A DNA stretch of 64,000 nt from positions 2,709,001 to 2,773,000 of the forward strand of contig NZ_CP036433.1 in the NCBI RefSeq assembly GCF_007751035.1, in the 5' to 3' direction. The stretch comes from Lignipirellula cremea. GTDB lineage: Bacteria; Planctomycetota; Planctomycetia; Pirellulales; Pirellulaceae. The position numbers and the translations under genes were made by a program. Positions 1 to 64,000 of this stretch are shown piece by piece. Position 1 is the first letter of the stretch. The number at the start of each line of letters is the position of its first letter. The notes below the pieces were generated by a model. It was not told the origin of the DNA. It saw nothing but the letters and a program-made list of their open reading frames with translations, and did no database searches.

Positions 1-864
1 TTCGTCGGTCGAAGCGCCGATATGCGGGGTGCAGACGATCGCCTGGGCCAGTTGCGTCTGGGAGAAGTCGGCGGCGCCGCCGGCCGGTTCGTCCTCAAAA
101 ACGTCGAGCCCGACTTTCAGCGACTTCTGCCGGATGGCCGCCAGCAACGCCTCCGTGTCGATCAGTTCCCCGCGGGACGTATTCACCAGAATGGCGCCGT
201 CGGGCATGGCGGCCAGGAAAGCAGCGTCGACCAGATGCTTCGTCTGGGGCGTGAACGCCAGGTGCACGCTGACCGCATCGGATCGGGCCGCCAGCTCCAG
301 CGGATCGGCCGCCCTTTCGACGCCAGCCTGTTCGGCCGTCTCGTCGGTGAGACTGCGGCTCCAGACGACCAGGTTCATTTCCAGGGCCTGGGCCCGTTGA
401 CCCAGCGCCTGGCCGATCGCTCCCCAGCCGAGAATCCCCAGCGTGCGGCCTTTGAGACCGCGGGCGTCGCCGAAGGCTTTCTTTTGCCAGGACCCCTGCT
501 GCAGGGCGAACGTCGCTTTGGCGATGCCGCGATCGGCGGCGATCAACAAGCCAAGGGCCAGTTCCGCCACGGCCGCCGTATTCTTGCCGGGGCAGTTGGC
601 CACGTACACGCCCCGGGCGCTGGCCGTTTTCAGGTCGATCGTGTTGACGCCGGCCCCCGCACGGATCACCAGGCCGAGGCGCGGCGCCGCTTCCAGAACG
701 GCGGCATCGACCCGCGTAGAACGAACGATTAACACCTGGGCGTCGGCCACCGCAGCCGGCAGGGTTTCCGGCGTCAGGTCGGGACGCACCTCCACTTGGG
801 CGCCCAGCGCGGTCAGTTCGTCGACCGTTTGCGAAGACAGCTTGTCGGCGATTAGCACCTTCAT
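1..864 (-). CDS. serA: D-3-phosphoglycerate dehydrogenase, 5' part (runs off the window)
   Basis: The reverse strand encodes 288 codons of a D-isomer-specific 2-hydroxyacid dehydrogenase, beginning MKVLIADKLSSQTVDEL and still open at the window edge. The Rossmann segment LGILGWGAIGQALG is clear (residues about 145-158), and substrate-domain motifs such as VIRAGAGVNTIDL and NTSRGELIDTEAL are present. The catalytic-histidine region (TPHIGASTDE) lies at the very edge. These fit SerA, which oxidises 3-phosphoglycerate to 3-phosphohydroxypyruvate in the first step of serine synthesis. The start is supported by an AGGAGG ribosome site 6 bases upstream. The distal part, where a C-terminal ACT/ASB regulatory region would be, is not in the window, so another family dehydrogenase is not fully excluded. 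Confidence 0.9.
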   Translation of the reverse strand, partial: MKVLIADKLSSQTVDELTALGAQVEVRPDLTPETLPAAVADAQVLIVRSTRVDAAVLEAAPRLGLVIRAGAGVNTIDLKTASARGVYVANCPGKNTAAVAELALGLLIAADRGIAKATFALQQGSWQKKAFGDARGLKGRTLGILGWGAIGQALGQRAQALEMNLVVWSRSLTDETAEQAGVERAADPLELAARSDAVSVHLAFTPQTKHLVDAAFLAAMPDGAILVNTSRGELIDTEALLAAIRQKSLKVGLDVFEDEPAGGAADFSQTQLAQAIVCTPHIGASTDE

Positions 865-913
865 GGACGTCCTCCTGTGTAGATCCGGGAGCCGCGATGA
901 CGGGAGCAACGCG

Positions 914-1540
914 TTAAATGGCTTCGATATGCAGCCCTCGGCGACGGCGTTCCTTGCGGCGGGCGTCGTCGATAACGTCAAACACATGCTGGACGTCGGC
1001 CACGCCGTCGAGCTGCAGCCGGGGGTCGGACTGATCGCTGGAGATCAACTCGATCGAGCCCACGTTCAGCATCCGCTCCACCATGCCCTGCTTCAGGGCG
1101 ACGTCGTCGATGTCGATCACTTCGATACGGTTGGTCACCCGTGAGAGCAAGCCTTTTTTGTGAATGAACCGCTGGGTCGTCAGTTCATAGTGCACCGACA
1201 TCTTGCGATAGGCCAGCTGCAGGCCTAGCCCGACCCACATCAACAGCACAACGCCGGCGATCGCCATCCAGGTTTGCGGCAACAGTTTGAAGTCGGGAAT
1301 AAAGGCGCTCCCCACTCCGGCGCCAATCGTCGCCAGCACGGCGATCACCCAGGATCCGACCATCGACTTGCCCGAGTATCCGCCTTCCCACAGCTGGACT
1401 TCCTCGTCATCGGACACATCCCGCGGATTGCCCAGGGGGGACTTCGGGCCGGCTTGAGGGGCGGCTCCTACTTTGGCGCCGCACCTTTGACAAAAAGCGG
1501 CATCGGGCGGCAGTTTGGCGCCGCAAGCATTGCAATTCAT
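914..1540 (-). CDS. Zinc-ribbon plus bacterial PH-domain membrane protein
   Basis: This is a 208-residue protein. The N-terminus is a zinc ribbon with two CxxC knuckles (MNCNACGAKLPPDAAFCQRC). After a linker come two membrane segments (about residues 64-85 and 90-110), then a YdbS/bPH2-type PH domain (HYELTTQRFIHKKGLLSR, NRIEVIDIDDV, with a conserved 'GSIEL' strand). Such proteins are inner-membrane proteins of unclear function. The frame is open further upstream, but the ATG at 1540 begins exactly at the zinc ribbon and has AAAGGA about 10 bases before it, so I chose it. The ribosome-site and domain evidence are good; the biological role is unknown. Confidence 0.8.
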   Translation of the reverse strand: MNCNACGAKLPPDAAFCQRCGAKVGAAPQAGPKSPLGNPRDVSDDEEVQLWEGGYSGKSMVGSWVIAVLATIGAGVGSAFIPDFKLLPQTWMAIAGVVLLMWVGLGLQLAYRKMSVHYELTTQRFIHKKGLLSRVTNRIEVIDIDDVALKQGMVERMLNVGSIELISSDQSDPRLQLDGVADVQHVFDVIDDARRKERRRRGLHIEAI

Positions 1541-1661
1541 GAGGGCTGTTCCTTTGTCGATAGTCCTGTCCGCAGGATTATATCGTTTCCTCACGCTCCC
1601 CGTCAGTACGATGGCTTCCGTCGCCTGCGGCAAGCTCGCCAAGCTGACAGATCATCCCAAT

Positions 1662-1694
1662 AAAAAAGACGCGCCGCCACAGGGACGACGCGTC
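1662..1694 (-). terminator. Rho-independent terminator of the PRC-barrel gene
   Basis: On the minus strand a 9-bp stem (GACGCGTCG pairing with CGGCGCGTC, one G-T wobble), with a 9-base loop, is followed by six T residues. It lies 67 bases past the stop of the gene ending at 1761, as expected for an intrinsic terminator of that transcript. Confidence 0.75.
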
Positions 1695-1760
1695 AGAACG
1701 AGGGATTCAATGTTTCCTCGATGTTTTCCGGCAAGCCGGGGCTGAGTCAGGGAGACGGCG

Positions 1761-3047
1761 TTATTTGCTCGCTTCTTTCTTGCGCAGTTCTTCGTCCCGT
1801 TCGCTCACAGCGCCGCCGAACAACGGCTTGCCGTAACGCACATGGACGTACTCCACCCACGCCCGGTCGATCTGCGTGGGCCAGTCTTCAGGGGCGAACG
1901 TCGGCGTATTTTCGATCACCTTTTCGTCGACCTCAAGGCGCCAGGTTTCACTGCCCGGCGAGGCGACAAAGGCGCTCAGCGGAATCGCATGCAGATGGTC
2001 CCGTTTATCCTCGAAGCGGGCGCCGGCGTAGGCAATGCGTCCATCGCGTTCCAGCAACGCCAGGTCCACGACTTCACCAACCGGTTTCCCATCGGCGTCG
2101 ACGATCACCTTTCCCTGCAGATTGGTCAGCAGGGCAAACTGGTACTGGTCGGCTGCTTCGGACCAGTCGCTCCAGGCTCCGACGCCCTGGGCGTTACGTA
2201 GATCGATCGAACCCATCTTTCCCTGTACGCTGGAGGCGATGAACAGTTCGGCGTCGCCGACCTTGCTGGCCACGCCGTCGATGGTTACCTTTTCTCCCTG
2301 GTTAAAGGTGAAGTTGCGGCGCGAAAGATAACTTAGCGGCCCCATGTGCGCGACTTTATCGCCATCGGCGGTGGCCACCACGACCTGCACCGAAGGAGTG
2401 GCCGCAGGAGCCGGACGGAGGTAGTTGATCCGCTTGACTTCACCCTGAATCTTCGACCGTTCGCCCGCGGCAAAGGCCTTGGAGAATTCCGAATCCGGTC
2501 CCCAGGGAGAGGCGCCAGTCCGGTCGCTCCAGTAAGGCTCCACGTCGAAGAATTCAAATACGGCAGCGCCCCACAAGCGGTTCTGGGTTTTCTCGGTGTC
2601 GCCGGCCTGCAGCGAAGGCGCCTTCTCCAGCAGCGTGCGGTCGACGCGTAACTGCAGCATCTCGCCCGAGTTGGAAACGGCCGACCACGGCGCGGCCACC
2701 TGGCGGCGTCCCTTCTTATCGCCCGGAATCTGCAGCAGGAGCAGCGCCCCGCGGCCCTCTTCGAGATCAATCGCCACATCTTCGACCGATCCGATCAACT
2801 TCCCCTGCGTATCCATCACATGCCGACCAAGCAGCGTGGTGGCCCGGGTGACGGGACCAAAATCCCGCTCGCTGGAGCCAATGTGCAGAGCCAGGCGTGG
2901 CTCGCCTGCTTTCAATTCCAGCGCTGGCTTGTTGGCAGTCGGATCTTTTTCCTCCGCCAGCGCGACTCCGCTAGCGACAGGCAGCATCAACCCCGCGAAG
3001 GCGGCGGATCGAAAACCGTGTAAACGAATCCAAGTAGAGATGGACAT
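1761..3047 (-). CDS. Exported protein with two PRC-barrel domains
   Basis: This 428-residue protein has an N-terminal signal peptide (IRLHGFRSAAFAGLMLPVA, ending near ALAEE). Two PRC-barrel-like modules are visible: one near residues 65-125 (LLGRHVMDTQGKLIGSVEDV) and one near 305-365 (LQGKVIVDADGKPVGEVVDL). PRC-barrel modules are small beta-barrels found in photosynthetic reaction-centre H subunits, RimM and many envelope proteins, where they mediate binding. The start at 3047 has AAGGAG 7 bases upstream and begins the signal peptide, so the longer open frame is not used. A terminator follows at 1662-1694. The specific role is unknown. Confidence 0.75.
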   Translation of the reverse strand: MSISTWIRLHGFRSAAFAGLMLPVASGVALAEEKDPTANKPALELKAGEPRLALHIGSSERDFGPVTRATTLLGRHVMDTQGKLIGSVEDVAIDLEEGRGALLLLQIPGDKKGRRQVAAPWSAVSNSGEMLQLRVDRTLLEKAPSLQAGDTEKTQNRLWGAAVFEFFDVEPYWSDRTGASPWGPDSEFSKAFAAGERSKIQGEVKRINYLRPAPAATPSVQVVVATADGDKVAHMGPLSYLSRRNFTFNQGEKVTIDGVASKVGDAELFIASSVQGKMGSIDLRNAQGVGAWSDWSEAADQYQFALLTNLQGKVIVDADGKPVGEVVDLALLERDGRIAYAGARFEDKRDHLHAIPLSAFVASPGSETWRLEVDEKVIENTPTFAPEDWPTQIDRAWVEYVHVRYGKPLFGGAVSERDEELRKKEASK

Positions 3048-3270
3048 CAGGTTGCTCCTTGAGAGTTTGGACCGAAGAAACTCTCCGCAAATGCGGCGCC
3101 AAAACTGAATCACCCCGTTTTCAACGCCTCGCTTTGCCTCCGCCCCCTGCGCTCGTTCGCCGCCTGCCGAAAAGACGCTTGCCCGGCGACCAGATCGACC
3201 GCCGGGCGACCGGAAAGATCGTCAGCTGCCTGCCAGACAACGGGATGCGGCTGCGATTAGCCCGGAGATA

Positions 3271-4569
3271 TCAGCCTGGTTTCCCCTGCAGCTGCGACCA
3301 GTGTTGATGGGCGAATGCAGCTGCATCTTCGGCGGTGAGGATCTGTCCGTCCAGCTGCGCATCGCGAACCGCATCGAGCAACGCTTTGTAATACGGACCG
3401 GTGGGAACGCCGGCGGCCTTGAGTTCATTTCCGGTCAAAAGGGTCGGCGGGTTAAGTTCTTCCGCCGGCCAGGCCAGGCGTTCGCGGCAGAGCGCCACCC
3501 CGGCCTGTTCGCCCGATATCACCTGGCCGACCGCGGCGGCGAAATCAACCAGTTCCGCCGCCCTGGGCGATACCAGTAACCGCTGCACTTGCGACCAGGG
3601 CATGCGCTGGGCGGCGACCACCGTGAGCGCATGCTGCAGCAGGAACAGGGCCCCTTTGCTTTCTTCGTTCGACAGTCGCCAGCGGCGGCATGCCGCCTCG
3701 GCCGGCCGGCAGGTGCGACCCTGCTCGCAGATCTCAAAGAACAGCGCCGCGAGGCCGACGGAAAACGTGGGCTCGCGCAGCGCATCGAGCAGGGCGAGCG
3801 TCGTCGTCCAGCGACTGGGCGCGTCCCCCTGGTCGTCGGTTCCCTCCGCAAAAACGTCTTCGCTTTCCGGCAGGATTTCCGCCAGCAGCCGGGAGTCACG
3901 CAGTAGCAGCAGCGCCGTCGCCCGCTGTCCGTTGACCAGCATGCGTCGCAGCTCGGCGGCGATCCTTTCGGGACTGACTTTGTGGATCAGCGGAGCCTCG
4001 CGACGCACGGCCTGCCAGGTCGCTTCGTCCATGGTAAAGCGGAAATTCGCGGTGAAGCGGATCGCCCGGAGCATGCGCAGTTTATCTTCGGCGATTCGTT
4101 CGTACGGGTCGCCAATTGCTTTCACCACGCCGTCGTGCAGATCGCGTTGCCCGTCGATGTAATCGATGACGCGTTCTTCCAGCGGGTCAAAGAACAGGCC
4201 ATTAATGGTGAAATCACGCCGCTGGGCGTCGGCTTCGGCCGTGCTGTAGGCAACGCGGTCAGGCCGCCGGCCGTCGCTATAATCGCTATCCTCGCGAAAG
4301 GTAGCAACTTCGATCGGGTTCGCCTCGCGCGGGCCCAGCACCGTCATCACGCCAAAGGCCGCTCCAATGGGAATCGTCCGCGAACGGCCAAACACGGAAC
4401 GCACCTGTTCCGGGCGCGCGCTAGTGGCGACATCGTAATCCTTGGGCGTTTTTCCCAGAAGTTGATCGCGCACGCAGCCGCCGGCCCAGCAGGCTTCGTA
4501 ACCGGCGTCGCGCAAGATTCGCACCACTTCGACGGCAAACAGGCGGGATGCCTCAGGCGACTCAGGCAT
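3271..4569 (-). CDS. CCA tRNA nucleotidyltransferase / poly(A) polymerase family protein
   Basis: The 432-residue protein carries the class II nucleotidyltransferase head: GGCVRD at about residues 30-35, the metal-binding DYD at 44-46, and the downstream motifs RRDFTINGLFFDP and ERIAEDKLRMLRAIRF that bind the nucleotide and tRNA. The family either adds CCA to tRNA 3' ends or adds poly(A) tails; sequence alone does not settle which. I see no HD phosphohydrolase motif in the C-terminal half. The start at 4569 has GGAG 6 bases upstream and places the first helix at the usual distance from GGCVRD. It is divergent from the rhodanese gene, with 86 bases between their starts. Confidence 0.85.
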   Translation of the reverse strand: MPESPEASRLFAVEVVRILRDAGYEACWAGGCVRDQLLGKTPKDYDVATSARPEQVRSVFGRSRTIPIGAAFGVMTVLGPREANPIEVATFREDSDYSDGRRPDRVAYSTAEADAQRRDFTINGLFFDPLEERVIDYIDGQRDLHDGVVKAIGDPYERIAEDKLRMLRAIRFTANFRFTMDEATWQAVRREAPLIHKVSPERIAAELRRMLVNGQRATALLLLRDSRLLAEILPESEDVFAEGTDDQGDAPSRWTTTLALLDALREPTFSVGLAALFFEICEQGRTCRPAEAACRRWRLSNEESKGALFLLQHALTVVAAQRMPWSQVQRLLVSPRAAELVDFAAAVGQVISGEQAGVALCRERLAWPAEELNPPTLLTGNELKAAGVPTGPYYKALLDAVRDAQLDGQILTAEDAAAFAHQHWSQLQGKPG

Positions 4570-4655
4570 GATAACTCCAAGGCGATCTAGACAATTCATT
4601 TTACCAGGGATAGGGTACACAGTTAACTTACCGAACTTCCTGCTGAGGCCCACCG

Positions 4656-5000
4656 ATGACTGACCAGAAAGAGTTCCCGCTGGAGATTAATGTTCACCAG
4701 GTAAAACAGCTGCGTGATGGCGGCGAAGAGTTTTTACTGCTGGACTGCCGGGAACCGTCCGAATACGAAGCGGTGAAAATCGAAGGATCCAAGCACCTGC
4801 CCATGGGCGAAACGCCCAGCCGTCTGGAAGAACTGGAAGCGTTCCGCAACGGCCGGATCGTCGTTCATTGCCATCATGGCGGCCGCAGCATGAAGGTCAC
4901 CAGCTTTCTCCGCGATCAGGGTTTTGCCGGAGCGCAAAACATGGAAGGCGGCATCGATCAGTGGTCGCTGGAAATCGACCCCTCCCTGCCCCGGTATTGA
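4656..5000 (+). CDS. Rhodanese-like sulfurtransferase
   Basis: A single-domain rhodanese of 114 residues. The CH2A-like segment LLLDCREPSEYE and the active loop CHHGGRS with catalytic Cys72 are both intact, so the protein could carry a persulfide. The length is typical for single-domain rhodaneses such as GlpE or the PspE core. No signal peptide is visible, so it should be cytoplasmic. GAGG lies 7 bases before the ATG. The neighbour upstream is divergent and gives no functional hint; the physiological sulfur donor and acceptor are unknown. Confidence 0.85.
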   Translation: MTDQKEFPLEINVHQVKQLRDGGEEFLLLDCREPSEYEAVKIEGSKHLPMGETPSRLEELEAFRNGRIVVHCHHGGRSMKVTSFLRDQGFAGAQNMEGGIDQWSLEIDPSLPRY

Positions 5001-5159
5001 ACCGGTTCTTCCAGGCGGCGCCGGTCGCTTGCTGTTTCTGCGTCACTCACGGCCCGAGGGCGGGAATCGCACTTTCTTTGCAGGCGCCTTCTCTTCTACA
5101 ATGGCAGCGGGCCGAGTCGAGAATTCCCGTACGCCCGTACGTTGTCAGAGGACTGTTGC

Positions 5160-6158
5160 ATGTGGAAATGGAGAACCAACCGTATCCTGGGACCAGGTGC
5201 GGCGTTGCTGATGGCGCTGGTCCTGTTGACCTCGGTCTGTTGCCAGAAAAGCGGAGCCGCTCCGGCCGAGCGTTATCGGGCGGTTCCCTTCGACGGGAAA
5301 CGGGCGATGGAGCATCTGGTCGCCATCTGTGCGATCGGCAGGCGCGTTTCCGGCACCGAGGGCATGCAACAGCAGCAGCAGATGCTGGAAAAATACTTTA
5401 CTGACCTGGGCGCCCAGGTCGAAATGCAAGCGTTCCCGATCCGCCACCCGCTGGACGGTTCGCCGGTCGAACTGGCCAACATGATCGTGCACTGGCATCC
5501 GGAGAAAAAAGAACGCATTCTCCTTTGCGCCCATTACGACACCCGCCCCTTCCCGGATCGCGACCCCAAAAACAAGCAGGGCGTATTTGTCGGCGCCAAC
5601 GATGGAGCCAGCGGAGTCGCCCTGTTGATGGAACTGGGCCTGTACATGAAGGATCTGAAAAGCCCCTTTGGCGTCGACTTTATCCTGTTCGACGGCGAAG
5701 AGCTGGTTTACAGCGATCTGCGCGACAGCTACTTTCTGGGGTCCGAGTATTTCGCCGGCCAGTACGTTTCCAATCCGCCCGACTATCGTTACCGGGCCGG
5801 GTTGCTGGTCGACATGGTCGGCGACGCGGACCTGCAGATTTACCAGGAACGGAACAGCTTGAGCTACGCGCCCACCATGGTCCGCGATGTCTGGACCATC
5901 GCCAAAGAGCTGGGCGTTCGCGAATTTGTGCCGCGGCCCCGCCATACGGTGCGCGACGATCACCTCGCCTTGAACCGCACCGCCAAAATACCGACGATCG
6001 ACCTGATCGACTTCGATTACCCGCGACCCGGCTACGCTTACTCCTACTGGCATACGCAAGCCGACGTGCCCGATAACTGCTCCGCCGATTCCCTTGAAAA
6101 GGTCGGCAAGGTCGTCCATGAATGGCTCCGCCGCCTGGAAGACAAACCGATGCGCTAA
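5160..6158 (+). CDS. M28-family metallopeptidase / glutaminyl-peptide cyclotransferase-like protein
   Basis: This 332-residue protein has an N-terminal export segment (GAALLMALVLLTSVCCQ) that could be a signal peptide or a weak lipobox. The zinc-binding aminopeptidase/glutaminyl cyclase fold follows: AHYDTRP (His and Asp ligands), NDGASGVA (bridging Asp), FDGEE (catalytic Glu pair), and the late histidine in SYWHTQADVPDN. The RDDHLALN and PTIDLIDFDYP segments resemble glutaminyl cyclases more than general aminopeptidases, so N-terminal pyroglutamate formation on exported proteins is a fair inference. The start has AGAGGA 7 bases upstream. Its stop codon lies in the first copy of an 18-bp tandem duplication (6140-6175) shared with the convergent gene. 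Confidence 0.82.
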   Translation: MWKWRTNRILGPGAALLMALVLLTSVCCQKSGAAPAERYRAVPFDGKRAMEHLVAICAIGRRVSGTEGMQQQQQMLEKYFTDLGAQVEMQAFPIRHPLDGSPVELANMIVHWHPEKKERILLCAHYDTRPFPDRDPKNKQGVFVGANDGASGVALLMELGLYMKDLKSPFGVDFILFDGEELVYSDLRDSYFLGSEYFAGQYVSNPPDYRYRAGLLVDMVGDADLQIYQERNSLSYAPTMVRDVWTIAKELGVREFVPRPRHTVRDDHLALNRTAKIPTIDLIDFDYPRPGYAYSYWHTQADVPDNCSADSLEKVGKVVHEWLRRLEDKPMR

Positions 6159-6175
6159 GACAAACCGATGCGCTA
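6140..6175. repeat. 18-bp exact tandem duplication spanning two convergent stop codons
   Basis: The 18 bases AGACAAACCGATGCGCTA occur twice, head to tail, at 6140-6157 and 6158-6175. The first copy holds the end of the M28 peptidase gene and the second supplies the stop codon of the convergent thiamine gene. Confidence 0.97.
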
Positions 6176-7249
6176 GTCGTTTGCTGCCAGCCGGGATCGC
6201 CACTGGGCGGCGGCCGTTTGGGGCGATGACGCCTGCAGGATCGCTCCGCTGACGGCTACGCGGGGGAATCCGGCCGCCTGGACCTGGTCGAGGTTGTCCA
6301 GCGTAATCCCGCCGATGGCGTACGCCGGCAGTCGGATCTCCGCCGCGACTTGCCGTAGCAAATCGACGCCGGGAAAGCTGGCAAACTGCTTGGTTGTGGA
6401 AGGGAACGTCGGCCCCACTCCGATATAGTCGGCGCCTTCCAGCACCGCGGTTCGCGCCTGTTCCAGCGAATGGGTGGAAACGCCAATCAACCGTTGCGGG
6501 CCAACGATCGTCCGGGCCTGTTTCACGGTCAGCTCGTCCTGCCCCAGGTGCACGCCGTCGGCTTGCGACAAAACGGCGAGGTCGGGCCGATCGTTCATGA
6601 TGAACAGCACGCCGGCCGCCCGGGTCAGCGCTCGCAACTGCAGAGCCCGTTCCAGCAGCACGCGATCGCTCAGCCGTTTGTCGCGGAGCTGCAGAATGGC
6701 CGCCCCGCCGGCGATCAGCTGGTTCGCCATCTGTTCAAACGCCCGGCTGTCGACCCGTCCGTCGAGCAGCACATACAGCCGGCAGTCGGCCAGTCTTTCT
6801 CCGGCTTGTTCCAGGGACGAGACGGCTTTCTCCAGCGTGTACAACCGGTACCGCAACGACTCCATCTTGCGCGCCAGCTCGACGCTCACTGGCTTGGCGT
6901 ATTCTTCCAGGGCCCGGAACGATTGCTCGGCCCGTTTGAAATTAGCGGCCGCGATCGCCGGCAAGGACTCCCGCCGATACTCGCTCGGCGTCGCCAGGCT
7001 GGCGCCCACATCCTGCTGGCTCTCCCGCGCCGCATGGAGTTCCCGCGATGGCAAGGTAGAGATCGCCTCCGCCAGATCGTGCCGCAGGTTCTTGACGCCG
7101 CCTGACAGTAATCCATCGTCCAGGGCGAACCGCAAATAATCCTCAATCACCCGCAGTCCTTCGGCCGCTCGATTGGCATTCGCGTCGAGGATTCGCCAGA
7201 TCGGCGTCGACGGTTCTTGGGCGGGATCGGGCGAGGGCTCATTCGTCAT
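6173..7249 (-). CDS. thiE: Thiamine-phosphate synthase with N-terminal ThiD2-like domain
   Basis: The C-terminal part (about residues 155-350) is a ThiE TIM barrel: LQLRDKRLSDR, the nucleotide/metal region IMNDRPDLA, GVHLGQDEL, IGVSTHS, YIGVGPTFPSTTK and the phosphate loop AIGGITLDN. ThiE joins hydroxymethylpyrimidine diphosphate to thiazole phosphate to give thiamine phosphate. The N-terminal part (about 17-150), with RILDANANRAAEGLRVIEDY, matches the ThiD2-type domain reported to phosphorylate hydroxymethylpyrimidine phosphate in some lineages. The protein could therefore supply and use the same substrate; that is inference from domain identity. The stop codon sits in the 18-bp tandem duplication. 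Confidence 0.88.
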   Translation of the reverse strand: MTNEPSPDPAQEPSTPIWRILDANANRAAEGLRVIEDYLRFALDDGLLSGGVKNLRHDLAEAISTLPSRELHAARESQQDVGASLATPSEYRRESLPAIAAANFKRAEQSFRALEEYAKPVSVELARKMESLRYRLYTLEKAVSSLEQAGERLADCRLYVLLDGRVDSRAFEQMANQLIAGGAAILQLRDKRLSDRVLLERALQLRALTRAAGVLFIMNDRPDLAVLSQADGVHLGQDELTVKQARTIVGPQRLIGVSTHSLEQARTAVLEGADYIGVGPTFPSTTKQFASFPGVDLLRQVAAEIRLPAYAIGGITLDNLDQVQAAGFPRVAVSGAILQASSPQTAAAQWRSRLAAND

Positions 7250-7296
7250 GGTCGTTCAATTTCCGGTTGCTGTTGCACCGAAGCGCCCGCAGGCGG

Positions 7297-7974
7297 TTAC
7301 TTCGTTCGCGGTACGACGGCGTTTGCATCGTTTGCTTCGCTTGGCGCCCGTTCTGCCTCCACCGGATCGCTGCCGTCCTGCGCCATCGCGGGTTTGGCGG
7401 CGGGCTGGCGGGAGGCATTCTCGACGCGGGATGCTTCCAGCTGCGCGCCATAGAGGGTAACCAGGAAACTGCTGGCCGAGAAGGCGCCGACGCCGCCGAT
7501 CACGGCGGTCGAAGCGAAGCCAAAAATGGCGCCGACCAGATCCATCCGGCTCCAGTACCACCAGACCATCAGCCCGCCGCCCAGGAGCGAGCCAAGTACG
7601 CAGCCGAGGATCGTCATCACCAGAATCACCAGTCCCGGCGGCGTATGCCGGGTCAAACTGGAAGCGGGTCCAAACCGCAACGGGTTGACCTTTTCGCCCG
7701 ACCGGAACTTTGCGGTGGAGCCGTTCTCCTTCAGCTTTTTCCCTAAACCGGCTCCCAGCAGATGGGCCGCCACGCACAGGCCGAACAGGATCATCATCGC
7801 CACGCCCGCCGGCGTGAGCCAGGTCATCACCGCCATGGCAGCGCAAAACCCGCCGATCGAAAGCAGCAGCGTCGACAGCCGGAACTGCGGCGGATCGATC
7901 GCTGGTCGCAAATCCTGATCGTCTTTTTTCATAAAGGTTTCACGGCAATCGCGAATCTCCAGGTTCTGTTTCAT
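7297..7974 (-). CDS. Hypothetical integral membrane protein
   Basis: I do not recognise a named family. The 225-residue protein has a charged N-terminus, then the planctomycete-style entry QFRLSTLLLSIGGFCAAMAV. About four membrane segments follow (residues about 34-52, 55-75, 114-136, 143-165), and a hydrophilic Ala/Glu-rich tail ends near VVPRTK. The first ATG at 7974 has only a weak AGG directly upstream; an internal ATG at 7932 is possible but has no better ribosome site. It lies 47 bases before thiE on the same strand, so cotranscription with it is possible. Confidence 0.6.
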   Translation of the reverse strand: MKQNLEIRDCRETFMKKDDQDLRPAIDPPQFRLSTLLLSIGGFCAAMAVMTWLTPAGVAMMILFGLCVAAHLLGAGLGKKLKENGSTAKFRSGEKVNPLRFGPASSLTRHTPPGLVILVMTILGCVLGSLLGGGLMVWWYWSRMDLVGAIFGFASTAVIGGVGAFSASSFLVTLYGAQLEASRVENASRQPAAKPAMAQDGSDPVEAERAPSEANDANAVVPRTK

Positions 7975-8165
7975 CCTATACGGCCTGCCACCTGGGAGAA
8001 AGTGCCGCCTGGCCGCGGCAAGCCCAAATCAGGCTGGTTGCAAGCGCCGTAGCCCGTCGCCCTGCCGGTTCGCGAGACGGGTCTTCTGCAGATATGATAA
8101 AACAGACCTTGCCCAGGCCATGATCGCCCTGGCGTCGGCTCCTGTTTCTTCGGTGAATCCCTGCA

Positions 8166-10718
8166 ATGCTTGCCGCTCTTGAATTTTCATACCCGCTCCA
8201 CCTGTGGGCCCTGGCGGCGGCGCCTTTGGTTGCCTGGCTGGCGTGGCGCTCTCCCAGGGCGATGTCGACAAGCGTCAGGGCGACACTCGCCGCTTGCCGC
8301 ACGCTGCTGGCCGTGCTGTTGATCCTGGCCCTTGCCGGTCCGCACTGGCGGAGCCCGGCTGTCGACGGAACGATCGTGCTGGCAATCGACCGCAGCCCTT
8401 CCGCCGCCGCGGGCGACACGGCCGCGCTTGCAGGACTGACAACCCCGGCCAGCGAGACATCCGCCGACATCCCCCCCGCTATCGTGCGCACCGGCTTCGC
8501 GGGAACCGCCTGGACGGAAACGAACGCACCGGGCGCGACCACGGGGACGAAACCTGTCGAGCCTGACAGCCGGCCCGGACCGGCCGTGGCGGCCGCCTTG
8601 GCGATGCTGCCGGGAGACCAGAACGGCAAGGTGGTGCTGGCGACCGACGGCCTGCAGACGTCGGGCGATCTGCTTTCCCTGGCGGTGCAGTCCCGGCAGC
8701 CGATCGATACCGCCCTGCTCTCTGCGTTTGCCCTGCCGGAAGCGGCCGTCCTGGATATCACGGCCCCGGCCAGCGCTCGTCCGCTGTCCCCCGTTCCGCT
8801 GCAAATCACCGTGATCGCCAATCGCCCCGGCCAGGCCCAGATCCGTTTATCGCGAAACGGACAACAGCTGGCCGAATTGCCACTGACCCTGGGGCCGGAA
8901 CCAACCAGTGTCTTCCACCTCGACCAGATGCCGCTGACCGACGACGCCGTTTATACGGCCGAATTGATCGGCGCCGAGGACCAGGAGCCGGCCAACAACC
9001 GCCGCCGGACGGTCGTCGCCGCCGCACCGCCGCAGAGGGCGCTGCTGGTGTCGGGCGAGGCAATGGCAGAAACCGCGAGCGCGGCGTCGCTGTCCCAGGG
9101 CTGGGCGACCCAGGGCCTGGCGACTGAAACGGCTTCCGTCGAACAGTTGGCCGCCGGCTTGTCGCTGGACGCCTATGACCTGCTGTTTCTTTCCGGCGTG
9201 GCCGCGGCCCGTTTGCCGGAGGAGCAGTGGCAAGCGATTGAAAAATTTGTGCAGTCCGGCGGAGGCCTGCTGGTTGCCGGCGGAGAGTCGGTTTTTGGCA
9301 GGGAAGCCCTGACAGGTTCGCCACTGGAACAGCTGGCCCCGGTCGATGCGGCCCCGCCGATCGAACGCCGCGAGACGGTGCTGGCGATGGCGCTGGTCAT
9401 CGACAAATCCGCCTCAATGGAAGAGGAACGCCGGATGCAGCTGGCCAAGTCAGGCGCCAAACGCGTCGTGGAACTGCTGGGGCCAGAAGACAAGGTCGGC
9501 CTGCTGGCGTTCGGCAGCGAATCGCAATGGGTCAGTCCGATCGCCACGCTGGACGACAAGGCCAGCGTGCTGGCCCGCATCGACCGGCTGCAGTCCGAGG
9601 GACGCACCAACATGTACCCGGCCCTGGCCCGCGCGTACCTGGCGCTGGAGCAAACCGACGCTGACCAGCGGCATGTGATTCTGCTGACCGATGGCGTTTC
9701 TACGCCGGGCGATTTTGGCCAGATCGCCCGGAAGATGGCGGCGTCGGGCATTGGCGTGTCGACCGTTTCCGTTAGCCAGGGAGCCGATCAGACGATCCTG
9801 CGCGATATCGCCCGGATCGCCGGCGGCGTGCATCGCCATTGCGACAAACCGGAAGACCTGGGCGACATTGTCGTCGAAGCGGCGGCTGAAGCGGCCGCGG
9901 TGACCGAGGCCAGCGACTTTCAGCCGTACATCCTGCAGTCGCTTCCCGGCCTGGAGCTGACGGCCGCCCCGCCGCTGGCTGGCTACGCTCGCACGCGACC
10001 CAAGGCCGACGGGGAATCGCTGTTGCTCACGCCGGCGGGCGATCCGCTGCTGAGCTGGCGCCGGCTGGGCGCCGGGACGGTGATTGCTTTCACGGCCGAC
10101 CTGAACGGACCGGCCACGGCTCGCTTCCGCAACTGGGACGGCTATCCCGCGTTCTGGCTGCGTCTGGCCCGGCTGGGCGCCCGGAGCGATCTGCAATCCG
10201 GCGTTGCTTGCTCCCTGTACGGCGACCCCGACCAGTTGCGGCTGAACGTCGAGGCGATTACCTCGGGCGTCAAGGTGTCGTCTTTTCGCGACGACCTGCA
10301 GGGTGTCGCCTTGCTGCGCGGGCAAACCGACCAGGGAGAGATTGTCGAGCAGGAAATGCCGCTGGCCCAGGTGGCGCCTGGGCGCTATGAAGCGAGGTGG
10401 CCCCATCCGGCGCCTGGCGTGTATACGGCCCAGGTGGAGCTGACCGGCTGGGACAATGTCCCGCTGCAGATGCGGTGCGGGAGCGCGGTTGACTATCCGC
10501 GAGAATTACGGCTGGCGGCCGCATCAACCGACCTGCTGGCCGCCGTCGCTGCGGCTTCGGGCGGCGTTTACCAGCCCGACCTCAAGCGACTGGGCGAGGT
10601 TCCGCAGGGCAGCGCCACGCGGTTGTGCTCGCTGGCCCCCTGGCTGCTGTTGCTGGGGGCGATCGTCCTGCTGGGAGAAACGGCCTGCCGGCGGGGGAGT
10701 AATCTCCTGCCGGGCTAA
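8166..10718 (+). CDS. Large VWA-domain membrane protein
   Basis: An 850-residue protein with two N-terminal membrane segments (about residues 10-30 and 38-58) and one near the C-terminus (LAPWLLLLGAIVLLGE). After the second segment is a degenerate VWA-like start (IVLAIDRSPSAAAG). A GATase1-like segment follows (YDLLFLSGVAAARLPEEQW, SGGGLLVAGGES), then a full VWA domain at about 405-570 with the MIDAS motif VIDKSASM, the TNMYPAL threonine loop and LLTDGVST. The architecture resembles the BatA/BatB-like and glutamine-amidotransferase-like VWA proteins common in planctomycetes, thought to be periplasm-facing scaffold or chaperone-linked proteins. No ribosome site is evident. The convergent neighbour ends 24 bases away. 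Confidence 0.8.
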   Translation: MLAALEFSYPLHLWALAAAPLVAWLAWRSPRAMSTSVRATLAACRTLLAVLLILALAGPHWRSPAVDGTIVLAIDRSPSAAAGDTAALAGLTTPASETSADIPPAIVRTGFAGTAWTETNAPGATTGTKPVEPDSRPGPAVAAALAMLPGDQNGKVVLATDGLQTSGDLLSLAVQSRQPIDTALLSAFALPEAAVLDITAPASARPLSPVPLQITVIANRPGQAQIRLSRNGQQLAELPLTLGPEPTSVFHLDQMPLTDDAVYTAELIGAEDQEPANNRRRTVVAAAPPQRALLVSGEAMAETASAASLSQGWATQGLATETASVEQLAAGLSLDAYDLLFLSGVAAARLPEEQWQAIEKFVQSGGGLLVAGGESVFGREALTGSPLEQLAPVDAAPPIERRETVLAMALVIDKSASMEEERRMQLAKSGAKRVVELLGPEDKVGLLAFGSESQWVSPIATLDDKASVLARIDRLQSEGRTNMYPALARAYLALEQTDADQRHVILLTDGVSTPGDFGQIARKMAASGIGVSTVSVSQGADQTILRDIARIAGGVHRHCDKPEDLGDIVVEAAAEAAAVTEASDFQPYILQSLPGLELTAAPPLAGYARTRPKADGESLLLTPAGDPLLSWRRLGAGTVIAFTADLNGPATARFRNWDGYPAFWLRLARLGARSDLQSGVACSLYGDPDQLRLNVEAITSGVKVSSFRDDLQGVALLRGQTDQGEIVEQEMPLAQVAPGRYEARWPHPAPGVYTAQVELTGWDNVPLQMRCGSAVDYPRELRLAAASTDLLAAVAAASGGVYQPDLKRLGEVPQGSATRLCSLAPWLLLLGAIVLLGETACRRGSNLLPG

Positions 10719-10742
10719 GCCTGCGTGGGAGCAAACTCTTGA

Positions 10743-11624
10743 TTAGAAGCTGAACAGACTGGTGATGTTCTCGATGATATCTTCCCGGTCGAGTTTGTCT
10801 TCTTCCACCACGATATGATCGCCGTGGTGCAACAGGTAGTTGTGCAGCTCGTCGACTTTATTCTTGGAGACAAAGACCTCCATTTTATGTCGAGTGCTTT
10901 CGCCCGGCGCCGAGCGAACCATCGACACCTTGATGCGGCTGTACTTCTTGAAGGCGCCCGAGACCTCGAGAGCGTCCTGCAGGTACATGTCTTTCGGCAG
11001 CGGCAGAACTTTCTGCTGCGGCTTGGGCGAGATACCCAACAGGGTGATTTTATAGACGGACGGTTTAGCAGGGCCTTGCGGTTGTGCATGCCCGTTCGCC
11101 GCCGTCGGCTGGCCTTGCGGGCCATAAAGGGGACGTCCCTGGAGATCGTACAAAGGCTGACCTTCGGGTCCATACAAGGGCTGGCCTTGCGGACCGAAGA
11201 GCGGCTGGCCCAGCGGACCAAACAGCGGCTGGCCTTGCTGGCCATACTGGGACTGGCCCGGAGCGGGCTGGCCGCTTTGCGGCTGACCATACTGCCCGTT
11301 TTGCGGCTGGCCATACTGCCCGTTCGGCGCCGAGCCGAACTGTGTCTGGCTGGGGGCCGCCTGGGCGTAGGGATCCTGGTTATACGGCGGCTGAGTGGGC
11401 GGGGCGGCAGGTTCCGAGTGGGAAGCCTGGGCAATTTCCGGCGGAGCCGACGGATCGCCCAGGGCGTCCAGAGAGGCGGCCGATTGTACATCGGGCGGCT
11501 TGACGCCATCGAGCGCACCCGACGACTTGTCCAACGAGAAGGGCAGCGACACACATCCTGTCGAAAGACTGGCCGAGAGCAACGAGAGCACGAACCAGCT
11601 TTTGCCCGTTTGCGATAGTTTCAT
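10743..11624 (-). CDS. Lipoprotein with GQPLYGP repeats and SLBB-like C-terminus
   Basis: The 293-residue protein starts with a lipoprotein signal whose lipobox is LSTGC (SLLSASLSTGC), so it is probably lipid-anchored. The middle is rich in Gln, Pro and Gly: first NGQYGQPQ units, then five or six copies of a 9-residue unit of the form GQPL(F/Y)GPxG. The C-terminal 110 residues (KITLLGISPKPQQKVLPL ... HHGDHIVVEED) resemble an SLBB/soluble-ligand domain of polysaccharide export proteins; this is a pattern match without profile support. ATG 11624 is preferred over 11630 because AGGGG then lies 6 bases upstream. It is divergent from asnB. Confidence 0.65.
   Translation of the reverse strand: MKLSQTGKSWFVLSLLSASLSTGCVSLPFSLDKSSGALDGVKPPDVQSAASLDALGDPSAPPEIAQASHSEPAAPPTQPPYNQDPYAQAAPSQTQFGSAPNGQYGQPQNGQYGQPQSGQPAPGQSQYGQQGQPLFGPLGQPLFGPQGQPLYGPEGQPLYDLQGRPLYGPQGQPTAANGHAQPQGPAKPSVYKITLLGISPKPQQKVLPLPKDMYLQDALEVSGAFKKYSRIKVSMVRSAPGESTRHKMEVFVSKNKVDELHNYLLHHGDHIVVEEDKLDREDIIENITSLFSF
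11100..11345 (-). repeat. Protein-coding tandem repeat, GQPL(F/Y)GPxG units
   Basis: Within the lipoprotein gene the coding sequence repeats units of about 27 bases that encode GQPLFGPLG, GQPLFGPQG, GQPLYGPEG and relatives, preceded by shorter GQYGQPQ units. The units differ at the base level, so this is an older, diverged array. Confidence 0.8.
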
Positions 11625-12102
11625 GACCATCCCCTGCCAATCCGCAAAATCGGTAAAGTCAGCATATTTTAACATGCTAGTAGTTTCGGCAGCTCCTCTT
11701 CGCCACATGAGGAGAAACCCGAAAAAAGCAGTAATCGCACCCTGTCTGGGGGCGCCATCGTGCTGGCATGCCCGGGGGATGATGTCCGAGTGAAGAATCA
11801 AGGCGCCATGTAGTAGACATGGCCACAAGTCCTTGTTTCCCCCAAAAGTCGCTGGGGGACTATGAAGGAGGAGGAAGAGGTGGGAAGAGGAAGAGGGACC
11901 TGTGGCCAGGTTCACTACGGAGGAGGGAAGGGGTGGAGGGAGCGGGTGATGAGGAACCACTAGTGTGAAGGCCGGCGGTTGTGTAGTGTTGGTTCTACGG
12001 CTGGCGACGAGGCTTTCACTGCTTTTACAGCGTTGCTTTCACTTTACTGCTTTCGCATCCCTGGAGTCGCGGCCGCCTGGGAGAGAAACGGGGAACTTGC
12101 GT
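11625..12102. other. Intergenic region: hairpin repeat and purine tract
   Basis: This 478-base divergent spacer separates the lipoprotein gene and asnB. It contains a long near-pure purine stretch on the + strand (about 11865-11960, AGGAGGAGGAAGAGG and similar), one copy of the GGCCACAAGTCC hairpin repeat, and a small hairpin CCATGT-AGTAG-ACATGG at 11806-11822. The asnB reading frame stays open upstream, but the sequence has no protein-like character. I cannot place a promoter confidently. Confidence 0.6.
11820..11908. repeat. Inverted repeat TGGCCACAAGTCC (copy 1 of 2)
   Basis: The arm TGGCCACAAGTCC at 11820-11832 is answered by GGACCTGTGGCCA at 11896-11908, complementary except for one base. 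The same pair, perfect in its core, occurs at 20751-20806. Both copies lie in spacers between genes. Confidence 0.75.
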
Positions 12103-14013
12103 ATGTGCGGCATTGCCGGCGCGATCTGGTCGGACCCTGCGTTCGCGGTGGAGGAGGAAATCCTGCAGCGGATGACGGACCTGCTGCGCCATCGCGGTCC
12201 CGACGCGGAGGGACATTACCGGAGCGATTACCGGCTGCGTCCGCCGTACGACGCCATGCCGGGCGTGGCGCTGGGGCATCGGCGTCTTTCGATCATTGAT
12301 CTGGCCGGCGGGGCCCAGCCGCTGGCGAACGAGGACGACACGGTCTGGGTTGTTTTCAACGGTGAGATTTATAACTTCCCCGAGCTGCGGAATCGGCTGG
12401 AAGGCGCCGGCCATCGCTTTCGCACGCACTCCGATACGGAAACGATCGTCCACCTTTACGAGGACGAAGGCCCGGCCTGCTTTGAGCATCTCAACGGCAT
12501 GTTCTCGATCGCCATCTGGGACCAGAACAAACGGCGCCTGGTGCTGGGCCGCGACCGGCTGGGACAGAAGCCATTGTTCTATCGGCCGGAAGCCCAGCGG
12601 CTGTCCTTCGCCAGCGAACTGAAGAGCCTGCTGGCCATTCCCGGCGCCCCGCGGGAGCTGGATCCGAACGCGGTCGATGAGTATTTGTGCTATCAGTATG
12701 TGCCGCATCCGCAGTGTATTTTTCGCGGGTATCGAAAACTGCAGCCGGGCCATTACGCCGTGTTCCAGGATGGCGTGCTGACCGTGGAGCCGTACTGGCG
12801 CCCCGACTTCCAGCACGAACAGCACATCCGCGCAGCCGACGCCGTGCCGCAGCTGCAGGAACTGCTGCGTTCTTCGGTGAAAATGCGGATGCAGGCCGAC
12901 GTGCCGCTGGGGGCGTTCCTGTCCGGCGGGGTCGATTCTTCGCTGATTGTCGCCCTGATGCAGCAGCAGTCGGATCGTCCGGTGAAAACGTTCAGCATCG
13001 GCTTTCCCCAGGCCGCTTTCGACGAAACAAAGTACGCCCGGCAGGTGGCCCAGCACCTGGGCGCCGAGCATCATGAGTTCCAGGTGACGCCCGACGGCGT
13101 ATCGATTCTGCCGCAGCTGGTCTGGCACTACGACGAGCCGATGGCGGACAGCTCGGCGATCCCCACGTGGTACGTTTCCGAACAAACCCGGCAGCATGTG
13201 ACGGTCGCCCTGACCGGCGACGGCGGCGATGAACTGTTTGCTGGTTACCAGCGGTACCGGGCCGTGGGGCTGGCCGGCATGCTGGATCGGGCTGGAGTGA
13301 GCCGGTTGCTGGGCGCCAGGATCTGGCAGCGGATGCCGTCGTCGGGCCAGCAGAAATCGCGGCTGCGGCAGCTCAAACGATTCAGCGAAGCCCTGTCGCA
13401 ATCGCCACAGCGGCGCTACCTGGACTGGGTCTCCATTTTCCAGGAGAGCCGCCGGGCCGAACTCTACACCGATGCATTCACGGCGAAACTGGCCGATTCC
13501 GACCCGCTGGATTTCCTGGCCGCCGCCTGGAGCCGGGCCGACGGTCGCGACCCGATCACGGCCGCTTCGCTGGCCGATTTGACGACCTATCTGCCGTGCG
13601 ACCTGATGACGAAGGTCGACATCGCCTCCATGGCGCAGGGACTGGAATGTCGCCAGCCGTTTCTGGATTATCGACTGGTCGAGTTTGCGGCGTCGCTGCC
13701 GATCGGACTCAAATACCAGCGCGGCCGCGGCAAGTTGCTGCTCCGCCAGGCGTTTGGCGACCTGTTGCCGGAGAACATCTGGCAGCGCAAGAAGATGGGC
13801 TTCGGCGTGCCGCTGGATCACTGGTTCCGGCACGAGCTGAAAGAGATGGCGTACGACACGCTGCTCGACGAACAGACCCGGCAGCGCGGCATTTTTCGGC
13901 CCGAGAGCGTCTCGAACCTGCTGGAAGAGCACCAGTCCGGCCGGTTCGACCACAGCCTGCGGCTATGGTCCCTCCTGCTGCTGGAACTATGGCTCCGCGA
14001 ATGGATGCCGTAA
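12103..14013 (+). CDS. asnB: Asparagine synthase (glutamine-hydrolysing)
   Basis: The 636-residue protein starts MCGIAG, giving the N-terminal nucleophile Cys after Met removal. The class II glutaminase domain (residues about 2-200) shows RHRGPDAEG, HRRLSIIDL and VFNGEIYNF. The synthetase domain shows the ATP pyrophosphatase loop LSGGVDSS and the segments TFSIGFPQAAFDE and LTGDGGDELFAGY. This would convert aspartate to asparagine with glutamine as nitrogen donor. The frame is open 46 codons upstream, but only MCGIAG gives the obligatory N-terminal Cys. Related enzymes in planctomycetes often sit in polysaccharide loci, and the divergent SLBB-like lipoprotein would fit, but there are no glycosyltransferases nearby. 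Confidence 0.92.
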   Translation: MCGIAGAIWSDPAFAVEEEILQRMTDLLRHRGPDAEGHYRSDYRLRPPYDAMPGVALGHRRLSIIDLAGGAQPLANEDDTVWVVFNGEIYNFPELRNRLEGAGHRFRTHSDTETIVHLYEDEGPACFEHLNGMFSIAIWDQNKRRLVLGRDRLGQKPLFYRPEAQRLSFASELKSLLAIPGAPRELDPNAVDEYLCYQYVPHPQCIFRGYRKLQPGHYAVFQDGVLTVEPYWRPDFQHEQHIRAADAVPQLQELLRSSVKMRMQADVPLGAFLSGGVDSSLIVALMQQQSDRPVKTFSIGFPQAAFDETKYARQVAQHLGAEHHEFQVTPDGVSILPQLVWHYDEPMADSSAIPTWYVSEQTRQHVTVALTGDGGDELFAGYQRYRAVGLAGMLDRAGVSRLLGARIWQRMPSSGQQKSRLRQLKRFSEALSQSPQRRYLDWVSIFQESRRAELYTDAFTAKLADSDPLDFLAAAWSRADGRDPITAASLADLTTYLPCDLMTKVDIASMAQGLECRQPFLDYRLVEFAASLPIGLKYQRGRGKLLLRQAFGDLLPENIWQRKKMGFGVPLDHWFRHELKEMAYDTLLDEQTRQRGIFRPESVSNLLEEHQSGRFDHSLRLWSLLLLELWLREWMP

Positions 14014-14140
14014 ACGCCCTCGTCCCGCCCCCCTCTTTCTACGCATCGCAAGTTTCGACGACTGGGCCGACTTTGCAGGAATTGGGAGGGGTGGTAACAT
14101 ATCGGTTTTGACCGGCCCCTTCCAAGTGTTGGACGCACCT

Positions 14141-14527
14141 ATGCCGATTGTGAAATTCATCAACGAAAAGAAGGAAATTGAAGTTCCCGAAGGCGCGAAT
14201 CTGCGCAAAGAAGCACTCAAGGCCGGAGTGAATCTTTATCAGGGAATCAATGGCTGGGGAGCCAGCATCAATAAATATGTCAACTGCTGGGGCCTGGGCA
14301 TGTGCGGTTCCTGCCACGTGCTGATCAAAAAAGGGATGGAAAACACCAACGATATGACCATGATGGAAAACGTGCGCCTGAAAATGACGCCCGATCCCAT
14401 CGCCATGGCGTCGTACCTGGGTAACGAAAAAGAGATGCGGCTGGCCTGCTGCTGCCAGGTCAAAGGCGACATCGAAGTCGAAACGGGCCCCGAGACGAAT
14501 CTGTTTGGCGAGAACTTTTTCAGCTAA
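14141..14527 (+). CDS. 2Fe-2S ferredoxin-like protein
   Basis: A 128-residue beta-grasp ferredoxin. Cluster ligands appear as Cys49, Cys55 and Cys58 (NCWGLGMCGSC) plus a late cysteine among Cys103-105 (RLACCCQ), the plant/vertebrate-type spacing. The three consecutive cysteines leave the exact fourth ligand uncertain and provide two extra thiols. No partner oxidoreductase is adjacent. The next gene on the strand, 79 bases on, is a P-II regulator, so the two may be cotranscribed. Start choice: MPIVKFINEKK opens the first beta strand, and the upstream open frame adds nothing domain-like. Confidence 0.85.
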   Translation: MPIVKFINEKKEIEVPEGANLRKEALKAGVNLYQGINGWGASINKYVNCWGLGMCGSCHVLIKKGMENTNDMTMMENVRLKMTPDPIAMASYLGNEKEMRLACCCQVKGDIEVETGPETNLFGENFFS

Positions 14528-14606
14528 ACCTTCCCGGTAGTGCGAGGCGGCCTGCCGGCAGCGAGATTTCCCAGCGCATGCCCTATCCTTTCTGCGGAGC
14601 CGCCCC

Positions 14607-14939
14607 GTGAAGCAAGTCGTCGCCATCATCAAGCCGTATCTGGCCGAAAAAGTGTTGGACGGCCTGAAAAGGGCTCCGCTGGAAGCGATCCACGTCCGCG
14701 AGGTCAAAGGCTACGGCCGCCAGAAAAGCTATCTCGACCAGTACGGCGAAAACGAGTACTCGATGGCTTTTCTCCCCAAAGTCGAGATCGTGCTCTGGGT
14801 CGACGACCTTCGCGTTGATGAAATCGTCCGCAAAATTGTCGAAGTCGCCCGGACGGGACGGATGGGCGACGGCAAAATATTTGTAACATCGGTCGACTCG
14901 TTCGCCACTATCATGGAGATGGGCGAGCAGGAAAGCTGA
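14607..14939 (+). CDS. glnB: P-II family nitrogen regulator
   Basis: At 110 residues this is the standard P-II length. KGYGRQK precedes the T-loop, Tyr51 stands at the canonical uridylylation position, and the B-loop signature ARTGRMGDGKIFV (81-93) is intact, so ATP/ADP and 2-oxoglutarate sensing is expected. The T-loop itself reads YGENEY rather than the common YRGAEY, so its partner contacts may differ. The start is GTG with GGAG 8 bases upstream. No amtB, glnA or nitrogenase gene is nearby; the neighbour is a ferredoxin. Whether it is GlnB or GlnK type cannot be told from sequence alone. Confidence 0.88.
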   Translation: MKQVVAIIKPYLAEKVLDGLKRAPLEAIHVREVKGYGRQKSYLDQYGENEYSMAFLPKVEIVLWVDDLRVDEIVRKIVEVARTGRMGDGKIFVTSVDSFATIMEMGEQES

Positions 14940-15019
14940 TTTCTCCGGCTCGCCGTTGACGCTCTCCAGTCGGCCTGCTCTTCCCTGCCGATTGACTCAT
15001 CCGCGTTGGAGGAGACGCC

Positions 15020-17101
15020 ATGCGCGCTCGTCGGGACCTGCTGCCGCCCGTTGGACAACTGCTGTTGCCGCTGCTGGCCAGCCTGCTTCTTTCCCCGCAA
15101 ACCGCAGCGGCTGCGGACTGGCCCCATTGGCGCGGCCCCGACCGGAACGACCATGTGTCAGCCGTTTCCGGCTTTGCCGACGGAGGCTGGCTCTCGGGCG
15201 ATCCTGCCTGGCGGAAGTCGCTCCCGGTCGGCAGCGGCTCTTGCGTGATCGGCCGCGATCGGCTGTATTCGCTGGGCTGGTCCAACGGGAAGGAAGTCCT
15301 TTCCTGTCTGGATGCGGCCACCGGCGAAACGCTCTGGACCCAGTCCTACGCCGCCCCGAAGTTCGGCCGTCACGCCATTGGCGATCAAACCATGTATGGC
15401 GGGCCCAGCGCCTCGCCGGAGTTTGATCCCGCGACCGGCGGACTGTATACGCTGGGAGCCGACGGCGAGCTGCGCTGCTGGAATACGAACGCCGACGGAA
15501 AGCTGGTCTGGCGCTGGAACCTGTACGACGAATATCAGGTCGGCCGCCGGCCCGATGTAGGCCGCCGCAGCCTGCGCGACTACGGCTATACGACCGCGCC
15601 GCTGGTGCAGGGCGATGCGGTGATTGTCGAAGTGGGCGCCAAAACGGGCTGCCTGATGGCGTTTCACAAACTGACCGGAAAACGCCTTTGGGCTTCGCAA
15701 TCGCGGGACGAAGCGGGCCACACCGGCGGCGTCGTGCCGATCACCGTCGCCGGCGTGCCGTGCGCCGCCGTCCTCACGCTCCGTAACCTGCTGGTCGTAC
15801 GCCTTGACGAGGGTCACGCAGGAGAAACGGTCGCCCTGTTTCCCTGGGCGACCGATTACGCCAACAATATCCCCACGCCGGCCGTGCAGGGGGACAGCCT
15901 GCTGATCACCTCGTCGTACAACCACGGTCAGATCGTAAAGCTAAAGATCACGCTACAGGGCGCCAAAGAGATCTGGCGGGCCGACGCCGCATCCGGCGTC
16001 TGCAGCCCCGTGATCCACCAGGGGCACGTCTACTGGGCCTGGCGAGGCGTGCATTGCCTGGACTGGGAGACGGGCCGCATCTGCTGGGAGGGCGGACGCG
16101 TCGGGGCGCCCGGCTCGTGCATTGTCACCGGCGACGACCGGCTGCTCATCTGGTCCGATAACGGCCAGCTGTCGTTAGTGGAAACGGCGTCGCGCTCGCC
16201 GGACAAATATCTTGAACTGGCGACGCTCAAGTCAGGCTTCCGCGAGGACGCCTGGCCGCACCTGGTGCTGGCGAACGGACGGCTGTACTGCCAGGATCGC
16301 GACGGCCATCTGCATTGCTACCCGCTGCCGGGAGCAACCGCCGAACCGCCGCCGAGGAACCTTGGCGCGGATAACCCGGGGCCGGTCCGTCCGCAGCCGG
16401 AACCGGAGGTCCCGGTCCTGCTGGAGAGCTGGCCCGGTTCACGCGGCTACCTTTTCGCCTGGCAAGCGGGTCAGGGGGCGGAGAAGCTCGACCAGCCGGG
16501 AGAGAAGCTGGCGGAGCTGCGCTGGCAGGCCCGCGGGAAAGCATCGTTCGACGAGGCGGGCGTGATGCAGCTGGAGGGCGGATCGTTCCTGCTGCCGGCG
16601 GTGGACGCGATGCTGCTGGAACGCTGTCGACAGGCGAACGCGCTTAGCCTGGAGCTGGTACTGACCTCGGACACCGATCGACAGCAAGGGCCGGCGCGGA
16701 TCGTGAGCTTTTCGACCGACGGCTATCACCGGAACTTTTCACTGACGCAGGAGAATCGTCGCCTGTCGCTGCGGCTGCGAACGCCCCGCACCGGAGAGAA
16801 TGGGCTGTCGCCGGCGACCGATCTGGTCGACCTGCCGGCCGGCCAGCAGGCGCATCTGCTGGTTGCCTGTCGCGATGGCGAAGTGGTTTGCTATCTCAAC
16901 GGCCAGGTGGTGAAACAGAGCGACAAAGTGCAAGGCGACTTCAGCAACTGGTCGCCGCAACACTTTTTGGTCGGCGGCGAGTGGGAAGACGACTCCCGCC
17001 GACAATGGCGCGGCCAGATCGAAAGACTGGCCGTGCACGCGCGTTTCATCGAAAAGGCCGAAGCCGAGCAACGCAGCCGCCTGGCGACAGGCCGCGAGTA
17101 A
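15020..17101 (+). CDS. Exported BamB-like (PQQ-type) beta-propeller protein with C-terminal LamG-like domain
   Basis: A 693-residue protein with a signal peptide (LLLPLLASLLLSPQTAAAA) followed by DWPHWRGPDRN, the usual opening of planctomycete propeller proteins. Blades are marked by repeated Trp-containing strands such as LDAATGETLWTQS, HKLTGKRLWASQS, ITSSYNHGQIVKL and DWETGRICWEGG up to about residue 440. After a Pro-rich linker the rest (about 460-690) looks like a concanavalin/LamG fold (SFSTDGYHRNFSLTQENRR, VACRDGEVVCYLNGQ). No quinone-binding or catalytic residues can be assigned. A role in envelope binding or assembly is only a guess from the fold. Confidence 0.75.
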   Translation: MRARRDLLPPVGQLLLPLLASLLLSPQTAAAADWPHWRGPDRNDHVSAVSGFADGGWLSGDPAWRKSLPVGSGSCVIGRDRLYSLGWSNGKEVLSCLDAATGETLWTQSYAAPKFGRHAIGDQTMYGGPSASPEFDPATGGLYTLGADGELRCWNTNADGKLVWRWNLYDEYQVGRRPDVGRRSLRDYGYTTAPLVQGDAVIVEVGAKTGCLMAFHKLTGKRLWASQSRDEAGHTGGVVPITVAGVPCAAVLTLRNLLVVRLDEGHAGETVALFPWATDYANNIPTPAVQGDSLLITSSYNHGQIVKLKITLQGAKEIWRADAASGVCSPVIHQGHVYWAWRGVHCLDWETGRICWEGGRVGAPGSCIVTGDDRLLIWSDNGQLSLVETASRSPDKYLELATLKSGFREDAWPHLVLANGRLYCQDRDGHLHCYPLPGATAEPPPRNLGADNPGPVRPQPEPEVPVLLESWPGSRGYLFAWQAGQGAEKLDQPGEKLAELRWQARGKASFDEAGVMQLEGGSFLLPAVDAMLLERCRQANALSLELVLTSDTDRQQGPARIVSFSTDGYHRNFSLTQENRRLSLRLRTPRTGENGLSPATDLVDLPAGQQAHLLVACRDGEVVCYLNGQVVKQSDKVQGDFSNWSPQHFLVGGEWEDDSRRQWRGQIERLAVHARFIEKAEAEQRSRLATGRE

Positions 17102-17135
17102 CTTCCTTCGCGGTCCAGGAAAATCAACCAAACGC

Positions 17136-18185
17136 TTACCGCTGATAGATCGGCAGGTAGGCCTTGTCGAGCTGCAGCATGATCAGGTTGCAGGCGGTAA
17201 CGTAGATCGGTCCGATGTTGCCGGTCCAGCCGCCGTCGCCTGTTTGCTCGCTGACGATCTTGTCGTACAGCTTGTCGCGGAACGGGCCCCATTCTTCCTG
17301 CCCCTGGCGGTACATCACCTGGGCGTAATACAGGTACGTATAGTGCCAGTGGCCGAAGGAGTTGGCGCCGCCGTCGATCTTGCCAAGCTGCTTCTTGGCG
17401 TAATCGAGCATCTCGGGCACGTGTTCGCCGTCGTAGTCGCCGGCGTTGTACAGGGTGGCCAGGGCGGCGGCCGTGATGGCCGGCCGGGAGCTGCCGCGGT
17501 TCTTGGAACTGTACGAGATGCCGCCGTCTTTGTTCTTGCACAGATAGATATAGCGTTTGGCTTTTTCGATTGCTTCCAGCGGCACCGGAATGCCGGCGTT
17601 GCGGCAACCTCGGAGCCCTTGCACCTGGGTGATGGTCGTGGAGCCTTCGTCGAAGTCGTTGCCGTCTTTCGCGCTGACGTAGCCCCAGCCGCCCGATTCG
17701 GTCTGGGCCCGACAGGAGAACTCGACCGAGCGAGTGAGCACTTCGATCAGCTCTTCGCGGCGTTCGGCGTCTTCTTCTTCGCCCAGCACCTGGGACAGGA
17801 AGAGCATGGAGAAACCGTGTCCATAGGTGTAGCGGTTATCGCGCACCGGATCGCCGATCAGGCCGTTGGTGCGGCATTTGGTGATCAGATAGTCAACCGC
17901 GCGGCGGATGTTCTTGGCGTAAGGTCCCTGCGTGGTCGTGGAGCCGGAACAGATCAGGGCGGTCGCTGCCAGGGCCGTCATGGCGGTGGGGTAATTGGCC
18001 GCGGTCCAGTTGCCGAAATTCTTCTGTTGATCGTTCGCTACCCACTTCAATCCCTTTTCGATCGAAGCTTCCCATTTGGGATTGCGCTTGGCGGCGGCGG
18101 CGGGCTCCGAAAGCGCCGGAACGGCGGCCACGCCAGTTAGCGCGGCCATAGTTTTCAGGGCGACGCGCCGGGAAACGGAATGCAT
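17136..18185 (-). CDS. Exported prenyltransferase/squalene-oxidase-repeat (alpha/alpha toroid) protein
   Basis: A 349-residue protein with a twin-arginine-like leader (SRRVALKTMAALTGVAAV). The body has the alpha/alpha-barrel repeats of terpene cyclases and prenyltransferase beta subunits: GLKWVANDQQKNFGNW, AQTESGGWGYVS, CKNKDGGISYSS and QTGDGGWTG. The DxDD catalytic motif of class II cyclases is not visible, so a cyclase function is unlikely. Many planctomycetes have such exported single-barrel proteins of unknown role. The gene converges on the propeller gene, with 34 bases between stops. No clear ribosome site is seen. Confidence 0.7.
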   Translation of the reverse strand: MHSVSRRVALKTMAALTGVAAVPALSEPAAAAKRNPKWEASIEKGLKWVANDQQKNFGNWTAANYPTAMTALAATALICSGSTTTQGPYAKNIRRAVDYLITKCRTNGLIGDPVRDNRYTYGHGFSMLFLSQVLGEEEDAERREELIEVLTRSVEFSCRAQTESGGWGYVSAKDGNDFDEGSTTITQVQGLRGCRNAGIPVPLEAIEKAKRYIYLCKNKDGGISYSSKNRGSSRPAITAAALATLYNAGDYDGEHVPEMLDYAKKQLGKIDGGANSFGHWHYTYLYYAQVMYRQGQEEWGPFRDKLYDKIVSEQTGDGGWTGNIGPIYVTACNLIMLQLDKAYLPIYQR

Positions 18186-18548
18186 AGCGAAACTCCGTTA
18201 GCTACAAAACGGAAAAATAAACGGACCGTTGCGGTCTTTCCTCCCCCACGCTACCACACCTGGGCCATTTGCGCAAGCTGAATTGTGGAAAAAGGTTAGA
18301 GCAAGAACACGGAACCAGGGGGTGAGAGACTCTAACCTTGGGTTGCGCAACCAGGCCGAATTGTTCATTCACCCCCGGCCGGGCTCAACAAGGCGCCCAA
18401 GCCCCTGCCCCCCTGTACGTACGGGTCCAGGCCGATTGAGGGAAAGCCGTGCGTTAGATTCCGATTGTGGCCGCGGGGCGATTGCAGTATACGTTGGGCG
18501 CCACTGGGCTGGATTCGGAATACTGCTTTTGCAAGGGAATGGAATCTC
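18186..18548. other. Intergenic region with two symmetric elements
   Basis: This 363-base divergent spacer holds a 10-bp inverted repeat (AAGGTTAGAG at 18292-18301 with CTCTAACCTT at 18330-18339) and, just after it, the perfect 12-bp palindrome GGTTGCGCAACC at 18341-18352. They lie between the toroid gene and the cysteine-rich protein gene and may be operators for either. I see no confident -35/-10 pair. Confidence 0.6.
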
Positions 18549-20003
18549 ATGCTTCGACGATCAATTTCGCTGGCCGTGCTCGCTTTGGCGGCTTTTGCCG
18601 CGGCGGGGAATGCCTCTGAACCGACTCCTGCTTCCGCTGCCGCTGGGGGGGAACACACGGTCGTAGTCTCTCTCCGCTGGGCCAGCCAGCCGGAATCTAA
18701 CGGATTCAGTCTCAACGTCCTGCCGGGTCTGGCGATTGGAGTCCATTTCCAGCAGGAAGCGACCCCAACCGAGGCGTCGCCCGCAACCGTGGTCCCGGTG
18801 GCCTGGGAACAGATTGTTCCGGCGCCGGAGCCGGCTTCGAAGTTGGCGATCTTCACCGAAAAAAGCGACGACAAGGACTGCACTTTCTCGGTGCTGTTCC
18901 CTAACTGCTGCGGCAACCTGTCGGCTTCGCCTGCCTGCCAGACCTGCCAGGCAGGCAACGGTCCGCCGACCGCCTGCCAGCAGGAATGTGCGAAAACGCA
19001 TGGCCCAGGCGTCCTGGCGGCCAACGCTCTGGTGGGCGAACCGCAACTGGCCGAGGCTGGCGTCGCCAAACTCAAAATCGGGGAGGGTTCGTTATGCGAG
19101 CTGCCGGCCGGTTTCACCGCCCAGCCGTTTCAGTTCCGGATGATCGCCGTGGGCGGCCCCGGGGGGGAATGCAGCGCCTCGTGTAATGCGGCTGGTTGCT
19201 CGACGGGTTGCGCGACCGGAACCTGCAAACCGTCCAGCGGCTCCGTTTGCCAGGCGGCCAGCAGCCAGTGCGCTTCTGGCGATTGTGCTTGCCAGGTTTC
19301 CAAGCCGAATGTCGCCTGTGGCGTGGCGCATGCGATTTGCCAGAAAGGCGAGTGCCAGAGCAGCCAGTGCGAATCGAGCCCGACCATCACGCTTGACTGG
19401 TCGGTCGTCGAATCGGCGGCCTCCATCGGCCCGGTATGTCAGAGCTGCAACTCTACGGGAAGCTGCGGCCTGGCCGGTCACGTCAGCAGTGCGACCACCT
19501 GCACCCTGGCGAAAACCGCCTGCTCCTGCGGCGACAAGTGTGCCTGCGGCGAGAGTTGCAAATGCGGCGACAGTTGCAAATGCGGCGACAAATGTGCTTG
19601 CGGGGACAAATGTGCTTGCGGGGACAAATGTGCTTGCGGGGACAAATGTGCTTGCGGGGACAAATGTGCTTGCGGCTCCGGTACGTCGGATCGGCTGACG
19701 GCCCTGCAGCAGGAGAATGCGGAACTGGTGCAGCAGATCCAGCTGGCCCGACAGAAAGAACAGCACTTCGCCGAAATCCTGGAGCTGCGGGTGGAGAACG
19801 CCCGGCTGGCGGCCCAGCAAGAAACGCTGCATGCTCGGATGGAACTCTTTGGCGAAGTGTTCGAGATCGCCCAGGATAAAGCCCGGCTGGAAGCGAAACT
19901 GGAATCGCTCCACGAACGAGAAACCCTGCGTGAGAAACTGGTCGAACTGCAGTCGCAGGTTCACGAACTGACGGCCCGCACCCAGGCTGAGACACGACGC
20001 TAA
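18549..20003 (+). CDS. Exported cysteine-rich protein with metallothionein-like CxCGDK repeats and a coiled coil
   Basis: I do not recognise a described family. The 484-residue protein has a signal peptide (SISLAVLALAAFAAAGNAS) and a proline/alanine-rich N-domain. A long cysteine-rich zone follows with many CxxC and CxC pairs (residues about 110-320). At 325-375 there are more than eight consecutive 6-residue units of the form C-x-C-G-(D/E)-(K/S). The C-terminal 100 residues form a heptad-rich coiled coil (TALQQENAELVQQIQLARQ onward). Dense CxC spacing suggests metal binding like metallothionein, but in an exported, oligomerising protein. The start has AAGGGA 9 bases upstream; the longer upstream frame is not used. 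The perfect hairpin at 20033-20064 may end the transcript. Confidence 0.75.
   Translation: MLRRSISLAVLALAAFAAAGNASEPTPASAAAGGEHTVVVSLRWASQPESNGFSLNVLPGLAIGVHFQQEATPTEASPATVVPVAWEQIVPAPEPASKLAIFTEKSDDKDCTFSVLFPNCCGNLSASPACQTCQAGNGPPTACQQECAKTHGPGVLAANALVGEPQLAEAGVAKLKIGEGSLCELPAGFTAQPFQFRMIAVGGPGGECSASCNAAGCSTGCATGTCKPSSGSVCQAASSQCASGDCACQVSKPNVACGVAHAICQKGECQSSQCESSPTITLDWSVVESAASIGPVCQSCNSTGSCGLAGHVSSATTCTLAKTACSCGDKCACGESCKCGDSCKCGDKCACGDKCACGDKCACGDKCACGDKCACGSGTSDRLTALQQENAELVQQIQLARQKEQHFAEILELRVENARLAAQQETLHARMELFGEVFEIAQDKARLEAKLESLHERETLREKLVELQSQVHELTARTQAETRR
19521..19676 (+). repeat. 18-bp tandem repeat encoding CxCGDK
   Basis: Four identical 18-base units TGTGCTTGCGGGGACAAA occupy 19593-19664, followed by a partial unit. 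Four diverged units precede them from 19521. Each unit encodes six residues (CACGDK). The exact identity of the last copies points to recent expansion by slippage or unequal crossing-over. Confidence 0.95.
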
Positions 20004-20359
20004 CCGCGTTTGGTCATTCACTTGCTTTCGCTAACGGCGAGTTTTCCGCGGAAAACTCGCCGTTGCTCGTTTCTGGCCGGCCAGCGCCCTGGCTGGCTGC
20101 TGTTGTCCGGAACGATGTCCTTGATGACGGGATTTTGCCAGCCCCCGGGGTTACGCTTTTAGCGGCCGCGCCTACACTGGTGCGCACGCGTGGCCCCATC
20201 CACCTGATTGCGACCTGAGTCGCGTCCTGGTGGCGGTAGTCAAGCCGATCAGAACAGGCGTCCCTGCATTGGGGGTGCGGCCGGCTCGGCCTTTTGACGA
20301 CTTCGGCGTGGAGCTCTACATTAGGGAGCAGTTGAGTTATTCTGCGCAAGGATCCGACA
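20004..20359. other. Intergenic region upstream of the STAS gene
   Basis: This 356-base spacer begins with the perfect 32-bp palindrome at 20033-20064, then a GC-rich inverted segment (GGCCAGCGCCCTGGCTGGC). The remainder shows no gene-like frame. A promoter for the STAS gene should lie in its second half, but I cannot identify one with confidence. Confidence 0.55.
20033..20064. repeat. 32-bp perfect palindrome / hairpin
   Basis: The arm AACGGCGAGTTTTCCG is followed immediately by its exact reverse complement, giving a 32-base palindrome with no spacer, 30 bases after the stop of the cysteine-rich gene. It could act as a terminator stem, although no T-run follows on the + strand, or as a binding or recombination site. 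Confidence 0.9.
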
Positions 20360-20719
20360 ATGGCCGACTATCAGTATCTCGACCTGCGGAAGCAGGAAGG
20401 CGTTCTTGTGGCGACGCTGCGCGATGTGAACGGCCTGGACAGCCTGCAGCTGGGCCAGCTTACCGAAGAGCTGGTGCGTCTGGTCGAAGAAGAACGGCCG
20501 CCGCGGCTGGTCGTCGGGTTTCAGGAAGTGTCACTGTGTACGACGACCGTCGTTAACGGACTGCTTTCGATGCTTCGCCGTATTAAAGCCCAGGGCGGAC
20601 AAATGCGTCTGTGCGGCATGTCGGACAACGTGCGTGCGTCCTTCCAGATCCTCAATCTCGACGGCAGTATCTTTGATATTGATGAGTCGGAACTGCAGGC
20701 CCTGGCGAACTTTACCTAG
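20360..20719 (+). CDS. STAS-domain protein (anti-sigma factor antagonist-like)
   Basis: A 119-residue single STAS domain: DVNGLDSLQLGQLTEEL, RLVVGFQEVS, GLLSMLRRIKAQGGQMRLCG and the final SFQILNLDGSIFDI. Such proteins usually bind an anti-sigma factor kinase and are switched by Ser/Thr phosphorylation. The usual DSSG site is replaced by CTTT (Cys60-Thr63), so a threonine may be the phosphoacceptor, or the switch may be lost. AAGGAT lies 6 bases before the ATG. No anti-sigma kinase or PP2C phosphatase lies next to it. Confidence 0.85.
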   Translation: MADYQYLDLRKQEGVLVATLRDVNGLDSLQLGQLTEELVRLVEEERPPRLVVGFQEVSLCTTTVVNGLLSMLRRIKAQGGQMRLCGMSDNVRASFQILNLDGSIFDIDESELQALANFT

Positions 20720-20750
20720 TGCTTTGACCCCGCCTGATTTTTGGATCGTG

Positions 20751-20806
20751 GACTTGGCCACAAGTCCCTTTGCCTCCGTGATACCCGACGGACTTGTGGC
20801 CAGGTC
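20751..20806. repeat. Inverted repeat TGGCCACAAGTCC (copy 2 of 2)
   Basis: The arms 20751-20767 and 20790-20806 form a 17-bp stem with one mismatch and a 22-base loop. The inner 13 bases (TGGCCACAAGTCC with GGACTTGTGGCCA) pair perfectly. The element lies between the STAS and epimerase genes and may serve as a terminator or repeat-family hairpin. It matches the copy at 11820-11908. Confidence 0.85.
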
Positions 20807-20862
20807 CCCAGCGTCACCCCCTGATTCTTCGGTGTGACGGACCACCAGGTGTTTGGAAATCT

Positions 20863-21849
20863 ATGCAAAAGGTGCTCGTAACCGGCGTTACCGGTTTACT
20901 GGGGAATAACCTCGTTCGTAAACTGCTGGCAGCCGGACGCCAGGTCCGCGTGCTGGTGCGAGCCGATAGCGATCCTCGACCCCTGGCCGGACTCGACGTA
21001 GAACCGGTCGAAGGCGACCTCCGCCAGCCCGACCAGTTGGCGGCAGCCTGCGACGGCGTGGAGGGCGTGATCCATGCCGGCGGTTATGTGGCGATCGGCT
21101 GGACCGACAAGGAACTGTCACAGGCCATCAATGCCGACGGCGCCCGGCACCTGGCGGAAGCCGCCAGGCAGGCAGGCGCTGCGATGGTGCACGTATCGAC
21201 CGTGAATACTCTCGGCCTGGGCAGTCCCGATGCGCCGGCCAACGAAGACAGTCCCTTCACCGCGGCCAATACGCCCAGCAGCTACGCCCTGAGCAAACGC
21301 GAAGCAGAGCGGGCCGTGCTGGTTGAAGTCGAACGCGGACTGCGGGGCATGATCGTCCACCCGGGATACATGCTGGGCCCCTGGGACTGGAAACCGTCTT
21401 CGGGCCGCATGTTGCTGGAAGTGGCCCGGCGGTTCACCCCCATTTCTCCCCGCGGCGGTTGCAGCCTGTGCGACGTCCGCGACGTCGCGGACGGAGCGAT
21501 CGCGGCGCTGGATCGCGGCCGCGCCGGCCGACGCTATATCCTGGCCGGTCACAACATGCTGTATCATGATCTGTGGCGCTTGTTCGCTGCCGTGTCCCAT
21601 GGTAAACCGCCCTGGCTCAGGGCGGCCGGAACCTTCCTCCCCATGGCGGCCGGACGCCTTGGCGATCTGCAGACCCGTTTCACCGGGTCTGAACCCGAGG
21701 TCAATTCGGCCACCACCCGCATGTCGAGTCAGTACCATTTCTATTCCAGCCAGCGGGCGATCGACGAACTCGGTTATCGGATACGTCCGGCCGAGGAGTC
21801 CGTCGCCGACGCCTGGGCCTGGTTCGTCGAACACGGATACATCAGGTGA
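20863..21849 (+). CDS. NAD-dependent epimerase/dehydratase, HpnA-like
   Basis: A 328-residue extended short-chain dehydrogenase. The nucleotide loop is VTGVTGLLGNNLV (GxxGxxG, residues about 6-18), the active site is YALSKREAE (YxxxK), and the upstream serine region is VHVSTVNTLG. The RVLVRADSDPRPLAGLDVE segment resembles dihydroflavonol-reductase-like enzymes and the hopanoid-associated sugar epimerase HpnA. A link to hopanoids is tempting because a squalene-cyclase-family gene is in the window, but it is 23 kb away and the assignment is tentative. The start at 20863 places the Rossmann strand at the N-terminus; no strong ribosome site is visible. Confidence 0.8.
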   Translation: MQKVLVTGVTGLLGNNLVRKLLAAGRQVRVLVRADSDPRPLAGLDVEPVEGDLRQPDQLAAACDGVEGVIHAGGYVAIGWTDKELSQAINADGARHLAEAARQAGAAMVHVSTVNTLGLGSPDAPANEDSPFTAANTPSSYALSKREAERAVLVEVERGLRGMIVHPGYMLGPWDWKPSSGRMLLEVARRFTPISPRGGCSLCDVRDVADGAIAALDRGRAGRRYILAGHNMLYHDLWRLFAAVSHGKPPWLRAAGTFLPMAAGRLGDLQTRFTGSEPEVNSATTRMSSQYHFYSSQRAIDELGYRIRPAEESVADAWAWFVEHGYIR

Positions 21850-21908
21850 CTTCCCGAACCGGCCCTCCTGCTGACAACCTTTTTCAACGACGACCGGAGC
21901 GCGTTTTC

Positions 21909-22790
21909 ATGGCCGAGTCTCCCTCCTCGCCCGCTACCCCCCTGGGCGCCCACATGTCGATCGCCGGCGGTTATTACCGAGCGGTCGACGCCGCCGCGGA
22001 CCTGGCAATGGACTGCGTCCAGGTGTTTACCAAACAGAACGCCCGCTGGGCTGCGAAAGCGATCACGTCCGAGCAGGCCGACAAGTTTCGCCAGTCGCTG
22101 GCCGAGCATCAGATCCGTCATTCGCTGTCGCACGCTTCTTATCTGATCAACCTCGGCAGTCCCGACGAAGAACTGCGGATCAAATCCCGCGACGCCCTGG
22201 TGGTCGAGCTGCAGCGGGCCAGCCAGCTGGGCATCCCGTACGTGGTGTTTCATCCGGGCTCGTATACCACGGCCAGCGAAGCCGAAGGCGTCGCCCACAT
22301 TATCCAGGCGCTGGACGAAATCGAAGCCCAGACTGGGGAACTCGACAGCCAGCTGCTGCTGGAAAACACGGCCGGCCAGGGCAGCAACCTGGGCTGGTCG
22401 TTCGAGCAGCTGGCCGACATTCTCCAGGGAGTGCGCAGTCGTGAACGGCTGGGCGTGTGCATCGACACGTGCCATCTGTTCGCCGCCGGCCATGCGTTGG
22501 AAACGGCCCAGGAATACGCCGACACCATGGAACGGCTGGACCAGGCCATTGGGCTGGCGACCGTGAAAGCGTTTCACCTCAACGACAGCAAAACCGACTT
22601 CGGTTCCCGCAAAGACCGGCACGAGCACATCGGCCAGGGAAAGATGGGCCTCGAGCCGTTCCGCCACCTGCTCAACGACCCACGTTTTGTATCGCTTCCC
22701 AAATATCTGGAAACGGAAAAAGGTACGAACGACGAAGGCGAAGACTTCGACGCCATGAATCTGCGCACGCTCCGCAGCCTGATCCGCTAA
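21909..22790 (+). CDS. nfo: Endonuclease IV (AP endonuclease)
   Basis: A 293-residue AP-endonuclease-2 TIM barrel with the family's zinc-ligand motifs in order: GAHMSIAGG, SHASYLINL, VFHPGSY, LLLENTAGQG, GVCIDTCHLFAAG, FHLNDSKTDFGSRKDRHEHIGQG and PKYLETEKG. It would cut 5' to abasic sites in base-excision repair. ATG 21909 starts directly before the barrel; the open frame further upstream overlaps the previous gene's stop and is not needed. It follows the epimerase by 59 bases on the same strand, so readthrough is possible. Confidence 0.95.
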   Translation: MAESPSSPATPLGAHMSIAGGYYRAVDAAADLAMDCVQVFTKQNARWAAKAITSEQADKFRQSLAEHQIRHSLSHASYLINLGSPDEELRIKSRDALVVELQRASQLGIPYVVFHPGSYTTASEAEGVAHIIQALDEIEAQTGELDSQLLLENTAGQGSNLGWSFEQLADILQGVRSRERLGVCIDTCHLFAAGHALETAQEYADTMERLDQAIGLATVKAFHLNDSKTDFGSRKDRHEHIGQGKMGLEPFRHLLNDPRFVSLPKYLETEKGTNDEGEDFDAMNLRTLRSLIR

Positions 22791-22799
22791 ACCGCCGGA

Positions 22800-24044
22800 T
22801 TACACCACAAAGCGGCCGGGATTCAGCAGGTTGCGCGGGTCGAATTGCTGCTTGACGGTGCGCATCAGGTCGAACGATCCTTCGCCGCCGCCCCAGCACG
22901 CCTGGGCCGTCATTTCGGAGCCGGACGGATTCTTGAGAATGACCACGCTCCCGTGGTGCGCTCGGGCTTGCGGCAGCAAACGGCGAATGAGCGTCCGCGA
23001 CAGGCCTTCAGCGGGGAACTCGTCGTAACGGGCCAGAATCACCCCGTTGCCCGCGTGCGCCTGGAGCGAACAACCGGGCGCCAGCATTTCCATTTGTTGC
23101 ATCAGCGGGCCAGTGCCGCTGGGGGCGGAGGTCGCTTTGAGCGTCAGGGCCGAGTCGCCTTCGGAGAAGTCCGTCAGGGCGGACCACATGGCGGCCGCTT
23201 CCTGCTGCTCCCAGACGCGGGTCGCCTCGACCTGCTGCTGCTTCCACTCTTGCCGTAGTGTTTTGAGACTCCAGTCGACTTCGGCGTCGCTGCCGGAAAA
23301 CCCCACGACCAGATACCGCGGGTGCGGCGCCGCGCCGATCTCCGCCAGGCCCGGCAGTTCGCTCCAGGCCGGACCGGACAACAGCTCAATCGCCGCCGGC
23401 GTGGTTTTGGAATGCACCAGGCTTGCCAGCAGGCCTTCGGCCTGGTTGTAGTCGGCGACCGCACACGCCAAAAGGGCCGACCGTTGCGGGATCGGGCGAA
23501 GCTTGAAGGTCAGCTCGGTGATCACGCCGAGCGTCCCCAGCGAGCCGGTCAGCAGCTTGCAGAAATCGTAACCGGCCACATTCTTCACCACCCGTCCGCC
23601 GCCGCGAAACGATTCGCCGCGGCCGTCGACCGCCGACACGCCGATGACAAAGTCGCGCACGCTGCCGGTGCTATACCGCCGCGGTCCGCACCAGGCCGTC
23701 GCCGTGATGCCGCCCAGCGTCGCCTTGTCGCCGTGGGGAGCTTCGATCGGCAGGCATTGCCCTTCCTGCGCCAGCACCTGGTTCAACTGCGACAGTGTTA
23801 CGCCGGCCTCGACCGTCGCGGTCAGGTCGCGGGCCGGGTAGTCGACGATGCGGTTCAGTCCCTGCAGCGACAGGCCGACGCCCGGCTGGCGGGCCGGCAA
23901 GCCATAGTCCAGGCTGACGCCGCCGCCGACCGGGTACAGGGGCGTTTGTTCCGCGTACGCCTGACGCACGATATCCTGGACAGACTCGTTGGAATCGGGG
24001 TGTTCCCAGTGTGTCAGCGGCAGCAGGGTGTCAGGTTCAGGCAC
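22800..24044 (-). CDS. FAD-binding oxidoreductase, glycolate oxidase GlcE-like
   Basis: The protein is a FAD_binding_4 (PP-loop) flavoprotein: PVGGGVSLDYGLP, ATVEAGVTLSQLNQVLAQEG, PHGDKATLGGITAT, GGRVVKNVAGYDFCKL and GSLGTLGVITELTFKLRP. A short cap and the C-terminal FDPRNLLNPGRF follow. Length and pattern resemble the GlcE subunit of glycolate oxidase; GlcD and GlcF are not next to it. The only upstream ATG (24254) would give a 70-residue extension encoded by a dispersed intergenic repeat, so I place the start at the GTG at 24044 (VPEPDTLLPLTHW). This gives 414 residues, without a clear ribosome site. The start is the main uncertainty. Confidence 0.8.
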   Translation of the reverse strand: MPEPDTLLPLTHWEHPDSNESVQDIVRQAYAEQTPLYPVGGGVSLDYGLPARQPGVGLSLQGLNRIVDYPARDLTATVEAGVTLSQLNQVLAQEGQCLPIEAPHGDKATLGGITATAWCGPRRYSTGSVRDFVIGVSAVDGRGESFRGGGRVVKNVAGYDFCKLLTGSLGTLGVITELTFKLRPIPQRSALLACAVADYNQAEGLLASLVHSKTTPAAIELLSGPAWSELPGLAEIGAAPHPRYLVVGFSGSDAEVDWSLKTLRQEWKQQQVEATRVWEQQEAAAMWSALTDFSEGDSALTLKATSAPSGTGPLMQQMEMLAPGCSLQAHAGNGVILARYDEFPAEGLSRTLIRRLLPQARAHHGSVVILKNPSGSEMTAQACWGGGEGSFDLMRTVKQQFDPRNLLNPGRFVV

Positions 24045-24144
24045 AACAATTTCGCCAGGGCTAAAGGATGGCAACGACAGGCAGATACAATCGCGGGACA
24101 GTCGTCTTTCACTCGGGACGTAAAAAGATTTACTGATCGATAGG

Positions 24145-24239
24145 GATTCGTCCTTTCGAAGAAGGACAGACGCTGGACAGTCGCCTTTCACTCCGTGAAA
24201 CAACGCGTTCTTTTGCGGAGCAAAAGTTGACTTACTGAG
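24145..24239 (+). repeat. Dispersed hairpin repeat, copy A
   Basis: This copy starts at GATTCGTCCTTTCG and ends near GACTTACTG. It carries two perfect small hairpins: TTTCAC-TCC-GTGAAA (24186-24200) and CTTTTGC-GGA-GCAAAAG (24210-24226), whose loops are complementary to each other. A shorter related block (GGACAGTCGTCTTTCACTCGG) lies just before it at about 24097-24117. The copy is the best preserved of four in this window. Confidence 0.85.
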
Positions 24240-24308
24240 CCTGCTTTCTCGCAAAACGATGAAACAATATCCGGTACAAAACGATTCGGGCGCCGCAGGG
24301 GCGCTCGC

Positions 24309-24956
24309 TTATTCCTGGACGAGCTCAAGCAGGCCCCACACGCTAGGGTCTTCTTCGTAGGGGAATTCGGAACCGATGCTCCAGGTCTGTCGGCCCAATT
24401 CCGCGTCGTTCACGGCGTAGAAGAATCCCCAGCGAGGGTGCTCTTCCGGGTCAAACCCCTGCAGGGCGGCGGCTCGAATGTGGGCGTACAGCGTATAGCC
24501 CCGCTTCGTGGATTGCCCGGTCGCCTGCAGGGTGTTGGCCGGCGGCGGCTTGGGGGCCGCCTTGGCGCGGTTGATCCGCAGGGCGGAGGCCAGGCCGGTC
24601 TTCTCTTTCCCTTCCGGCGGCAAGAATAACAGGCGATGGCAGAAGTGGCTGGCCCGATGCACGTTCAGCGTGGCGCGGGTATCGATCCACAGCTGCAGGC
24701 CGTCGCTCGCTTCAAAGAACGCGTCCCGTCGCAACGGCGCTTTCTTCTTGCCGTCGACCTGCAGCGAAAAAGTGACTCCGTTTTCGTTCCAGGCGCCGCG
24801 CAGATCGGCGAACGCCGTTTCGCCGGGCTCGCCGGGAAAAGTAGGCAGCCGGCACTCTTCGTCCCACGGCGTAGAGATCGGCCAGATCTCTTTACGGTAA
24901 GGCAACGGAGCCTCAAAACGGAACAGGAACGGCGGGGAGAGCAGTGAGTCAGACAT
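24309..24956 (-). CDS. CBM9/DOMON-like carbohydrate-binding-type protein
   Basis: The 215-residue protein reads as a single beta-sandwich of the family 9 carbohydrate-binding/DOMON-like type: PISTPWDEECRLPTF, FADLRGAWNENGVTFSLQV, the hallmark ASDGLQLWIDTRA, and RWGFFYAVNDAELGRQTWS near the end. No signal peptide is evident with the chosen start (MSDSLLSPPFLFRF), so a cytoplasmic location is possible and would be unusual for a carbohydrate-binding module. The frame extends upstream but lacks protein-like sequence. The tandem-domain hydrolase gene upstream ends 69 bases before this start, so they may be cotranscribed. Confidence 0.6.
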   Translation of the reverse strand: MSDSLLSPPFLFRFEAPLPYRKEIWPISTPWDEECRLPTFPGEPGETAFADLRGAWNENGVTFSLQVDGKKKAPLRRDAFFEASDGLQLWIDTRATLNVHRASHFCHRLLFLPPEGKEKTGLASALRINRAKAAPKPPPANTLQATGQSTKRGYTLYAHIRAAALQGFDPEEHPRWGFFYAVNDAELGRQTWSIGSEFPYEEDPSVWGLLELVQE

Positions 24957-25024
24957 GCCAGCCAGATCGCAAAGTGACGCGTGAATTAAAGAGGGAAAAA
25001 CCCGGATGGGCCGAGGGCAGCCGT

Positions 25025-27343
25025 TTACTCCGGGACTTCCGTCTCCGGCCAGCGGAGATGCTTTTTCAAAAAGGCGAACGTCCCTTTCCCGTGAATCATG
25101 TGCGGCCCCACAAACCATTCTATTTCGCAACGTTCCGGCAGGCCCAGGTCGACAGCATACCGCCGGCGGACTTTGGCGAACTCGAATGCCACCTCCTCAT
25201 CTTCGGCGACCCCATCAAAGTGGCCGCGTTCGACCATGAAAGGCCGCGGAGCGATGAGGGCCGCCATCTCGGCGTAGTTGAACGTGGAGCCCAGATCGAA
25301 CTCAAAAATTTCGTACTCGCCCGTCCAGACATAGCTGTACCGGGCCCGCGTCGAGGCATTCTTCCGGACCCATTCGTTGAAGTCGGCCGAACAGATCGAA
25401 AGGCAATAACCATCGACCAGGGCCGGGATCCGCATGGCGCTTTTGCCGCCGTAGGACAGCCCGTAAAAACCGATCCGCTCCGCGTCGACGTGCGGCAGCG
25501 TTCCCAGCCAGTCGACAATCTGCTGATGCTGCGGAACCATGATCGAGAACAGCGATTTCTGCAGCGGGTTCGCCTTCCGCTGCAGGGTGCGAAAGCGATC
25601 GCCGCCGATATAAGGATTCTGCGGGGCGAACACGATAAACCCTTGCTCGCACAGTCGGGCCGCATAGTCATGATAGGCCCGATGGTCCCCTTCGATGGTG
25701 TCTTTGGGCCGGCCTTCCAGGCCATGCTGGCAAACGACCACGGGGCGTTTATCGCCCGGCTTCAGGTCTTTGGGCAGCAGCAGCACGCCGTAGGCAAACA
25801 CATCGGGGAATACATCCAGCACGACGTCATAGCCGAGCCATTTGGGCTGATCGTAACGCAGGCGGCTACGCACCTGCGGCGGCAGCAGCGGCCGATCGAA
25901 ATTCCCGATCACCTCCCGGCGAAAATGCTCCCGATAAGGCTCAATCGTATCCGCGTACTTCTCGAGCGACGAGGCGTCGATCTTGCTCATGTATGCCTTG
26001 CGGACGTACGCGCTTTCTTCCAGCACCGCCTGGGTATGCCGTTCAATCTGCAGCATTTGCCGTTGATGACGGGCCGCCAGATCACGCGGCGGCCCCAGCG
26101 GCTGCGGCGCCATGCCCGGCTCGTCGTGCGCCAGGGCTTCTTTGACGGCGGGCACGCCCGGCAGCAACGCCTGCAGGGTCTCCGTCTGGGCGAACGGCGG
26201 CTGGTTATCGCCCAGCAGGATCAGCCAGGGCTGCTCGGTCAGGCCGGCCGTCAGTTTATTGGCCCGGGCCGCTTCGCTGCGGATATGTTCCAGCGAAGGC
26301 GTTTCCAGTCGGCCGGGGGCGCCGCCCTTGCTGTTAAACACGGCCTGCGGCGTCGGCGAGGCTTCAATCACCAGGCGCCGGGGAGCGACCATCGCGGCCA
26401 GTTCGGCGTCGCCGAACTGTTCCAGCAGGCCGAACACATTCCGGTCGACTCCCTGTTGCCAGAGCGAATCGCACGAACCGAAAAAGCCGCACACCGCCGC
26501 CGACTCCAGCCGCGGGTCCAGCGCGGCCGCGTACAGGCTAAGCATGCCGCCTTCGCCATAACCGACGATGGCAATGGGCCGCTCATCTTTGCGTTCGTCC
26601 CGTTCGGCCGCATAGGCGTCGACAGCCGCCAGCGTTTTCTGCAGCTCGTAGCCAATCAGATGCCGCCCCAGGACAAACGACGGACGGTACAGCCATTCAC
26701 GGTTCGTCAAAACCGATTTGCCGCCGCGGGTCTGCAGGTCGCGATTGATGAGCAGCGGAACCAGCACCCGACAACCCGACTCAGCCAGCCGACGGGCATA
26801 CTGCGAGGCCGGCGGCACGCCCGGCGCCAGGCCGGCGATCATCTCCGGCGTCTGGTCGGCGTCCGGCAAGGCGATCACATCGGCCCGCGGCGGACGACCC
26901 GTCGGCGTCAACAGCAGCCCTTCTGCGTCGACCCCGTCAAGGGCCCGCCAGCGCACGGCGATTACCTCGAAGCCGTCGCCTCGCCCGACCCGCGCTGAAC
27001 GCGTGGTCGTCGCCACGATCTCGATCCCGGCGAACGCTGGACGCGCATCGCGTAAACCCAGAATATGCGCCAGCCGTTTCCGGTTGGGCTCCAGCGACTC
27101 TGCATAAGCCAAGGGCGACGACAGGTCCCGTCGCCAGTGCCGTTCCCGCAGGGCGATCGCAGCGGCCGTCTCGCGGAGCAGGAACCGATCAATGCCGTCG
27201 ACCATTTTCGCCGCGATGTCGCCTTCCCATTCCAGGGGCTGCGTGCCCGGCAGCAGCGGGTCGGCCGCGCGGGTCGTCGCGGCCACGGAAAAGCAGAGGC
27301 CAGGCAAAAGCAGCAGGCAGTAAACGGCAAACGAACGCAGCAT
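25025..27343 (-). CDS. Exported tandem alpha/beta-hydrolase (dienelactone hydrolase/acetylxylan esterase type)
   Basis: This 772-residue protein has a signal peptide (SFAVYCLLLLPGLCFSVAA) and two alpha/beta-hydrolase domains. In the first, the nucleophile elbow reads GYGEGG (Glu264 instead of Ser). In the second it is a normal GLSYGG with Ser630, preceded by VVCQHGLEGRP and followed by a possible acid/His region (RGHFDGVAEDEE, GPHMIHGKG). The second domain therefore probably carries esterase activity, and the first may be non-catalytic or use another chemistry. GGAG lies 6 bases before the ATG. Substrates are likely acyl groups on polysaccharides, inferred from the family only. Confidence 0.78.
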   Translation of the reverse strand: MLRSFAVYCLLLLPGLCFSVAATTRAADPLLPGTQPLEWEGDIAAKMVDGIDRFLLRETAAAIALRERHWRRDLSSPLAYAESLEPNRKRLAHILGLRDARPAFAGIEIVATTTRSARVGRGDGFEVIAVRWRALDGVDAEGLLLTPTGRPPRADVIALPDADQTPEMIAGLAPGVPPASQYARRLAESGCRVLVPLLINRDLQTRGGKSVLTNREWLYRPSFVLGRHLIGYELQKTLAAVDAYAAERDERKDERPIAIVGYGEGGMLSLYAAALDPRLESAAVCGFFGSCDSLWQQGVDRNVFGLLEQFGDAELAAMVAPRRLVIEASPTPQAVFNSKGGAPGRLETPSLEHIRSEAARANKLTAGLTEQPWLILLGDNQPPFAQTETLQALLPGVPAVKEALAHDEPGMAPQPLGPPRDLAARHQRQMLQIERHTQAVLEESAYVRKAYMSKIDASSLEKYADTIEPYREHFRREVIGNFDRPLLPPQVRSRLRYDQPKWLGYDVVLDVFPDVFAYGVLLLPKDLKPGDKRPVVVCQHGLEGRPKDTIEGDHRAYHDYAARLCEQGFIVFAPQNPYIGGDRFRTLQRKANPLQKSLFSIMVPQHQQIVDWLGTLPHVDAERIGFYGLSYGGKSAMRIPALVDGYCLSICSADFNEWVRKNASTRARYSYVWTGEYEIFEFDLGSTFNYAEMAALIAPRPFMVERGHFDGVAEDEEVAFEFAKVRRRYAVDLGLPERCEIEWFVGPHMIHGKGTFAFLKKHLRWPETEVPE

Positions 27344-27664
27344 GAAATTCTCCAGGAGCAACAACCAGGAAGCCGCCATTATGCCATATCCGGCGCAACG
27401 AGAAACACGGCCAGCCGGACAATCGCTGAGTCAGGAACGTGCGACGAATTGCTGCCAGATATTGATTAACCGTTTCGAGGAAGAACCGACGTCGGTCAGT
27501 CGTCTTTTGCTTCCCAAAAGAACGCGTCCTTTCACGGAGAGAACGGCGACTTTCTGCGACTGCTTTCGTGCAAAACGAGGAAACAAAATCGTCCAGTTAT
27601 TTTTCTCGCGATCCTTATCAAACTGCCTGCGTCGCGCCTCGCCTGCTTCCCGCCTGGACGGCCG
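27344..27664. other. Intergenic region with an inverted copy of the dispersed repeat
   Basis: This 321-base spacer lies upstream of the tandem hydrolase and downstream of the kinase gene. It holds repeat copy B (27496-27553, reversed) and a block at 27560-27589 (CTGCTTTCGTGCAAAACG onward) that also follows copy A at 24241-24270. I see no gene in it. Confidence 0.65.
27496..27553 (-). repeat. Dispersed hairpin repeat, copy B (inverted)
   Basis: Read on the minus strand this copy follows copy A: GTCGCC, then CTCCGTGAAAG, GACGCGTTCTTTTG, GCAAAAGACGACTG. The second hairpin persists as CTTTTG with a 5-base loop and CAAAAG (27504-27520); the first has decayed. Confidence 0.75.
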
Positions 27665-30600
27665 TTACGGCCCCAGCCATTCGAGCAGCAGTTGGGAGCC
27701 GTCCCCTTCGCGGGGGTCGGTCCGCCGCAGCAGTTGCTGGTGGCGGTCCCAACGCTGCTGGGCGATTTCGAACCGGTCGTGAAACTCGCTCCGTCCCTCG
27801 GCGTCGGGCAGGAAGAACTGCCGGTTGGCCGCCGGCCCGGCGAACTGCATCCCGGCAACCATCTGGTCGTACTCGGCAATGCTGATCGGCTGGCCCGGTT
27901 CGCCCAGGAACCGGCAGGCGATCGCCAGCGCGGTCGGATCCCGGCGTTCCAGCAGGGCCAGCGCCTGGAACCAGCCTGCCAGCAGGGATCGCACCCGGTC
28001 GGGGTTGTCGGCCAGGTAATCCTCCCGGGCGGTGAGAATATCAATGATCACGCCCGGATCGTCGGCCGCGCTGGCCAGGCGCACGGCGCCCGGCTGGGAC
28101 AGGGCGGCCAGCAGGAACGGCTCGTAACTGACGACCGCATCGGCCTTGCCGGCGACAAACAGGTCGACCGCTTCCTTGGCGGTTTCGGTTTTCAGATGCA
28201 CAAAATCGGCCAGGTCCAGCTGGTGTCGCTCGCACAGTGAGAGCAGCAGAAAGTGCGGCGCCTCGTGATACATATACGCGATTCGCCGGCCGCGGAGATC
28301 GTCGAACGACGTAATCCCCTCTCGCACCACCAGGGCGTCGGCCGTGAGCGACGTATCAAACAGCAGGACCGCCTTGGTCGGAATGCGATCGGAACGGGCC
28401 AGCGCATGAGAGTCGACCAGATACGGCGCCATGTCGAGGGTCTTTCCCAGCAGGCGCTGGCGAACGTCGGTCGTGGTCCGCACCGGCGTGAACTTCAAGT
28501 CGACCCCTTCACACAGACCCATTTCACCCGCCACGACCAGCGGCGAGAACCCGACCCACGGCTTGATGCCGATGTGGATCTCGCGCGAGCGGGGCGTCGG
28601 CCACGGAGTTAACGCTGCCAGCAGTGCAAAGCCCAGGCAGACGATCAGCAGCAGCAAGCCGGGCGCCGCGGGCCGCCGCCGGCAATGCCGCAGGAAGCGG
28701 GTCGCCGCGCCGACAGGACGGGCCGCCACGGGTTGTCCTGCCTGCCAGGCGTCCAGATCGGCCGCCAGTTCGGCCGCCGTGGCGTAACGCTGCTGCGGCT
28801 TTTTCTCCAGGCACTTCTGCACAATCGCCTGCAGGTCGGCGGGCACAGCCCGGTTGTACTTGCGGACCGGTTCCGGCTCTTCGATCTCAATTCGCAGCAT
28901 GGCCCGGGCGTCGCTCAGGTCGCCGTCGATGCCGTAGATCGGCTGCAGGGTGAGCAGTTCCCAGAGCGTGGCGCCCAGGCTGTAGACATCGGTCCGGCCG
29001 TCGACCAGGGCGGAATCAATCAGCTGTTCCGGGCTGGCGTATCGCAAGCTGCCGATAAACTGCCGTGTCCGCGTGACCCGTCCGTCGGCCTCCTGGGTCA
29101 GCTTGGCGATGCCCAGGTCCATCAGCACGGCCCGTTCGCCATCGCGGGCGAGCAGGATGTTATCCGGCTTGATGTCGCGATGCACAACCCCTTCCTCATG
29201 CAACGCCTGGGCGGCCAGGGCGATATCGCGCACCATTGCTGCGACCCGCTGGAAGTAAGCTGGCGACTCATGGAAGCGGGCGCTGGCCGGCTCGCCGGAT
29301 GTCGCCGGTTCGGCGGCGAATCCCGCGCACGACTCCGTTTCCGGCGGGGCGGAGAGGGCCGCTTCCGGCTCAGGCAATGTGGTCAGCGGCAGTTCGGCCG
29401 CACGCTGCTCGTCAGCGGCGAGAGCAACAAAGGCGGCCCAGGCCGCATCGTCAAGCGGGCCGGTCGCGGCGGCCGGCAATTTGCGCAGCAGCTGGTTCAG
29501 GGGGACGCCTTCGATCAATTCCATGGCGTAGAAGAAGCGTTCGCCTTCGCAGCCGGACGTATACACCCGGACAAGGTGGGCGTGCTCGACCCTTCCCAGC
29601 GCGCGGATCTCGGTCGCGAAGCGGGCCTGGGCGGTGCTGTCGTGCTGGTGCAGGCATTTGAGGGCCACCTCCCGTTCGGCCGCCGCCTGCCAGGCCCGAT
29701 AGACGACGCCCATGCCGCCGGATCCCAGCCGCGTCTTCAGCTGAAAGCCGCCCAGCATGACGTCCCGGCCGCGAACCGCATGAAGCGGCGTTGGCAGCGC
29801 GAGCGTCAGCGTCGGTTCAAATGCTTGCCTGGCGAGCGCTTCAGTCGCCGGCAAACGCACCCGCGGCGGCGCGGCAATATAGGCCGGGCGGCTGCGCGGT
29901 TCCTCGCCGGGAACGTTTCGATTCTCCGCCAGCCAGGCATGCAGGTCGTCGGCCAGATCGCCGGCCGTCTGATACCGGGCGGTCAGGTCGCGGGAGAGGG
30001 CCTTGGCGCAAATGCGATCCAACTCCCGCGGCACGGTTCCGTCTTTCTGGCGGACCGAAGGCGGATCGACGCTGGCAACCAGGCTCAACAGGTCCTCAAG
30101 CGATTCGGCCAGGAAAGGACGCTTGCCGGTCAGCAGCTTGAAGAACACCACGCCCAGGCTGTAGATATCGCTGCGGCCGTCGACCTGGCGGCCTTCGCCG
30201 CGGGCCTGTTCGGGACTCATATAGGCAGGCGTCCCCATGAAGCAGGGGCCGCGGCCGATCTCTTCTTCGCGCAGCGCCAGGCCGAAGTCGGCCAGGAAGG
30301 GACGGCCGGCCGCATCGAGCAGAATGTTCGCCGGTTTCACATCGCGGTGGACGATGCCATGCTCGTGCGCATGCTGCAGGGCGTCGGCGATCGCGGCCGT
30401 CAGCGCCACGGCCGAGTCCAGTTCCCAGCGATCTTCGGCCAGCCACTGGTCCAGACTGCGACCGTCGATGTACTGGGACACGACAAAGCAGGAGCCGGCC
30501 TGGTCGGCCTTCGCTTCGTACACCCTGACAATGTGCGGATGATCCAGGCGGGCCGCCATGCGGGCTTCGTTGAGATAGAGCGCGGGGCCGCCGACGGCAT

Positions 30601-30949
30601 CGATTACCGAGGCGTGCGGCGTTTTGATGGCGACCGAACGCTCCAGCCCGTCGTCATAGGCATGGTACACCACGCCATACGCTCCCTGGCCCAGTTCACC
30701 CAGCACCCGATAGCCGCCGATCATCGCCGGCATTTCGCGGAACAGGTCTTTCCCCTGGTCGATCAGCAGCCGTTCGATCTCGCTGCAGCCGCCGACCACG
30801 TCGACCAGTTCGTCCAGGATTCCCTGGCACGCAGCGCAGCGGGCCACATGCGAATCGACCAGGCTGGCTCGCTCGTCGGGTAACTCGGCCTGCAGAAACT
30901 GCCGCAAAACGGTCAGCTGAGGACATTCCAGAACATCTACCGACGGCAT
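27665..30949 (-). CDS. Tandem Ser/Thr protein kinase receptor with extracytoplasmic ABC-type substrate-binding domain
   Basis: The 1094-residue architecture, in order, is: anti-sigma-type zinc motif H34-x3-C38-x2-C41; a Hanks kinase at about 79-345 (GQGAYGVVYHAY, VAIK109, HRDVKPANILL with Asp203, DFG at 221, GTPAYMSPEQ); a second kinase at about 402-735 (GSGGMGVVYRAW, VALK431, HRDIKPDNILL with Asp592, DLG at 611, GSLRYASPEQ); a membrane segment at 763-781; and an NMT1/TauA-like substrate-binding domain from about 790 to the end (IHIGIKPWVGFSPLVVAGEMG, FDDLRGRRIAYM, FVAGKADAVVSYEPF, LTAREDYLADNPDRVRSLL). Both kinases keep their catalytic residues. The second has an Ala/Pro-rich insertion of about 75 residues before its catalytic loop. 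A small-molecule-sensing receptor kinase is the natural inference. AAAGGAT lies just before the ATG. Confidence 0.88.
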   Translation of the reverse strand: MPSVDVLECPQLTVLRQFLQAELPDERASLVDSHVARCAACQGILDELVDVVGGCSEIERLLIDQGKDLFREMPAMIGGYRVLGELGQGAYGVVYHAYDDGLERSVAIKTPHASVIDAVGGPALYLNEARMAARLDHPHIVRVYEAKADQAGSCFVVSQYIDGRSLDQWLAEDRWELDSAVALTAAIADALQHAHEHGIVHRDVKPANILLDAAGRPFLADFGLALREEEIGRGPCFMGTPAYMSPEQARGEGRQVDGRSDIYSLGVVFFKLLTGKRPFLAESLEDLLSLVASVDPPSVRQKDGTVPRELDRICAKALSRDLTARYQTAGDLADDLHAWLAENRNVPGEEPRSRPAYIAAPPRVRLPATEALARQAFEPTLTLALPTPLHAVRGRDVMLGGFQLKTRLGSGGMGVVYRAWQAAAEREVALKCLHQHDSTAQARFATEIRALGRVEHAHLVRVYTSGCEGERFFYAMELIEGVPLNQLLRKLPAAATGPLDDAAWAAFVALAADEQRAAELPLTTLPEPEAALSAPPETESCAGFAAEPATSGEPASARFHESPAYFQRVAAMVRDIALAAQALHEEGVVHRDIKPDNILLARDGERAVLMDLGIAKLTQEADGRVTRTRQFIGSLRYASPEQLIDSALVDGRTDVYSLGATLWELLTLQPIYGIDGDLSDARAMLRIEIEEPEPVRKYNRAVPADLQAIVQKCLEKKPQQRYATAAELAADLDAWQAGQPVAARPVGAATRFLRHCRRRPAAPGLLLLIVCLGFALLAALTPWPTPRSREIHIGIKPWVGFSPLVVAGEMGLCEGVDLKFTPVRTTTDVRQRLLGKTLDMAPYLVDSHALARSDRIPTKAVLLFDTSLTADALVVREGITSFDDLRGRRIAYMYHEAPHFLLLSLCERHQLDLADFVHLKTETAKEAVDLFVAGKADAVVSYEPFLLAALSQPGAVRLASAADDPGVIIDILTAREDYLADNPDRVRSLLAGWFQALALLERRDPTALAIACRFLGEPGQPISIAEYDQMVAGMQFAGPAANRQFFLPDAEGRSEFHDRFEIAQQRWDRHQQLLRRTDPREGDGSQLLLEWLGP

Positions 30950-31249
30950 AAGGATCCTTTCCCAGTTACGCGAGTCCCCGCGGATCTCGACACGGTTTTT
31001 GATCAGGCAGATGGATCTCTCCCCGTTGCTGCAGCGAAAAACGGCGGCGACTGTTACAGAGAAAACGGACTCCTATCGATAAAAAATGGACGCCGGACCG
31101 TGATTGAGTCCCGGGGCCGCACCATCCAGGCGGGAACGACCGTTTCTCGGCCGGTGGGCCGATTGTCGAATTGCGGTCGGCGCGATACTGTCAGAGCTAT
31201 TGCAAAAACGCGGGCGCTTTCGCCCTGCTGGGACTTTTGAGGCTACGGA
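30950..31249. other. Divergent spacer between the receptor kinase and proB
   Basis: This 300-base spacer must hold two divergent promoters. I see only a small hairpin (TCGGCC-GGTG-GGCCGA at 31147-31162) and a run of A at about 31080-31086. No promoter can be named with confidence. Confidence 0.5.
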
Positions 31250-32392
31250 ATGACGGATGAACTTCGCCGGCAGATTGCCGCCGCCGCGCACACGGTCGTC
31301 GTAAAAGTCGGCACGCGCGTGCTGACCCGCGACGACGGCGCGCTGAGCCAGGACCGCATTGAGCGGCTGTGCGCCGAACTGCACGCCATGATGGAGGCCG
31401 GCAAGAATGTGATCCTGGTCAGCTCCGGAGCCGTCGGCGCCGGCATGAACCGGCTCAATTTGAAGTCGCGCCCTGCCGATGTGGCCCAGCTCCAGGCGGT
31501 CGCCGCCGTGGGGCAGGCACGGCTGATGCAGATCTATGACCAGTCGCTCCAGCGCTACGGCCGGCATGCGGCCCAGGTGCTGCTGACCGTCGGCGATTTC
31601 AACGACCGGAACCGTTATCTCAACGTGCGGAATACGCTGCTGGCCCTGCAGAAGTTTGGCGCCGTGCCGATTATCAACGAGAACGATACGGTCGCTGTCG
31701 ACGAGCTGACCGCCACCTTTGGCGATAACGATCGTCTGGCGGCGCTGGTGACGAACCTGATCAGGGCGCCGCTGCTCATCATTCTGTCCGATGTGGCCGG
31801 CCTGTACTCGGGCGATCCTTCGCTGCCCGACTCCCGGATTGTGCCGACAATCAGACAGCTGGATGAAGAGGTCTACAAACTGGTCCGCGACCGGAAGACG
31901 GGATTCAGCAAAGGCGGCATGGCCAGCAAACTGGAAGCGGCCCGCATTGTGACGACCGCCGGCGAGAACGCCATTATCGCCAGCGGCCGCGACCTGGGCG
32001 TGCTGGAAGCGATCATGGCGGGCGAACCGGTTGGCACGCTGATTGTCGGCCAGGAAAAATCGGTCAGCCCCTGGAAACGCTGGCTGGGCTACACCGTCCG
32101 GCCGTGCGGGCGAATCTATGTCGACGACGGAGCCCGCCGGGCGATCGCCGAAAACGGACGCAGCCTGCTGGCGATCGGCATCACCAGCGTCGACGGCCCG
32201 TTCGACAAAGGCGATCTGATCGCCCTCTACGACAGCGCCGGTCGCGAAGTGGCCCGTGGTTTGAGCAACTATTCGGCGGACGACCTGGAGAAGATCAAAG
32301 GGCTGCGCAGCGAGTTCATCACGCAAGTGCTGGGCCGTTTCCCCTACGACGAAGTCATCCACCGCGACAACCTCGCCGTCGTAGGTAAATAG
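31250..32392 (+). CDS. proB: Glutamate 5-kinase with PUA domain
   Basis: A 380-residue protein: amino-acid-kinase domain (about 1-260) with VVKVGTRVLT, LVSSGAVGAGMN, NVRNTLLALQKFGAVPIINENDTV, FGDNDRLAALV, DVAGLYSGDP and the lysine loop GFSKGGMASKLEAA. A PUA domain follows (about 285-365, GRIYVDDGARRAIAENGRSLLA). The enzyme phosphorylates glutamate to start proline synthesis, and the PUA domain modulates feedback in some homologues. GAGG is 7 bases before the ATG. proA is not adjacent. The window also encodes proline catabolism (PutA-type) at 58402-62124. Confidence 0.95.
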   Translation: MTDELRRQIAAAAHTVVVKVGTRVLTRDDGALSQDRIERLCAELHAMMEAGKNVILVSSGAVGAGMNRLNLKSRPADVAQLQAVAAVGQARLMQIYDQSLQRYGRHAAQVLLTVGDFNDRNRYLNVRNTLLALQKFGAVPIINENDTVAVDELTATFGDNDRLAALVTNLIRAPLLIILSDVAGLYSGDPSLPDSRIVPTIRQLDEEVYKLVRDRKTGFSKGGMASKLEAARIVTTAGENAIIASGRDLGVLEAIMAGEPVGTLIVGQEKSVSPWKRWLGYTVRPCGRIYVDDGARRAIAENGRSLLAIGITSVDGPFDKGDLIALYDSAGREVARGLSNYSADDLEKIKGLRSEFITQVLGRFPYDEVIHRDNLAVVGK

Positions 32393-32800
32393 CGACCGGC
32401 ACATAGCGATCAGCAAGTCGGGGCTGAGCGTCCTGCCGGATCAAAGGGGAGCTGGCGTCGAAAGAGAGGCCCACACGCCTTGTCGCATCCTTTCCCTCCT
32501 GCCAACGTCGAACGGGTCGGTCAGGAGCGTCCAACTGCAGCGTCGATAAGACCGCAGCCATTCTTTTTGCTTCTCCAGCGAACGTCGTCTTTCGGGAGCA
32601 GGCTGCGACAGGCGGGCTCGGCCCCCCGATCCGGAATTTGCATGTGGACGGCGACTTTTTTGGGTATCATCACACAACAGTCTCCCCCGATGGGTCGCCT
32701 GGCGCCGTGAGCCGGGCCTTCTGACCTGCGGCCGAGAAACTGGCTGAAGATTTGCCTTGGCTTTCCCCGACTTTGCTCCCTGAAATCTGGTTGCCGTCCT
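32393..32800. other. Intergenic region without a convincing gene
   Basis: This 408-base spacer has a short open frame at 32480-32710 that lacks a ribosome site and protein-like composition. A block at 32511-32540 (AACGGGTCGGTCAGGAGCG onward) resembles 53122-53152 between flgN and flgK, at about 25 of 31 positions by eye. No promoter or terminator stands out. Confidence 0.5.
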
Positions 32801-34843
32801 ATGCCTCCATCTGCCTTGTTCTTTCGCTATCTCCCTTTTCTGGCCGTGCTGCTGACGGCGACCGGCGCCGACGCCTTGGAACCAGCGGCCATTGAAAAGC
32901 TTCTGCAGCAGGAGATCATCGGTCCCCAGTTGTCGATGGAAGAGGTCCAGGCGTTTACTGAAAGCCGCGTCCCGCCAATGCCCAAAGCGACCAGCGTGGA
33001 GCAATGGGAGGCGTTTGCCGATCAAGCCCGGGCCGATGCGCTCGCGAACATCGTTTATCGCGGCGACGCCCAGGCCTGGCGGGATGCGCCGGCCAAGGTC
33101 GAATGGCTGGAAACGATCGACGGCGGCGAAGGCTACCGCATTAAAAAGCTGCGTTATGAAGCACTGCCGGGCCTGTGGATTCCGGGCCTGCTGTATGAGC
33201 CGACCAACCTGAAGGGGAAGGTCCCCGCCGTGATGAACGTGAACGGCCATGACCGCACGCACGGCAAGGCGAACCGGTCCAAGCAGACCCGCTGCATCAA
33301 TCTGGCGAAACGCGGCATGCTGGCCCTCAATCTGGAATGGGTCGGCATGGGACAACTACGCGGTCCGGGCTTCAACCATTACTCGATGAACCAGCTGGAC
33401 CTGTGCGGGGCCAGCGGACTGGCGCCGCACTACCTGGCGATGAAGCGGGCGCTCGATCTGCTCCTGGAACATGAGCACGCCGATCCCCAGCGGGTCGCGG
33501 TCGCCGGTCTGTCGGGCGGCGGCTGGCAGACGATCACCATCAGCGCCCTCGATACCCGCGTGACGCTGTCGAATCCGGTCGCCGGGTATTCGGGCTTTCG
33601 CACCCGGGCCCGCTACCTGAAAGACCTGGGCGACTCGGAACAGACGCCAAACGACCTGGCCACCGTCGTCGATTACACCCACCTCACCGCGATGCGGGCG
33701 CCGCGGCCGACGCTGCTGACGTTCAACCAGACCGATCAATGCTGCTTCGCGGCGCCACATGCGTTGCCGCCGCTGCTGGAAGCGGCCGAGCCGGTGTTCC
33801 AGTTGTACGGCAAACCGGCCGCCCTGCGGTCGCACATCAACTACGACCCGGGCACGCATAACTTTGAGATCGACAACCGCCAGGCGTTCTATCGCATGCT
33901 GGGCGACTTCTTCTACACAGGCGACAAGGGGTACTCGGCCGAAGAAATTCCGTGCGAGCAGGAGCTGAAGTCCGACGAAGAACTGATGGTCGCCATGCCG
34001 GAGCAGAACGCCGACTTCCATTCGCTCGCCCTCGCTCTCGCGGAGAAACTTCCGCTGCAGCCTGCCTTGCCTGCCGATGCGGCCGCGGCCAAAAAATGGC
34101 GAGCTAAACGCAGCCAGACGCTGGCCCAGGTGGTGCACTACCAGAAGCTGGTTTGCATACCGATGGCGGGCGACTCGCAGCAGGTCGAAGGCGTCGCCGT
34201 GAAACACTGGCGGCTGAAAGTTGGCGACGCCTGGACTGTGCCCGCGGTCGAGTTTGCGCCGGCTAACGCAACGCGGACCACGATCGTCGTCAATGATAAC
34301 GGCCGCACCGCCGCGGCGGAAACGGTCGCGGCCCTGTTGAAAAAAGGCTCCCGCGTGCTGGCCGTCGATCCGTTCTTCTTTGGGGAGTCGAAGATCGCCT
34401 CGCACGATTTCCTGTTCGCCATGCTGGCGGCCGCCGTCGGAGAACGTCCGCTGGGAATCCAGGCCAGCCAGCTCGCGGCGATTGCCCGCTGGCAGCAGCA
34501 GTTGCACGGAGACCAGCCGCTGGACCTGCGGGCGGAAGGACCGCGAAGCAGCGTCTTCGCCCTGGTCGCCGCTGCGTTGGAAGCGGAAGGAATCGACTCG
34601 CTGACGGCGGTCGATGCGTATGGCAGTTTGAAAGAGGTGCTGGAGCAGGACAAGAACGTAAGCCAGGCGCCGGAGTTGTTCTGCTTTGGCCTGTTGAAAG
34701 AATTCGACCTGGTGCAGATCGCTGGCCTGACCGCTCCCCGCAAAGTGACGTTCGAGCAACCGAGCGACCGACTGAAACAGGAAACGGCCCCCCTGGCGAA
34801 GTTCTACCAGACGCTCGGCGCGCCGCACGTCCCGGCTCCGTAA
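32801..34843 (+). CDS. Exported alpha/beta-hydrolase (acetylxylan esterase-like)
   Basis: A 680-residue protein with a signal peptide (YLPFLAVLLTATGADA). The first hydrolase domain has PAVMNVNGHDRTHGK, the nucleophile elbow GLSGGGWQ and a late region PGTHNFEIDNRQAF that can supply the catalytic His. The C-terminal third (TTIVVNDNGRTAAAE, VDPFFFGESKI) looks like a second, degenerate hydrolase domain without a nucleophile elbow. This mirrors the tandem hydrolase at 25025-27343, but here the first domain is the intact one. The substrate is unknown; deacetylation of polysaccharides is the family-based guess. A strong hairpin follows the stop at 34872-34900. Confidence 0.78.
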   Translation: MPPSALFFRYLPFLAVLLTATGADALEPAAIEKLLQQEIIGPQLSMEEVQAFTESRVPPMPKATSVEQWEAFADQARADALANIVYRGDAQAWRDAPAKVEWLETIDGGEGYRIKKLRYEALPGLWIPGLLYEPTNLKGKVPAVMNVNGHDRTHGKANRSKQTRCINLAKRGMLALNLEWVGMGQLRGPGFNHYSMNQLDLCGASGLAPHYLAMKRALDLLLEHEHADPQRVAVAGLSGGGWQTITISALDTRVTLSNPVAGYSGFRTRARYLKDLGDSEQTPNDLATVVDYTHLTAMRAPRPTLLTFNQTDQCCFAAPHALPPLLEAAEPVFQLYGKPAALRSHINYDPGTHNFEIDNRQAFYRMLGDFFYTGDKGYSAEEIPCEQELKSDEELMVAMPEQNADFHSLALALAEKLPLQPALPADAAAAKKWRAKRSQTLAQVVHYQKLVCIPMAGDSQQVEGVAVKHWRLKVGDAWTVPAVEFAPANATRTTIVVNDNGRTAAAETVAALLKKGSRVLAVDPFFFGESKIASHDFLFAMLAAAVGERPLGIQASQLAAIARWQQQLHGDQPLDLRAEGPRSSVFALVAAALEAEGIDSLTAVDAYGSLKEVLEQDKNVSQAPELFCFGLLKEFDLVQIAGLTAPRKVTFEQPSDRLKQETAPLAKFYQTLGAPHVPAP

Positions 34844-34871
34844 CGACGGAACCCCGAGTCAACGGCCGGCA

Positions 34872-34900
34872 ACGCAGGCGGAACAAGCATCCGCCTGCGT
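34872..34900 (+). terminator. Hairpin after the hydrolase gene (putative terminator)
   Basis: ACGCAGGCGGA and TCCGCCTGCGT form a perfect 11-bp stem around a 7-base loop, 29 bases past the stop codon. It lacks an immediate T-run (a six-T run comes about 18 bases later), so termination might be indirect. Confidence 0.6.
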
Positions 34901-35021
34901 CCCCTCCACCGGCGAGATTTTTTCGGCTGGGCGGCGGGTTTTTTCTGTAAATCCTTGGGCCATTCCCTACAATATGGCTTCTCCTGTTCCCCCGCCGCAT
35001 TCCCTCCACCTGGCCTTCCTG

Positions 35022-38000
35022 ATGCGATACTTGAAACTTCTTTCGCTCAGCATTGCATGTTTCCTTCTAGCGGGGGCCGTGGCCCAGGCGGCCGCTCCCG
35101 CGGCAGAGGAAACGCCCCAGCAGGCAGCGTTCAATGCGATCCGCGGCCTGTATACGGATCAGCTGACCAGTCGCGATGGGGACGTCACCTTTTTGCGGTT
35201 CAGCAAGCCGATCGTGACGGATGAGCACCTGCAGCAGCTGCACGCCTTCCCGAAGTTGAATTACCTGGCGATTCTCTCTCCCCTGGTGACCGACGCCGGA
35301 TTGGAACCGCTGCGGGACCTGCCGGAACTCGATACGCTCCTGCTGTCGGAGTCCGGCATAACCGATGCAGGGCTGGAGCAGCTGGCGTCGCTCCAAAAAC
35401 TGGAACGTCTTTACCTGGCGAATACACAGATCACTGACGCCGGACTGAAAAAACTGGCGGCCCTGCCACAGCTCAAAACGCTGTCGCTGGAACATACGGC
35501 TATCACCGACGCGGGCCTGGCCGAGCTGAAAGCGCTGCCCCAGCTGGAAACGTTGCTGCTCAGCCATACGCAAATCACCGACGCCGGGCTATCGCATCTG
35601 GCCGCTCTGCCGCAGCTGAAACTACTGTTCCTGTCCGGCACGGCCGTCACCGGTGGTGACGGCGAATGGCTCCGACCGCTGGAGAAATTAGAGCACCTGG
35701 GCCTGACGAAAACGGCCATCAACGATGCGTCCCTGGCCCGCCTGGCAGCGCCCGTTACGCTCAAGGAGCTGCTGCTGTACGGCAACGACCTGTCCCCGGC
35801 AGCCGTCGCCCAGCTGCGGCAGCGGTTGCCCAAAACGGGCGTGCATACGGGCGAGCAGGCCGCGACACTGCAGTCGACTGCACCCTCGCCGGCCAACGAC
35901 TCCGACGCGCCGCCCGCTCCGGCGATATCTACCCTGCAGCCGCCGATTGAAACGCGGCTGGCCGGGAATGAGATTCCCGACTTCCAACGGCATGTGGTCC
36001 CGCTGCTGGGCCGGCTGGGCTGCAACGGCAGGGCCTGTCACGGCTCGTTCCAGGGGCAAGGCGGCTTTCGGCTGTCGATGTTCGGTTACGACTTTGACAT
36101 GGACCATGAGAACCTGTCGCTCCGCCTCGACCTGGATCATCCAGCCGACAGCCTGATCCTGCACAAGCCGACTTCCGCCGACGACCATGGCGGCGGCCTG
36201 CGACTGCCGCCGGGTGGATGGGAGCAGCAACTGCTGGCCCGCTGGATCGCAGGCGGAGCGCCCAACCGGCCCGCTACGGCCCCGCAGTTTGAACGGTTGG
36301 AAATCACCCCTGGCGAATTGCTGTTCCAGCAGCCGGGCGACACCGTTCAATTGCAGGCGATCGCCGTCTGGTCGGACGGCTCCCGTGAGAACGTGACCGC
36401 CTTGACCCGCTTCCAGACAAACGACGAAGCGGTCGCGGTCGTCTCGCCCGCAGGGCTGGTCCGCAGCGTCGGCCCGGGCGACACGCACATTATCTCCTTT
36501 TACGATAACGGCATTATCGGCACGCCCGCCTTGCTGCCTTTCTCGCAGCTGACCGGCGACAAGTTCCCGCAGGTTCCCACGCCGACGCGGATCGATGAGT
36601 TGGTCGTCGCCAAGCTGGCCAAGCTGGGCGTCCCGCCGTCGGACCTGTCGACGGATGAGGAGTTCCTGCGGCGCGTCAGCATCGACATGATCGGCACGCT
36701 GCCGACGCCGGCGGAGATCGCCGCGTTTGTCGCCGATACGTCCCCTGACAAACGGGCCCGGAAAATCGACGAGCTGCTGGAACGGCCCGAATACGTCACC
36801 TGGTGGACGACCCGTCTGTGCGATCTGACCGGTGCCAACGCCGGCTACCTGGGCGGCACTGAAATGGCCAGCGTGGTCGCCGCCCAGTGGCGGGAATGGC
36901 TGACCGGCCGCGTCCGCGACAACGACGGCTGGGACAAGATCGTCGCCGGCATTGTGCTGGCCAGCAGTCGCGGCGAACAGCCTTACCCGGAGTACATCGC
37001 CGAACAGAGCACGTTCACCGACAAGAAAGATCCGATCGACTATGCCGCATCGCAGCAGATGCCGCACTACTGGTATCGCAGCAACCAGGGGCAGCCGGCT
37101 GAAAAGGCGCTGGCCTTCGGCTACACGTTCCTGGGCGTCCGGCTGGAATGTGCACAGTGCCACAAGCATCCGTTCGATCAATGGTCGCAGAACGACTTTG
37201 AGCAGTTCACCGAAGTTTTCTCCCGCATCAAAAGCGGAGTCGCTCCGGAATCGGTCGGCTACCAGAACTATCTCAAAGAGATGCTGGGCGTACCCGACAA
37301 GCTGAACACGGCCGCGACCCGGCGGGGGACGTACCTCCGCATTGCCGCCGAGGGGCGCCCCATTCCCTGGAACGAAGTCTACATCGCCGCTCCTGGCCCC
37401 AAGCCGCAGCCGGGCAAGTTGCTGGGCGACGTGGAAGTCGATCTCAACCAGTACGCGGATCCTCGCCAGCCGTTGATGGAATGGCTGCTGAACGAGCCCA
37501 ATCATTACTTCGCCAAGGCCTTTGTGAACCGGATCTGGGCCAGTTATTTCAATGTCGGCGTGATCCACCCGGCCGACGACCTGAATCTGGCCAATCCGCC
37601 CAGCAACAAGCCGCTGCTGGACTGGCTGACGGCCGACTTTATCGAGCATGGCTACGACATGAAACGGCTGCATCGCACGATCGCGAACAGCCGCACCTAT
37701 CAGCTCAGCTGGCGTCATAACGCAACCAACCAGAACGACGAACGGAATTTCAGCCGGGCCGTGATTCGTCGCTTGCCGGCCGAGGTCGCCGTCGACGCCC
37801 TGCAGCAGGCGACCGCCGCCGACCTGTCGCCGGAGAAACTCCTGGCCGGCATGGCGAAGCGGACCATTGGCCTGGATCCGCGATCCTACCAGGCGCGCAC
37901 GCTGGACTACTCGCTGCAGATCTTTGGTAAGCCGCTACGAACCACCAACTGCGACTGCGAACGGCAGGGCGATCCCACGCTGCTGCAGTCGCTTTATGTG

Positions 38001-38324
38001 CGGAACGATTCGGACCTCGTCAAACTGTTCGACCGGCCCGACGGCTGGCTGGCCGAACAGTCCCGCCAGTTCCCGGCGGCGGGCGCCAAGGCAGCGAAGA
38101 GCGACGGGGATCAGTCCAAGCAGGACGACGCCCAGGTCGTGAGCGACGAAGTCCTGGAAGACGCCATCGCCCAGGCGTACCTGCGCACGGTCTCCCGCCA
38201 GCCGACCTCGCAGGAACTGACCGACTGTCGAGAGTTCCTGCGCGCCTCGACCAGTCCGGCCGAAGGCCTACGCGATGTGCTCTGGGCATTGCTGAACACG
38301 CAGGAATTCATCACGAATCATTAG
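35022..38324 (+). CDS. Leucine-rich-repeat, Ig-like, DUF1549/DUF1553 exported protein
   Basis: This 1100-residue protein has a signal peptide (LKLLSLSIACFLLAGAVAQA). Residues about 55-285 are AMN1-type leucine-rich repeats of 24 residues (LPQLKTLSLEHTAITDAGL and relatives, seven or so). A planctomycete cytochrome-like segment (LGCNGRACHGSFQGQGGF, about 332-350) follows, then a Big2/Ig-like domain (about 427-500), DUF1549 (from about 520: TRIDELVVAKLAKLGV, RRVSIDMIGTLPTPAEI) with a CAQCHKHP heme-type motif near 709, and DUF1553 (about 820-1070: NRIWASYFNVGVIHP, RTIANSRTYQLSW). The first segment is C-x4-CH, not CxxCH, so only the later motif looks heme-competent. It is followed at 48 bases by a DUF1501 gene, the standard partner in planctomycetes. 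Confidence 0.85.
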   Translation: MRYLKLLSLSIACFLLAGAVAQAAAPAAEETPQQAAFNAIRGLYTDQLTSRDGDVTFLRFSKPIVTDEHLQQLHAFPKLNYLAILSPLVTDAGLEPLRDLPELDTLLLSESGITDAGLEQLASLQKLERLYLANTQITDAGLKKLAALPQLKTLSLEHTAITDAGLAELKALPQLETLLLSHTQITDAGLSHLAALPQLKLLFLSGTAVTGGDGEWLRPLEKLEHLGLTKTAINDASLARLAAPVTLKELLLYGNDLSPAAVAQLRQRLPKTGVHTGEQAATLQSTAPSPANDSDAPPAPAISTLQPPIETRLAGNEIPDFQRHVVPLLGRLGCNGRACHGSFQGQGGFRLSMFGYDFDMDHENLSLRLDLDHPADSLILHKPTSADDHGGGLRLPPGGWEQQLLARWIAGGAPNRPATAPQFERLEITPGELLFQQPGDTVQLQAIAVWSDGSRENVTALTRFQTNDEAVAVVSPAGLVRSVGPGDTHIISFYDNGIIGTPALLPFSQLTGDKFPQVPTPTRIDELVVAKLAKLGVPPSDLSTDEEFLRRVSIDMIGTLPTPAEIAAFVADTSPDKRARKIDELLERPEYVTWWTTRLCDLTGANAGYLGGTEMASVVAAQWREWLTGRVRDNDGWDKIVAGIVLASSRGEQPYPEYIAEQSTFTDKKDPIDYAASQQMPHYWYRSNQGQPAEKALAFGYTFLGVRLECAQCHKHPFDQWSQNDFEQFTEVFSRIKSGVAPESVGYQNYLKEMLGVPDKLNTAATRRGTYLRIAAEGRPIPWNEVYIAAPGPKPQPGKLLGDVEVDLNQYADPRQPLMEWLLNEPNHYFAKAFVNRIWASYFNVGVIHPADDLNLANPPSNKPLLDWLTADFIEHGYDMKRLHRTIANSRTYQLSWRHNATNQNDERNFSRAVIRRLPAEVAVDALQQATAADLSPEKLLAGMAKRTIGLDPRSYQARTLDYSLQIFGKPLRTTNCDCERQGDPTLLQSLYVRNDSDLVKLFDRPDGWLAEQSRQFPAAGAKAAKSDGDQSKQDDAQVVSDEVLEDAIAQAYLRTVSRQPTSQELTDCREFLRASTSPAEGLRDVLWALLNTQEFITNH

Positions 38325-38372
38325 CCCTACAAGTCACCCGGTTCTAACGGGATTTTTAAAGGGAACACGACC

Positions 38373-39680
38373 ATGCGAGCGAAATTTTGCGACGGTCTCA
38401 CGCGACGCGACTTCATGCGCATTGGCGCCATCGGCACGGCCGGGGGGCTCTCGCTCGGCTTGTCGCCCTGGTCGACCGCGGCGGCTTCCGAGGGAGCTGA
38501 AGGTCCGCCGCCGATCGCGGACTCCGTACTGTTTTTGAACCTGGGAGGCGGGCCGTCGCACCTGGATACGCTTGATATGAAGCCGGAGGCCCCGGCCGAA
38601 ACCCGCGGCGAATTCCAGCCGATCCAGTCCCGCATCCCCGGGCTGACCATGTGCGAGCATCTGCCCCAGCTGGCCCAGGCGATTGACCGGATGACGCTGA
38701 TTCGCGGCATCAGTCATACGTCGGGCGCCCATCCGCAGGGACAGTCGTACATCTCGACCGGGAACCGTCCCACGCCGGCCGTCATTTATCCTTCGCTGGG
38801 ATCGGTCGCCGGCAAGCAGCGGCCGACGCCCGACGACATCCCGCCGTATGTGGCCATTCCCGCCACCGAGTGGAATTCCGGCTATCTGGGCGACGCCTAC
38901 GCCCCCTTCAAAACAAACGACACGCCCAAACCGGGCCAGCCGTTCGAAGTTCGCGGCCTGTCGCTGGCCGGCGGTCTTACGCTGGAGAAGGTCAACCGCC
39001 GCCAGGCTCTGTTGGCGAAGATCGACCGCACCTTCCGCCAGGCCGAAGCGAACAGCCAGCTGCTCGACGCGCTGGACAAGTTTGGCGACCAGGCCCACAG
39101 CATGCTGACCTCGCCCCGCTCCCGGGAAGCGTTCGATGTGAGCCAGGAATCGGCGACAATTCGCGAGCGGTTCACCGGCGACGAATTCAACCAGGGGGTG
39201 CTGCTGGGTTGTCGTCTGATCAAATACGGCGTGCGGTTTGTCACCGTCACTTACCAGGGCTGGGATACGCACCTGGAAAACTTCAAAGGGCATGCCCGGC
39301 TGTTGCCGCCGCTGGATAATGCTTTGCCGGCGGCGCTCGACATGCTGTCCGCCGAGGGGCTGCTGGACCGGACGCTGGTGGTGGCGATGGGCGAGTTCGG
39401 CCGTACCCCCAAGATCAACGTTAATGTAGGACGCGATCATTACCCGCGGGCCAGCTGGGCCCTGATGGCGGGCGGCGGCGTGGCGCCAGGGCAGTTGATC
39501 GGCGGCACCGATCCGCACGGCCTGGGTCCCGATGATGCGACCCAGATCAAACCCGACGACCTGGTCGCGTCGATTTATCACGCCCTGGGCATCCATCGTA
39601 ACACCGAGTTCTATACCCGCACCGGCCGACCCATTATGCTGGTTCCCCAGGGTCGCGTGATGACCGAACTGTTCGGTTAA
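38373..39680 (+). CDS. DUF1501 Tat-exported protein
   Basis: A 435-residue DUF1501 (sulfatase-fold-like) protein. The leader TRRDFMRIGAIGTAGGL is a good twin-arginine signal. Family landmarks follow: LNLGGGPSHLDTLDMKP, SRIPGLTMCEHLPQLA, LIRGISHTSGAHPQGQ, VTYQGWDTH and VVAMGEFGRTPKINVNVGRDHYP. The protein is nearly always paired with a DUF1549/1553 protein, as here (48-base gap, same strand, likely one operon). Function is not established; an envelope role is likely from the Tat signal. An intrinsic terminator follows at 39690-39728. Confidence 0.9.
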   Translation: MRAKFCDGLTRRDFMRIGAIGTAGGLSLGLSPWSTAAASEGAEGPPPIADSVLFLNLGGGPSHLDTLDMKPEAPAETRGEFQPIQSRIPGLTMCEHLPQLAQAIDRMTLIRGISHTSGAHPQGQSYISTGNRPTPAVIYPSLGSVAGKQRPTPDDIPPYVAIPATEWNSGYLGDAYAPFKTNDTPKPGQPFEVRGLSLAGGLTLEKVNRRQALLAKIDRTFRQAEANSQLLDALDKFGDQAHSMLTSPRSREAFDVSQESATIRERFTGDEFNQGVLLGCRLIKYGVRFVTVTYQGWDTHLENFKGHARLLPPLDNALPAALDMLSAEGLLDRTLVVAMGEFGRTPKINVNVGRDHYPRASWALMAGGGVAPGQLIGGTDPHGLGPDDATQIKPDDLVASIYHALGIHRNTEFYTRTGRPIMLVPQGRVMTELFG

Positions 39681-39689
39681 CGGCGACCG

Positions 39690-39728
39690 CGGCGACGCTT
39701 TTCCCCTGGGAAAGTCCGCCGTTTTTTT
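39690..39728 (+). terminator. Rho-independent terminator of the DUF1549/DUF1501 operon
   Basis: An imperfect stem (CGGCGACGCTTTTCCC with GGGAAAGTCCGCCG) is followed directly by seven T residues, 9 bases past the DUF1501 stop codon and before the next gene. Confidence 0.75.
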
Positions 39729-39755
39729 CGCCAAAAGAACCTCGGTTAGAAACCT

Positions 39756-40460
39756 ATGCGGATTGAAATCCTGGCAGACAAAGAAGCGATCGCCGTCCGG
39801 GCGGCGGAACAGATCGCCGAGCAGGCGCGCCAAGCGGTGGCTGCTCGCGGGCAATTCCTGCTGGCGGTGAGCGGAGGCAGCACGCCCTGGGCGATGCTTC
39901 GCTGCCTGGCGACGGCGGACGTGCCGTGGGAGCAGACGCACCTGTTCCAGGTTGACGAGCGGGTCGCCCCGGCTGGACATGCCGACCGGAACCTGACCCA
40001 TCTGCAGGAAAGCCTGGCGGAGGCCCCGTTGCCGGCGGAGCAGATCCATGCCATGCCGGTCGAAGAGGCCGACCTGGAGTTGGCAGCCGCACGTTACGCG
40101 GCCACGCTGCGGGAATTGGCCGGCGTTCCGGCGGTGCTGGATCTGGTGCATCTGGGGCTGGGCGACGATGGCCATACGGCGTCGCTGATCCCGGGCGATC
40201 CAGTTCTCGACGTGGAACAGACCGACGTCTCTAGCACGGGCGTGTACCAGGGGCGGCGGAGGTTGTCGCTGACCTTTCCCGCCATCAACCGGGCACGCGC
40301 AATCTTGTGGCTGCTGGCCGGGGCCGGCAAGGCTCCCATGCTTCGCCGGTTATGCGAAGCCGATCCGAGCATCCCCGCCGGCCGCATTGAGCAGCAGCAC
40401 GCCCTGCTGCTGGCCGACCAGACCGCCGCCGCGGAGATCGACCCTTCGGGTTTTCAGTAG
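39756..40460 (+). CDS. pgl: 6-phosphogluconolactonase
   Basis: A 234-residue SugarP-isomerase-fold protein with FLLAVSGGSTPWAML, HLFQVDERVAP, the DRNLTHLQESL segment, VHLGLGDDGHTASLIPG and the C-terminal SLTFPAINRARAILWLLAGAGKAPM. These are the usual landmarks of the DevB/Pgl family, which hydrolyses 6-phosphogluconolactone in the oxidative pentose phosphate pathway. Neither glucose-6-phosphate dehydrogenase nor 6-phosphogluconate dehydrogenase is adjacent. A 14-bp palindrome CCTGACCGGTCAGG lies 10 bases past the stop (40471-40484), between this gene and the convergent operon end. Confidence 0.92.
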   Translation: MRIEILADKEAIAVRAAEQIAEQARQAVAARGQFLLAVSGGSTPWAMLRCLATADVPWEQTHLFQVDERVAPAGHADRNLTHLQESLAEAPLPAEQIHAMPVEEADLELAAARYAATLRELAGVPAVLDLVHLGLGDDGHTASLIPGDPVLDVEQTDVSSTGVYQGRRRLSLTFPAINRARAILWLLAGAGKAPMLRRLCEADPSIPAGRIEQQHALLLADQTAAAEIDPSGFQ

Positions 40461-40507
40461 CACGGGAACACCTGACCGGTCAGGATTACTTGATCGCAGC
40501 GCACGCC

Positions 40508-40867
40508 TTACGCTGAGGCGAAGTGCTGAAAGATCTCGTCCATCGAGGCGTTGAACTGGCCGCGCGTGAAGACTTGCGTGCAGCCGGCCTGCTGGGCCGC
40601 TGCCAGTGCTTCGGGGTAGACGTGGGCCCCATAAGCCAGCAGGACGTCTGGCGGGGTCGCCAGGGCTTTCAGCTGGCCGATGTATTCGCTTACCTGCAGC
40701 TTCGGGACGGCGAGATCGATGACGACCATCGGCCGTGGTTCTTCGCCCAGCTTCTCCAGCAGTTTGGCCGTGGAGCCGACGACCTGCAGCGGCAGACCCG
40801 CCTGTTCCGCGGCCGCCTTGACGGAACTGGTAAACATCAGATCGGCGGATAAAAGGTATCCGTTCAT
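40508..40867 (-). CDS. Receiver-like (degenerate response-regulator fold) protein
   Basis: This 119-residue protein is compatible with a CheY-like fold: a first strand and helix (GYLLSADLMFTSSVKAAAEQ), a second helix region (STAKLLEKLG), a central PMVVIDLAVPKL with an Asp in the phosphoacceptor-like place, and then DVLLAYGAHVYPEAL and AAAQQAGCTQVFTRGQF. The paired acidic residues of true receivers near the first strand are poor and the conserved Lys is missing, so it may be a pseudo-receiver. It is the last gene of the isoprenoid-type operon, 92 bases after the flavoprotein. The ribosome site is weak. The assignment rests on pattern alone. Confidence 0.55.
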   Translation of the reverse strand: MNGYLLSADLMFTSSVKAAAEQAGLPLQVVGSTAKLLEKLGEEPRPMVVIDLAVPKLQVSEYIGQLKALATPPDVLLAYGAHVYPEALAAAQQAGCTQVFTRGQFNASMDEIFQHFASA

Positions 40868-40959
40868 GGCGGTTCTCAAGCGAATCGGAGAAGAAAGGCG
40901 ACCTGCCTGAAAAAACGGGGAAGCGCCGCCGGCAGACTGTGGCAGCCAGACCTGCTGCA

Positions 40960-42204
40960 TCAGGCCATGCGGGAGGCGTCCTGCCGGGCTTGTTCGATGG
41001 CGGGCGTCATGTCGTCGAAGATCCGGCCGGCGCCGTCGTAAAAGATCCGGCCGATGAGCAGGTCGGTCAGGTTGCCAACGTGCTGCATGTTGGTTTTAAG
41101 GAAACCGCCAAAGCTGAATTCGTTGGCGTAATACGCTTCGACCAGTTTGCGGATCCAGATCGTGCCGCCGTCGAAGCCTTCGGTCCATTTGCCCAGCTGG
41201 GCGCCGGACAGGTCCTGCCGGGCAAAGCCTTCTACAATGGCGTCCGCCGCCAGTTCGCCCGATTTGAGCGCGAAGTACACGCCTGACGAATAGATCGGAT
41301 CAATAAAGCCGTACGCGTCGCCGATCAGCACCCAGCCGTCGCCGGAGCGTTGCCGCGTGGTGTAGGAAAACTCCTTGGCGACCCGGTGCTTGTCGCACTG
41401 CACGGCGTCTTTGAGGCGTTCCTGCAGGCCGGGGCAGATGGCCAGTTCTTCGGCGTAGATTTCCTCCGGCGAGCCGCGTCCATTGAGCAGGTAGTCGCGG
41501 TCGGCCACCACGCCGATGCTGGTGATGTTGTTCGACAGCGGAATGAACCAGAACCAGGAGTCCTTGTCCCGCGTGTGCATAATGATGGTGGCGCCGCCGT
41601 TTTCGCCCGGATCGCGGATGGCGTTTTCGTAGTACGTCCAGATGGCGATTTTTTTCAGGCTGGGATCTTCGACTTTGAGGCCCAGCTTGTTGGCGATGAG
41701 CGACTGCTGGCCGGTTCCGTCGACGACGACCTTGGCGCCCACTTCATGGATCTGCTGATCGGCCGTTTCCAGGCGAACGCCGACCGCCTTGTCGCCGTCA
41801 AAGAGCACATCGCGGACGCGGGTCTGGTCGAGGGCTTCGGCGCCTTTTTCGGCGGCGTTCTCGAACAGCATCTGATCAAAGCGGGCCCGCTCGACCTGCC
41901 AGGTTTCCACACACTCGCGGGGATCGTGCTGTTTGAAAAAGAACGGCTGCGACTCTTTGCCGGTGGAGGTGACAAACTGCACGCTGACTTTTTTGACGAA
42001 GTCGCTCTGTTTCATTTTGTCGAGGACGCCCAGCCGTTCAAAGACCCAGTAGGCCTCGGGCATGAGCGACTCGCCCACATGGAAGCGGGGCAATTTCTCC
42101 CGTTCCAGAAGCAGCGTGGAAAGGCCCGCTTCGGCCGTCAGGGCGGCGGCGGAAGAGCCGGCCGGCCCTCCTCCCAGAACGATGCAGTCGTATTCGCTTT
42201 TCAT
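40960..42204 (-). CDS. FAD-dependent oxidoreductase, geranylgeranyl-reductase-like
   Basis: A 414-residue PHBH-fold flavoprotein: dinucleotide loop CIVLGGGPAGSSAAALTAE, the segment FHVGESLMPEAYWVFERLG, DG-type loop VVVDGTGQQSLIA, and the FAD-pyrophosphate motif GWVLIGDAYGFIDPIYSSGV. These occur in geranylgeranyl reductases and in tryptophan-halogenase-like enzymes; the WxWxIP halogenase motif is only loosely present (SWFWFIPLS), so reductase or hydroxylase remain the better guesses. Its ATG overlaps the stop of the upstream chorismate-lyase-like gene by 4 bases (ATGA), with AAAGGATG inside that gene, so translational coupling is likely. The neighbours point to an isoprenoid substrate. Confidence 0.8.
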   Translation of the reverse strand: MKSEYDCIVLGGGPAGSSAAALTAEAGLSTLLLEREKLPRFHVGESLMPEAYWVFERLGVLDKMKQSDFVKKVSVQFVTSTGKESQPFFFKQHDPRECVETWQVERARFDQMLFENAAEKGAEALDQTRVRDVLFDGDKAVGVRLETADQQIHEVGAKVVVDGTGQQSLIANKLGLKVEDPSLKKIAIWTYYENAIRDPGENGGATIIMHTRDKDSWFWFIPLSNNITSIGVVADRDYLLNGRGSPEEIYAEELAICPGLQERLKDAVQCDKHRVAKEFSYTTRQRSGDGWVLIGDAYGFIDPIYSSGVYFALKSGELAADAIVEGFARQDLSGAQLGKWTEGFDGGTIWIRKLVEAYYANEFSFGGFLKTNMQHVGNLTDLLIGRIFYDGAGRIFDDMTPAIEQARQDASRMA

Positions 42205-42761
42205 CCTTTGGCCTCGACAGGAGTAACCACTTCCAGCAGTTCCACGGCAGGAATTCCGTTGCAGTAAATAAAGGCGGTGCGTCCGTAACAGTGGGTTACC
42301 GTGGGGGGCAAAGCAAGCAGGCTGCGCAGTTCTTCGCCCGGTTCGATTTCCCAGAGCGAGAGCAGCATGACCTCGCGGAGGACGTCGTGCTCAATCAAAA
42401 CCCTGCCCAGCGGTGTTTGCTGGCTTTCAATCTCCTCGCGGACTTCGTCAGGCAGAAAGCTGAAATTCAGCCGGACCAGCCCATATTGCACCACGGCGCC
42501 ATCGGTTTTTCGCTGCAACAGTATCTTACGCGCATAGTGCGTTCTGGTAATCTGCGTTTCCAGAACTTTGACATCGACCGCGCTCTGGTGGAACGATTCG
42601 ACCGTGACCGTCATGTGCTCTTCGTGATCGAGCAGACGGCTTTCCGCCGGGGGCAACTCGCCGGACTCGACTTCGCGAAACTCCCCCAGCTGGGAAGCAG
42701 ACGGATAGAACAGGCGGACCAGCGCATCCAAGGCTGGCGTCGTGCGGCGCGTGGTGCTCAC
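42201..42761 (-). CDS. Chorismate pyruvate-lyase-like (UbiC/DUF98-type) protein
   Basis: A 186-residue protein with UbiC-like landmarks: SRLLDHEEHMTVTVE, the strand with basic residues THYARKILLQ, QYGLVRLNFSFLP, TPLGRVLIEHDVLREVML, HCYGRTAFIYCNGIPAVEL and a final Glu strand (ELLEVVTP). UbiC enzymes release pyruvate from chorismate to leave 4-hydroxybenzoate, an acceptor for prenylation. Whether this relative keeps that activity is not settled by sequence alone. The start appears to be GTG (42761). It sits 59 bases after the polyprenyl synthetase gene and overlaps the flavoprotein gene by 4 bases, which strongly suggests a shared pathway. Confidence 0.7.
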   Translation of the reverse strand: MSTTRRTTPALDALVRLFYPSASQLGEFREVESGELPPAESRLLDHEEHMTVTVESFHQSAVDVKVLETQITRTHYARKILLQRKTDGAVVQYGLVRLNFSFLPDEVREEIESQQTPLGRVLIEHDVLREVMLLSLWEIEPGEELRSLLALPPTVTHCYGRTAFIYCNGIPAVELLEVVTPVEAKG

Positions 42762-42820
42762 GGTTGTCGGTCCCGTTAAAAGGATGGATTGTGTCGCGAG
42801 GGGGGCGGCAGGCGGGCGTT

Positions 42821-44713
42821 TTACTTCAGCAGCACGCTGGCGTTGCCAAAGGAGGGGGTGATCTCAATCGTAGGGGCGACCTCTTCGCCGCGTTCCAGCA
42901 CCGTGTCGATCAGGTAATACATCAGCCGACGGAGTTCTTCCGGCTCCATCTCGTCGGCGATCGCTTCGGCCCGTTGCTGGTGCTTGTCGACCAGGCGGTG
43001 GGCTTTTTCAAAAACGTCGGCTTCCTGGTACAGCCGACGGACCTGTTCCACGCGCCAGTGCGGGTTACGGGTTTCATCCGAGATGAGGGATTCCAGCTCC
43101 TGCTGCTTTTCGGTCGACAGACCTTCCAGAGCCAGGGCCCACAAAATGGTGGGCCGCCCGCCAAGGATATCGCCGCCGGCCGCCAGCTTGTTGTCGCTGT
43201 CCCCTTGCCAGTCTTTCAGGTCGTTCAAAATCTGGAAAGCAACGCCCAGGTTGCGGGCGAACTTGCGAATGGGATCCGCAAAGGCGGTCGTCTCCCCGGC
43301 CATCCGCGCGCCGCAGAAGAATGCGGCCTCAAACGCGGGGGACGTTTTCAGGGCGTAAATCTTCAGGGCGTCAATCGGGGCCAGGCGTTTGTTGCGGGAG
43401 TCGCGCCACAGCAGTTCGGCGCCTTGCCCTTCGGAAAGTCGCATGTGCGAATCGGCCAGGCAGTCGAGGATATCGGCGACCACGTCGCCGCCGACCGCTG
43501 CGGCCTCGCGACTGACCAGGCGGTAGCCCAGGCCAATCAGATAGTCGCCCACGTTAATGGCCGTGGCGACGCCGTACTGGCGATGCAGGGTCTCGGCCCC
43601 GTACCGGTAGGCGTCGTTATCTTCGATGTCGTCGTGAACGAGCGAGGCCTTGTGGAAGGTTTCGATCGACAGGGCGGCCCGTTTGACGGCGTCCGGGAAG
43701 GCGGCGATCTGGGCGGCTCCGTCAGCCGAGGCGCCGCGGCCGCCGGTCAGGGCGTCGTACACCGCCAGCGTGATGAACGGCCGCGAGTGCTTCCCGCCTT
43801 TGGCGAGGAAGTCATAGGCGACCGCCTCGGTGCCGGCGATCGGATCAATGCCGCCGATGCCCTGGCCGTTGACTTCGGCCAGCCGTTTGCCGCCGCGGGC
43901 TCGCGGGGCCAGGCGATCGAGTTCATCGGGGTGGAACATGTTGGCGGCCGCCCGCATCAGGTGCAGATAGGACTGCGTGGCGACGGCGGATTCGGCCGGC
44001 TGCACGTTGATCATTTCGTGCACCCAGTCTTCATCGACGCTGGTGTTGCGGCAATCGCTGGAGAGCAGCGGCACGGCCATGCAGGGAATGCCGGCCAGCA
44101 AGATTTTATCGATTGCTTTTTCCAGCACGTTCAGGCAGGCCACGCCGCAGATGGCGTCGACATAGCCGCTGATGATGATCTTCAGCACGATGGGCGTGCC
44201 TTCGGCGACCAGCACCTTGTAGCCCATTTCTTCAGCGGCGGTGCGGAAGTCGGCAATGCTGCAGGCGCCGCACGTTTTGCAATCGAGGCCAAACTGATCG
44301 TAATCGGCAGGGCAGCCTTCGGCGTGTTTCAGGCAGTGGGGCAGCAGGAACAACCGGCGTTCGGGCGGCACGGCGGCGACCTGGTCCTGCCAGAAGGCAG
44401 TGGCCAGCATCACCATGGTCCAGCCGACATAGCTTTCCGGCTGGGCCAGTTCGGCCAGAATGCCACGCGCGGTGGATTCCATTTCTTCCTTGGAAAGGGG
44501 GCGGGCTTTGCCGACCTTTTCAATGGCTTTGTAGCATTGGGCGCGGATCTCCTCGCGCAGCGCTTTGGTCGCTGGCGCTTTTTTCAGGTGCGATGTCTGG
44601 CGGCGTTTTGACTTCCGTTTCTCACTACGCGACAAAGGCTGACCTGCGGAGGAGTCGTCGTTGCTGGTCGGGGGAGTCACCGGTGCGGTAGACAAGTTGG
44701 CGTCCTCGGGCAT
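42821..44713 (-). CDS. DUF116-polyprenyl synthetase fusion
   Basis: The 630-residue protein joins two domains. Residues about 85-240 match DUF116: LLPHCLKHAEGC, LDCKTCGACSIADF, AICGVACLNVLEKA and LSSDCRNTSVDEDWV, with cysteines 127, 134, 145, 148, 151, 189, 193, 211 and 221 that could bind a metal or cluster. Residues about 285-630 are a trans-type polyprenyl synthetase with GGKHSRPF, the first Asp-rich motif DDIED (361-365) and a second motif NDLKD (497-501), where Asn replaces the usual first Asp. The N-terminal 45 residues are basic and low in complexity. Chain length cannot be read reliably. It lies between the terpene cyclase (74 bases) and the UbiC-like gene (59 bases) in one operon. 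Confidence 0.88.
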   Translation of the reverse strand: MPEDANLSTAPVTPPTSNDDSSAGQPLSRSEKRKSKRRQTSHLKKAPATKALREEIRAQCYKAIEKVGKARPLSKEEMESTARGILAELAQPESYVGWTMVMLATAFWQDQVAAVPPERRLFLLPHCLKHAEGCPADYDQFGLDCKTCGACSIADFRTAAEEMGYKVLVAEGTPIVLKIIISGYVDAICGVACLNVLEKAIDKILLAGIPCMAVPLLSSDCRNTSVDEDWVHEMINVQPAESAVATQSYLHLMRAAANMFHPDELDRLAPRARGGKRLAEVNGQGIGGIDPIAGTEAVAYDFLAKGGKHSRPFITLAVYDALTGGRGASADGAAQIAAFPDAVKRAALSIETFHKASLVHDDIEDNDAYRYGAETLHRQYGVATAINVGDYLIGLGYRLVSREAAAVGGDVVADILDCLADSHMRLSEGQGAELLWRDSRNKRLAPIDALKIYALKTSPAFEAAFFCGARMAGETTAFADPIRKFARNLGVAFQILNDLKDWQGDSDNKLAAGGDILGGRPTILWALALEGLSTEKQQELESLISDETRNPHWRVEQVRRLYQEADVFEKAHRLVDKHQQRAEAIADEMEPEELRRLMYYLIDTVLERGEEVAPTIEITPSFGNASVLLK

Positions 44714-44787
44714 GGCGTACGAAGTGGAAGCTGCCCGGCGTCAGGTGCTCGTGGGAAGAGCAGCAGAGCGGGCACGGCGACCGAACC

Positions 44788-46701
44788 TCAGGGGTTCGGC
44801 CAGCGGCTGGCGGATTGGAGGGAGGATGTGTTGGCGGGGGCGATCTTCCCCAGTGCTACTGCGGCGCGCCCCAGCGCAGAGACTGTAAAGATTATGGGGT
44901 AGAGCTTCTCATAATACCACAGCTTGGCGAAGTAAAAACCAATTGGCGAGGTTTCCCGGTGCCGATTTTCCTCAACCGCCGCGATCAACCAGTCAAGCCC
45001 TTTATTCAGCGCAGGACGCGCAGGCGATGGTTCCGGCGCCGCCAGCAAGGCCTCCACCGCCAGCGCCGTTTCTTCCACGGAACTGACGACAGTTGGCTTG
45101 CCGCTGGGGCGTTTCTTTGGGCCGCCGCCCCAGCCACCGTCGCTGTTTTGCTGATCGACCAGCCATTTTAAACCCCGCTCGGCCGACAAGGTTCCGATTT
45201 TGTTCCAGTCCCGATAGGCCGCCAGCACCTTGGCGGTGCCGTAAACCGGGTTCTCTTCGTCGGGGTGATCCTGGTTGCCAAACCACAGCGGAATCCAGTG
45301 GCCGTCGGGGCGCTGCGCCCGCTCCAGGTGCGCAAACCCTTTGCGGACAGCGTTTTCCAGCGCCGGACTGGGAAAGTCCGTATCCCAGGCTGCCAGCGCC
45401 CGGAGCACATGCGCCGTCAAGTCGGCGCCGCTGCGGTCAAAGGGCAGGTTCCCCCAGCCGCGACAGAAAGTGGGCCAGCCGCCGTCGCGGTTCTGCAGGT
45501 GCAGCAGCCACGTAACGCCGGCTTTGGCCGCCTTTTTGACGTTCGGCAAATATTTCGGCTGAAAACCGGGCGAGTTCCGCCAGGCATGCAGCGCGAGCAG
45601 AGCGCCCGGCGTGTCGTCGGAATCAGGGACGCTGCCGGTCAGATCGGTCCAGCCCCAGCCGCCCGGCTCGGCGCCGGTGAAGGGATGCTCCTCCTGGTAC
45701 TGGCAGCCCAGCACCCAGTCGAAACATTCGTACTGGGAAATATCTTCGCCGCCGCCTGCCAGGGCATTGAGGGACAGTGTGGTGTTCCAGGTCGCCAGGT
45801 TGGCATCGATCGGCCAGCTGCCGTCAGGCAGCACGGACCGCAGCAGGAATTCGACTCCCAGTTCCGTCACCGGATGGTTGATCCGGCCCATGCTGGCCAG
45901 ACTCATCACCACAAAGCTGGTCAGGGGGGTTGCTTCCAGGAACCCGCCGCTGGCAGGTTGCATGCGAGTCAGCACCCTCAGGCTGGGCTCGATGGCCATT
46001 CGCCGCAGCCAGCGCAGGGGCGGAAACCACGGCGGCTTGTGATGAAAGCGGGTCTGGCCGATCGCGACGAGCGCCGGGATGGCATAGCTGACGACGGGCA
46101 ACTGCAGGAAGCGATACCACTTTTGCGGCACGCAGGCCGCTTCAAACGGCAGCGGCGAGACTTTGCTCCACGGGACGACTCCGGCCAGGGCGCAGTTTGT
46201 CAAAATGGGAACGGCGAACGTTTTGTCCCGCCCATAGCGTTTGCGCAGCCCGGCGATTCCGCCGGCTTTTTTAATGTAGGCTTCGGCCCGTTCGAGCATA
46301 TCGCCGCGGCCGGCCGGATGCGCAGTCAAGTGGAACGCGGCGACGACCAGCATGGTGGTGGCGATATTGGAATAGCTTTTGTCAGTATCGCCCCAGCCGC
46401 CGTCCTCGTTCTGGTGACTGGCCAGCCAGTGCAAACCACGGACGATCAGTTCGCTCAGCTGCGATTCCGACGCCTCGTCGGCGAACCGCCCGGTGTCGGT
46501 GTTGGTGGGGTGGCCCCGCTGCACAATGGCAAGCGCACTGATAGCGGTGGCGGTCGACAAGGCCGAAGCGGCCAGTTCGCCCACCCAATGCCCGGCGGCA
46601 ACCCTTTCTGAAAGCAGGTCGTCGCGTGATTTCTGGTAGGCGGCTAGGAGTGGATCATGTTGCATGGCAACGGATAACTCTAACTGGATCACGGTCGACA
46701 T
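44788..46701 (-). CDS. Class II terpene cyclase, squalene-hopene cyclase family
   Basis: The 637-residue protein has the double alpha/alpha-barrel of squalene-hopene cyclases, with QW-type repeats (HQNEDGGWGD, VLPDGSWPI, LQNRDGGWPTFCRGWG, AQRPDGHWIPLWFG, QQNSDGGWGGG). The protonating motif is DSDD at 360-363 (SVPDSDDTPGALLAL), close to the position in characterised enzymes. The C-terminal segment GFYFAKLWYYEKLYP differs from the usual FYLNYHLYR-type sequence, so the substrate may not be plain squalene. The start is uncertain: ATG 46701 or ATG 46665 (MQHDPLLAAY), neither with a strong ribosome site. It is the first gene of a five-gene operon and is divergent from the flagellar cluster. Confidence 0.85.
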   Translation of the reverse strand: MSTVIQLELSVAMQHDPLLAAYQKSRDDLLSERVAAGHWVGELAASALSTATAISALAIVQRGHPTNTDTGRFADEASESQLSELIVRGLHWLASHQNEDGGWGDTDKSYSNIATTMLVVAAFHLTAHPAGRGDMLERAEAYIKKAGGIAGLRKRYGRDKTFAVPILTNCALAGVVPWSKVSPLPFEAACVPQKWYRFLQLPVVSYAIPALVAIGQTRFHHKPPWFPPLRWLRRMAIEPSLRVLTRMQPASGGFLEATPLTSFVVMSLASMGRINHPVTELGVEFLLRSVLPDGSWPIDANLATWNTTLSLNALAGGGEDISQYECFDWVLGCQYQEEHPFTGAEPGGWGWTDLTGSVPDSDDTPGALLALHAWRNSPGFQPKYLPNVKKAAKAGVTWLLHLQNRDGGWPTFCRGWGNLPFDRSGADLTAHVLRALAAWDTDFPSPALENAVRKGFAHLERAQRPDGHWIPLWFGNQDHPDEENPVYGTAKVLAAYRDWNKIGTLSAERGLKWLVDQQNSDGGWGGGPKKRPSGKPTVVSSVEETALAVEALLAAPEPSPARPALNKGLDWLIAAVEENRHRETSPIGFYFAKLWYYEKLYPIIFTVSALGRAAVALGKIAPANTSSLQSASRWPNP

Positions 46702-47048
46702 GCAGCAATGAAACTGTAAATATTCTCCTCGTCCCTGCGGCCGGGTGTCATGATTCCCGCCAGGATAACCCCGCCCGGAACGCCCGCCAGGCGGCGCCGC
46801 TGATCGTTTCGCCGAGCCGATCCGACATAACGGCCGAATCGGCGGATCCGGCGATTCCAGCCGATGACCGGCCGATTCGGCGCGTTCGGGGGAACTCGCC
46901 GGCCGCATTCGCCGTACTTTGTCTTTTCGCGTAATTCACTCAAGACAAATGACTTGCGACACTTTCTTTCCGCCCATTCTTATTTACAACTGCTTTGGCG
47001 CGGCGATTGCATGGATCACAGGAAACCTTTTCCCACGAGATGCGATCC
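46702..47048. other. Divergent control region between the isoprenoid operon and the flagellar cluster
   Basis: This 347-base spacer includes an 11-bp inverted pair (GCCGAATCGGC at 46833-46843, GCCGATTCGGC at 46871-46881) in a stretch rich in GCCGA-type words. It also has a sigma-54-type promoter near the flgF start. The promoter of the cyclase operon is not obvious. Confidence 0.6.
46995..47011 (+). promoter_or_regulatory. Candidate sigma-54 promoter upstream of flgF
   Basis: TTGGCGCGGCGATTGCA matches the -24/-12 consensus TTGGCACG-N4-TTGCA with a single difference, and the invariant GG (46997-46998) and GC (47009-47010) have the exact 10-base spacing. Transcription would begin about 27 bases before the flgF ATG. 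Confidence 0.6.
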
Positions 47049-47807
47049 ATGCCTTACGGACTCTACCTATCTGCCGCCGGCGCCGACCTGCAGAGTCAGC
47101 GGATGCAGGTAATTTCGAATAACCTGGCGAACGTGGACACGCCCGGCTTCAAACGCGATTTCGCGTTGCCCGAAGCCCGTTACACGGAAGCGATCGAACG
47201 CGGCATCGCCGACCCGGGTGAAGGCTCTTTGAATGATGTCAGCGGCGGTGTTTCGCTGGGCGAAACGGTCACAGATTTCAGCCGCGGCGTTTACAAGCCG
47301 ACGGGCATCAACACCGACTTCGCCCTGGACGACGACGGCAAGGGCTTTTTTGCGGTGGAACGCGACGGCGAAGAATATCTGACTCGGGCCGGCAACTTCC
47401 GCTTTGATAACCAGGGACGTTTGAAAACACAGGATGGCTACCCGGTGCTCAGCATCGGCGGCGAAGTCGTGCAGATTGATCCGACGGGACCGGCTCCCAT
47501 TCTTCACCACGACGGCTTGCTGTCGCAGGGCGGAGAGTCGATCCCGCTGGCCATTCGTCGGCCCAAGTCGCTGGGGGATCTGGTCAAAGCCGGCGCCACC
47601 ATGTTCCGCCAGCTGGCGGAATCGGAAGACGCCGCCCCGGAACATCGCCAGGTGCGGCAGGGCACGCTGGAAATGTCGTCGGTCAAGCCGATCGACGCCA
47701 CCGTAGAAATGATCGAAACCTCGCGGGTCTACGAAGCCAACATTCGCATGATCCAGCACCAGGACGGCATGCTCGGTTCGCTCGTCGGCCGGCTGCTCCG
47801 CGTGTAA
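47049..47807 (+). CDS. flgF: Flagellar basal-body rod protein FlgF
   Basis: A 252-residue rod/hook-family protein: N-terminal YGLYLSAAGADLQSQRMQVISNNLANVDTPGFKRD-type motif (seen in parts at residues 3-37), middle domain with FFAVERDGEEYLTRAGNF, and the C-terminal helix SSVKPIDATVEMIETSRVYEANIRMIQ. It is the first rod gene of the cluster and lies directly before flgG, the usual FlgF-FlgG order. It is expected to form the proximal rod. ATG 47049 begins the conserved helix. A candidate sigma-54 promoter lies just upstream. Confidence 0.88.
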   Translation: MPYGLYLSAAGADLQSQRMQVISNNLANVDTPGFKRDFALPEARYTEAIERGIADPGEGSLNDVSGGVSLGETVTDFSRGVYKPTGINTDFALDDDGKGFFAVERDGEEYLTRAGNFRFDNQGRLKTQDGYPVLSIGGEVVQIDPTGPAPILHHDGLLSQGGESIPLAIRRPKSLGDLVKAGATMFRQLAESEDAAPEHRQVRQGTLEMSSVKPIDATVEMIETSRVYEANIRMIQHQDGMLGSLVGRLLRV

Positions 47808-47886
47808 AGTCCAACAAGTTGTTCCGGGGCAGTTCCGGCGAGCGTCAATAAAGAATCATTGAGTTCAACGTTGCAGGGATGCAGTT

Positions 47887-48687
47887 ATGACAGTGCAGAG
47901 CCTTTATACCGCCGCCACCGGCATGCAGTCGCTGGAAACCAAGCTTGATGTCATCGCCAATAACCTGGCGAACATCAATACGACCGCGTTCAAAAAAGGC
48001 CGCGCCAACTTCGAAGATAACTTCTATCGCCACGAAGTCCTGCCGGGTTCCGAAGACCAGCAGGGCGGACGCACCGCGGTCGGCGTTTCTGTCGGCCTGG
48101 GCGCCCGCGTGCAGAGCATCCAGGCGAACTTCCAGCAGGGAGCCTTCCAGCAGACGAACCGCGAGCTGGACGTCGCCATTGAAGGCCCCGGTTTTCTGCA
48201 GGTGGTCGACAACAACGGCGAAACAGTCTTTACCCGGGCCGGCAACCTGTCGATCGACGCCCAGGGCCGTCTGGTTGTCGGTTCCGCCGGCATCGGCCGC
48301 GTGGTGCAGCCGACCATCACCATCCCTAACGATTCAGTCGCCATCCAGATTGGCACCTCGGGCGTGGTCAATGTACAGCAGCAAGGGCAGACCGATTTGA
48401 CGCAGGTCGGGCAGCTGCAGCTGGCGACCTTCCAGAACCCGGAAGGTTTGCTGCGGCTGGGCGATAACATGTTCGCCCAGACCCAGGCGTCGGCCGCTCC
48501 GGTGACTGGCAACCCGGGTTCGGTCGGTCTGGGCCTGTTGCGACAGAACGCCCTGGAAGCCTCCAATGTGGAGCCGGTCCAGGAGTTGATCGACCTGATC
48601 ACCACGCAACGCTCCTTTGAATTGAACTCGCAGGCGATCCAGGCCGGCGACCAGGTGCTGCAGCTCATCGCCAATCTTCGCCGGTAA
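47887..48687 (+). CDS. flgG: Flagellar distal rod protein FlgG
   Basis: At 266 residues it has typical FlgG length, with the N-terminal helix LYTAATGMQSLETKLDVIANNLANINT, the middle domain FLQVVDNNGETVFTRAGNLS, and the C-terminus LEASNVEPVQELIDLITTQRSFELNS followed by DQVLQLIANLRR. It builds the distal rod that passes through the L and P rings encoded downstream. AGGGATG lies shortly before the ATG. The 79-base spacing after flgF is compatible with one transcript. Confidence 0.93.
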   Translation: MTVQSLYTAATGMQSLETKLDVIANNLANINTTAFKKGRANFEDNFYRHEVLPGSEDQQGGRTAVGVSVGLGARVQSIQANFQQGAFQQTNRELDVAIEGPGFLQVVDNNGETVFTRAGNLSIDAQGRLVVGSAGIGRVVQPTITIPNDSVAIQIGTSGVVNVQQQGQTDLTQVGQLQLATFQNPEGLLRLGDNMFAQTQASAAPVTGNPGSVGLGLLRQNALEASNVEPVQELIDLITTQRSFELNSQAIQAGDQVLQLIANLRR

Positions 48688-48770
48688 ACGGTCGTTCTGA
48701 TCGGACCGGCCAGATGGACCGGAGAGCCTGTCGCCTGGGATTTCTGCTTCGCCGCTTTGGGGATGTCTTG

Positions 48771-50051
48771 ATGATGCGTTTGAAAATCGCCATGTTTCTG
48801 CTGACCATCAGCCTGTCGCATTTGAGTGCGGAGGCGTCGGAGGTGCATCTGCAGTCGCATGCCCAGCCGGCCCGGCCGCTGGTGGTCCTCGGCGACATTG
48901 CGAAGATCTACGACGTTGACCCGGCGAACGCCGCGAAGCTGGCCGCTATCGAACTTTTCCCCGCACCGTCGCGACCGACCGCCTTTCGTATTCGCGAACT
49001 GCAGGATCTGCTCTCGCTGCGCGGTTGCGACATGAGCAAGTGTCGTTTCGAAGGAGCGAGCGTGATTCTGGTGCAGCCGTACCAGGCCGGCCAGTCGACC
49101 GCCGCCTCGGATCAGAACGCTTTCGCCCGGCAGCGTGTGTCGGCACGGCAGGCCGATTCGTCGTCGCTCGTTCGCCAGATCGCCTGGCCGGAAGTTTCCG
49201 CTGCGGACAACGCTCGTAAATCGCCTGTCCAGCAAGCCTCGGCCTCGCAGCACATGGCCTCGCAGCACATGGCGACGCAGTCGCCCGCCGCCCAGTCGGC
49301 CGCCTATACGGCGCCGGTCGCAAGGGCCAGCAGCAACCGCGAACAGCCGCAGTATGACCTTCGCGCCCAAGTGTGGGACCGGGTCGAAGCCGCCATCGTG
49401 CAGCATCTGCAGGAAACGGCCGATCCCGACGCCGCCTGGCAGGTCGTGATCGACGGCGTGCTGCGCCAGCAGTTTGTGCTGGAGTCGGCTTCGCAACTGC
49501 AGGCGATCGGCGGATCCGAGCCCTGGACCGGCAAGCAGCAGTTCACCCTGCTGGTCGACGGCGGCCAGATCCCGCAGCATCGCCTGTTGATTACCGCCAA
49601 CGTGCAGCGGCCGACCGCCCTGGCCGTAGCGGTCAACACGACCGTGACTCGCGGAGAGATCCTGCGGGCCGATCAACTGATCCTCGCCCAGGTGCAGGAC
49701 AACCGGACGGGCCGCAAGGTGTTGCACAATCTGGAAGACGTCGTCGGGAAAGAACTGCTGCGAACGCTCAACGCAGGCGACTTTATCGAACCCCAGGCTG
49801 TGCGGTCGCCGCTGCTGGTCAAGCGGAACCAGGTCATCACCGTGATCGCGATCAACGGCGGCGTTCGCGTCCGCACGCAGGTCCGCTCGCTCGACGAAGG
49901 CGCAATGGGCGAACTGGTTTCGGTCCAAACGCTGGATCGGAAACAGAATTTCACCGCACAGGTCAGCGGTCACGATCAGGCCGAGATCCACCTGAACTCG
50001 ACCGGCTCCGCGACGCCTGTCGCCCGGGCGTCCCTGACGGATCGCAAGTAA
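48771..50051 (+). CDS. flgA: P-ring assembly chaperone FlgA (extended)
   Basis: The 426-residue protein starts with a signal peptide (RLKIAMFLLTISLSHLSA). The C-terminal half holds the SAF/FlgA module: TVTRGEILRADQLILAQVQ, a two-residue hinge, LRTLNAGDFIEPQAVRSPLLVKRNQVITV and VRTQVRSLDEGAMGELVSVQ. FlgA acts in the periplasm to help FlgI form the P ring. Typical FlgA proteins are roughly 140-240 residues, so this one is long because of an extended N-terminal half with a Gln/Ser/Ala-rich insert that contains QHMASQHMATQ. GGGGAT lies 6 bases before the first of two adjacent ATGs. Confidence 0.88.
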   Translation: MMRLKIAMFLLTISLSHLSAEASEVHLQSHAQPARPLVVLGDIAKIYDVDPANAAKLAAIELFPAPSRPTAFRIRELQDLLSLRGCDMSKCRFEGASVILVQPYQAGQSTAASDQNAFARQRVSARQADSSSLVRQIAWPEVSAADNARKSPVQQASASQHMASQHMATQSPAAQSAAYTAPVARASSNREQPQYDLRAQVWDRVEAAIVQHLQETADPDAAWQVVIDGVLRQQFVLESASQLQAIGGSEPWTGKQQFTLLVDGGQIPQHRLLITANVQRPTALAVAVNTTVTRGEILRADQLILAQVQDNRTGRKVLHNLEDVVGKELLRTLNAGDFIEPQAVRSPLLVKRNQVITVIAINGGVRVRTQVRSLDEGAMGELVSVQTLDRKQNFTAQVSGHDQAEIHLNSTGSATPVARASLTDRK

Positions 50052-50122
50052 CGCACGGCTTTCTTTCGATGGCTGTTTTGTCTTATCACTCTCGCTTCCT
50101 TTCGAATCCCTGGTGCGACCCG

Positions 50123-50803
50123 ATGTTTCTGAAATCCTTCACTTCGGTTGCTTTGCTGTTCGCCTGTCTGGCAGGAACAGTCGCCGCGCAGGGTCCCAGT
50201 GCGAGCATTTTCCGCCAGGAGCCGCCGGCCGCCAGCCAGGGCCCGCTAACGCTGGACAACAGCAGCTGGACGACCACGCCGCCGCTGCCGCTGCCGCAAA
50301 TTCGCATCCACGACATCGTTTCAATCCGCGTCCAGGAAGGCGCCCAGATGTACGCCGAAGGCGAAGTCGAAAACCGGAAGAACGCCGGCTACAAAGCATC
50401 GCTGCTGGACTGGGTGAAGCTGGCCGGTTTTGACTCGCTCAAACCGGCTCCCCAGGTCGACGGCAACCCCACGGTGGCAGGCACGCTGAACAGCCTGTAC
50501 CGGACCGAAGGCGGCGTCGAGACCCGCGAGTCGTTGATCTTTAACATAGCGGCCCATGTGGTCGACATTCGCCCCAACGGGAACCTGATTCTGGAAGCCC
50601 GCCGCGAGATTCATAACAACTCTGAGATCTGGGATTACGCCCTGACCGGCGAGTGCCGTCCGACCGACATCGGCCCGGGCAACCTGATCCTCAGCCGCGA
50701 CATTGCCGACCTGCGGATTGAAAAGCAGGAACGGGGCATCGTCCCCGACGGCTACGGCCGGGGCTGGTTCACTCGGTGGCTGGATCGCTATCAGCCGTTC
50801 TAA
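50123..50803 (+). CDS. flgH: Flagellar L-ring protein FlgH
   Basis: A 226-residue FlgH: signal peptide (SFTSVALLFACLAGTVAAQ), then IHDIVSIRVQEGAQMYAEGE, a middle region with GVETRESLIFNIAAHVVDIRPNGNLILEARREI and the end of the family pattern GPGNLILSRDIADLRIE. It forms the outer-membrane L ring. Cys near the signal cleavage site (LFAC) is a poor lipobox, although FlgH is commonly a lipoprotein. ATG 50123 is chosen because it begins the signal peptide; an in-frame ATG at 50068 would add 18 residues. No clear ribosome site is seen at either. A 7-bp hairpin (50828-50844) follows the gene. Confidence 0.88.
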   Translation: MFLKSFTSVALLFACLAGTVAAQGPSASIFRQEPPAASQGPLTLDNSSWTTTPPLPLPQIRIHDIVSIRVQEGAQMYAEGEVENRKNAGYKASLLDWVKLAGFDSLKPAPQVDGNPTVAGTLNSLYRTEGGVETRESLIFNIAAHVVDIRPNGNLILEARREIHNNSEIWDYALTGECRPTDIGPGNLILSRDIADLRIEKQERGIVPDGYGRGWFTRWLDRYQPF

Positions 50804-50827
50804 CTCCGGCGCCTGGCGCCCGACTCT

Positions 50828-50844
50828 GCGGACCGCCGGTCCGC
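50828..50844 (+). other. Small hairpin between flgH and flgI
   Basis: GCGGACC-GCC-GGTCCGC forms a perfect 7-bp stem with a 3-base loop about 25 bases past the flgH stop. It has no T-run, so it is more likely an RNA processing or attenuation structure than a terminator. Confidence 0.4.
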
Positions 50845-50878
50845 TTGCCGAAACAGATCTGGATAAGGAACGGAACCG

Positions 50879-51943
50879 ATGAATCGCCCCCTGCTCTCGC
50901 TGATCGCCGTCGTGCTTGTCGCCCTGCTGTCCCAGGACGCCTGGGGCCAGCTGCGGGTGTCGGACTTCTGCCGCGTCAAAGGGCAGGAAGAGAACACGCT
51001 GCAGGGGCTGGGTCTGGTCGTCGGTTTGCGAGGGACGGGCGACAGCGAAATCGCCCCCACCACCCGGGCCCTGGCACAGATCCTGAACCTGATGGACAGT
51101 CCCGTCAGCAGCGACGGGACGGGCTCTCCCGACCTGGAAGAACTGGTCCGGGCCAAGAACGTAGCGTTGGTGTTTGTCACCGCGACCGTGCCCGCGGCCG
51201 GAGCCCGCCAGGGCGACCAGCTGAACTGCACCGTGTCGGCGGCCTTCAACGCCAAGAGCCTCGACGGCGGCATGTTGATGATTACCCCGTTGCTGGGCCC
51301 GCGTCCGGGATCGAAGCGGGTTTACGCCCTGTGCCAGGGCGCCCTGCATGTGGACGATCCGGCCAGAGCAACCACCGCGACGGTGCACTCGGGCTGTCGC
51401 CTGGAAGAGGACTTTTTCAACCCGTTTGTGCAGGACGGCAAGATCATGCTGGTGCTCAAAAAGAACCACGCCGGCTTTCATACGGCCAGCGAAATCGCCG
51501 AGCTGTTGCGAACGTCGCCCGACTTCCGCCAGAGCAACGGTTCGTATGTCGACGACATTGCCCGGGCGATTGACCAGGTGAATATCGAAGTCAGCGTGCC
51601 GCAGAACTACGCCGAAGAGCCGGCGGCCTTTGTCACCCAGGTGCTGGATCAGCGGGTGTTTCGCCCGCAGTCCGACGGTCGGGTGGTGATCAACGAGCGG
51701 GTCGGCACGGTAGTGATCGGGGCGAACGTGGAGATTGGGGCGGTCGCCGTGACGCATCGGAACTTCTCGGTGGAAGCGGGGCCTTTCGCCCAGCTCAGCA
51801 CGGAAAGCGACGAAGAAGCGACCAAACTGAAAACGCTGGTCGACGCCTTGAACGCCGTGAAAGCGACCCCGGCCGACATCATCGACATCATCAAAGGACT
51901 GGAACGGAACGGCCAGTTATACGGCGAGCTCATCATCGAGTAA
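50879..51943 (+). CDS. flgI: Flagellar P-ring protein FlgI
   Basis: A 354-residue FlgI: signal peptide (LLSLIAVVLVALLSQDAWG), the LGLVVGLRGTGDS motif, then VFVTATVPAAGARQGDQLNCTVSA, GGMLMITPLLGP and the C-terminal FRPQSDGRVVINERVGTVVIGANVEIGAVAVTH (seen as consecutive blocks). It forms the P ring around the rod in the peptidoglycan layer with FlgA as chaperone, whose gene lies two positions upstream. AAGGA is 8 bases before the ATG. Confidence 0.95.
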   Translation: MNRPLLSLIAVVLVALLSQDAWGQLRVSDFCRVKGQEENTLQGLGLVVGLRGTGDSEIAPTTRALAQILNLMDSPVSSDGTGSPDLEELVRAKNVALVFVTATVPAAGARQGDQLNCTVSAAFNAKSLDGGMLMITPLLGPRPGSKRVYALCQGALHVDDPARATTATVHSGCRLEEDFFNPFVQDGKIMLVLKKNHAGFHTASEIAELLRTSPDFRQSNGSYVDDIARAIDQVNIEVSVPQNYAEEPAAFVTQVLDQRVFRPQSDGRVVINERVGTVVIGANVEIGAVAVTHRNFSVEAGPFAQLSTESDEEATKLKTLVDALNAVKATPADIIDIIKGLERNGQLYGELIIE

Positions 51944-52006
51944 TCGTCGGAGTCTTTGTCCTTTCCGCCGTCCCTTTCGTCCTGACACACACGGAATCGC
52001 CATCCC

Positions 52007-52339
52007 ATGTTTTCCATCGCCGCCCCCCCGTCTTCGCCGATGTCGCTTTCGCCCAGCCCGGCCCAGAGCCAGGCCAAACTGAACAGCGCGGAGACGAAAG
52101 AAGATCCGAACGAGCTGAAAGACGCCTTCACCCAGTTCGTGGGCGAGACCTTCTTTGGCCAGCTGATCTCGTCGATGCGGGAAACGCAAAGCAAGCCGGC
52201 TTACTTCCACGGCGGGCGGGCCGAAGAAGTCTTCCAGGGGCAGCTGGATCAGATGATGACCAAGCAGATGGCTGAGAACTCGGCCGACAAATTCAGCGAA
52301 CCGATGTACGAACTGTTCCAGCTCCAGCGCCACGCCTGA
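52007..52339 (+). CDS. flgJ: Rod-binding protein FlgJ, N-terminal domain only
   Basis: A 110-residue protein equal to the rod-binding domain of FlgJ: LKDAFTQFVGETFFGQLISSMRET, a FHGGRAEEVFQGQLDQMM block and the final helix with LFQLQR. The C-terminal muramidase domain of enterobacterial FlgJ is absent, as in many other phyla, so peptidoglycan cutting must be done by another enzyme. The position directly after flgI supports the assignment. The ribosome site is weak. Confidence 0.85.
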   Translation: MFSIAAPPSSPMSLSPSPAQSQAKLNSAETKEDPNELKDAFTQFVGETFFGQLISSMRETQSKPAYFHGGRAEEVFQGQLDQMMTKQMAENSADKFSEPMYELFQLQRHA

Positions 52340-52430
52340 GCCGGGAAGCCGGCAGCCAGGAAGCGGCTGTCGCAAGACGTGCGATGACTATCCCGCTTGA
52401 GATCACACCACCGCCTGTCAGGGGCCGACG

Positions 52431-52949
52431 ATGACCGTAAACGAAGCGATGCTGGCCGAACAACCGCTGGAACTGCAGCTGTCGGATCTGCTCAACGATC
52501 TGTCCGAAGTACAGAACGAACTGCTGTCGGTGCTGGCCGAAAAACGCCAGTGCATGGCCGAGAATAACCTGGCGGGCATGCGTGAGATCGAAGCCCGCGA
52601 GTCGCAACTGGGCGATCGACTGGAGGCCTGTCACAGCCGCCGCAGCGGCCTGCTGGAGAACGCCAAAGCCAAGGGCCTGCCCGGTTCGGGGCTGGGCAGT
52701 CTGGCCAAAGCGATGCCGGATCCGGCGGCCCAGCGACTAGGAGCCAGCGCCGCAGCGGCTTCCGCCAAAATGCGTCTGCTGCAGCACGACTGCCTGACCA
52801 ACTGGGTGCTGGCGCAACGCTCGCTCCTGCATATTTCGCAAATTTTAGAGATTATTGCCACCGGCGGTCGTGTTATGCCGACTTATAGAAGAGGAAGCCA
52901 GGGCGCCGCGCCGATTCCGTCCGGCGGACTCGTCGACCGGGAAGCCTGA
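52431..52949 (+). CDS. flgN: Flagellar export chaperone FlgN-like protein
   Basis: A 172-residue mostly helical protein in the FlgN size range, with QLSDLLNDLSEVQNELLSVLAEKR at the N-terminus (two helices) and LTNWVLAQRSLLHISQILEII near the end. FlgN chaperones the hook-filament junction proteins FlgK and FlgL, and both are the next genes, which is the main reason for the call. Sequence similarity in FlgN is low in general, so the fold pattern and the context carry the evidence. The tail (YRRGSQGAAPIPSGG) is likely disordered. Confidence 0.75.
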   Translation: MTVNEAMLAEQPLELQLSDLLNDLSEVQNELLSVLAEKRQCMAENNLAGMREIEARESQLGDRLEACHSRRSGLLENAKAKGLPGSGLGSLAKAMPDPAAQRLGASAAAASAKMRLLQHDCLTNWVLAQRSLLHISQILEIIATGGRVMPTYRRGSQGAAPIPSGGLVDREA

Positions 52950-53311
52950 TCATCCCGGCAAAGGCGCAGGGAAGGTCGCCTTCCCTTCCGTGAAAGATGG
53001 CGTTCTTTTGCGGAGCAAAAGACGACCGACTTTCGACTTCCGTCGGTTGAAAGTTCCACGACTGCAGGCAATGGAGCGGCGCGCACTGTGCGTCGTCCTG
53101 TTTTCGACGCTGCTGCCGTTAAACCGGTCGGGCCAGAGCGCCCAACCTGCAGAACGAACAAAACACACCACAATAACCGAACGTCAGTTTCCAGCAGGAG
53201 CCGTTCCTTTTTCGCGCAGGCTGCGGCCTTCGGGGCCCGCGATTCGATCGGACCCCCGATCGCGACTCCCTGGGGCGAATTCCCTTTTGATCATCGCACG
53301 GATGCGATCGT
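52950..53311. other. Intergenic region between flgN and flgK with repeat copy C
   Basis: This 362-base spacer inside the flagellar cluster holds repeat copy C (52964-53030), a short block similar to 32511-32540 (at 53122-53152), and no gene. It probably carries a separate promoter for flgK-flgL, but no sigma-54 or sigma-28 site is convincing. Confidence 0.55.
52964..53030 (+). repeat. Dispersed hairpin repeat, copy C
   Basis: This copy matches copy A from GGTCGCC through CCGTGAAAG, GCGTTCTTTTGCGGAGCAAAAG-type hairpin and GACGACC. The second hairpin CTTTTGC-GGA-GCAAAAG is perfect (53005-53021). The first has lost symmetry (TTCCCTTCCGTGAAA). Confidence 0.8.
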
Positions 53312-55009
53312 ATGTCGTTATTCAGCTCGCTGCAGCTCGCAGGCAACACGCTTAATGCGGCCCAGGTCGGCATTCAAGTCACCGGCAATAATATTGCCAA
53401 CGCCAGCACGCCGGGCTACCTCCGCCAGGAACTGGTGCTGACGCCTGCCCAGACGCAAAAAAAGGGCGATCTGCTGCTGGGAACAGGCGTGCAGATCTCG
53501 GGCGTGGTGCAGAAGATCGACAAGTTTCTGGAAAGCCGCCTGCACACGGCGAACAGCGATCTGGCCAATGGAGCCACCCAGGAGGCCGCCTACCGCGAGC
53601 TGGAACTGGTGCTAGGGGAACTCTCCGATACGGACTTGAGCACGGCGCTGACGAACTTTTTTGGCAGCATCCAGGATGTGCTTAACCAGCCGGAAAGCAC
53701 GGCCGTACGCAACCTGAGCGTGCTGGAGGGGCAAAAACTGGCCGACGATATCCGTCGCCTTTATGGCCGCGTCGACGACCTGCGGGTGAACCTGAACCAG
53801 CAAGTCGCCAGCAGTTCCGACGACATCAATCGGCTACTCAAAGACGTCGCCGATCTGAACTTCAAAATTGTTTCCATCGAAGGCGGCGCCACCAGCAGAA
53901 GCGATGCGGTCGGCCTCCGCGATCAGCGGCAGATCGCGCTGACGGAACTGTCAGGACTGATCTCCATTCGCGCCGTGGAACAGGAAGACGGTCAAGTGAC
54001 GGTGTTCACCGGCGGCGACTTCCTGGTGTTCGACTCGCAGTACCGCAAGGTGGAAACGGTCTATGAAGAAAAGAACGGCATCAGCGCGGCCCAGATCCAG
54101 ATCGTCGAAACGGCCAAAAAGATCGACGACTCCTCTGGCCAGCTGGCTGGTCTGACGGAATCTCGCGACAACATTCTGGGCGGTTTCCTGACGCAGCTGG
54201 ACGACTTTGCCAGCCAGCTGATCTCGGAATTCAACAAATCGTTCAGCCAGGGACAAGGTCTCAGCGGGTACGGCAGTATTACCAGCGAGTTTGCGGTGGA
54301 AAACGCCGAACTGCCGCTGGACCAGGCTGGCCTGGCATTCACGCCAACCAACGGCTCCTTCGCCCTGCAGGTGAAAAACAAACAGTCGGGCGTCACCAAC
54401 ACCACCGATATCCAGATCGATCTCGACGGACTGGACCAGGATACGTCGCTGTCGGATCTGGCCGCGGCGCTCAATGCGGTCGACGGCGTTACTGCCAAGG
54501 TCAGCCCGTCCCGCAAACTGGAGATCACCAGCGACTCGCCCGATATAGAGTTTGCGTTTTCAGGAGACAACAGCGGCGTGCTGGCAGCGCTGGGGGTGAA
54601 CCACTTTTTCTCCGGCACGGGGGCGGGCTCGATCAACATCAACCAGACCATCCGCAAGGATCCGGGCCTGTTCGCCGCCAGCAGCGGCGGCGTGGGAGTT
54701 GATACGGCCAACGCCGAAAAGCTGGCGTCGTTGCTGGATCGGTCCTTGCCCTCGGCCGACGGGAAGTCGCTGGCCGAAATTTACGATCGTCTGGCGGCGA
54801 ACACCTCGCAGGGAGCTTCTGTGTCGCGGGCGGTGGCCGACGGGTTCCGCGTGTTCCAGCAGACGCTCGACAACCAGAAGCTCTCCATCAGCGGCGTGAA
54901 CCTCGATGAAGAAGCGATCAATTTGATTACCTATCAGCGCGCCTACCAGGCCTCGGCTCGCTACATCTCGACGGTCAGCGACCTGCTGGACGTCCTGGTC
55001 AACCTGTAG
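53312..55009 (+). CDS. flgK: Hook-associated protein 1, FlgK
   Basis: A 565-residue FlgK: N-terminal SLQLAGNTLNAAQVGIQVTG and NNIANASTPGYLRQELVL, a long helical D1 segment (ELVLGELSDTDLSTALTNFF), GLRDQRQIALTELSGLI, a variable middle domain (about 330-450), and the C-terminal FRVFQQTLDNQKLSISGVNL and EEAINLITYQRAYQASARYI. It forms the first ring of the hook-filament junction. It precedes flgL by 57 bases, the normal arrangement. The ribosome site is modest (GGAT). Confidence 0.93.
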   Translation: MSLFSSLQLAGNTLNAAQVGIQVTGNNIANASTPGYLRQELVLTPAQTQKKGDLLLGTGVQISGVVQKIDKFLESRLHTANSDLANGATQEAAYRELELVLGELSDTDLSTALTNFFGSIQDVLNQPESTAVRNLSVLEGQKLADDIRRLYGRVDDLRVNLNQQVASSSDDINRLLKDVADLNFKIVSIEGGATSRSDAVGLRDQRQIALTELSGLISIRAVEQEDGQVTVFTGGDFLVFDSQYRKVETVYEEKNGISAAQIQIVETAKKIDDSSGQLAGLTESRDNILGGFLTQLDDFASQLISEFNKSFSQGQGLSGYGSITSEFAVENAELPLDQAGLAFTPTNGSFALQVKNKQSGVTNTTDIQIDLDGLDQDTSLSDLAAALNAVDGVTAKVSPSRKLEITSDSPDIEFAFSGDNSGVLAALGVNHFFSGTGAGSININQTIRKDPGLFAASSGGVGVDTANAEKLASLLDRSLPSADGKSLAEIYDRLAANTSQGASVSRAVADGFRVFQQTLDNQKLSISGVNLDEEAINLITYQRAYQASARYISTVSDLLDVLVNL

Positions 55010-55066
55010 CCGGCCGCGAGCGGACGTCGCATGGGACCATCCATTTTCCTTTAACGAGTAACTTGC

Positions 55067-58000
55067 ATGACCGTCATTCCGGTCGGCGTAGGACGAGCAA
55101 CCGAGCTGCAGGTGCAAAGGCGCCTGCAGAATCAACTGCAGCTTGACCAGACCGGCCTGTTACGCACGCAGGAACAGCTCAGCACCGGCCGGCGGGTGCT
55201 GTTGCCCAGCGATGATGCGCGCGCCGCCAACCGGGCCGTCAGCTTGCAGCGCGTACTGGAACAAAAAATCCAGGTGCGGTCGAACATCACCACGACCGAA
55301 TCGTACCTGTCGACCACCGAAAGCTCGATCGCCACGGTCAGCAACCTGCTGGCCGAGATCCACGGCCTGGCCATTTCTTCCGTCGACGCATCCACCAGCG
55401 ACGCCCAGCGGCAGGCCGCAAAAGAGCAAACGCTCCAGGCTATTTCGGAACTGACCGACATCGGCAACCGGAAGTTCCGGGATCGCTACCTGTTTGCGGG
55501 CTCCGCCACCACGCAGCAGCCGTTCAGCGAAATCAACGGAGTCACCGCCTTCCTGGGGAACGAAGGCCTGCTGAAGAGTTTCAGCGACGACGATCTGCTG
55601 TTCGACGTGAACATCTCCGCCCAGGAAGTTTTTGGCGCCTTGTCGGAGCCGGACCCGATCACTGTCGACCTGGATCCGGTGCTGACCAGCAATACCCGTC
55701 TGGCCGATCTGCGCGGCGGGAACGGGATTACACTCGGCCTGTTTACCGTGTCCGACGGCGAAACGACCAAAACGATCGACATCCGCGGGGCCCAGCGCGT
55801 CAACGATGTGGTGCGGCTGATCGAGTCCAACCCGCCCGATGGCAAGCAGGTCACCGCGCGGCTGGAAGACGGCCACCTGGTGGTGGAGCTGGAAGGAGGC
55901 GGCAGTCTGACCATTCGCGAAGTCGGCAATGGCATCACCGCCGCGGAACTCGGCATTGTCGAAAAGCTGGGCGCCGTCGACAATCGGGTGGTCGGCGAAG
56001 ATCTGGATCCGCGTTTGAACCTGACGACCTCTTTGAAAGACGTCCTGGGCGTGCGGGCGAAGATCGTCCTGCAGTCAGAAGGTTACAACAATGACCTCGT
56101 CCTGGAAGCCAAACAACGCGGCGAAGAATTTAACGGTTACTCCCTGCAGATCGTCGACGACGAACTGCTGAACGCCGGCGCCGGCTTGTCGGCCGGGAGC
56201 GAGTACGCAACGTTTTCAGATACGCCCGTCGCCGCGCAGGCGTCGCTGTCGTTCAATGGCGCCGGGAACGATCTGATCCTGACCGCGACCAATGCAGGCT
56301 CGGCCTATAACGGGGTCGCCATCAACGTGTCCGACGCCGGTTTGATCGGCAACACGGCCCTGGCCAGTTACGACGCGGCCACCAAAACGCTCACGCTTGG
56401 CATCGACAGCAGCGGAGCCACCGATGCGCAAGCGCTGATCGACGCGATCGATGCCCAGGGGCTGTTCACCGCCGCGTACGACGGCGCCAACCCGGCCGAC
56501 GGCGGCTTTAACCCGGCGGCCAGCATTCCCGGAACCGACGCCGGCGTGATCCGCGGCGATACGGGCAACAGCGGCGGCGACGCCAACACCATTTTTGTGC
56601 ACGTCAAGGCGGGACAAAGCAGCGCCAACCAGGTGCGCGACGCACTCCAGGCCAACGCCGAGGTGGCCGCCCTGTTCGATGTCCGCGTGGAAGGGAAGGA
56701 CACCCTCACGGCGCCCAATCTGGGCCGCGGACCTGTCGCCACCATTACGGCCCAGTCCACCGGCGGCGCTGGCGTGGAGTTCGACCAGGAGTCGGGCCTG
56801 CAGATCGTCAACGGCGGCCAGCAGTATACGATCGACTTCTCGGAAGCCCGCACCATCGAGGATCTGCTCAACAAGCTCAACGGTTCCGACGCCGGCGTGC
56901 TGGCGCAGATCGATCCCAGCGGCCGCGGCATTCAGATCCGCACGCGTCTAAGCGGGAACGACTTTTCCATTGGAGAAAATGGCGGCCAGACCGCCAGCCA
57001 GCTGGGCGTGCGAACGTTGACCGCCGAGTCCGCCCTGCATGACTTTAACTACGGCCGCGGCGTGAGTCGGACCGATGGCGTCGACTTCACCATTACCCGG
57101 AACGACGGCGTTGAGCTGGAGATCGATATCGGCGCGGCAGCCACTGTCGCCGATGTGCTCGACGTGATCAACAACCATCCCGACAACCAGGGCCCTGGCG
57201 CCGTGCTGGCCCGCCTGAGCGAATACGGCAACGGCATCGAACTGATCGACGACAACCCCGCCGCAGGCGGCGTGCTGACCATCACCAAATCGCTGCAGAG
57301 CGAAGCCGCCTGGGACCTGGGTTTGATTCCGCCCGACCAGGACTCCGTTACCGCCGACTCCACCGCCGTGGCGGCCAGCGCCCAGCTTGCGTTCTCCGGC
57401 AGTCCGCTCAACACGGGCATCGCACTGACCGCCAATACGGCTGGCGGAGGACTTAGCGACGTCACCATTGAATTCCTCACCGGCGGCGCCGGCGACACGG
57501 CTACTGCCGTTTACGACGAAGGCACGAAGCGACTGCAGATTACCATCGACCCGGCCGCCACCACCGCCAACACGATCATCGACGCCATCAACCTGGAAGG
57601 CTCCTTCCTGGCACAACGAGACCTGTCGCAGAACCCCGGAAATAACGGCACAGGCGTGGTCGGTTTCACAGGCGACGCAGGCGTAACAATCGGCGGCTCG
57701 CCCGACAAACTGCAGTCGGCCGACACCAACCCGCGCGAAGTCAAAGGGGTCTTCAACTCGCTTCGGCGACTGGTCGCCGCGCTCGACTCGGGCGACAACC
57801 GCGAGATCGAAAGGGCGGCCGCCGCCCTGGAAGACGACCAGACCCGCGTGACCTTCGCCCGCAGCGACCTGGGCGCACGACTGAACTCTCTGGACTCCAT
57901 CAAAACCCGGCTGGACACCGAAGAGATTAACTTACGGGAGACGCTCTCGATCGAGATCGAAGTCGACTTCCCCACCGCCGTGTCGGAACTCACGGCCCAG

Positions 58001-58072
58001 CAGGCCTCGTACGAAGCCTCCCTGCAGCTGATGGGACGCACCTTCCAGCTCTCGCTACTCGACTACATTTAG
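55067..58072 (+). CDS. flgL: Hook-associated protein 3, FlgL, greatly enlarged
   Basis: The ends are FlgL: N-terminal helix with QLDQTGLLRTQEQLSTGRRV and SDDARAANRAVSLQRVLEQK; C-terminal ARSDLGARLNSLDSIKTRL and SELTAQQASYEASLQLMGR. FlgL is usually 300-500 residues; this protein has 1001. The extra mass is in the middle and is modular. Three flagellin-hook-IN-like modules are visible (about residues 205-305, 565-650 and 655-760), plus two homologous beta-rich modules of about 110 residues (about 386-503 and 768-885: ASLSFNGAGNDLILTATNAG against AQLAFSGSPLNTGIALTANT). These should project from the filament base as surface domains. GAG lies 8 bases before the ATG. No fliW or csrA follows. Confidence 0.88.
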   Translation: MTVIPVGVGRATELQVQRRLQNQLQLDQTGLLRTQEQLSTGRRVLLPSDDARAANRAVSLQRVLEQKIQVRSNITTTESYLSTTESSIATVSNLLAEIHGLAISSVDASTSDAQRQAAKEQTLQAISELTDIGNRKFRDRYLFAGSATTQQPFSEINGVTAFLGNEGLLKSFSDDDLLFDVNISAQEVFGALSEPDPITVDLDPVLTSNTRLADLRGGNGITLGLFTVSDGETTKTIDIRGAQRVNDVVRLIESNPPDGKQVTARLEDGHLVVELEGGGSLTIREVGNGITAAELGIVEKLGAVDNRVVGEDLDPRLNLTTSLKDVLGVRAKIVLQSEGYNNDLVLEAKQRGEEFNGYSLQIVDDELLNAGAGLSAGSEYATFSDTPVAAQASLSFNGAGNDLILTATNAGSAYNGVAINVSDAGLIGNTALASYDAATKTLTLGIDSSGATDAQALIDAIDAQGLFTAAYDGANPADGGFNPAASIPGTDAGVIRGDTGNSGGDANTIFVHVKAGQSSANQVRDALQANAEVAALFDVRVEGKDTLTAPNLGRGPVATITAQSTGGAGVEFDQESGLQIVNGGQQYTIDFSEARTIEDLLNKLNGSDAGVLAQIDPSGRGIQIRTRLSGNDFSIGENGGQTASQLGVRTLTAESALHDFNYGRGVSRTDGVDFTITRNDGVELEIDIGAAATVADVLDVINNHPDNQGPGAVLARLSEYGNGIELIDDNPAAGGVLTITKSLQSEAAWDLGLIPPDQDSVTADSTAVAASAQLAFSGSPLNTGIALTANTAGGGLSDVTIEFLTGGAGDTATAVYDEGTKRLQITIDPAATTANTIIDAINLEGSFLAQRDLSQNPGNNGTGVVGFTGDAGVTIGGSPDKLQSADTNPREVKGVFNSLRRLVAALDSGDNREIERAAAALEDDQTRVTFARSDLGARLNSLDSIKTRLDTEEINLRETLSIEIEVDFPTAVSELTAQQASYEASLQLMGRTFQLSLLDYI
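56224..57720 (+). repeat. Duplicated beta-rich module inside flgL
   Basis: Coding segments at about 56224-56575 and 57370-57720 encode homologous modules: both start with a (S/A)xLxFxG strand, have a YD(A/E)xTK hairpin followed by a DAID/DAINxxG helix, and end in a Gly/Asn-rich loop with GD(T/A)G. The two copies are well diverged at DNA level, so the duplication is old. Confidence 0.7.
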
Positions 58073-58401
58073 GCCGACAGCCGGACGTTCGCCAAGAATC
58101 TGATTCGTCGTTTCAAAGAAAAACAGACGCCGGACAATCGACTCTCACTCCGTGGAAGATCGCGTTCTTTTGCGGGGAACGCGAAAGGATTTACTGCAGC
58201 CCGTAGCCGCAGTCGCCAGACTTTGGAGGGAGTCTTCTGGGCCAGGGCAACCGCGACCAAACTCTGGCGAGTTCGGCTATGGGGAATGGCAGGGCGCCAA
58301 GCTATCAGTAATTTTGGCAATCCGAGCAAAAGACCACTGACCGGCGATTTCCTTTTGTCGTGGCATCGTCGGGCTGATCCTCAACTCAACCCGCCTCGGC
58401 C
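58073..58401. other. Intergenic region between flgL and putA with repeat copy D and an inverted repeat
   Basis: This 329-base convergent spacer holds repeat copy D (58102-58195). It also has a 14-bp inverted repeat with one mismatch: TCGCCAGACTTTGG at 58213-58226 and CCAAACTCTGGCGA at 58257-58270, a possible bidirectional terminator stem without T-runs. There is no gene. Confidence 0.6.
58102..58195 (+). repeat. Dispersed hairpin repeat, copy D
   Basis: This copy aligns with copy A over its whole length, from GATTCGTCGTTTC through ACAGACGCCGGACA, TCACTCCGTGGAAG and GCGTTCTTTTGCGG to GGATTTACTG. The second hairpin has changed on both arms (CTTTTGCG with CGCGAAAG, one G-T wobble), so pairing is kept while sequence differs. 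Confidence 0.8.
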
Positions 58402-61400
58402 TTACTGCGGTTCGGTCCGTTCTTCGTCGCCGCGGACGCCCAGGTTGCCGTAACGGTGGTAATCGACGCACAGGCTTTGCTCGGTCAAGTACCAGAGCAG
58501 CTCGACACGCCCGCAACCGAGCACCGGCGCATCGGCTGCGTAGATGCCCGAATCGGCGACGGCCCGACGAATGGCCTGGGGCACGCGATCCTTCCCGGCG
58601 TATCGCAAGCGATCGGTTTGCCGCTCTCGAATCCGGGCCGCCAGCTGCTTGTCGGTCTCTTCGATGAATTCGATCGCCGCACCCCAGGCAAATGTCAGAT
58701 CGTCGAGCAACGCAATCGCCGGCGAGTCGAAACCGGCCGGATAGCTCAGCCCGATATGGCAGCCGGCCGCCCTGGCGGCGGCGACCCGGGCGAACAGCTC
58801 AAACACGCTGTCGTCAGGATGCACGCGGATGCGAAGCTTGTCCACGGCCAGGTACCGGCGGAGGTTGTCCTGGCCCACCAGGCGGAAGTGGTCATGGCTG
58901 CGGCCGAACTCGTCGCGCATCTGTCGATCGTAATCTTCGATGCTGGCGACCACCTGACGAAGTTCGTCCGCCGGCAGGTCGCCCGGCTGCTCAATCTGCG
59001 CGAGCAGGGCCGTTCGGAACGCCGCCAGTTGCGGGTCGGCCAGTTCCGCTTTGCCGACGGACACCATCGACGTCTCTTCCGCCGCTGGCTGGAATCGCAT
59101 CAGCGGAGCGACGTAATTCGGTCCGCCAGCTTTCACGCCGGGGCCGAACGCCGATTTCCCCATGCCGCCGAAAGGCTGGCGGAGGACGATGGCGCCCGTG
59201 GTGCCGCGGTTGATATACAGGTTCCCCGCGCGGATCTGGTCGGACCAGGTTTGCTGCTCGCGATCGTCGAGACTTTCCAATCCCGAGGTCAAACCGAAGC
59301 CGGTCTGGTTCACCAGTTCGATCGCCTCTTCCAGGTTCTTCGCACTCATCACGCCCAGCACGGGCCCGAAAAATTCGGTTAGATGGGTGACGCTGCCCGG
59401 CTGGACATTCCACTTGACCCCGGGCGAATACAGCTGTGGATTCTCTTCCAGACGATGCGGCATCACGGCCCACGACTCGCCCGGCTCCAGCACCTTGAGC
59501 GCCTGTTCCAGGTCTCCGGCCGGCGGGCGGATGAGCGGACCCATCCGATGCTTCAGCTCCCAGGCGGAACCGACGGGCAGGCTTTCCACGGCGTCGCACA
59601 GGGTGCGCTGGAAGCCTTCGTCGTGAAAAACTTCCTCTTCCAGGATCAGCAGCGAGGTGGCGGAGCACTTCTGGCCGGCATGACCAAAGGCCGACTGCAC
59701 CACATGCTTGATCGCCTGTTCGCGATCCGACAGGCCGGTGACAATGGTCGCGTTCTTGCCGCCCGTCTCGGCCAGCAGGTTCATTTCCGGTTTGGCCTTG
59801 AGCATCGACAAGGCCGTTTCCGTGCCGCCGGTCAGGATGACCACATCCACGTCGGCGTGCGTCGTCAACCGCGCGCCGGCGACGCTGCCGGAGCCCGGAA
59901 CAAACTGCAGCGTACGCTGCGATACGCCGCCGCGCCAGAAGCACTGGCACAGCTCGTAGGCGGTCCAGGCGGTATCGGTCGCTGGCTTCAGGATGACCGT
60001 GTTCCCCGCCGCCAATGCGGCCGCCACGCCGCCGCAGGGAATGGCGATGGGGAAGTTCCACGGCGACACGACGGCCGCCACTCCCTGTGGAGAGGCGTCG
60101 ACCTTTGGCAGCGCGTAAAAGTCAGCGGCAGTGCGCGGGTAGAATTCCACGAAGTCGATCGCCTCGGAGATTTCCGGGTCGGTCTCGCCGATCGTTTTGC
60201 CGCCATCGGCCAGGGCGGTCGTCAACAGGCGGCCCCGCGCCTGGCGCAGTTCCTGGGCCACGTTTCGCATTACGTCGAGTCGCTCCGCTGGCGTTTTCTG
60301 TCGCCAGCCATCGGGGTCTTCCGCCGCGCAAGCGACGGCCTGGTCGACCTCCTCGGCGGTGGCCAGCCGCAGTCTTCCCAGCGACACGCCGGGGCGGGAA
60401 GGATCGCGGATCGTGGCCGCGTCGTCGCCCGGGGGCAGGCTTTCGCCCGCGATGACTAGCGGCACGGCGACCGGCTGCTCGACTGTTTCCACTTTCGCCC
60501 GCTGGACCAGATCGGCCGCCCATTCGCCATGGCGGGGGAGGCTGAAATCGGTGTCGGGCTCGTTCACGAAATGGCGCCAGTCGGCATCGGCCGGCATCGC
60601 GGGTGCGGGCGGCAGACGCCGGTCCTGTGTGCGGCGCGGCTCACAGGAGACGTCGTCCTGCTGCTGGTGCGAGTCGATGAACTGCTGCTCCAGTCGTCGC
60701 CAGTCGGGGCTGTCGACGTGCAGCTTGAAGGCGTGCCGCAAAAAGTTACTCGGCCCCGTATTCTCATCCAGCCGCCGGATCAGGTAGCCGATCGCGTTCA
60801 AAAAGTCCTCCTGGCGACAGGCGGGCGCATACAGCAGCATGTTGTCGGTCAACTCAAACAGGGCTCGCCGCTGGTGGTTCGCCATCCCTTCGAGCATTTC
60901 AAACTGCACCTGCTCCAGCCCTCCGGCGGCAATCGTCAGGACCATGCCGTAGGCCACGTCGAACAGGTTGTGGGAAGCCACGCCGATGCGGACGGCGGCC
61001 AGGTTTTCCGGCTGCAGGCCGGCCTGCAGCATCCGTTTGTAGTTAGCGTCGGTTTCGATCTTGGTCCGGTACGGAGCCTGGGGCCAGCCTGACAGCGAAG
61101 CGTCGACCCGCTCCATCTCCATGTTGGCTCCTTTGACGATGCGAATCGTCACCGGCGAACCACCCGAGGCGACCCGCTGCCTGGCCCAGGCGGTGATCCG
61201 CTGCTGTGTGGGGAACGAATCGGGTACGTACGCCTGCAGGGCGATGCCGGCGATCGCTTGCTCCAGTCCGGGGCGATCGAGCGTCCGCATGAATGCCTCG
61301 GCCGTGATGCTGAGGTCGCGGTACTCTTCCATATCGAGATAAACGAACTTCGGCCGCGTTTCGCCGTCGGGTCGGGTGAAGCTGCTTTTAAGGGCGGCCC

Positions 61401-62124
61401 GGTAGAGCAGCTCCAGGCGATCGCACAGCACGTCGATCGTATGCTGACGGGCCAGCGGGGAGATCTGCGAGTAGATCGTGGAGATCTTCACCGAGATGAC
61501 TTCAATCTCGGGCCGTTGTAGCGCCTGCAGGTATTGCTGCAGCCGGTGCTCGGCGTCTTCTTCACCGAGCAGGGCCTCGCCGAGGAAGTTGACGTTCATC
61601 CGCACCCCTTCTTCGGTGCGGGCGCGCAGGTGGCGGGCCAGTTCCTCCTGTTCGGCGGGCAGGACGACATTGGCCGTTTCCTGGTGCATTTTCTCTTTGA
61701 CCAGCGGGGCGGCGACGCCGGGCAGGTAGTTGCCGAACGACTGGAAGCCTTTGAGCAGGGTGCGGTCCATCGGCGAGAAGAATCGCGGCACTCCCTGCAC
61801 ATCGAGAATATGCGTGAGCTGATCGACGGCGCGGCCGGCCCGCTGGGAGCGGAAGGCCTGGTCGGTCATCTGCACCAGCGTCACCCGGTCGTGCGGGTGA
61901 TGAATCATGCGATCGAGTTCCGCCTGTTGCCGGCGTTCCTGCGGCGTCTGCAGGGCGACCGCGCGTTCCTGGAGCGCACGGGCCAGGTACAACGCCTGCT
62001 GCACACGCGGTTCCAGCGCCGAGTCCGGGTCAGGACGAAAGTTCCTCAGGCAGGACCGGGCCAGGTCGTGCGCCACGGCGTCGCCGGCGGGAGTCACATC
62101 GCCAGAAGGGAGAGAGCCAGGCAT
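58402..62124 (-). CDS. putA: Bifunctional proline dehydrogenase / L-glutamate-gamma-semialdehyde dehydrogenase
   Basis: A 1240-residue PutA-type enzyme. The proline dehydrogenase barrel (about 110-470) shows NVNFLGEALLGEEDAE, FVYLDMEEYRDLS, IRIVKGANMEMER, ASHNLFDVAYGM and the signature GYLIRRLDENTG. The aldehyde dehydrogenase domain (about 525-990) shows VSPWNFPIAIPCGGVAAAL, LLAETGGKNATIV and the catalytic Cys at about residue 820 (FGHAGQKCSAT). A C-terminal domain of about 230 residues resembles the vestigial ALDH-like domain of long PutA proteins. There is no N-terminal ribbon-helix-helix, so it is not the self-regulating type. Together the two activities oxidise proline to glutamate. The ATG at 62124 (MPGSLPSGDVTPAG) is preferred; an open frame extends 25 codons further. 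Confidence 0.92.
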   Translation of the reverse strand: MPGSLPSGDVTPAGDAVAHDLARSCLRNFRPDPDSALEPRVQQALYLARALQERAVALQTPQERRQQAELDRMIHHPHDRVTLVQMTDQAFRSQRAGRAVDQLTHILDVQGVPRFFSPMDRTLLKGFQSFGNYLPGVAAPLVKEKMHQETANVVLPAEQEELARHLRARTEEGVRMNVNFLGEALLGEEDAEHRLQQYLQALQRPEIEVISVKISTIYSQISPLARQHTIDVLCDRLELLYRAALKSSFTRPDGETRPKFVYLDMEEYRDLSITAEAFMRTLDRPGLEQAIAGIALQAYVPDSFPTQQRITAWARQRVASGGSPVTIRIVKGANMEMERVDASLSGWPQAPYRTKIETDANYKRMLQAGLQPENLAAVRIGVASHNLFDVAYGMVLTIAAGGLEQVQFEMLEGMANHQRRALFELTDNMLLYAPACRQEDFLNAIGYLIRRLDENTGPSNFLRHAFKLHVDSPDWRRLEQQFIDSHQQQDDVSCEPRRTQDRRLPPAPAMPADADWRHFVNEPDTDFSLPRHGEWAADLVQRAKVETVEQPVAVPLVIAGESLPPGDDAATIRDPSRPGVSLGRLRLATAEEVDQAVACAAEDPDGWRQKTPAERLDVMRNVAQELRQARGRLLTTALADGGKTIGETDPEISEAIDFVEFYPRTAADFYALPKVDASPQGVAAVVSPWNFPIAIPCGGVAAALAAGNTVILKPATDTAWTAYELCQCFWRGGVSQRTLQFVPGSGSVAGARLTTHADVDVVILTGGTETALSMLKAKPEMNLLAETGGKNATIVTGLSDREQAIKHVVQSAFGHAGQKCSATSLLILEEEVFHDEGFQRTLCDAVESLPVGSAWELKHRMGPLIRPPAGDLEQALKVLEPGESWAVMPHRLEENPQLYSPGVKWNVQPGSVTHLTEFFGPVLGVMSAKNLEEAIELVNQTGFGLTSGLESLDDREQQTWSDQIRAGNLYINRGTTGAIVLRQPFGGMGKSAFGPGVKAGGPNYVAPLMRFQPAAEETSMVSVGKAELADPQLAAFRTALLAQIEQPGDLPADELRQVVASIEDYDRQMRDEFGRSHDHFRLVGQDNLRRYLAVDKLRIRVHPDDSVFELFARVAAARAAGCHIGLSYPAGFDSPAIALLDDLTFAWGAAIEFIEETDKQLAARIRERQTDRLRYAGKDRVPQAIRRAVADSGIYAADAPVLGCGRVELLWYLTEQSLCVDYHRYGNLGVRGDEERTEPQ

Positions 62125-62205
62125 AAGTCGGTCGTCCAGAAAGAGTCGAAAAACGGGAAACCGTACTTCTCCATTATAGACGCCGCGCTCGGCAGCCAAG
62201 GCTGG

Positions 62206-62640
62206 CTACATGGTGTTCGGGTCTACCCCGAAAATGGTCAGCACCAGCGAGCGGGGCCCGGCATGGTCGCGATGCTCGCATAAGTAGATCCCTTGCCACA
62301 TTCCCAGAGCCAGCCTTCCGTGAGTAATCGGCACCGACAGGGAACTGCCCATCAGCGAGGCTTTCACATGGGCGGGCATGTCGTCGGGGCCTTCCATTGA
62401 ATGCACGTACGGCAATTCCTGGGGGACCAGGTGATTCATGGTTTCTTCCAGATCCACACGGACATCGGGGTCGGCGTTTTCGTTGATGGTCAACGACGCG
62501 GACGTGTGCTGGATAAAAAGATGCAGCAGGCCGACTTCCATCTCGATCGCTTCGGGAATGGCCTCCCAGACCGTCGAAGTGATCAAATGAAAACCTCGCG
62601 AGAAGGGATGTAACTGAAGTTCTCTTTGCACCCAGACCAT
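62206..62640 (-). CDS. yjbQ: YjbQ/UPF0047 family protein
   Basis: A 144-residue protein with the family landmarks: GLLHLFIQHTSASLTINENADPDV-type block (His and Asn rich), DLEETMNHLVP, HVKASLMGSSLSVPITHGRL and MWQGIYLCEHRD. Some homologues were reported to have weak thiamine-phosphate synthase activity, and databases use that name; the true role is not settled. The start at 62640 (MVWVQRELQLHPF) has AAAGGAAG about 7 bases upstream. It precedes putA on the same strand, 81 bases before the chosen putA start, so they may share a transcript. Confidence 0.88.
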   Translation of the reverse strand: MVWVQRELQLHPFSRGFHLITSTVWEAIPEAIEMEVGLLHLFIQHTSASLTINENADPDVRVDLEETMNHLVPQELPYVHSMEGPDDMPAHVKASLMGSSLSVPITHGRLALGMWQGIYLCEHRDHAGPRSLVLTIFGVDPNTM

Positions 62641-63193
62641 CGGTTGCTTCCTTTGTGTTGCAGGTAACCCGGAACGCCCTGGCAGCGGAACGGGACTGTT
62701 TCTTTTACCGTATTCGAGAGAAATGCAGGACCCGAAAGCGTCCGTTTTATCACGTGTGGGATGCGACAACTCCGCGCCGGGGGCGCCCGTGGGATACGGA
62801 GGTGAATCTCGGGATTCAGGCCAGGCGGGAACGCCCTTAGCTGACAACGGTGCGATGCGACCAGCATTGCTGCAGTAGCAACGGCGCCAGCGGAGAGTGG
62901 AAAAATCACCCGTTTTCTCCAGGATTGCCAGTTTCTGGACAGTGGCGAGAAAAGTCACGGGTCATTCCTCTAATACCATTTACGGGTGAAGATTTGACCG
63001 CTGGCGCTCGATGGAGAGGGAAGGCCCTCGCCATTCCTTGTCTGACAGTACTTGACAGCAGGGGCCGGATAGGGTTACCAATCGCAATAGACGGTTCTAT
63101 CAAACACACGGAAGTGCGCGTTTAACGCACTGGGGATTCCCCCGTTTTCTGTCTATTTGCTGATTCTCACGCATCGGCTGTTGAAGGATTCAC
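62641..63193. other. Long divergent spacer between yjbQ and the glucan phosphorylase gene
   Basis: These 553 bases hold no convincing gene. Notable items are an imperfect inverted pair around 62907-62962 (ACCCGTTTTCTC and GAGAAAAGTCACGGGT), a TTGACA hexamer at 63052-63057 that could be a -35 element of the phosphorylase promoter (the -10 is poor), and a 6-bp inverted repeat AGTGCG-N7-CGCACT at 63113-63131. Confidence 0.5.
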
Positions 63194-64000
63194 ATGAGCC
63201 AGACACGCACCGCTCCTGCGTCCCCGGAGAAAAAATTTGCTATGTCCAGCGAACTTACCCCGGACGCCTTGTACGACAAGTGCCATGCACTCGCAGGCAA
63301 TCTGTGGTGGACATGGCACCCGGAAGTGATCAACCTGTTCCGCGACCTGGACCCGATTCGCTGGCGTCAGCTGGATCATAATCCGATCGCGCTGCTGAAA
63401 GAGTTCACGCCGGAACGGCTCGCCTCGCGGGCGGCCGAAATGGTGTTGTACAGCCGCATCAACCATGCCTTTCGCCGCCTGAAAGAATATCTGGCGAGCA
63501 GCAACACATGGTACGCCTCGCAGGCGGGCGTGCTGGGCTCCAAGCCCGTGGCGTATTTCTCGGCCGAGTTTGGCATCCATGAATCGCTGCCGATTTACTC
63601 GGGCGGTCTGGGCGTGCTCTCGGGCGACCATATCAAAAGCGCCAGCGGCCTGGGCGTGCCGCTGGTGGCGATCGGTCTGTTCTACGACCAGGGCTACTTC
63701 AAGCAGCAGCTGGACGAGAACGGTTTCCAGGTCGAAGAGTACATGGACACCAAGGTCGAGAACCTGCCGATGAAGCCGGCGCTCTCGAAAGAAGGGAAGC
63801 CGATCACCGTTGGCATCGACACCCGTAACGGCCGCCTGCTGGCCAAGGTCTGGTTGATGCGGGTCGGCCGCGTGGATCTGTACCTGCTGGACTGCGATGT
63901 CGAAGGAAACAGCCCGCAGGATCGCGAACTCACCAGCCGGCTGTACGGCGGCGACGAGCGCACCCGCATCCGCCAGGAACTGGTGCTGGGCGTGGGCGGC
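63194..64000 (+). CDS. glgP: Alpha-glucan phosphorylase, 5' part (runs off the window)
   Basis: 269 codons are present before the window ends. After a short N-terminal tail comes the DUF3417-type opening of the compact alpha-glucan phosphorylases (LYDKCHALAGNLWWTWHPE, LFRDLDPIRWRQLDHNP), then the conserved VAYFSAEFGIHESLPIYSGGLG-type block (seen from about residue 119), LSGDHIKSASGLGVPLVAIGLFY and DERTRIRQELVLGVGG. The enzyme releases glucose-1-phosphate from glycogen-like glucans with pyridoxal phosphate; the PLP lysine lies beyond the window. AAGGA is 6 bases before ATG 63194; a second in-frame ATG lies 16 codons on. Confidence 0.92.
   Translation, partial: MSQTRTAPASPEKKFAMSSELTPDALYDKCHALAGNLWWTWHPEVINLFRDLDPIRWRQLDHNPIALLKEFTPERLASRAAEMVLYSRINHAFRRLKEYLASSNTWYASQAGVLGSKPVAYFSAEFGIHESLPIYSGGLGVLSGDHIKSASGLGVPLVAIGLFYDQGYFKQQLDENGFQVEEYMDTKVENLPMKPALSKEGKPITVGIDTRNGRLLAKVWLMRVGRVDLYLLDCDVEGNSPQDRELTSRLYGGDERTRIRQELVLGVGG

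Follow-up and report, generated by a model that had tools for sequence, protein, structure and literature searches.

Is the exported-looking, cysteine-rich protein encoded at positions 18549..20003 (+) of the window, the 64,000-nucleotide stretch of the Lignipirellula cremea genome analyzed here, a store for metal, or does it play some other part in the envelope? A preliminary description read it as an exported, metallothionein-like repeat protein with a coiled coil, and the boundaries given there are exact: the ATG lies at 18549, the stop codon ends at 20003, and the product is 484 aa long. The open reading frame is a real gene with a coding-like GC3 (0.713, compared to 0.708–0.806 for six neighbors), which is why we prefer it over the long antisense frame created by the repeat (GC3 of 0.600). 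The host genome is one contig of 9,565,229 bases, and the surrounding genes encode a PQQ/BamB-like protein with a laminin-G domain, a prenyltransferase-toroid protein and a STAS protein, as well as an epimerase, an AP-endonuclease-like TIM barrel and an FAD oxidase. No metal genes were found among the neighbors scanned at this locus and at the loci of relatives. Just 3′ of the stop codon is a terminator-like inverted repeat with a 15-pair stem (20032..20065, +), by far the longest of the four terminator-like sites that a terminator scan found in the region (shuffle mean of 2.7). Rfam and tRNA searches of the window gave no result, and a plasmid search gave no match to the gene.

The N-terminus (MLRRSISLAVLALAAFAAAGNA, followed by SE) resembles a Sec signal peptide when judged by eye, with residues 1–22 (18549..18614, +) as the probable signal peptide, a site between GNA and S, and a helix at residues 2–19 in the AlphaFold2 model; the signal peptide proposed earlier is thus apparent. 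Because the first cysteine is residue 111, the protein is not a lipoprotein. Of its 43 cysteines (9% of residues), 25 precede the array described below, 18 lie within it, and none lie in the helix. The broad cysteine-rich zone of the preliminary description is likewise present, as an irregular stretch with 25 cysteines from residue 111 to about 320 (18879..19502, +) that the AlphaFold2 model predicts to be mostly disordered. It is followed by nine CxCG hexads at residues 325–378 (19521..19682, +), recognized from tandem-repeat, pattern and composition counts: these 54 residues are 33% cysteine and include no aromatic residue or histidine. The motif CxCGxxC occurs eight times, compared to a shuffle mean of 0.026, and 0/2000 shuffled proteins reach eight. 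The earlier count of more than eight CxC-G-D-K units is therefore loosely true, as there are nine CxCG hexads, but only 6/9 are strictly CxCGDK, with the remaining three ending in GES, GDS and GSG. At the DNA level, the array consists of 8.3 tandem copies of an 18-bp unit, with 87% matches, in which the first four units differ in their codons but retain the cysteines and the glycine after each CxC, while four later units are identical 18-bp copies that, judging from the sequence, are a recent expansion produced by slippage. The rest of the protein is a long C-terminal helix at residues 378–483 (106 residues; 19680..19997, +), defined by the AlphaFold2 model and by profile matches. In this model, computed from an eight-row alignment, it is a single helix with pLDDT near 90 over most of its length, whereas the remainder is of low confidence and mostly disordered (mean pLDDT of 50.4 and pTM of 0.27 for the whole model); a Foldseek search of PDB folds with the model matched no chain. 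Self-comparison and periodicity resolve three helical repeats of 27 residues (consensus unit VENARLEARLEAAEEREELLERLAELA) at residues 388–414 (19710..19790, +), 415–441 (19791..19871, +) and 442–468 (19872..19952, +).

A homology search for this architecture, as had been suggested in the preliminary description, reveals that the gene is no orphan. An initial search located the helix in genomes G031 and G004, and then in G014 with G031 as query, at single-sequence E-values of 1e-5 to 4e-5 (no profile). A four-row helix profile, run against 199 genomes of the same taxonomic family with a threshold of E 1e-3, matches in 13 of them, with the window gene (itself in the seed) at E 4.5e-39. All of these matches were read: 12/13 genomes, which represent 7/68 sampled genera, encode the same plan of an exported-type, cysteine-rich protein ending in helical repeats, while the match in G020 is not a member. 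The 11 complete members begin with a signal-peptide-like segment; in the twelfth, from G071, the contig ends within the gene and the N-terminus is missing. When up to nine best candidates per genome were scored, at least 6/396 genomes of the order sample match at E 1e-6, all within the same family, and the own genome is the only one of 392 in the phylum sample among the matches listed (E 1e-5). Members G092 and G106 are not among the order-sample matches listed, and further members were possibly missed. With so patchy a distribution, the family does not belong to the core components of the wall.

Eight members (own, G031, G004, G014, G100, G106, G064 and G092) were scanned with the Pfam and NCBIfam models, none of which scores above its cut-off, and the open PMC literature, mostly at listing level, yielded no description of metallothioneins in planctomycetes or of this cysteine-rich helical family. 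We conclude that the family is real, lineage-restricted, and undescribed in the libraries and literature searched. Abundant paralogues aside, the window shares no neighbors with the fetched loci of relatives. In G031, G100 and, in broken form, G092, the upstream genes include a DUF1501/PSCyt pair, an adjacency that we take as chance, as each of eight genomes searched has 27–61 DUF1501-protein matches and the neighboring copy in G100 is not its best match. Four further loci (L007, L009, L015 and L016) were read and left out of the member count. Array matches in G011, G008, G036 and locus L002 of the own genome proved to be frames of other repeats, some with internal stops; at L002 (C1, about 3469346–3469495), the strand opposite the coding sequence of a DRTNIG repeat protein imitates a CxCG array, which is a trap for pattern searches. 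Another candidate, L033, has no cysteine and proved to be an unrelated coiled-coil protein. The N-terminal parts of L028 and L034 contain stretches such as VVEARI, LPYVSKLFES and LPQLVNLFGS, which we take to resemble secretin motifs; L028 has no Pfam secretin match.

Comparison of eight members indicates that repeats of 27 residues make up the helix. A lag of 27 gives the top self-match in 7/8 helices, the exception being G092, where lags of 58 and 54 rank above it. Among 1000 heptad-preserving shuffles (position modulo 7 kept), 0, 0, 1, 1, 0, 0, 0 and 0 reach the lag-27 score in the own protein, G031, G106, G064, G092, G004, G014 and G100, respectively; with any lag from 8 to 55 allowed, the corresponding numbers are 0, 11, 97, 34, 1, 0, 2 and 15. 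The hydrophobic periodicity of 3.5 residues is, by the same order, reached by 563, 440, 29, 21, 154, 794, 882 and 369 of 1000 permutations. It is absent in the window protein, where 563 permutations reach the observed power, and with these counts across the eight members, the helix does not qualify as a coiled coil with consistent heptads. What stands of the C-terminal coiled coil described earlier is the long predicted helix, with a 27-residue repeat in place of the missing heptad periodicity. Since 27 is four heptads minus one residue, a modified coiled coil is possible. The helical units of G158 and G205 are also spaced 27 apart, while those of G140 and G071 are not.

The helix is alignable throughout the family, whereas the cysteine arrays before it change. 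The 12 members have 43 (own), 38 (G031), 20 (G004), 5 (G014), 6 (G100), 16 (G106), 33 (G064), 15 (G092), 14 (G158), 16 (G205), 25 (G140) and 23 (G071) cysteines, and 241/254 of these precede the first helical repeat, a few of them in signal peptides. Even G031 and G106, which belong to the same genus, differ widely (38 vs. 16) with a well conserved helix. The CxCGxxC array is found in 4/12 members (own, G031, G106 and G064), while the others have different arrays or, in G014 and G100, almost no cysteine; by genus, the array types are CxCG, GSCCSEAS, CCEGKVCEAGKC and a spaced C-x4-C. Nevertheless, 10/12 members are cysteine-rich before the helix (13–43 cysteines). A proline-rich linker precedes the helix in several members, though not in the window protein. 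Across these arrays, cysteine content, not one metal-site geometry, seems to be conserved. The reading that we favor, at about even confidence, is that the product is exported and serves as a structural component of the envelope, in which the helix would assemble and an interchangeable cysteine region would cross-link, probably through disulfides. We favor it because a constant helix with changing cysteine arrays would be tolerable for a cross-linker but not for a specific metal cluster.

The foremost alternative, which we consider unlikely, is an exported metal binder: the nine CxCG hexads would act, in the periplasm or beyond it, as a chelator of Cu(I), Zn or Cd that the helix would tether or cluster. 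Metallothioneins are typically cysteine-dense and lack aromatic residues and histidine, as does the array, which shares with them (Metallothio_2, Metallothio_5 and PEC; 6qk5) dense CxC with Gly, Lys, Ser and Asp. Unlike them, the window protein is 484 aa long, apparently exported, equipped with a long helix, and above the cut-off of no metallothionein family. The array alone is matched best by Metallothio_5 among the Pfam metallothionein families (E 0.96; 10.1 bits vs. a cut-off of 25), the whole protein matches no metallothionein profile up to E 10, and the best solved metallothionein match is the Cd-metallothionein 6qk5 (E 0.34), a likeness that may be compositional. With no profile near its cut-off, an unsuitable size, and an array missing from 8/12 members, the protein is, as far as such comparisons tell, not a metallothionein by membership; the earlier claim of a metallothionein-like nature finds no specific support in these results or in the scanned neighbors. 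Furthermore, an oxidizing envelope, as suggested by two VKOR matches over the cut-off in the own genome, would disfavor free thiolates. In favor of metal, members in genera g32 and g65 retain a related cluster, CxCGxxCxCG, and related genomes encode apparently exported proteins of about 200 aa with 58–60 cysteines. Metal binding by the window protein, including a convergent form, is possible.

These short proteins, found at L095, L096 and L097 (also L098 and L066), are apparently exported and have up to 58–60 cysteines in about 200 aa. The repeats of the L095–L097 type, CxCPCGxxCxCGPxCxCPGCxCCK, are far more metallothionein-like than the window protein, and L096 has no Pfam match. This type, from relatives in genus g10, resembles the window protein in its signal-peptide-like start and CxCGxxCxCG units and differs in its length, its cysteine number and the lack of a helix; it is apparently a separate invention.

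It is also conceivable, though improbable in our estimation, that the cysteine arrays are low-complexity sequence that expanded under weak constraint or none and that the helix alone is functional, as a spacer, surface fiber or adhesin stalk. The recent slippage seen in the four identical copies of the 18-bp repeat and the span of cysteine numbers in the family (5 to 43) are consistent with this, as is dN/dS in the cysteine-poor pair G014–G100, the only pair for which it was estimable (289 codons; 0.47 overall, 0.59 before the helix vs. 0.35 in the helix). However, neutrality would not account well for the recurrence of cysteine-richness before the helix in 10/12 members despite unlike arrays, or for older array units that keep their cysteines and common glycine while codons vary. 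Finally, a non-structural role in the periplasm, in which the protein would buffer thiol redox state or serve as a substrate for disulfide exchange, would suit the many closely spaced cysteine pairs and the thioredoxin-like gene (L108, 9332–10504, −) that is convergent with and adjoins the G064 member, but we regard it as very improbable, with no thioredoxin neighbor in the other scanned loci and no catalytic domain in the eight members scanned.

For the favored cross-linking envelope protein, we envision that the signal peptide would take it out of the cytoplasm, that its helix of 27-residue repeats would pair or bundle with its own copies or with a partner, and that the long, flexible cysteine-rich part, densest in the CxCG array, would link adjacent molecules, most likely by disulfides that the oxidative folding system of the cell would form. 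Both VKOR and cysteine-rich YTV proteins are encoded in the own genome, in keeping with this reading. Planctomycetes make peptidoglycan as well as envelope protein. Regarding the latter, the literature describes an SDS-resistant envelope with protein rich in proline and cysteine and stabilized by disulfides (PMC3035269), a protein sacculus with disulfide bonds (PMC2754498), and cell wall preparations that contain cysteine-rich YTV proteins (PMC8567305). Several observations temper this reading, the patchy spread of the family among them. As G014 and G100 hold only 5 and 6 cysteines, cross-linking is not the job of every member; the lack of clear heptads in the helix weakens the oligomerization step; and the absence of a conserved gene neighborhood also speaks against it.

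The YTV proteins offer the closest comparison. The own genome has 17 matches to YTV (PF07639) at 4 places, three of the frames having 75, 45 and 36 cysteines; the window gene is not among these matches, and the eight members scanned have no match to the YTV repeat up to E 10. Like the window protein, YTV proteins are very cysteine-rich, built from repeats and reported only from planctomycetes; they are exported, as the window protein would be according to its N-terminus judged by eye. Some also have a CxCGxxCxC motif near the C-terminus that resembles the window array, such as those of two related genomes (L069 and L102), with CGCGDNCGCGDPC or CGCGNDCGCDAGC. They differ in that the YTV frames read lack a C-terminal 27-residue helical repeat, and in that YTV is widespread while the window family is patchy. 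In Planctopirus, one YTV protein is reported to be essential (PMC10632474). A YTV protein of the own genome (L114, 103–1659, −) carries CGCGYGCGCSH at its end, along with long runs of Gly-Cys-Ser. Further DNA matching the motif of the YTV ends occurs in G188, G214, G208 and G196, as matching DNA alone. The array pattern itself is found as DNA in 63/199 family genomes, but this count is no evidence because many of the matches are simple repeats and a reversed control also matches many genomes.

The preliminary description had offered a metal store or a disulfide- or metal-crosslinked matrix; the matrix fits a plan shared by 12 genomes in 7 genera with swappable arrays and a CxCG motif recurring in YTV proteins, while the metallothionein part is without specific support. 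More broadly, and only tentatively, we suggest a new family in which the helix of 27-residue repeats may be an assembly module for exchangeable cysteine arrays. Such proteins may build a layer next to the YTV wall, cross-linked covalently or by metal, and the gain, loss and replacement of arrays between genera would allow the cross-linker to be tuned. The family also cautions against taking the CxC arrays of exported bacterial proteins for metallothioneins. The family is a case of a cysteine array swapped on a constant helical carrier, and since the cystine-rich planctomycete envelope is poorly resolved beyond the YTV proteins, a family defined by such a signature provides testable candidates for its cross-linking.

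Follow-up and report, generated by a model that had tools for sequence, protein, structure and literature searches.

A gene on the minus strand of the window (the whole stretch of Lignipirellula cremea DNA analysed here, 64,000 nucleotides) encodes a real, conserved and rare protein that is very probably a ligand-gated receptor kinase. With a probability of roughly 0.7, it is a one-protein receptor whose outer substrate-binding domain (SBP) binds a small molecule and switches two cytoplasmic Ser/Thr kinase domains. The open reading frame starts with ATG, has no internal stop and is laid out as follows.

27665..30949, minus strand: whole ORF, predicted dual-kinase/SBP receptor, 1094 aa (ORF reading and Pfam)
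30827..30925, minus strand: N-terminal zinc-type motif, residues 9-41 (C9, H34, C38, C41), invariant in three orthologues, zf-HC2 below cut-off
29975..30712, minus strand: kinase domain 1, residues 80-325, catalytic set K109/E128/D203/D221
28784..29743, minus strand: kinase domain 2, residues 403-722, catalytic set K431/E447/D592/D611 (DLG)
29270..29476, minus strand: variable insert within kinase 2, residues about 492-560 (alignments)
29066..29077, minus strand: VTRT, residues 625-628, activation loop of kinase 2, matching VTQT in the alignment with PknB (M. tuberculosis)
28610..28666, minus strand: membrane helix, residues 762-780, with arginine-rich N-flank, predicted N-in, C-out (motif script)
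27668..28594, minus strand: extracytoplasmic NMT1/SsuA/TauA-type substrate-binding domain, residues 786-1094 (profiles, model, fold match)

Architecture, conservation and precedents

Pfam searches of the 1094-aa protein placed Pkinase above its cut-off, with its best stretch at residues 80-325, and PK_Tyr_Ser-Thr with its best stretch at 403-722, while NMT1 matched at 802-992 (50.6 bits; cut-off 20.5) and NMT1_2 at 786-1010 (30.7 bits; cut-off 24.7). The HxxxCxxC motif noted in the initial annotation was recovered by a motif script as HVARCAAC at residues 34-41, with a zf-HC2 score of 10.1 bits against a cut-off of 22.2. The one membrane segment proposed there was found as a single hydrophobic stretch at about 762-780, directly preceded by RHCRRR. 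Because this only hydrophobic segment has its arginine-rich stretch on the N-terminal side, the kinases are predicted to be cytoplasmic and the SBP external. In this predicted topology, one chain combines kinase, membrane helix and a domain of the SBP superfamily.

Two further proteins share this layout. An SBP-domain search through the phylum found a 1143-aa open frame in G348, whose translation (P0002) has 1139 aa. In GTDB contigs, a single-sequence query gave no match, and a two-sequence profile recovered a 1054-aa protein from an uncultured Planctomycetaceae bacterium (L071), apparently the same as G463. Over their full length, the two proteins are 54 and 56% identical to that of the window. 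The zinc-type motif, both kinases, one membrane segment with an arginine-rich N-flank and the SBP are present in all three proteins, with both catalytic sets and C9, H34, C38 and C41 invariant. Because so complete a layout, with its catalytic sets, zinc-type residues and membrane segment, is kept at 54–56% identity, the architecture reflects more than chance, and the three intact orthologues rule out a fusion artefact or a pseudogene. The survey across planctomycetes that had been proposed for this architecture thus returned the same design in two others, but no fourth member among roughly 900 different genomes, many of them incomplete and, in the large searches, each represented by its best few scored candidates. 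The sets searched overlap and comprise 60 relatives, 392 genomes from the whole phylum, 170 from the family of G348 and 397 from the window's own order. Three long NMT1_2 frames (L106, L107 and L108) were inspected as candidate fusions and proved to be open-frame extensions upstream of ordinary SBPs.

The design was initially called unusual, and this holds for part of it. Fusions of Ser/Thr kinases with SBPs have been known since 2005; what is new is the NMT1/TauA type of the SBP and a single chain with two intact kinases. In the earlier fusions listed by Krupa and Srinivasan (2005; PMC1262709), a kinase is joined to a solute-binding domain of the Glu/Gln type in Streptomyces coelicolor and to an ANF receptor domain in Nostoc. 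Like the window protein, these combine a Hanks kinase and an SBP-superfamily domain in a proposed sensor, but they have one kinase and SBPs of other families; the window protein has a second kinase and the zinc-type motif, and its SBP is of the NMT1/TauA type. In mycobacteria, GlnH, an SBP with the ligands Asp, Glu and Asn, is proposed to signal to PknG through GlnX, and these ligands agree with the stimulus (PMC6069109). An SBP outside is there linked to a Ser/Thr kinase inside, as proposed for the window protein, although GlnH, GlnX and PknG are three separate proteins and the window receptor would be one chain. Given these earlier kinase–SBP systems, the window protein is a further form of SBP-bearing receptor kinase. 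A survey of planctomycete Ser/Thr kinases describes 307 architectures, mostly with periplasmic WD40 or TPR domains, and its main text makes no mention of NMT1 or of two kinase domains (PMC11032199). In the openly readable literature, we found neither planctomycete receptors with two kinase domains nor NMT1-type kinase sensors.

The substrate-binding domain and the source of the signal

The C-terminal domain was initially described as NMT1/TauA-like, and both profile and structure bear this out. An AF2 model built from a two-sequence alignment reached a pLDDT of 66.7, yet already matched SsuA and TauA; with 20 homologues, pLDDT rose to 95.8 and pTM to 0.92. The best Foldseek matches of the SBP model are TauA, SsuA, pyrimidine-precursor and Thi5 proteins. 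VIA-align gave Z 33.4 against Escherichia coli TauA (rmsd 2.2, 284 of 309 residues), Z 28-30 against SsuA and about 25 against NrtA/CmpA. Since the model matches TauA and SsuA across the domain, the absence of a periplasmic-binding fold is excluded. The likeness to TauA and SsuA is one of fold and length; identity is only 15–18%, and the domain here differs in being tethered to kinases, in having no adjacent transporter genes and in the motif at a helix start. Reuse of an NMT1-family fold as a regulator within a fusion is also seen in the regulatory domain of NrtC/CmpC (Z about 25), which regulates a transporter ATPase without a kinase, whereas the window protein carries kinases.

The best SBP model in NCBIfam was SsuA_fam, with 71.1 bits against a cut-off of 163.5, and the TauA model gave 31.8 bits against 304.25. 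As the SsuA_fam score lies below its cut-off, the domain has the family fold but is not a curated sulfonate binder. The helix-start motif reads E-A-P-H-F in all three orthologues and S-S-S-H-N or S-S-A-H-N in SsuA proteins; this is the place that contacts the anion in SsuA, and its change suggests that the ligand may not be a sulfonate. Sulfonate was set aside as the ligand on these two grounds, despite TauA and SsuA being the nearest folds.

The same change could be taken to mean that the SBP no longer binds any small molecule and has become a dimerisation or protein-docking module, with kinases that respond otherwise or are always on; SBP folds have also turned into enzymes elsewhere (Thi5, MqnD). 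However, E-A-P-H-F and the other pocket-side segments are invariant in three proteins that overall share 54–56% identity, as expected of a pocket that is kept, and we consider such a loss of binding improbable. The SBP segments invariant across the three are KPWVGF, SLTAD, HEAPHFLLL, YEPFL and SAADDPG. There is a still smaller chance that the signal comes from inside, with the kinases controlled by a cytoplasmic partner or by the N-terminal motif, through the state of its thiols or metal, and only modulated by the SBP. The invariance of C9, H34, C38 and C41 would fit this, as would a similar N-terminal motif in another kinase of the same genome (L006), but the zf-HC2 profile stays under its cut-off, and zinc-type motifs such as HxxxCxxC often serve in protein docking.

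The three loci share no neighbours, and neither the ligand nor the regulated process can be read from them: the window gene is flanked by a divergent proB and a downstream hydrolase gene, the G348 gene has an ECF-type sigma gene and a kinase–WD40 gene upstream, both divergent, and the L071 gene is followed by sdhCAB. No riboswitch match was found near the window gene with Rfam. As the initial annotation stated for the window, no permease or ATPase gene adjoins the receptor gene there, and by ORF reading and motif scan of the adjacent genes the same is true of G348 and L071/G463; on this absence of adjacent ABC genes, a transporter subunit was rejected. Apart from the receptor, the NMT1 profile matches in the L. 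cremea genome only an SBP next to a TRAP permease and an SBP–OmpA fusion; no free-standing SBP of this type that would serve an ABC transporter was found there. We give the least credence to a tethered SBP that both senses its ligand and passes it to an ABC permease encoded elsewhere, coordinating uptake and phosphorylation. SBPs do commonly double in transport and signalling (PMC9602780), but adjacent ABC genes occur in none of the three members and the genome's NMT1-profile matches offer no partner SBP of such a transporter.

Two kinase domains in one chain

Both kinase domains are Hanks-type, each with a profile score above cut-off, G-loop, VAxK, alphaC Glu, HRDxKPxN, DxG and SPE. The motif script placed the G-loops at 87 and 409 and VAIK and VALK at 106-109 and 428-431; HRDVKPAN at 201 and DFG at 221 follow in kinase 1, and HRDIKPDN at 590 and DLG at 611 in kinase 2. 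These positions agree with the two complete catalytic sets first reported (Lys109/Asp203/Asp221 and Lys431/Asp592/Asp611). The metal-binding motif of kinase 2 is DLG, not DFG, and between its lobes this domain has some 70 additional residues (about 492-560). PknB/StkP are the closest solved structures for both kinases. The kinase 2 loop R-V-T-R-T-R-Q-F-I-G-S-L-R-Y-A-S-P-E-Q aligns with V-T-Q-T-A-A-V-I-G-T-A-Q-Y-L-S-P-E-Q of PknB, and T626 and T628 within it, the counterparts of the autophosphorylated threonines of PknB, are kept in all three orthologues. Kinase 1 has no PknB-type Thr pair in its activation loop. Kinase 2 thus shares the VTxT activation loop of the PknB/StkP family, but the PASTA repeats of PASTA kinases are absent from the window protein, which scores 440.6 bits, summed over stretches, with the PASTA-kinase equivalog NF033483 (cut-off 450).

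Over their cores, the two kinases are 37% identical, and another kinase of the same genome is closer to kinase 1 (52%), so a recent internal duplication is rejected. Among the 68 open frames with a kinase match in this genome, only two have two separate kinase matches: the window ORF and a 1428-aa frame (L109:2557-6843), whose N-terminus is nuclease-related (NERD-like) and whose first kinase has HRG where HRD is expected. With so few double frames, and one of these altered in its first kinase, a design with two intact kinases is unusual within the genome.

The earlier proposal of a sensor that drives cytoplasmic Ser/Thr phosphorylation remains the best reading, given the fold, the membrane helix, the lack of transporter genes and the coupling of related SBPs to histidine kinases (below); ligand binding, topology, dimerisation and the direction of signalling are inferred. 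In this receptor, the SBP, a few residues from the membrane helix, would bind its small-molecule ligand on the outer side of the cytoplasmic membrane, and its two lobes would close on the ligand, as is usual in the working of SBPs. Closure would rearrange the membrane helices of what is most likely a dimer, thereby switching the two cytoplasmic kinase domains. Kinase 2, which adjoins the membrane and has the PknB-type pair T626 and T628, is the likely regulated kinase, and kinase 1, which lacks the pair, may have kinase 2 as its target or targets of its own.

A relay from kinase 1 to kinase 2 is thinkable from the sequence. In its full form, a single-chain cascade in which ligand closure of the TauA-like domain leads kinase 1 to phosphorylate T626/T628 of kinase 2, in cis or in a dimer, it seems rather unlikely; it would place sensor, upstream kinase and downstream kinase in one polypeptide. 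The two intact kinases with their unlike activation loops nonetheless offer a test of whether bacteria build kinase relays in one chain. The stimulus is known for almost none of the many planctomycete Ser/Thr kinases, of which this genome alone has 68 candidate frames, and identifying kinase stimuli is an outstanding question (PMC6069109). Because a TauA-like domain is soluble, self-folding and easily screened for ligands, the window protein ranks among the more tractable starting points, and a ligand found on the isolated SBP domain would directly identify what stimulates a bacterial Ser/Thr kinase. The receptor is a good experimental subject, while the conceptual step beyond known kinase–SBP fusions is modest.

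Relatives of the substrate-binding domain

The nine best-scoring free-standing SBP relatives (L072, L082, L074, L073, L075, L083, L088, L076, L085) each immediately precede a gene for a membrane kinase; the two frames overlap or are no more than about 50 bases apart. Seven of the nine partners are histidine kinases by Pfam and that of L083 by motif; the partner of L085 is cut by the contig end, with only its membrane part visible. This pairing shows that similar SBPs are already used in signalling. Like the window protein, the planctomycete pairs (L072, L073, L075, L082 and others) combine an NMT1-type SBP and a membrane kinase without transporter genes, but they consist of two genes and histidine kinases, whereas the window protein is one chain with Hanks kinases. 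Several of the paired SBPs are probably tethered as well, judging by their lipoprotein-type N-terminus. Among lower-scoring relatives, L087, L089 and L086 occur with histidine kinases, L084 is without a kinase, and L091, L097, L098 and L090 lie near ABC-ATPase signatures. Annotated relatives from plasmids are ordinary SBPs of ABC transporters, encoded beside hisD, hutH, urea amidolyase-associated and amidohydrolase-type genes, and from such varied neighbours the ligands of the SBP family can be expected to vary widely.

A maximum-likelihood tree unites the three Hanks-fused SBPs in one clade (100/100), within which the window protein groups with L071/G463 (98/86), though G348 and G463 share a family. 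This mismatch suggests that the receptor may have been transferred horizontally or lost patchily. The deep forks stay open, and the place of the Hanks-fused clade among the SBP groups is not settled: a constrained tree uniting it with all histidine-kinase-linked SBPs was not rejected (p-AU 0.17), and one uniting it with transporter SBPs was weakly rejected (p-AU 0.03). Descent from histidine-kinase-linked SBPs is hinted at by the scores, but was not adopted in view of these forks and indecisive tests.

Other arrangements of such SBPs were also seen. SBPs with a C-terminal OmpA domain (L010:1003-2790 and similar frames of about 570–660 aa in L013, L015, L016 and L062) occur once in the L. cremea genome and in many copies across planctomycetes; they score in the range of the histidine-kinase-linked group and form one clade (100/100). 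In two genomes of one genus (L095:4504-8709 and L096:8774-11654), a gene for a Hanks kinase-type membrane protein stands directly before an SBP gene, an unfused pair whose SBPs belong to another NMT1 subclade. Finally, NMT1_2-type SBPs of uncultured planctomycetes, many of them of family f51, contain a single in-frame TGA, found in 17 of 20 selected loci and in L107 (set: L107, L110-L128), always at the same place and in the context PVT-U-HLTCPVTSWVT. It is directly followed by a conserved stem-loop, GGTCACC AGTTG GGTGACC, both arms of which are changed together in L124 (GGTGACC/GGTCACC), and by these features the TGA resembles a selenocysteine codon accompanied by a SECIS element of the bacterial type.
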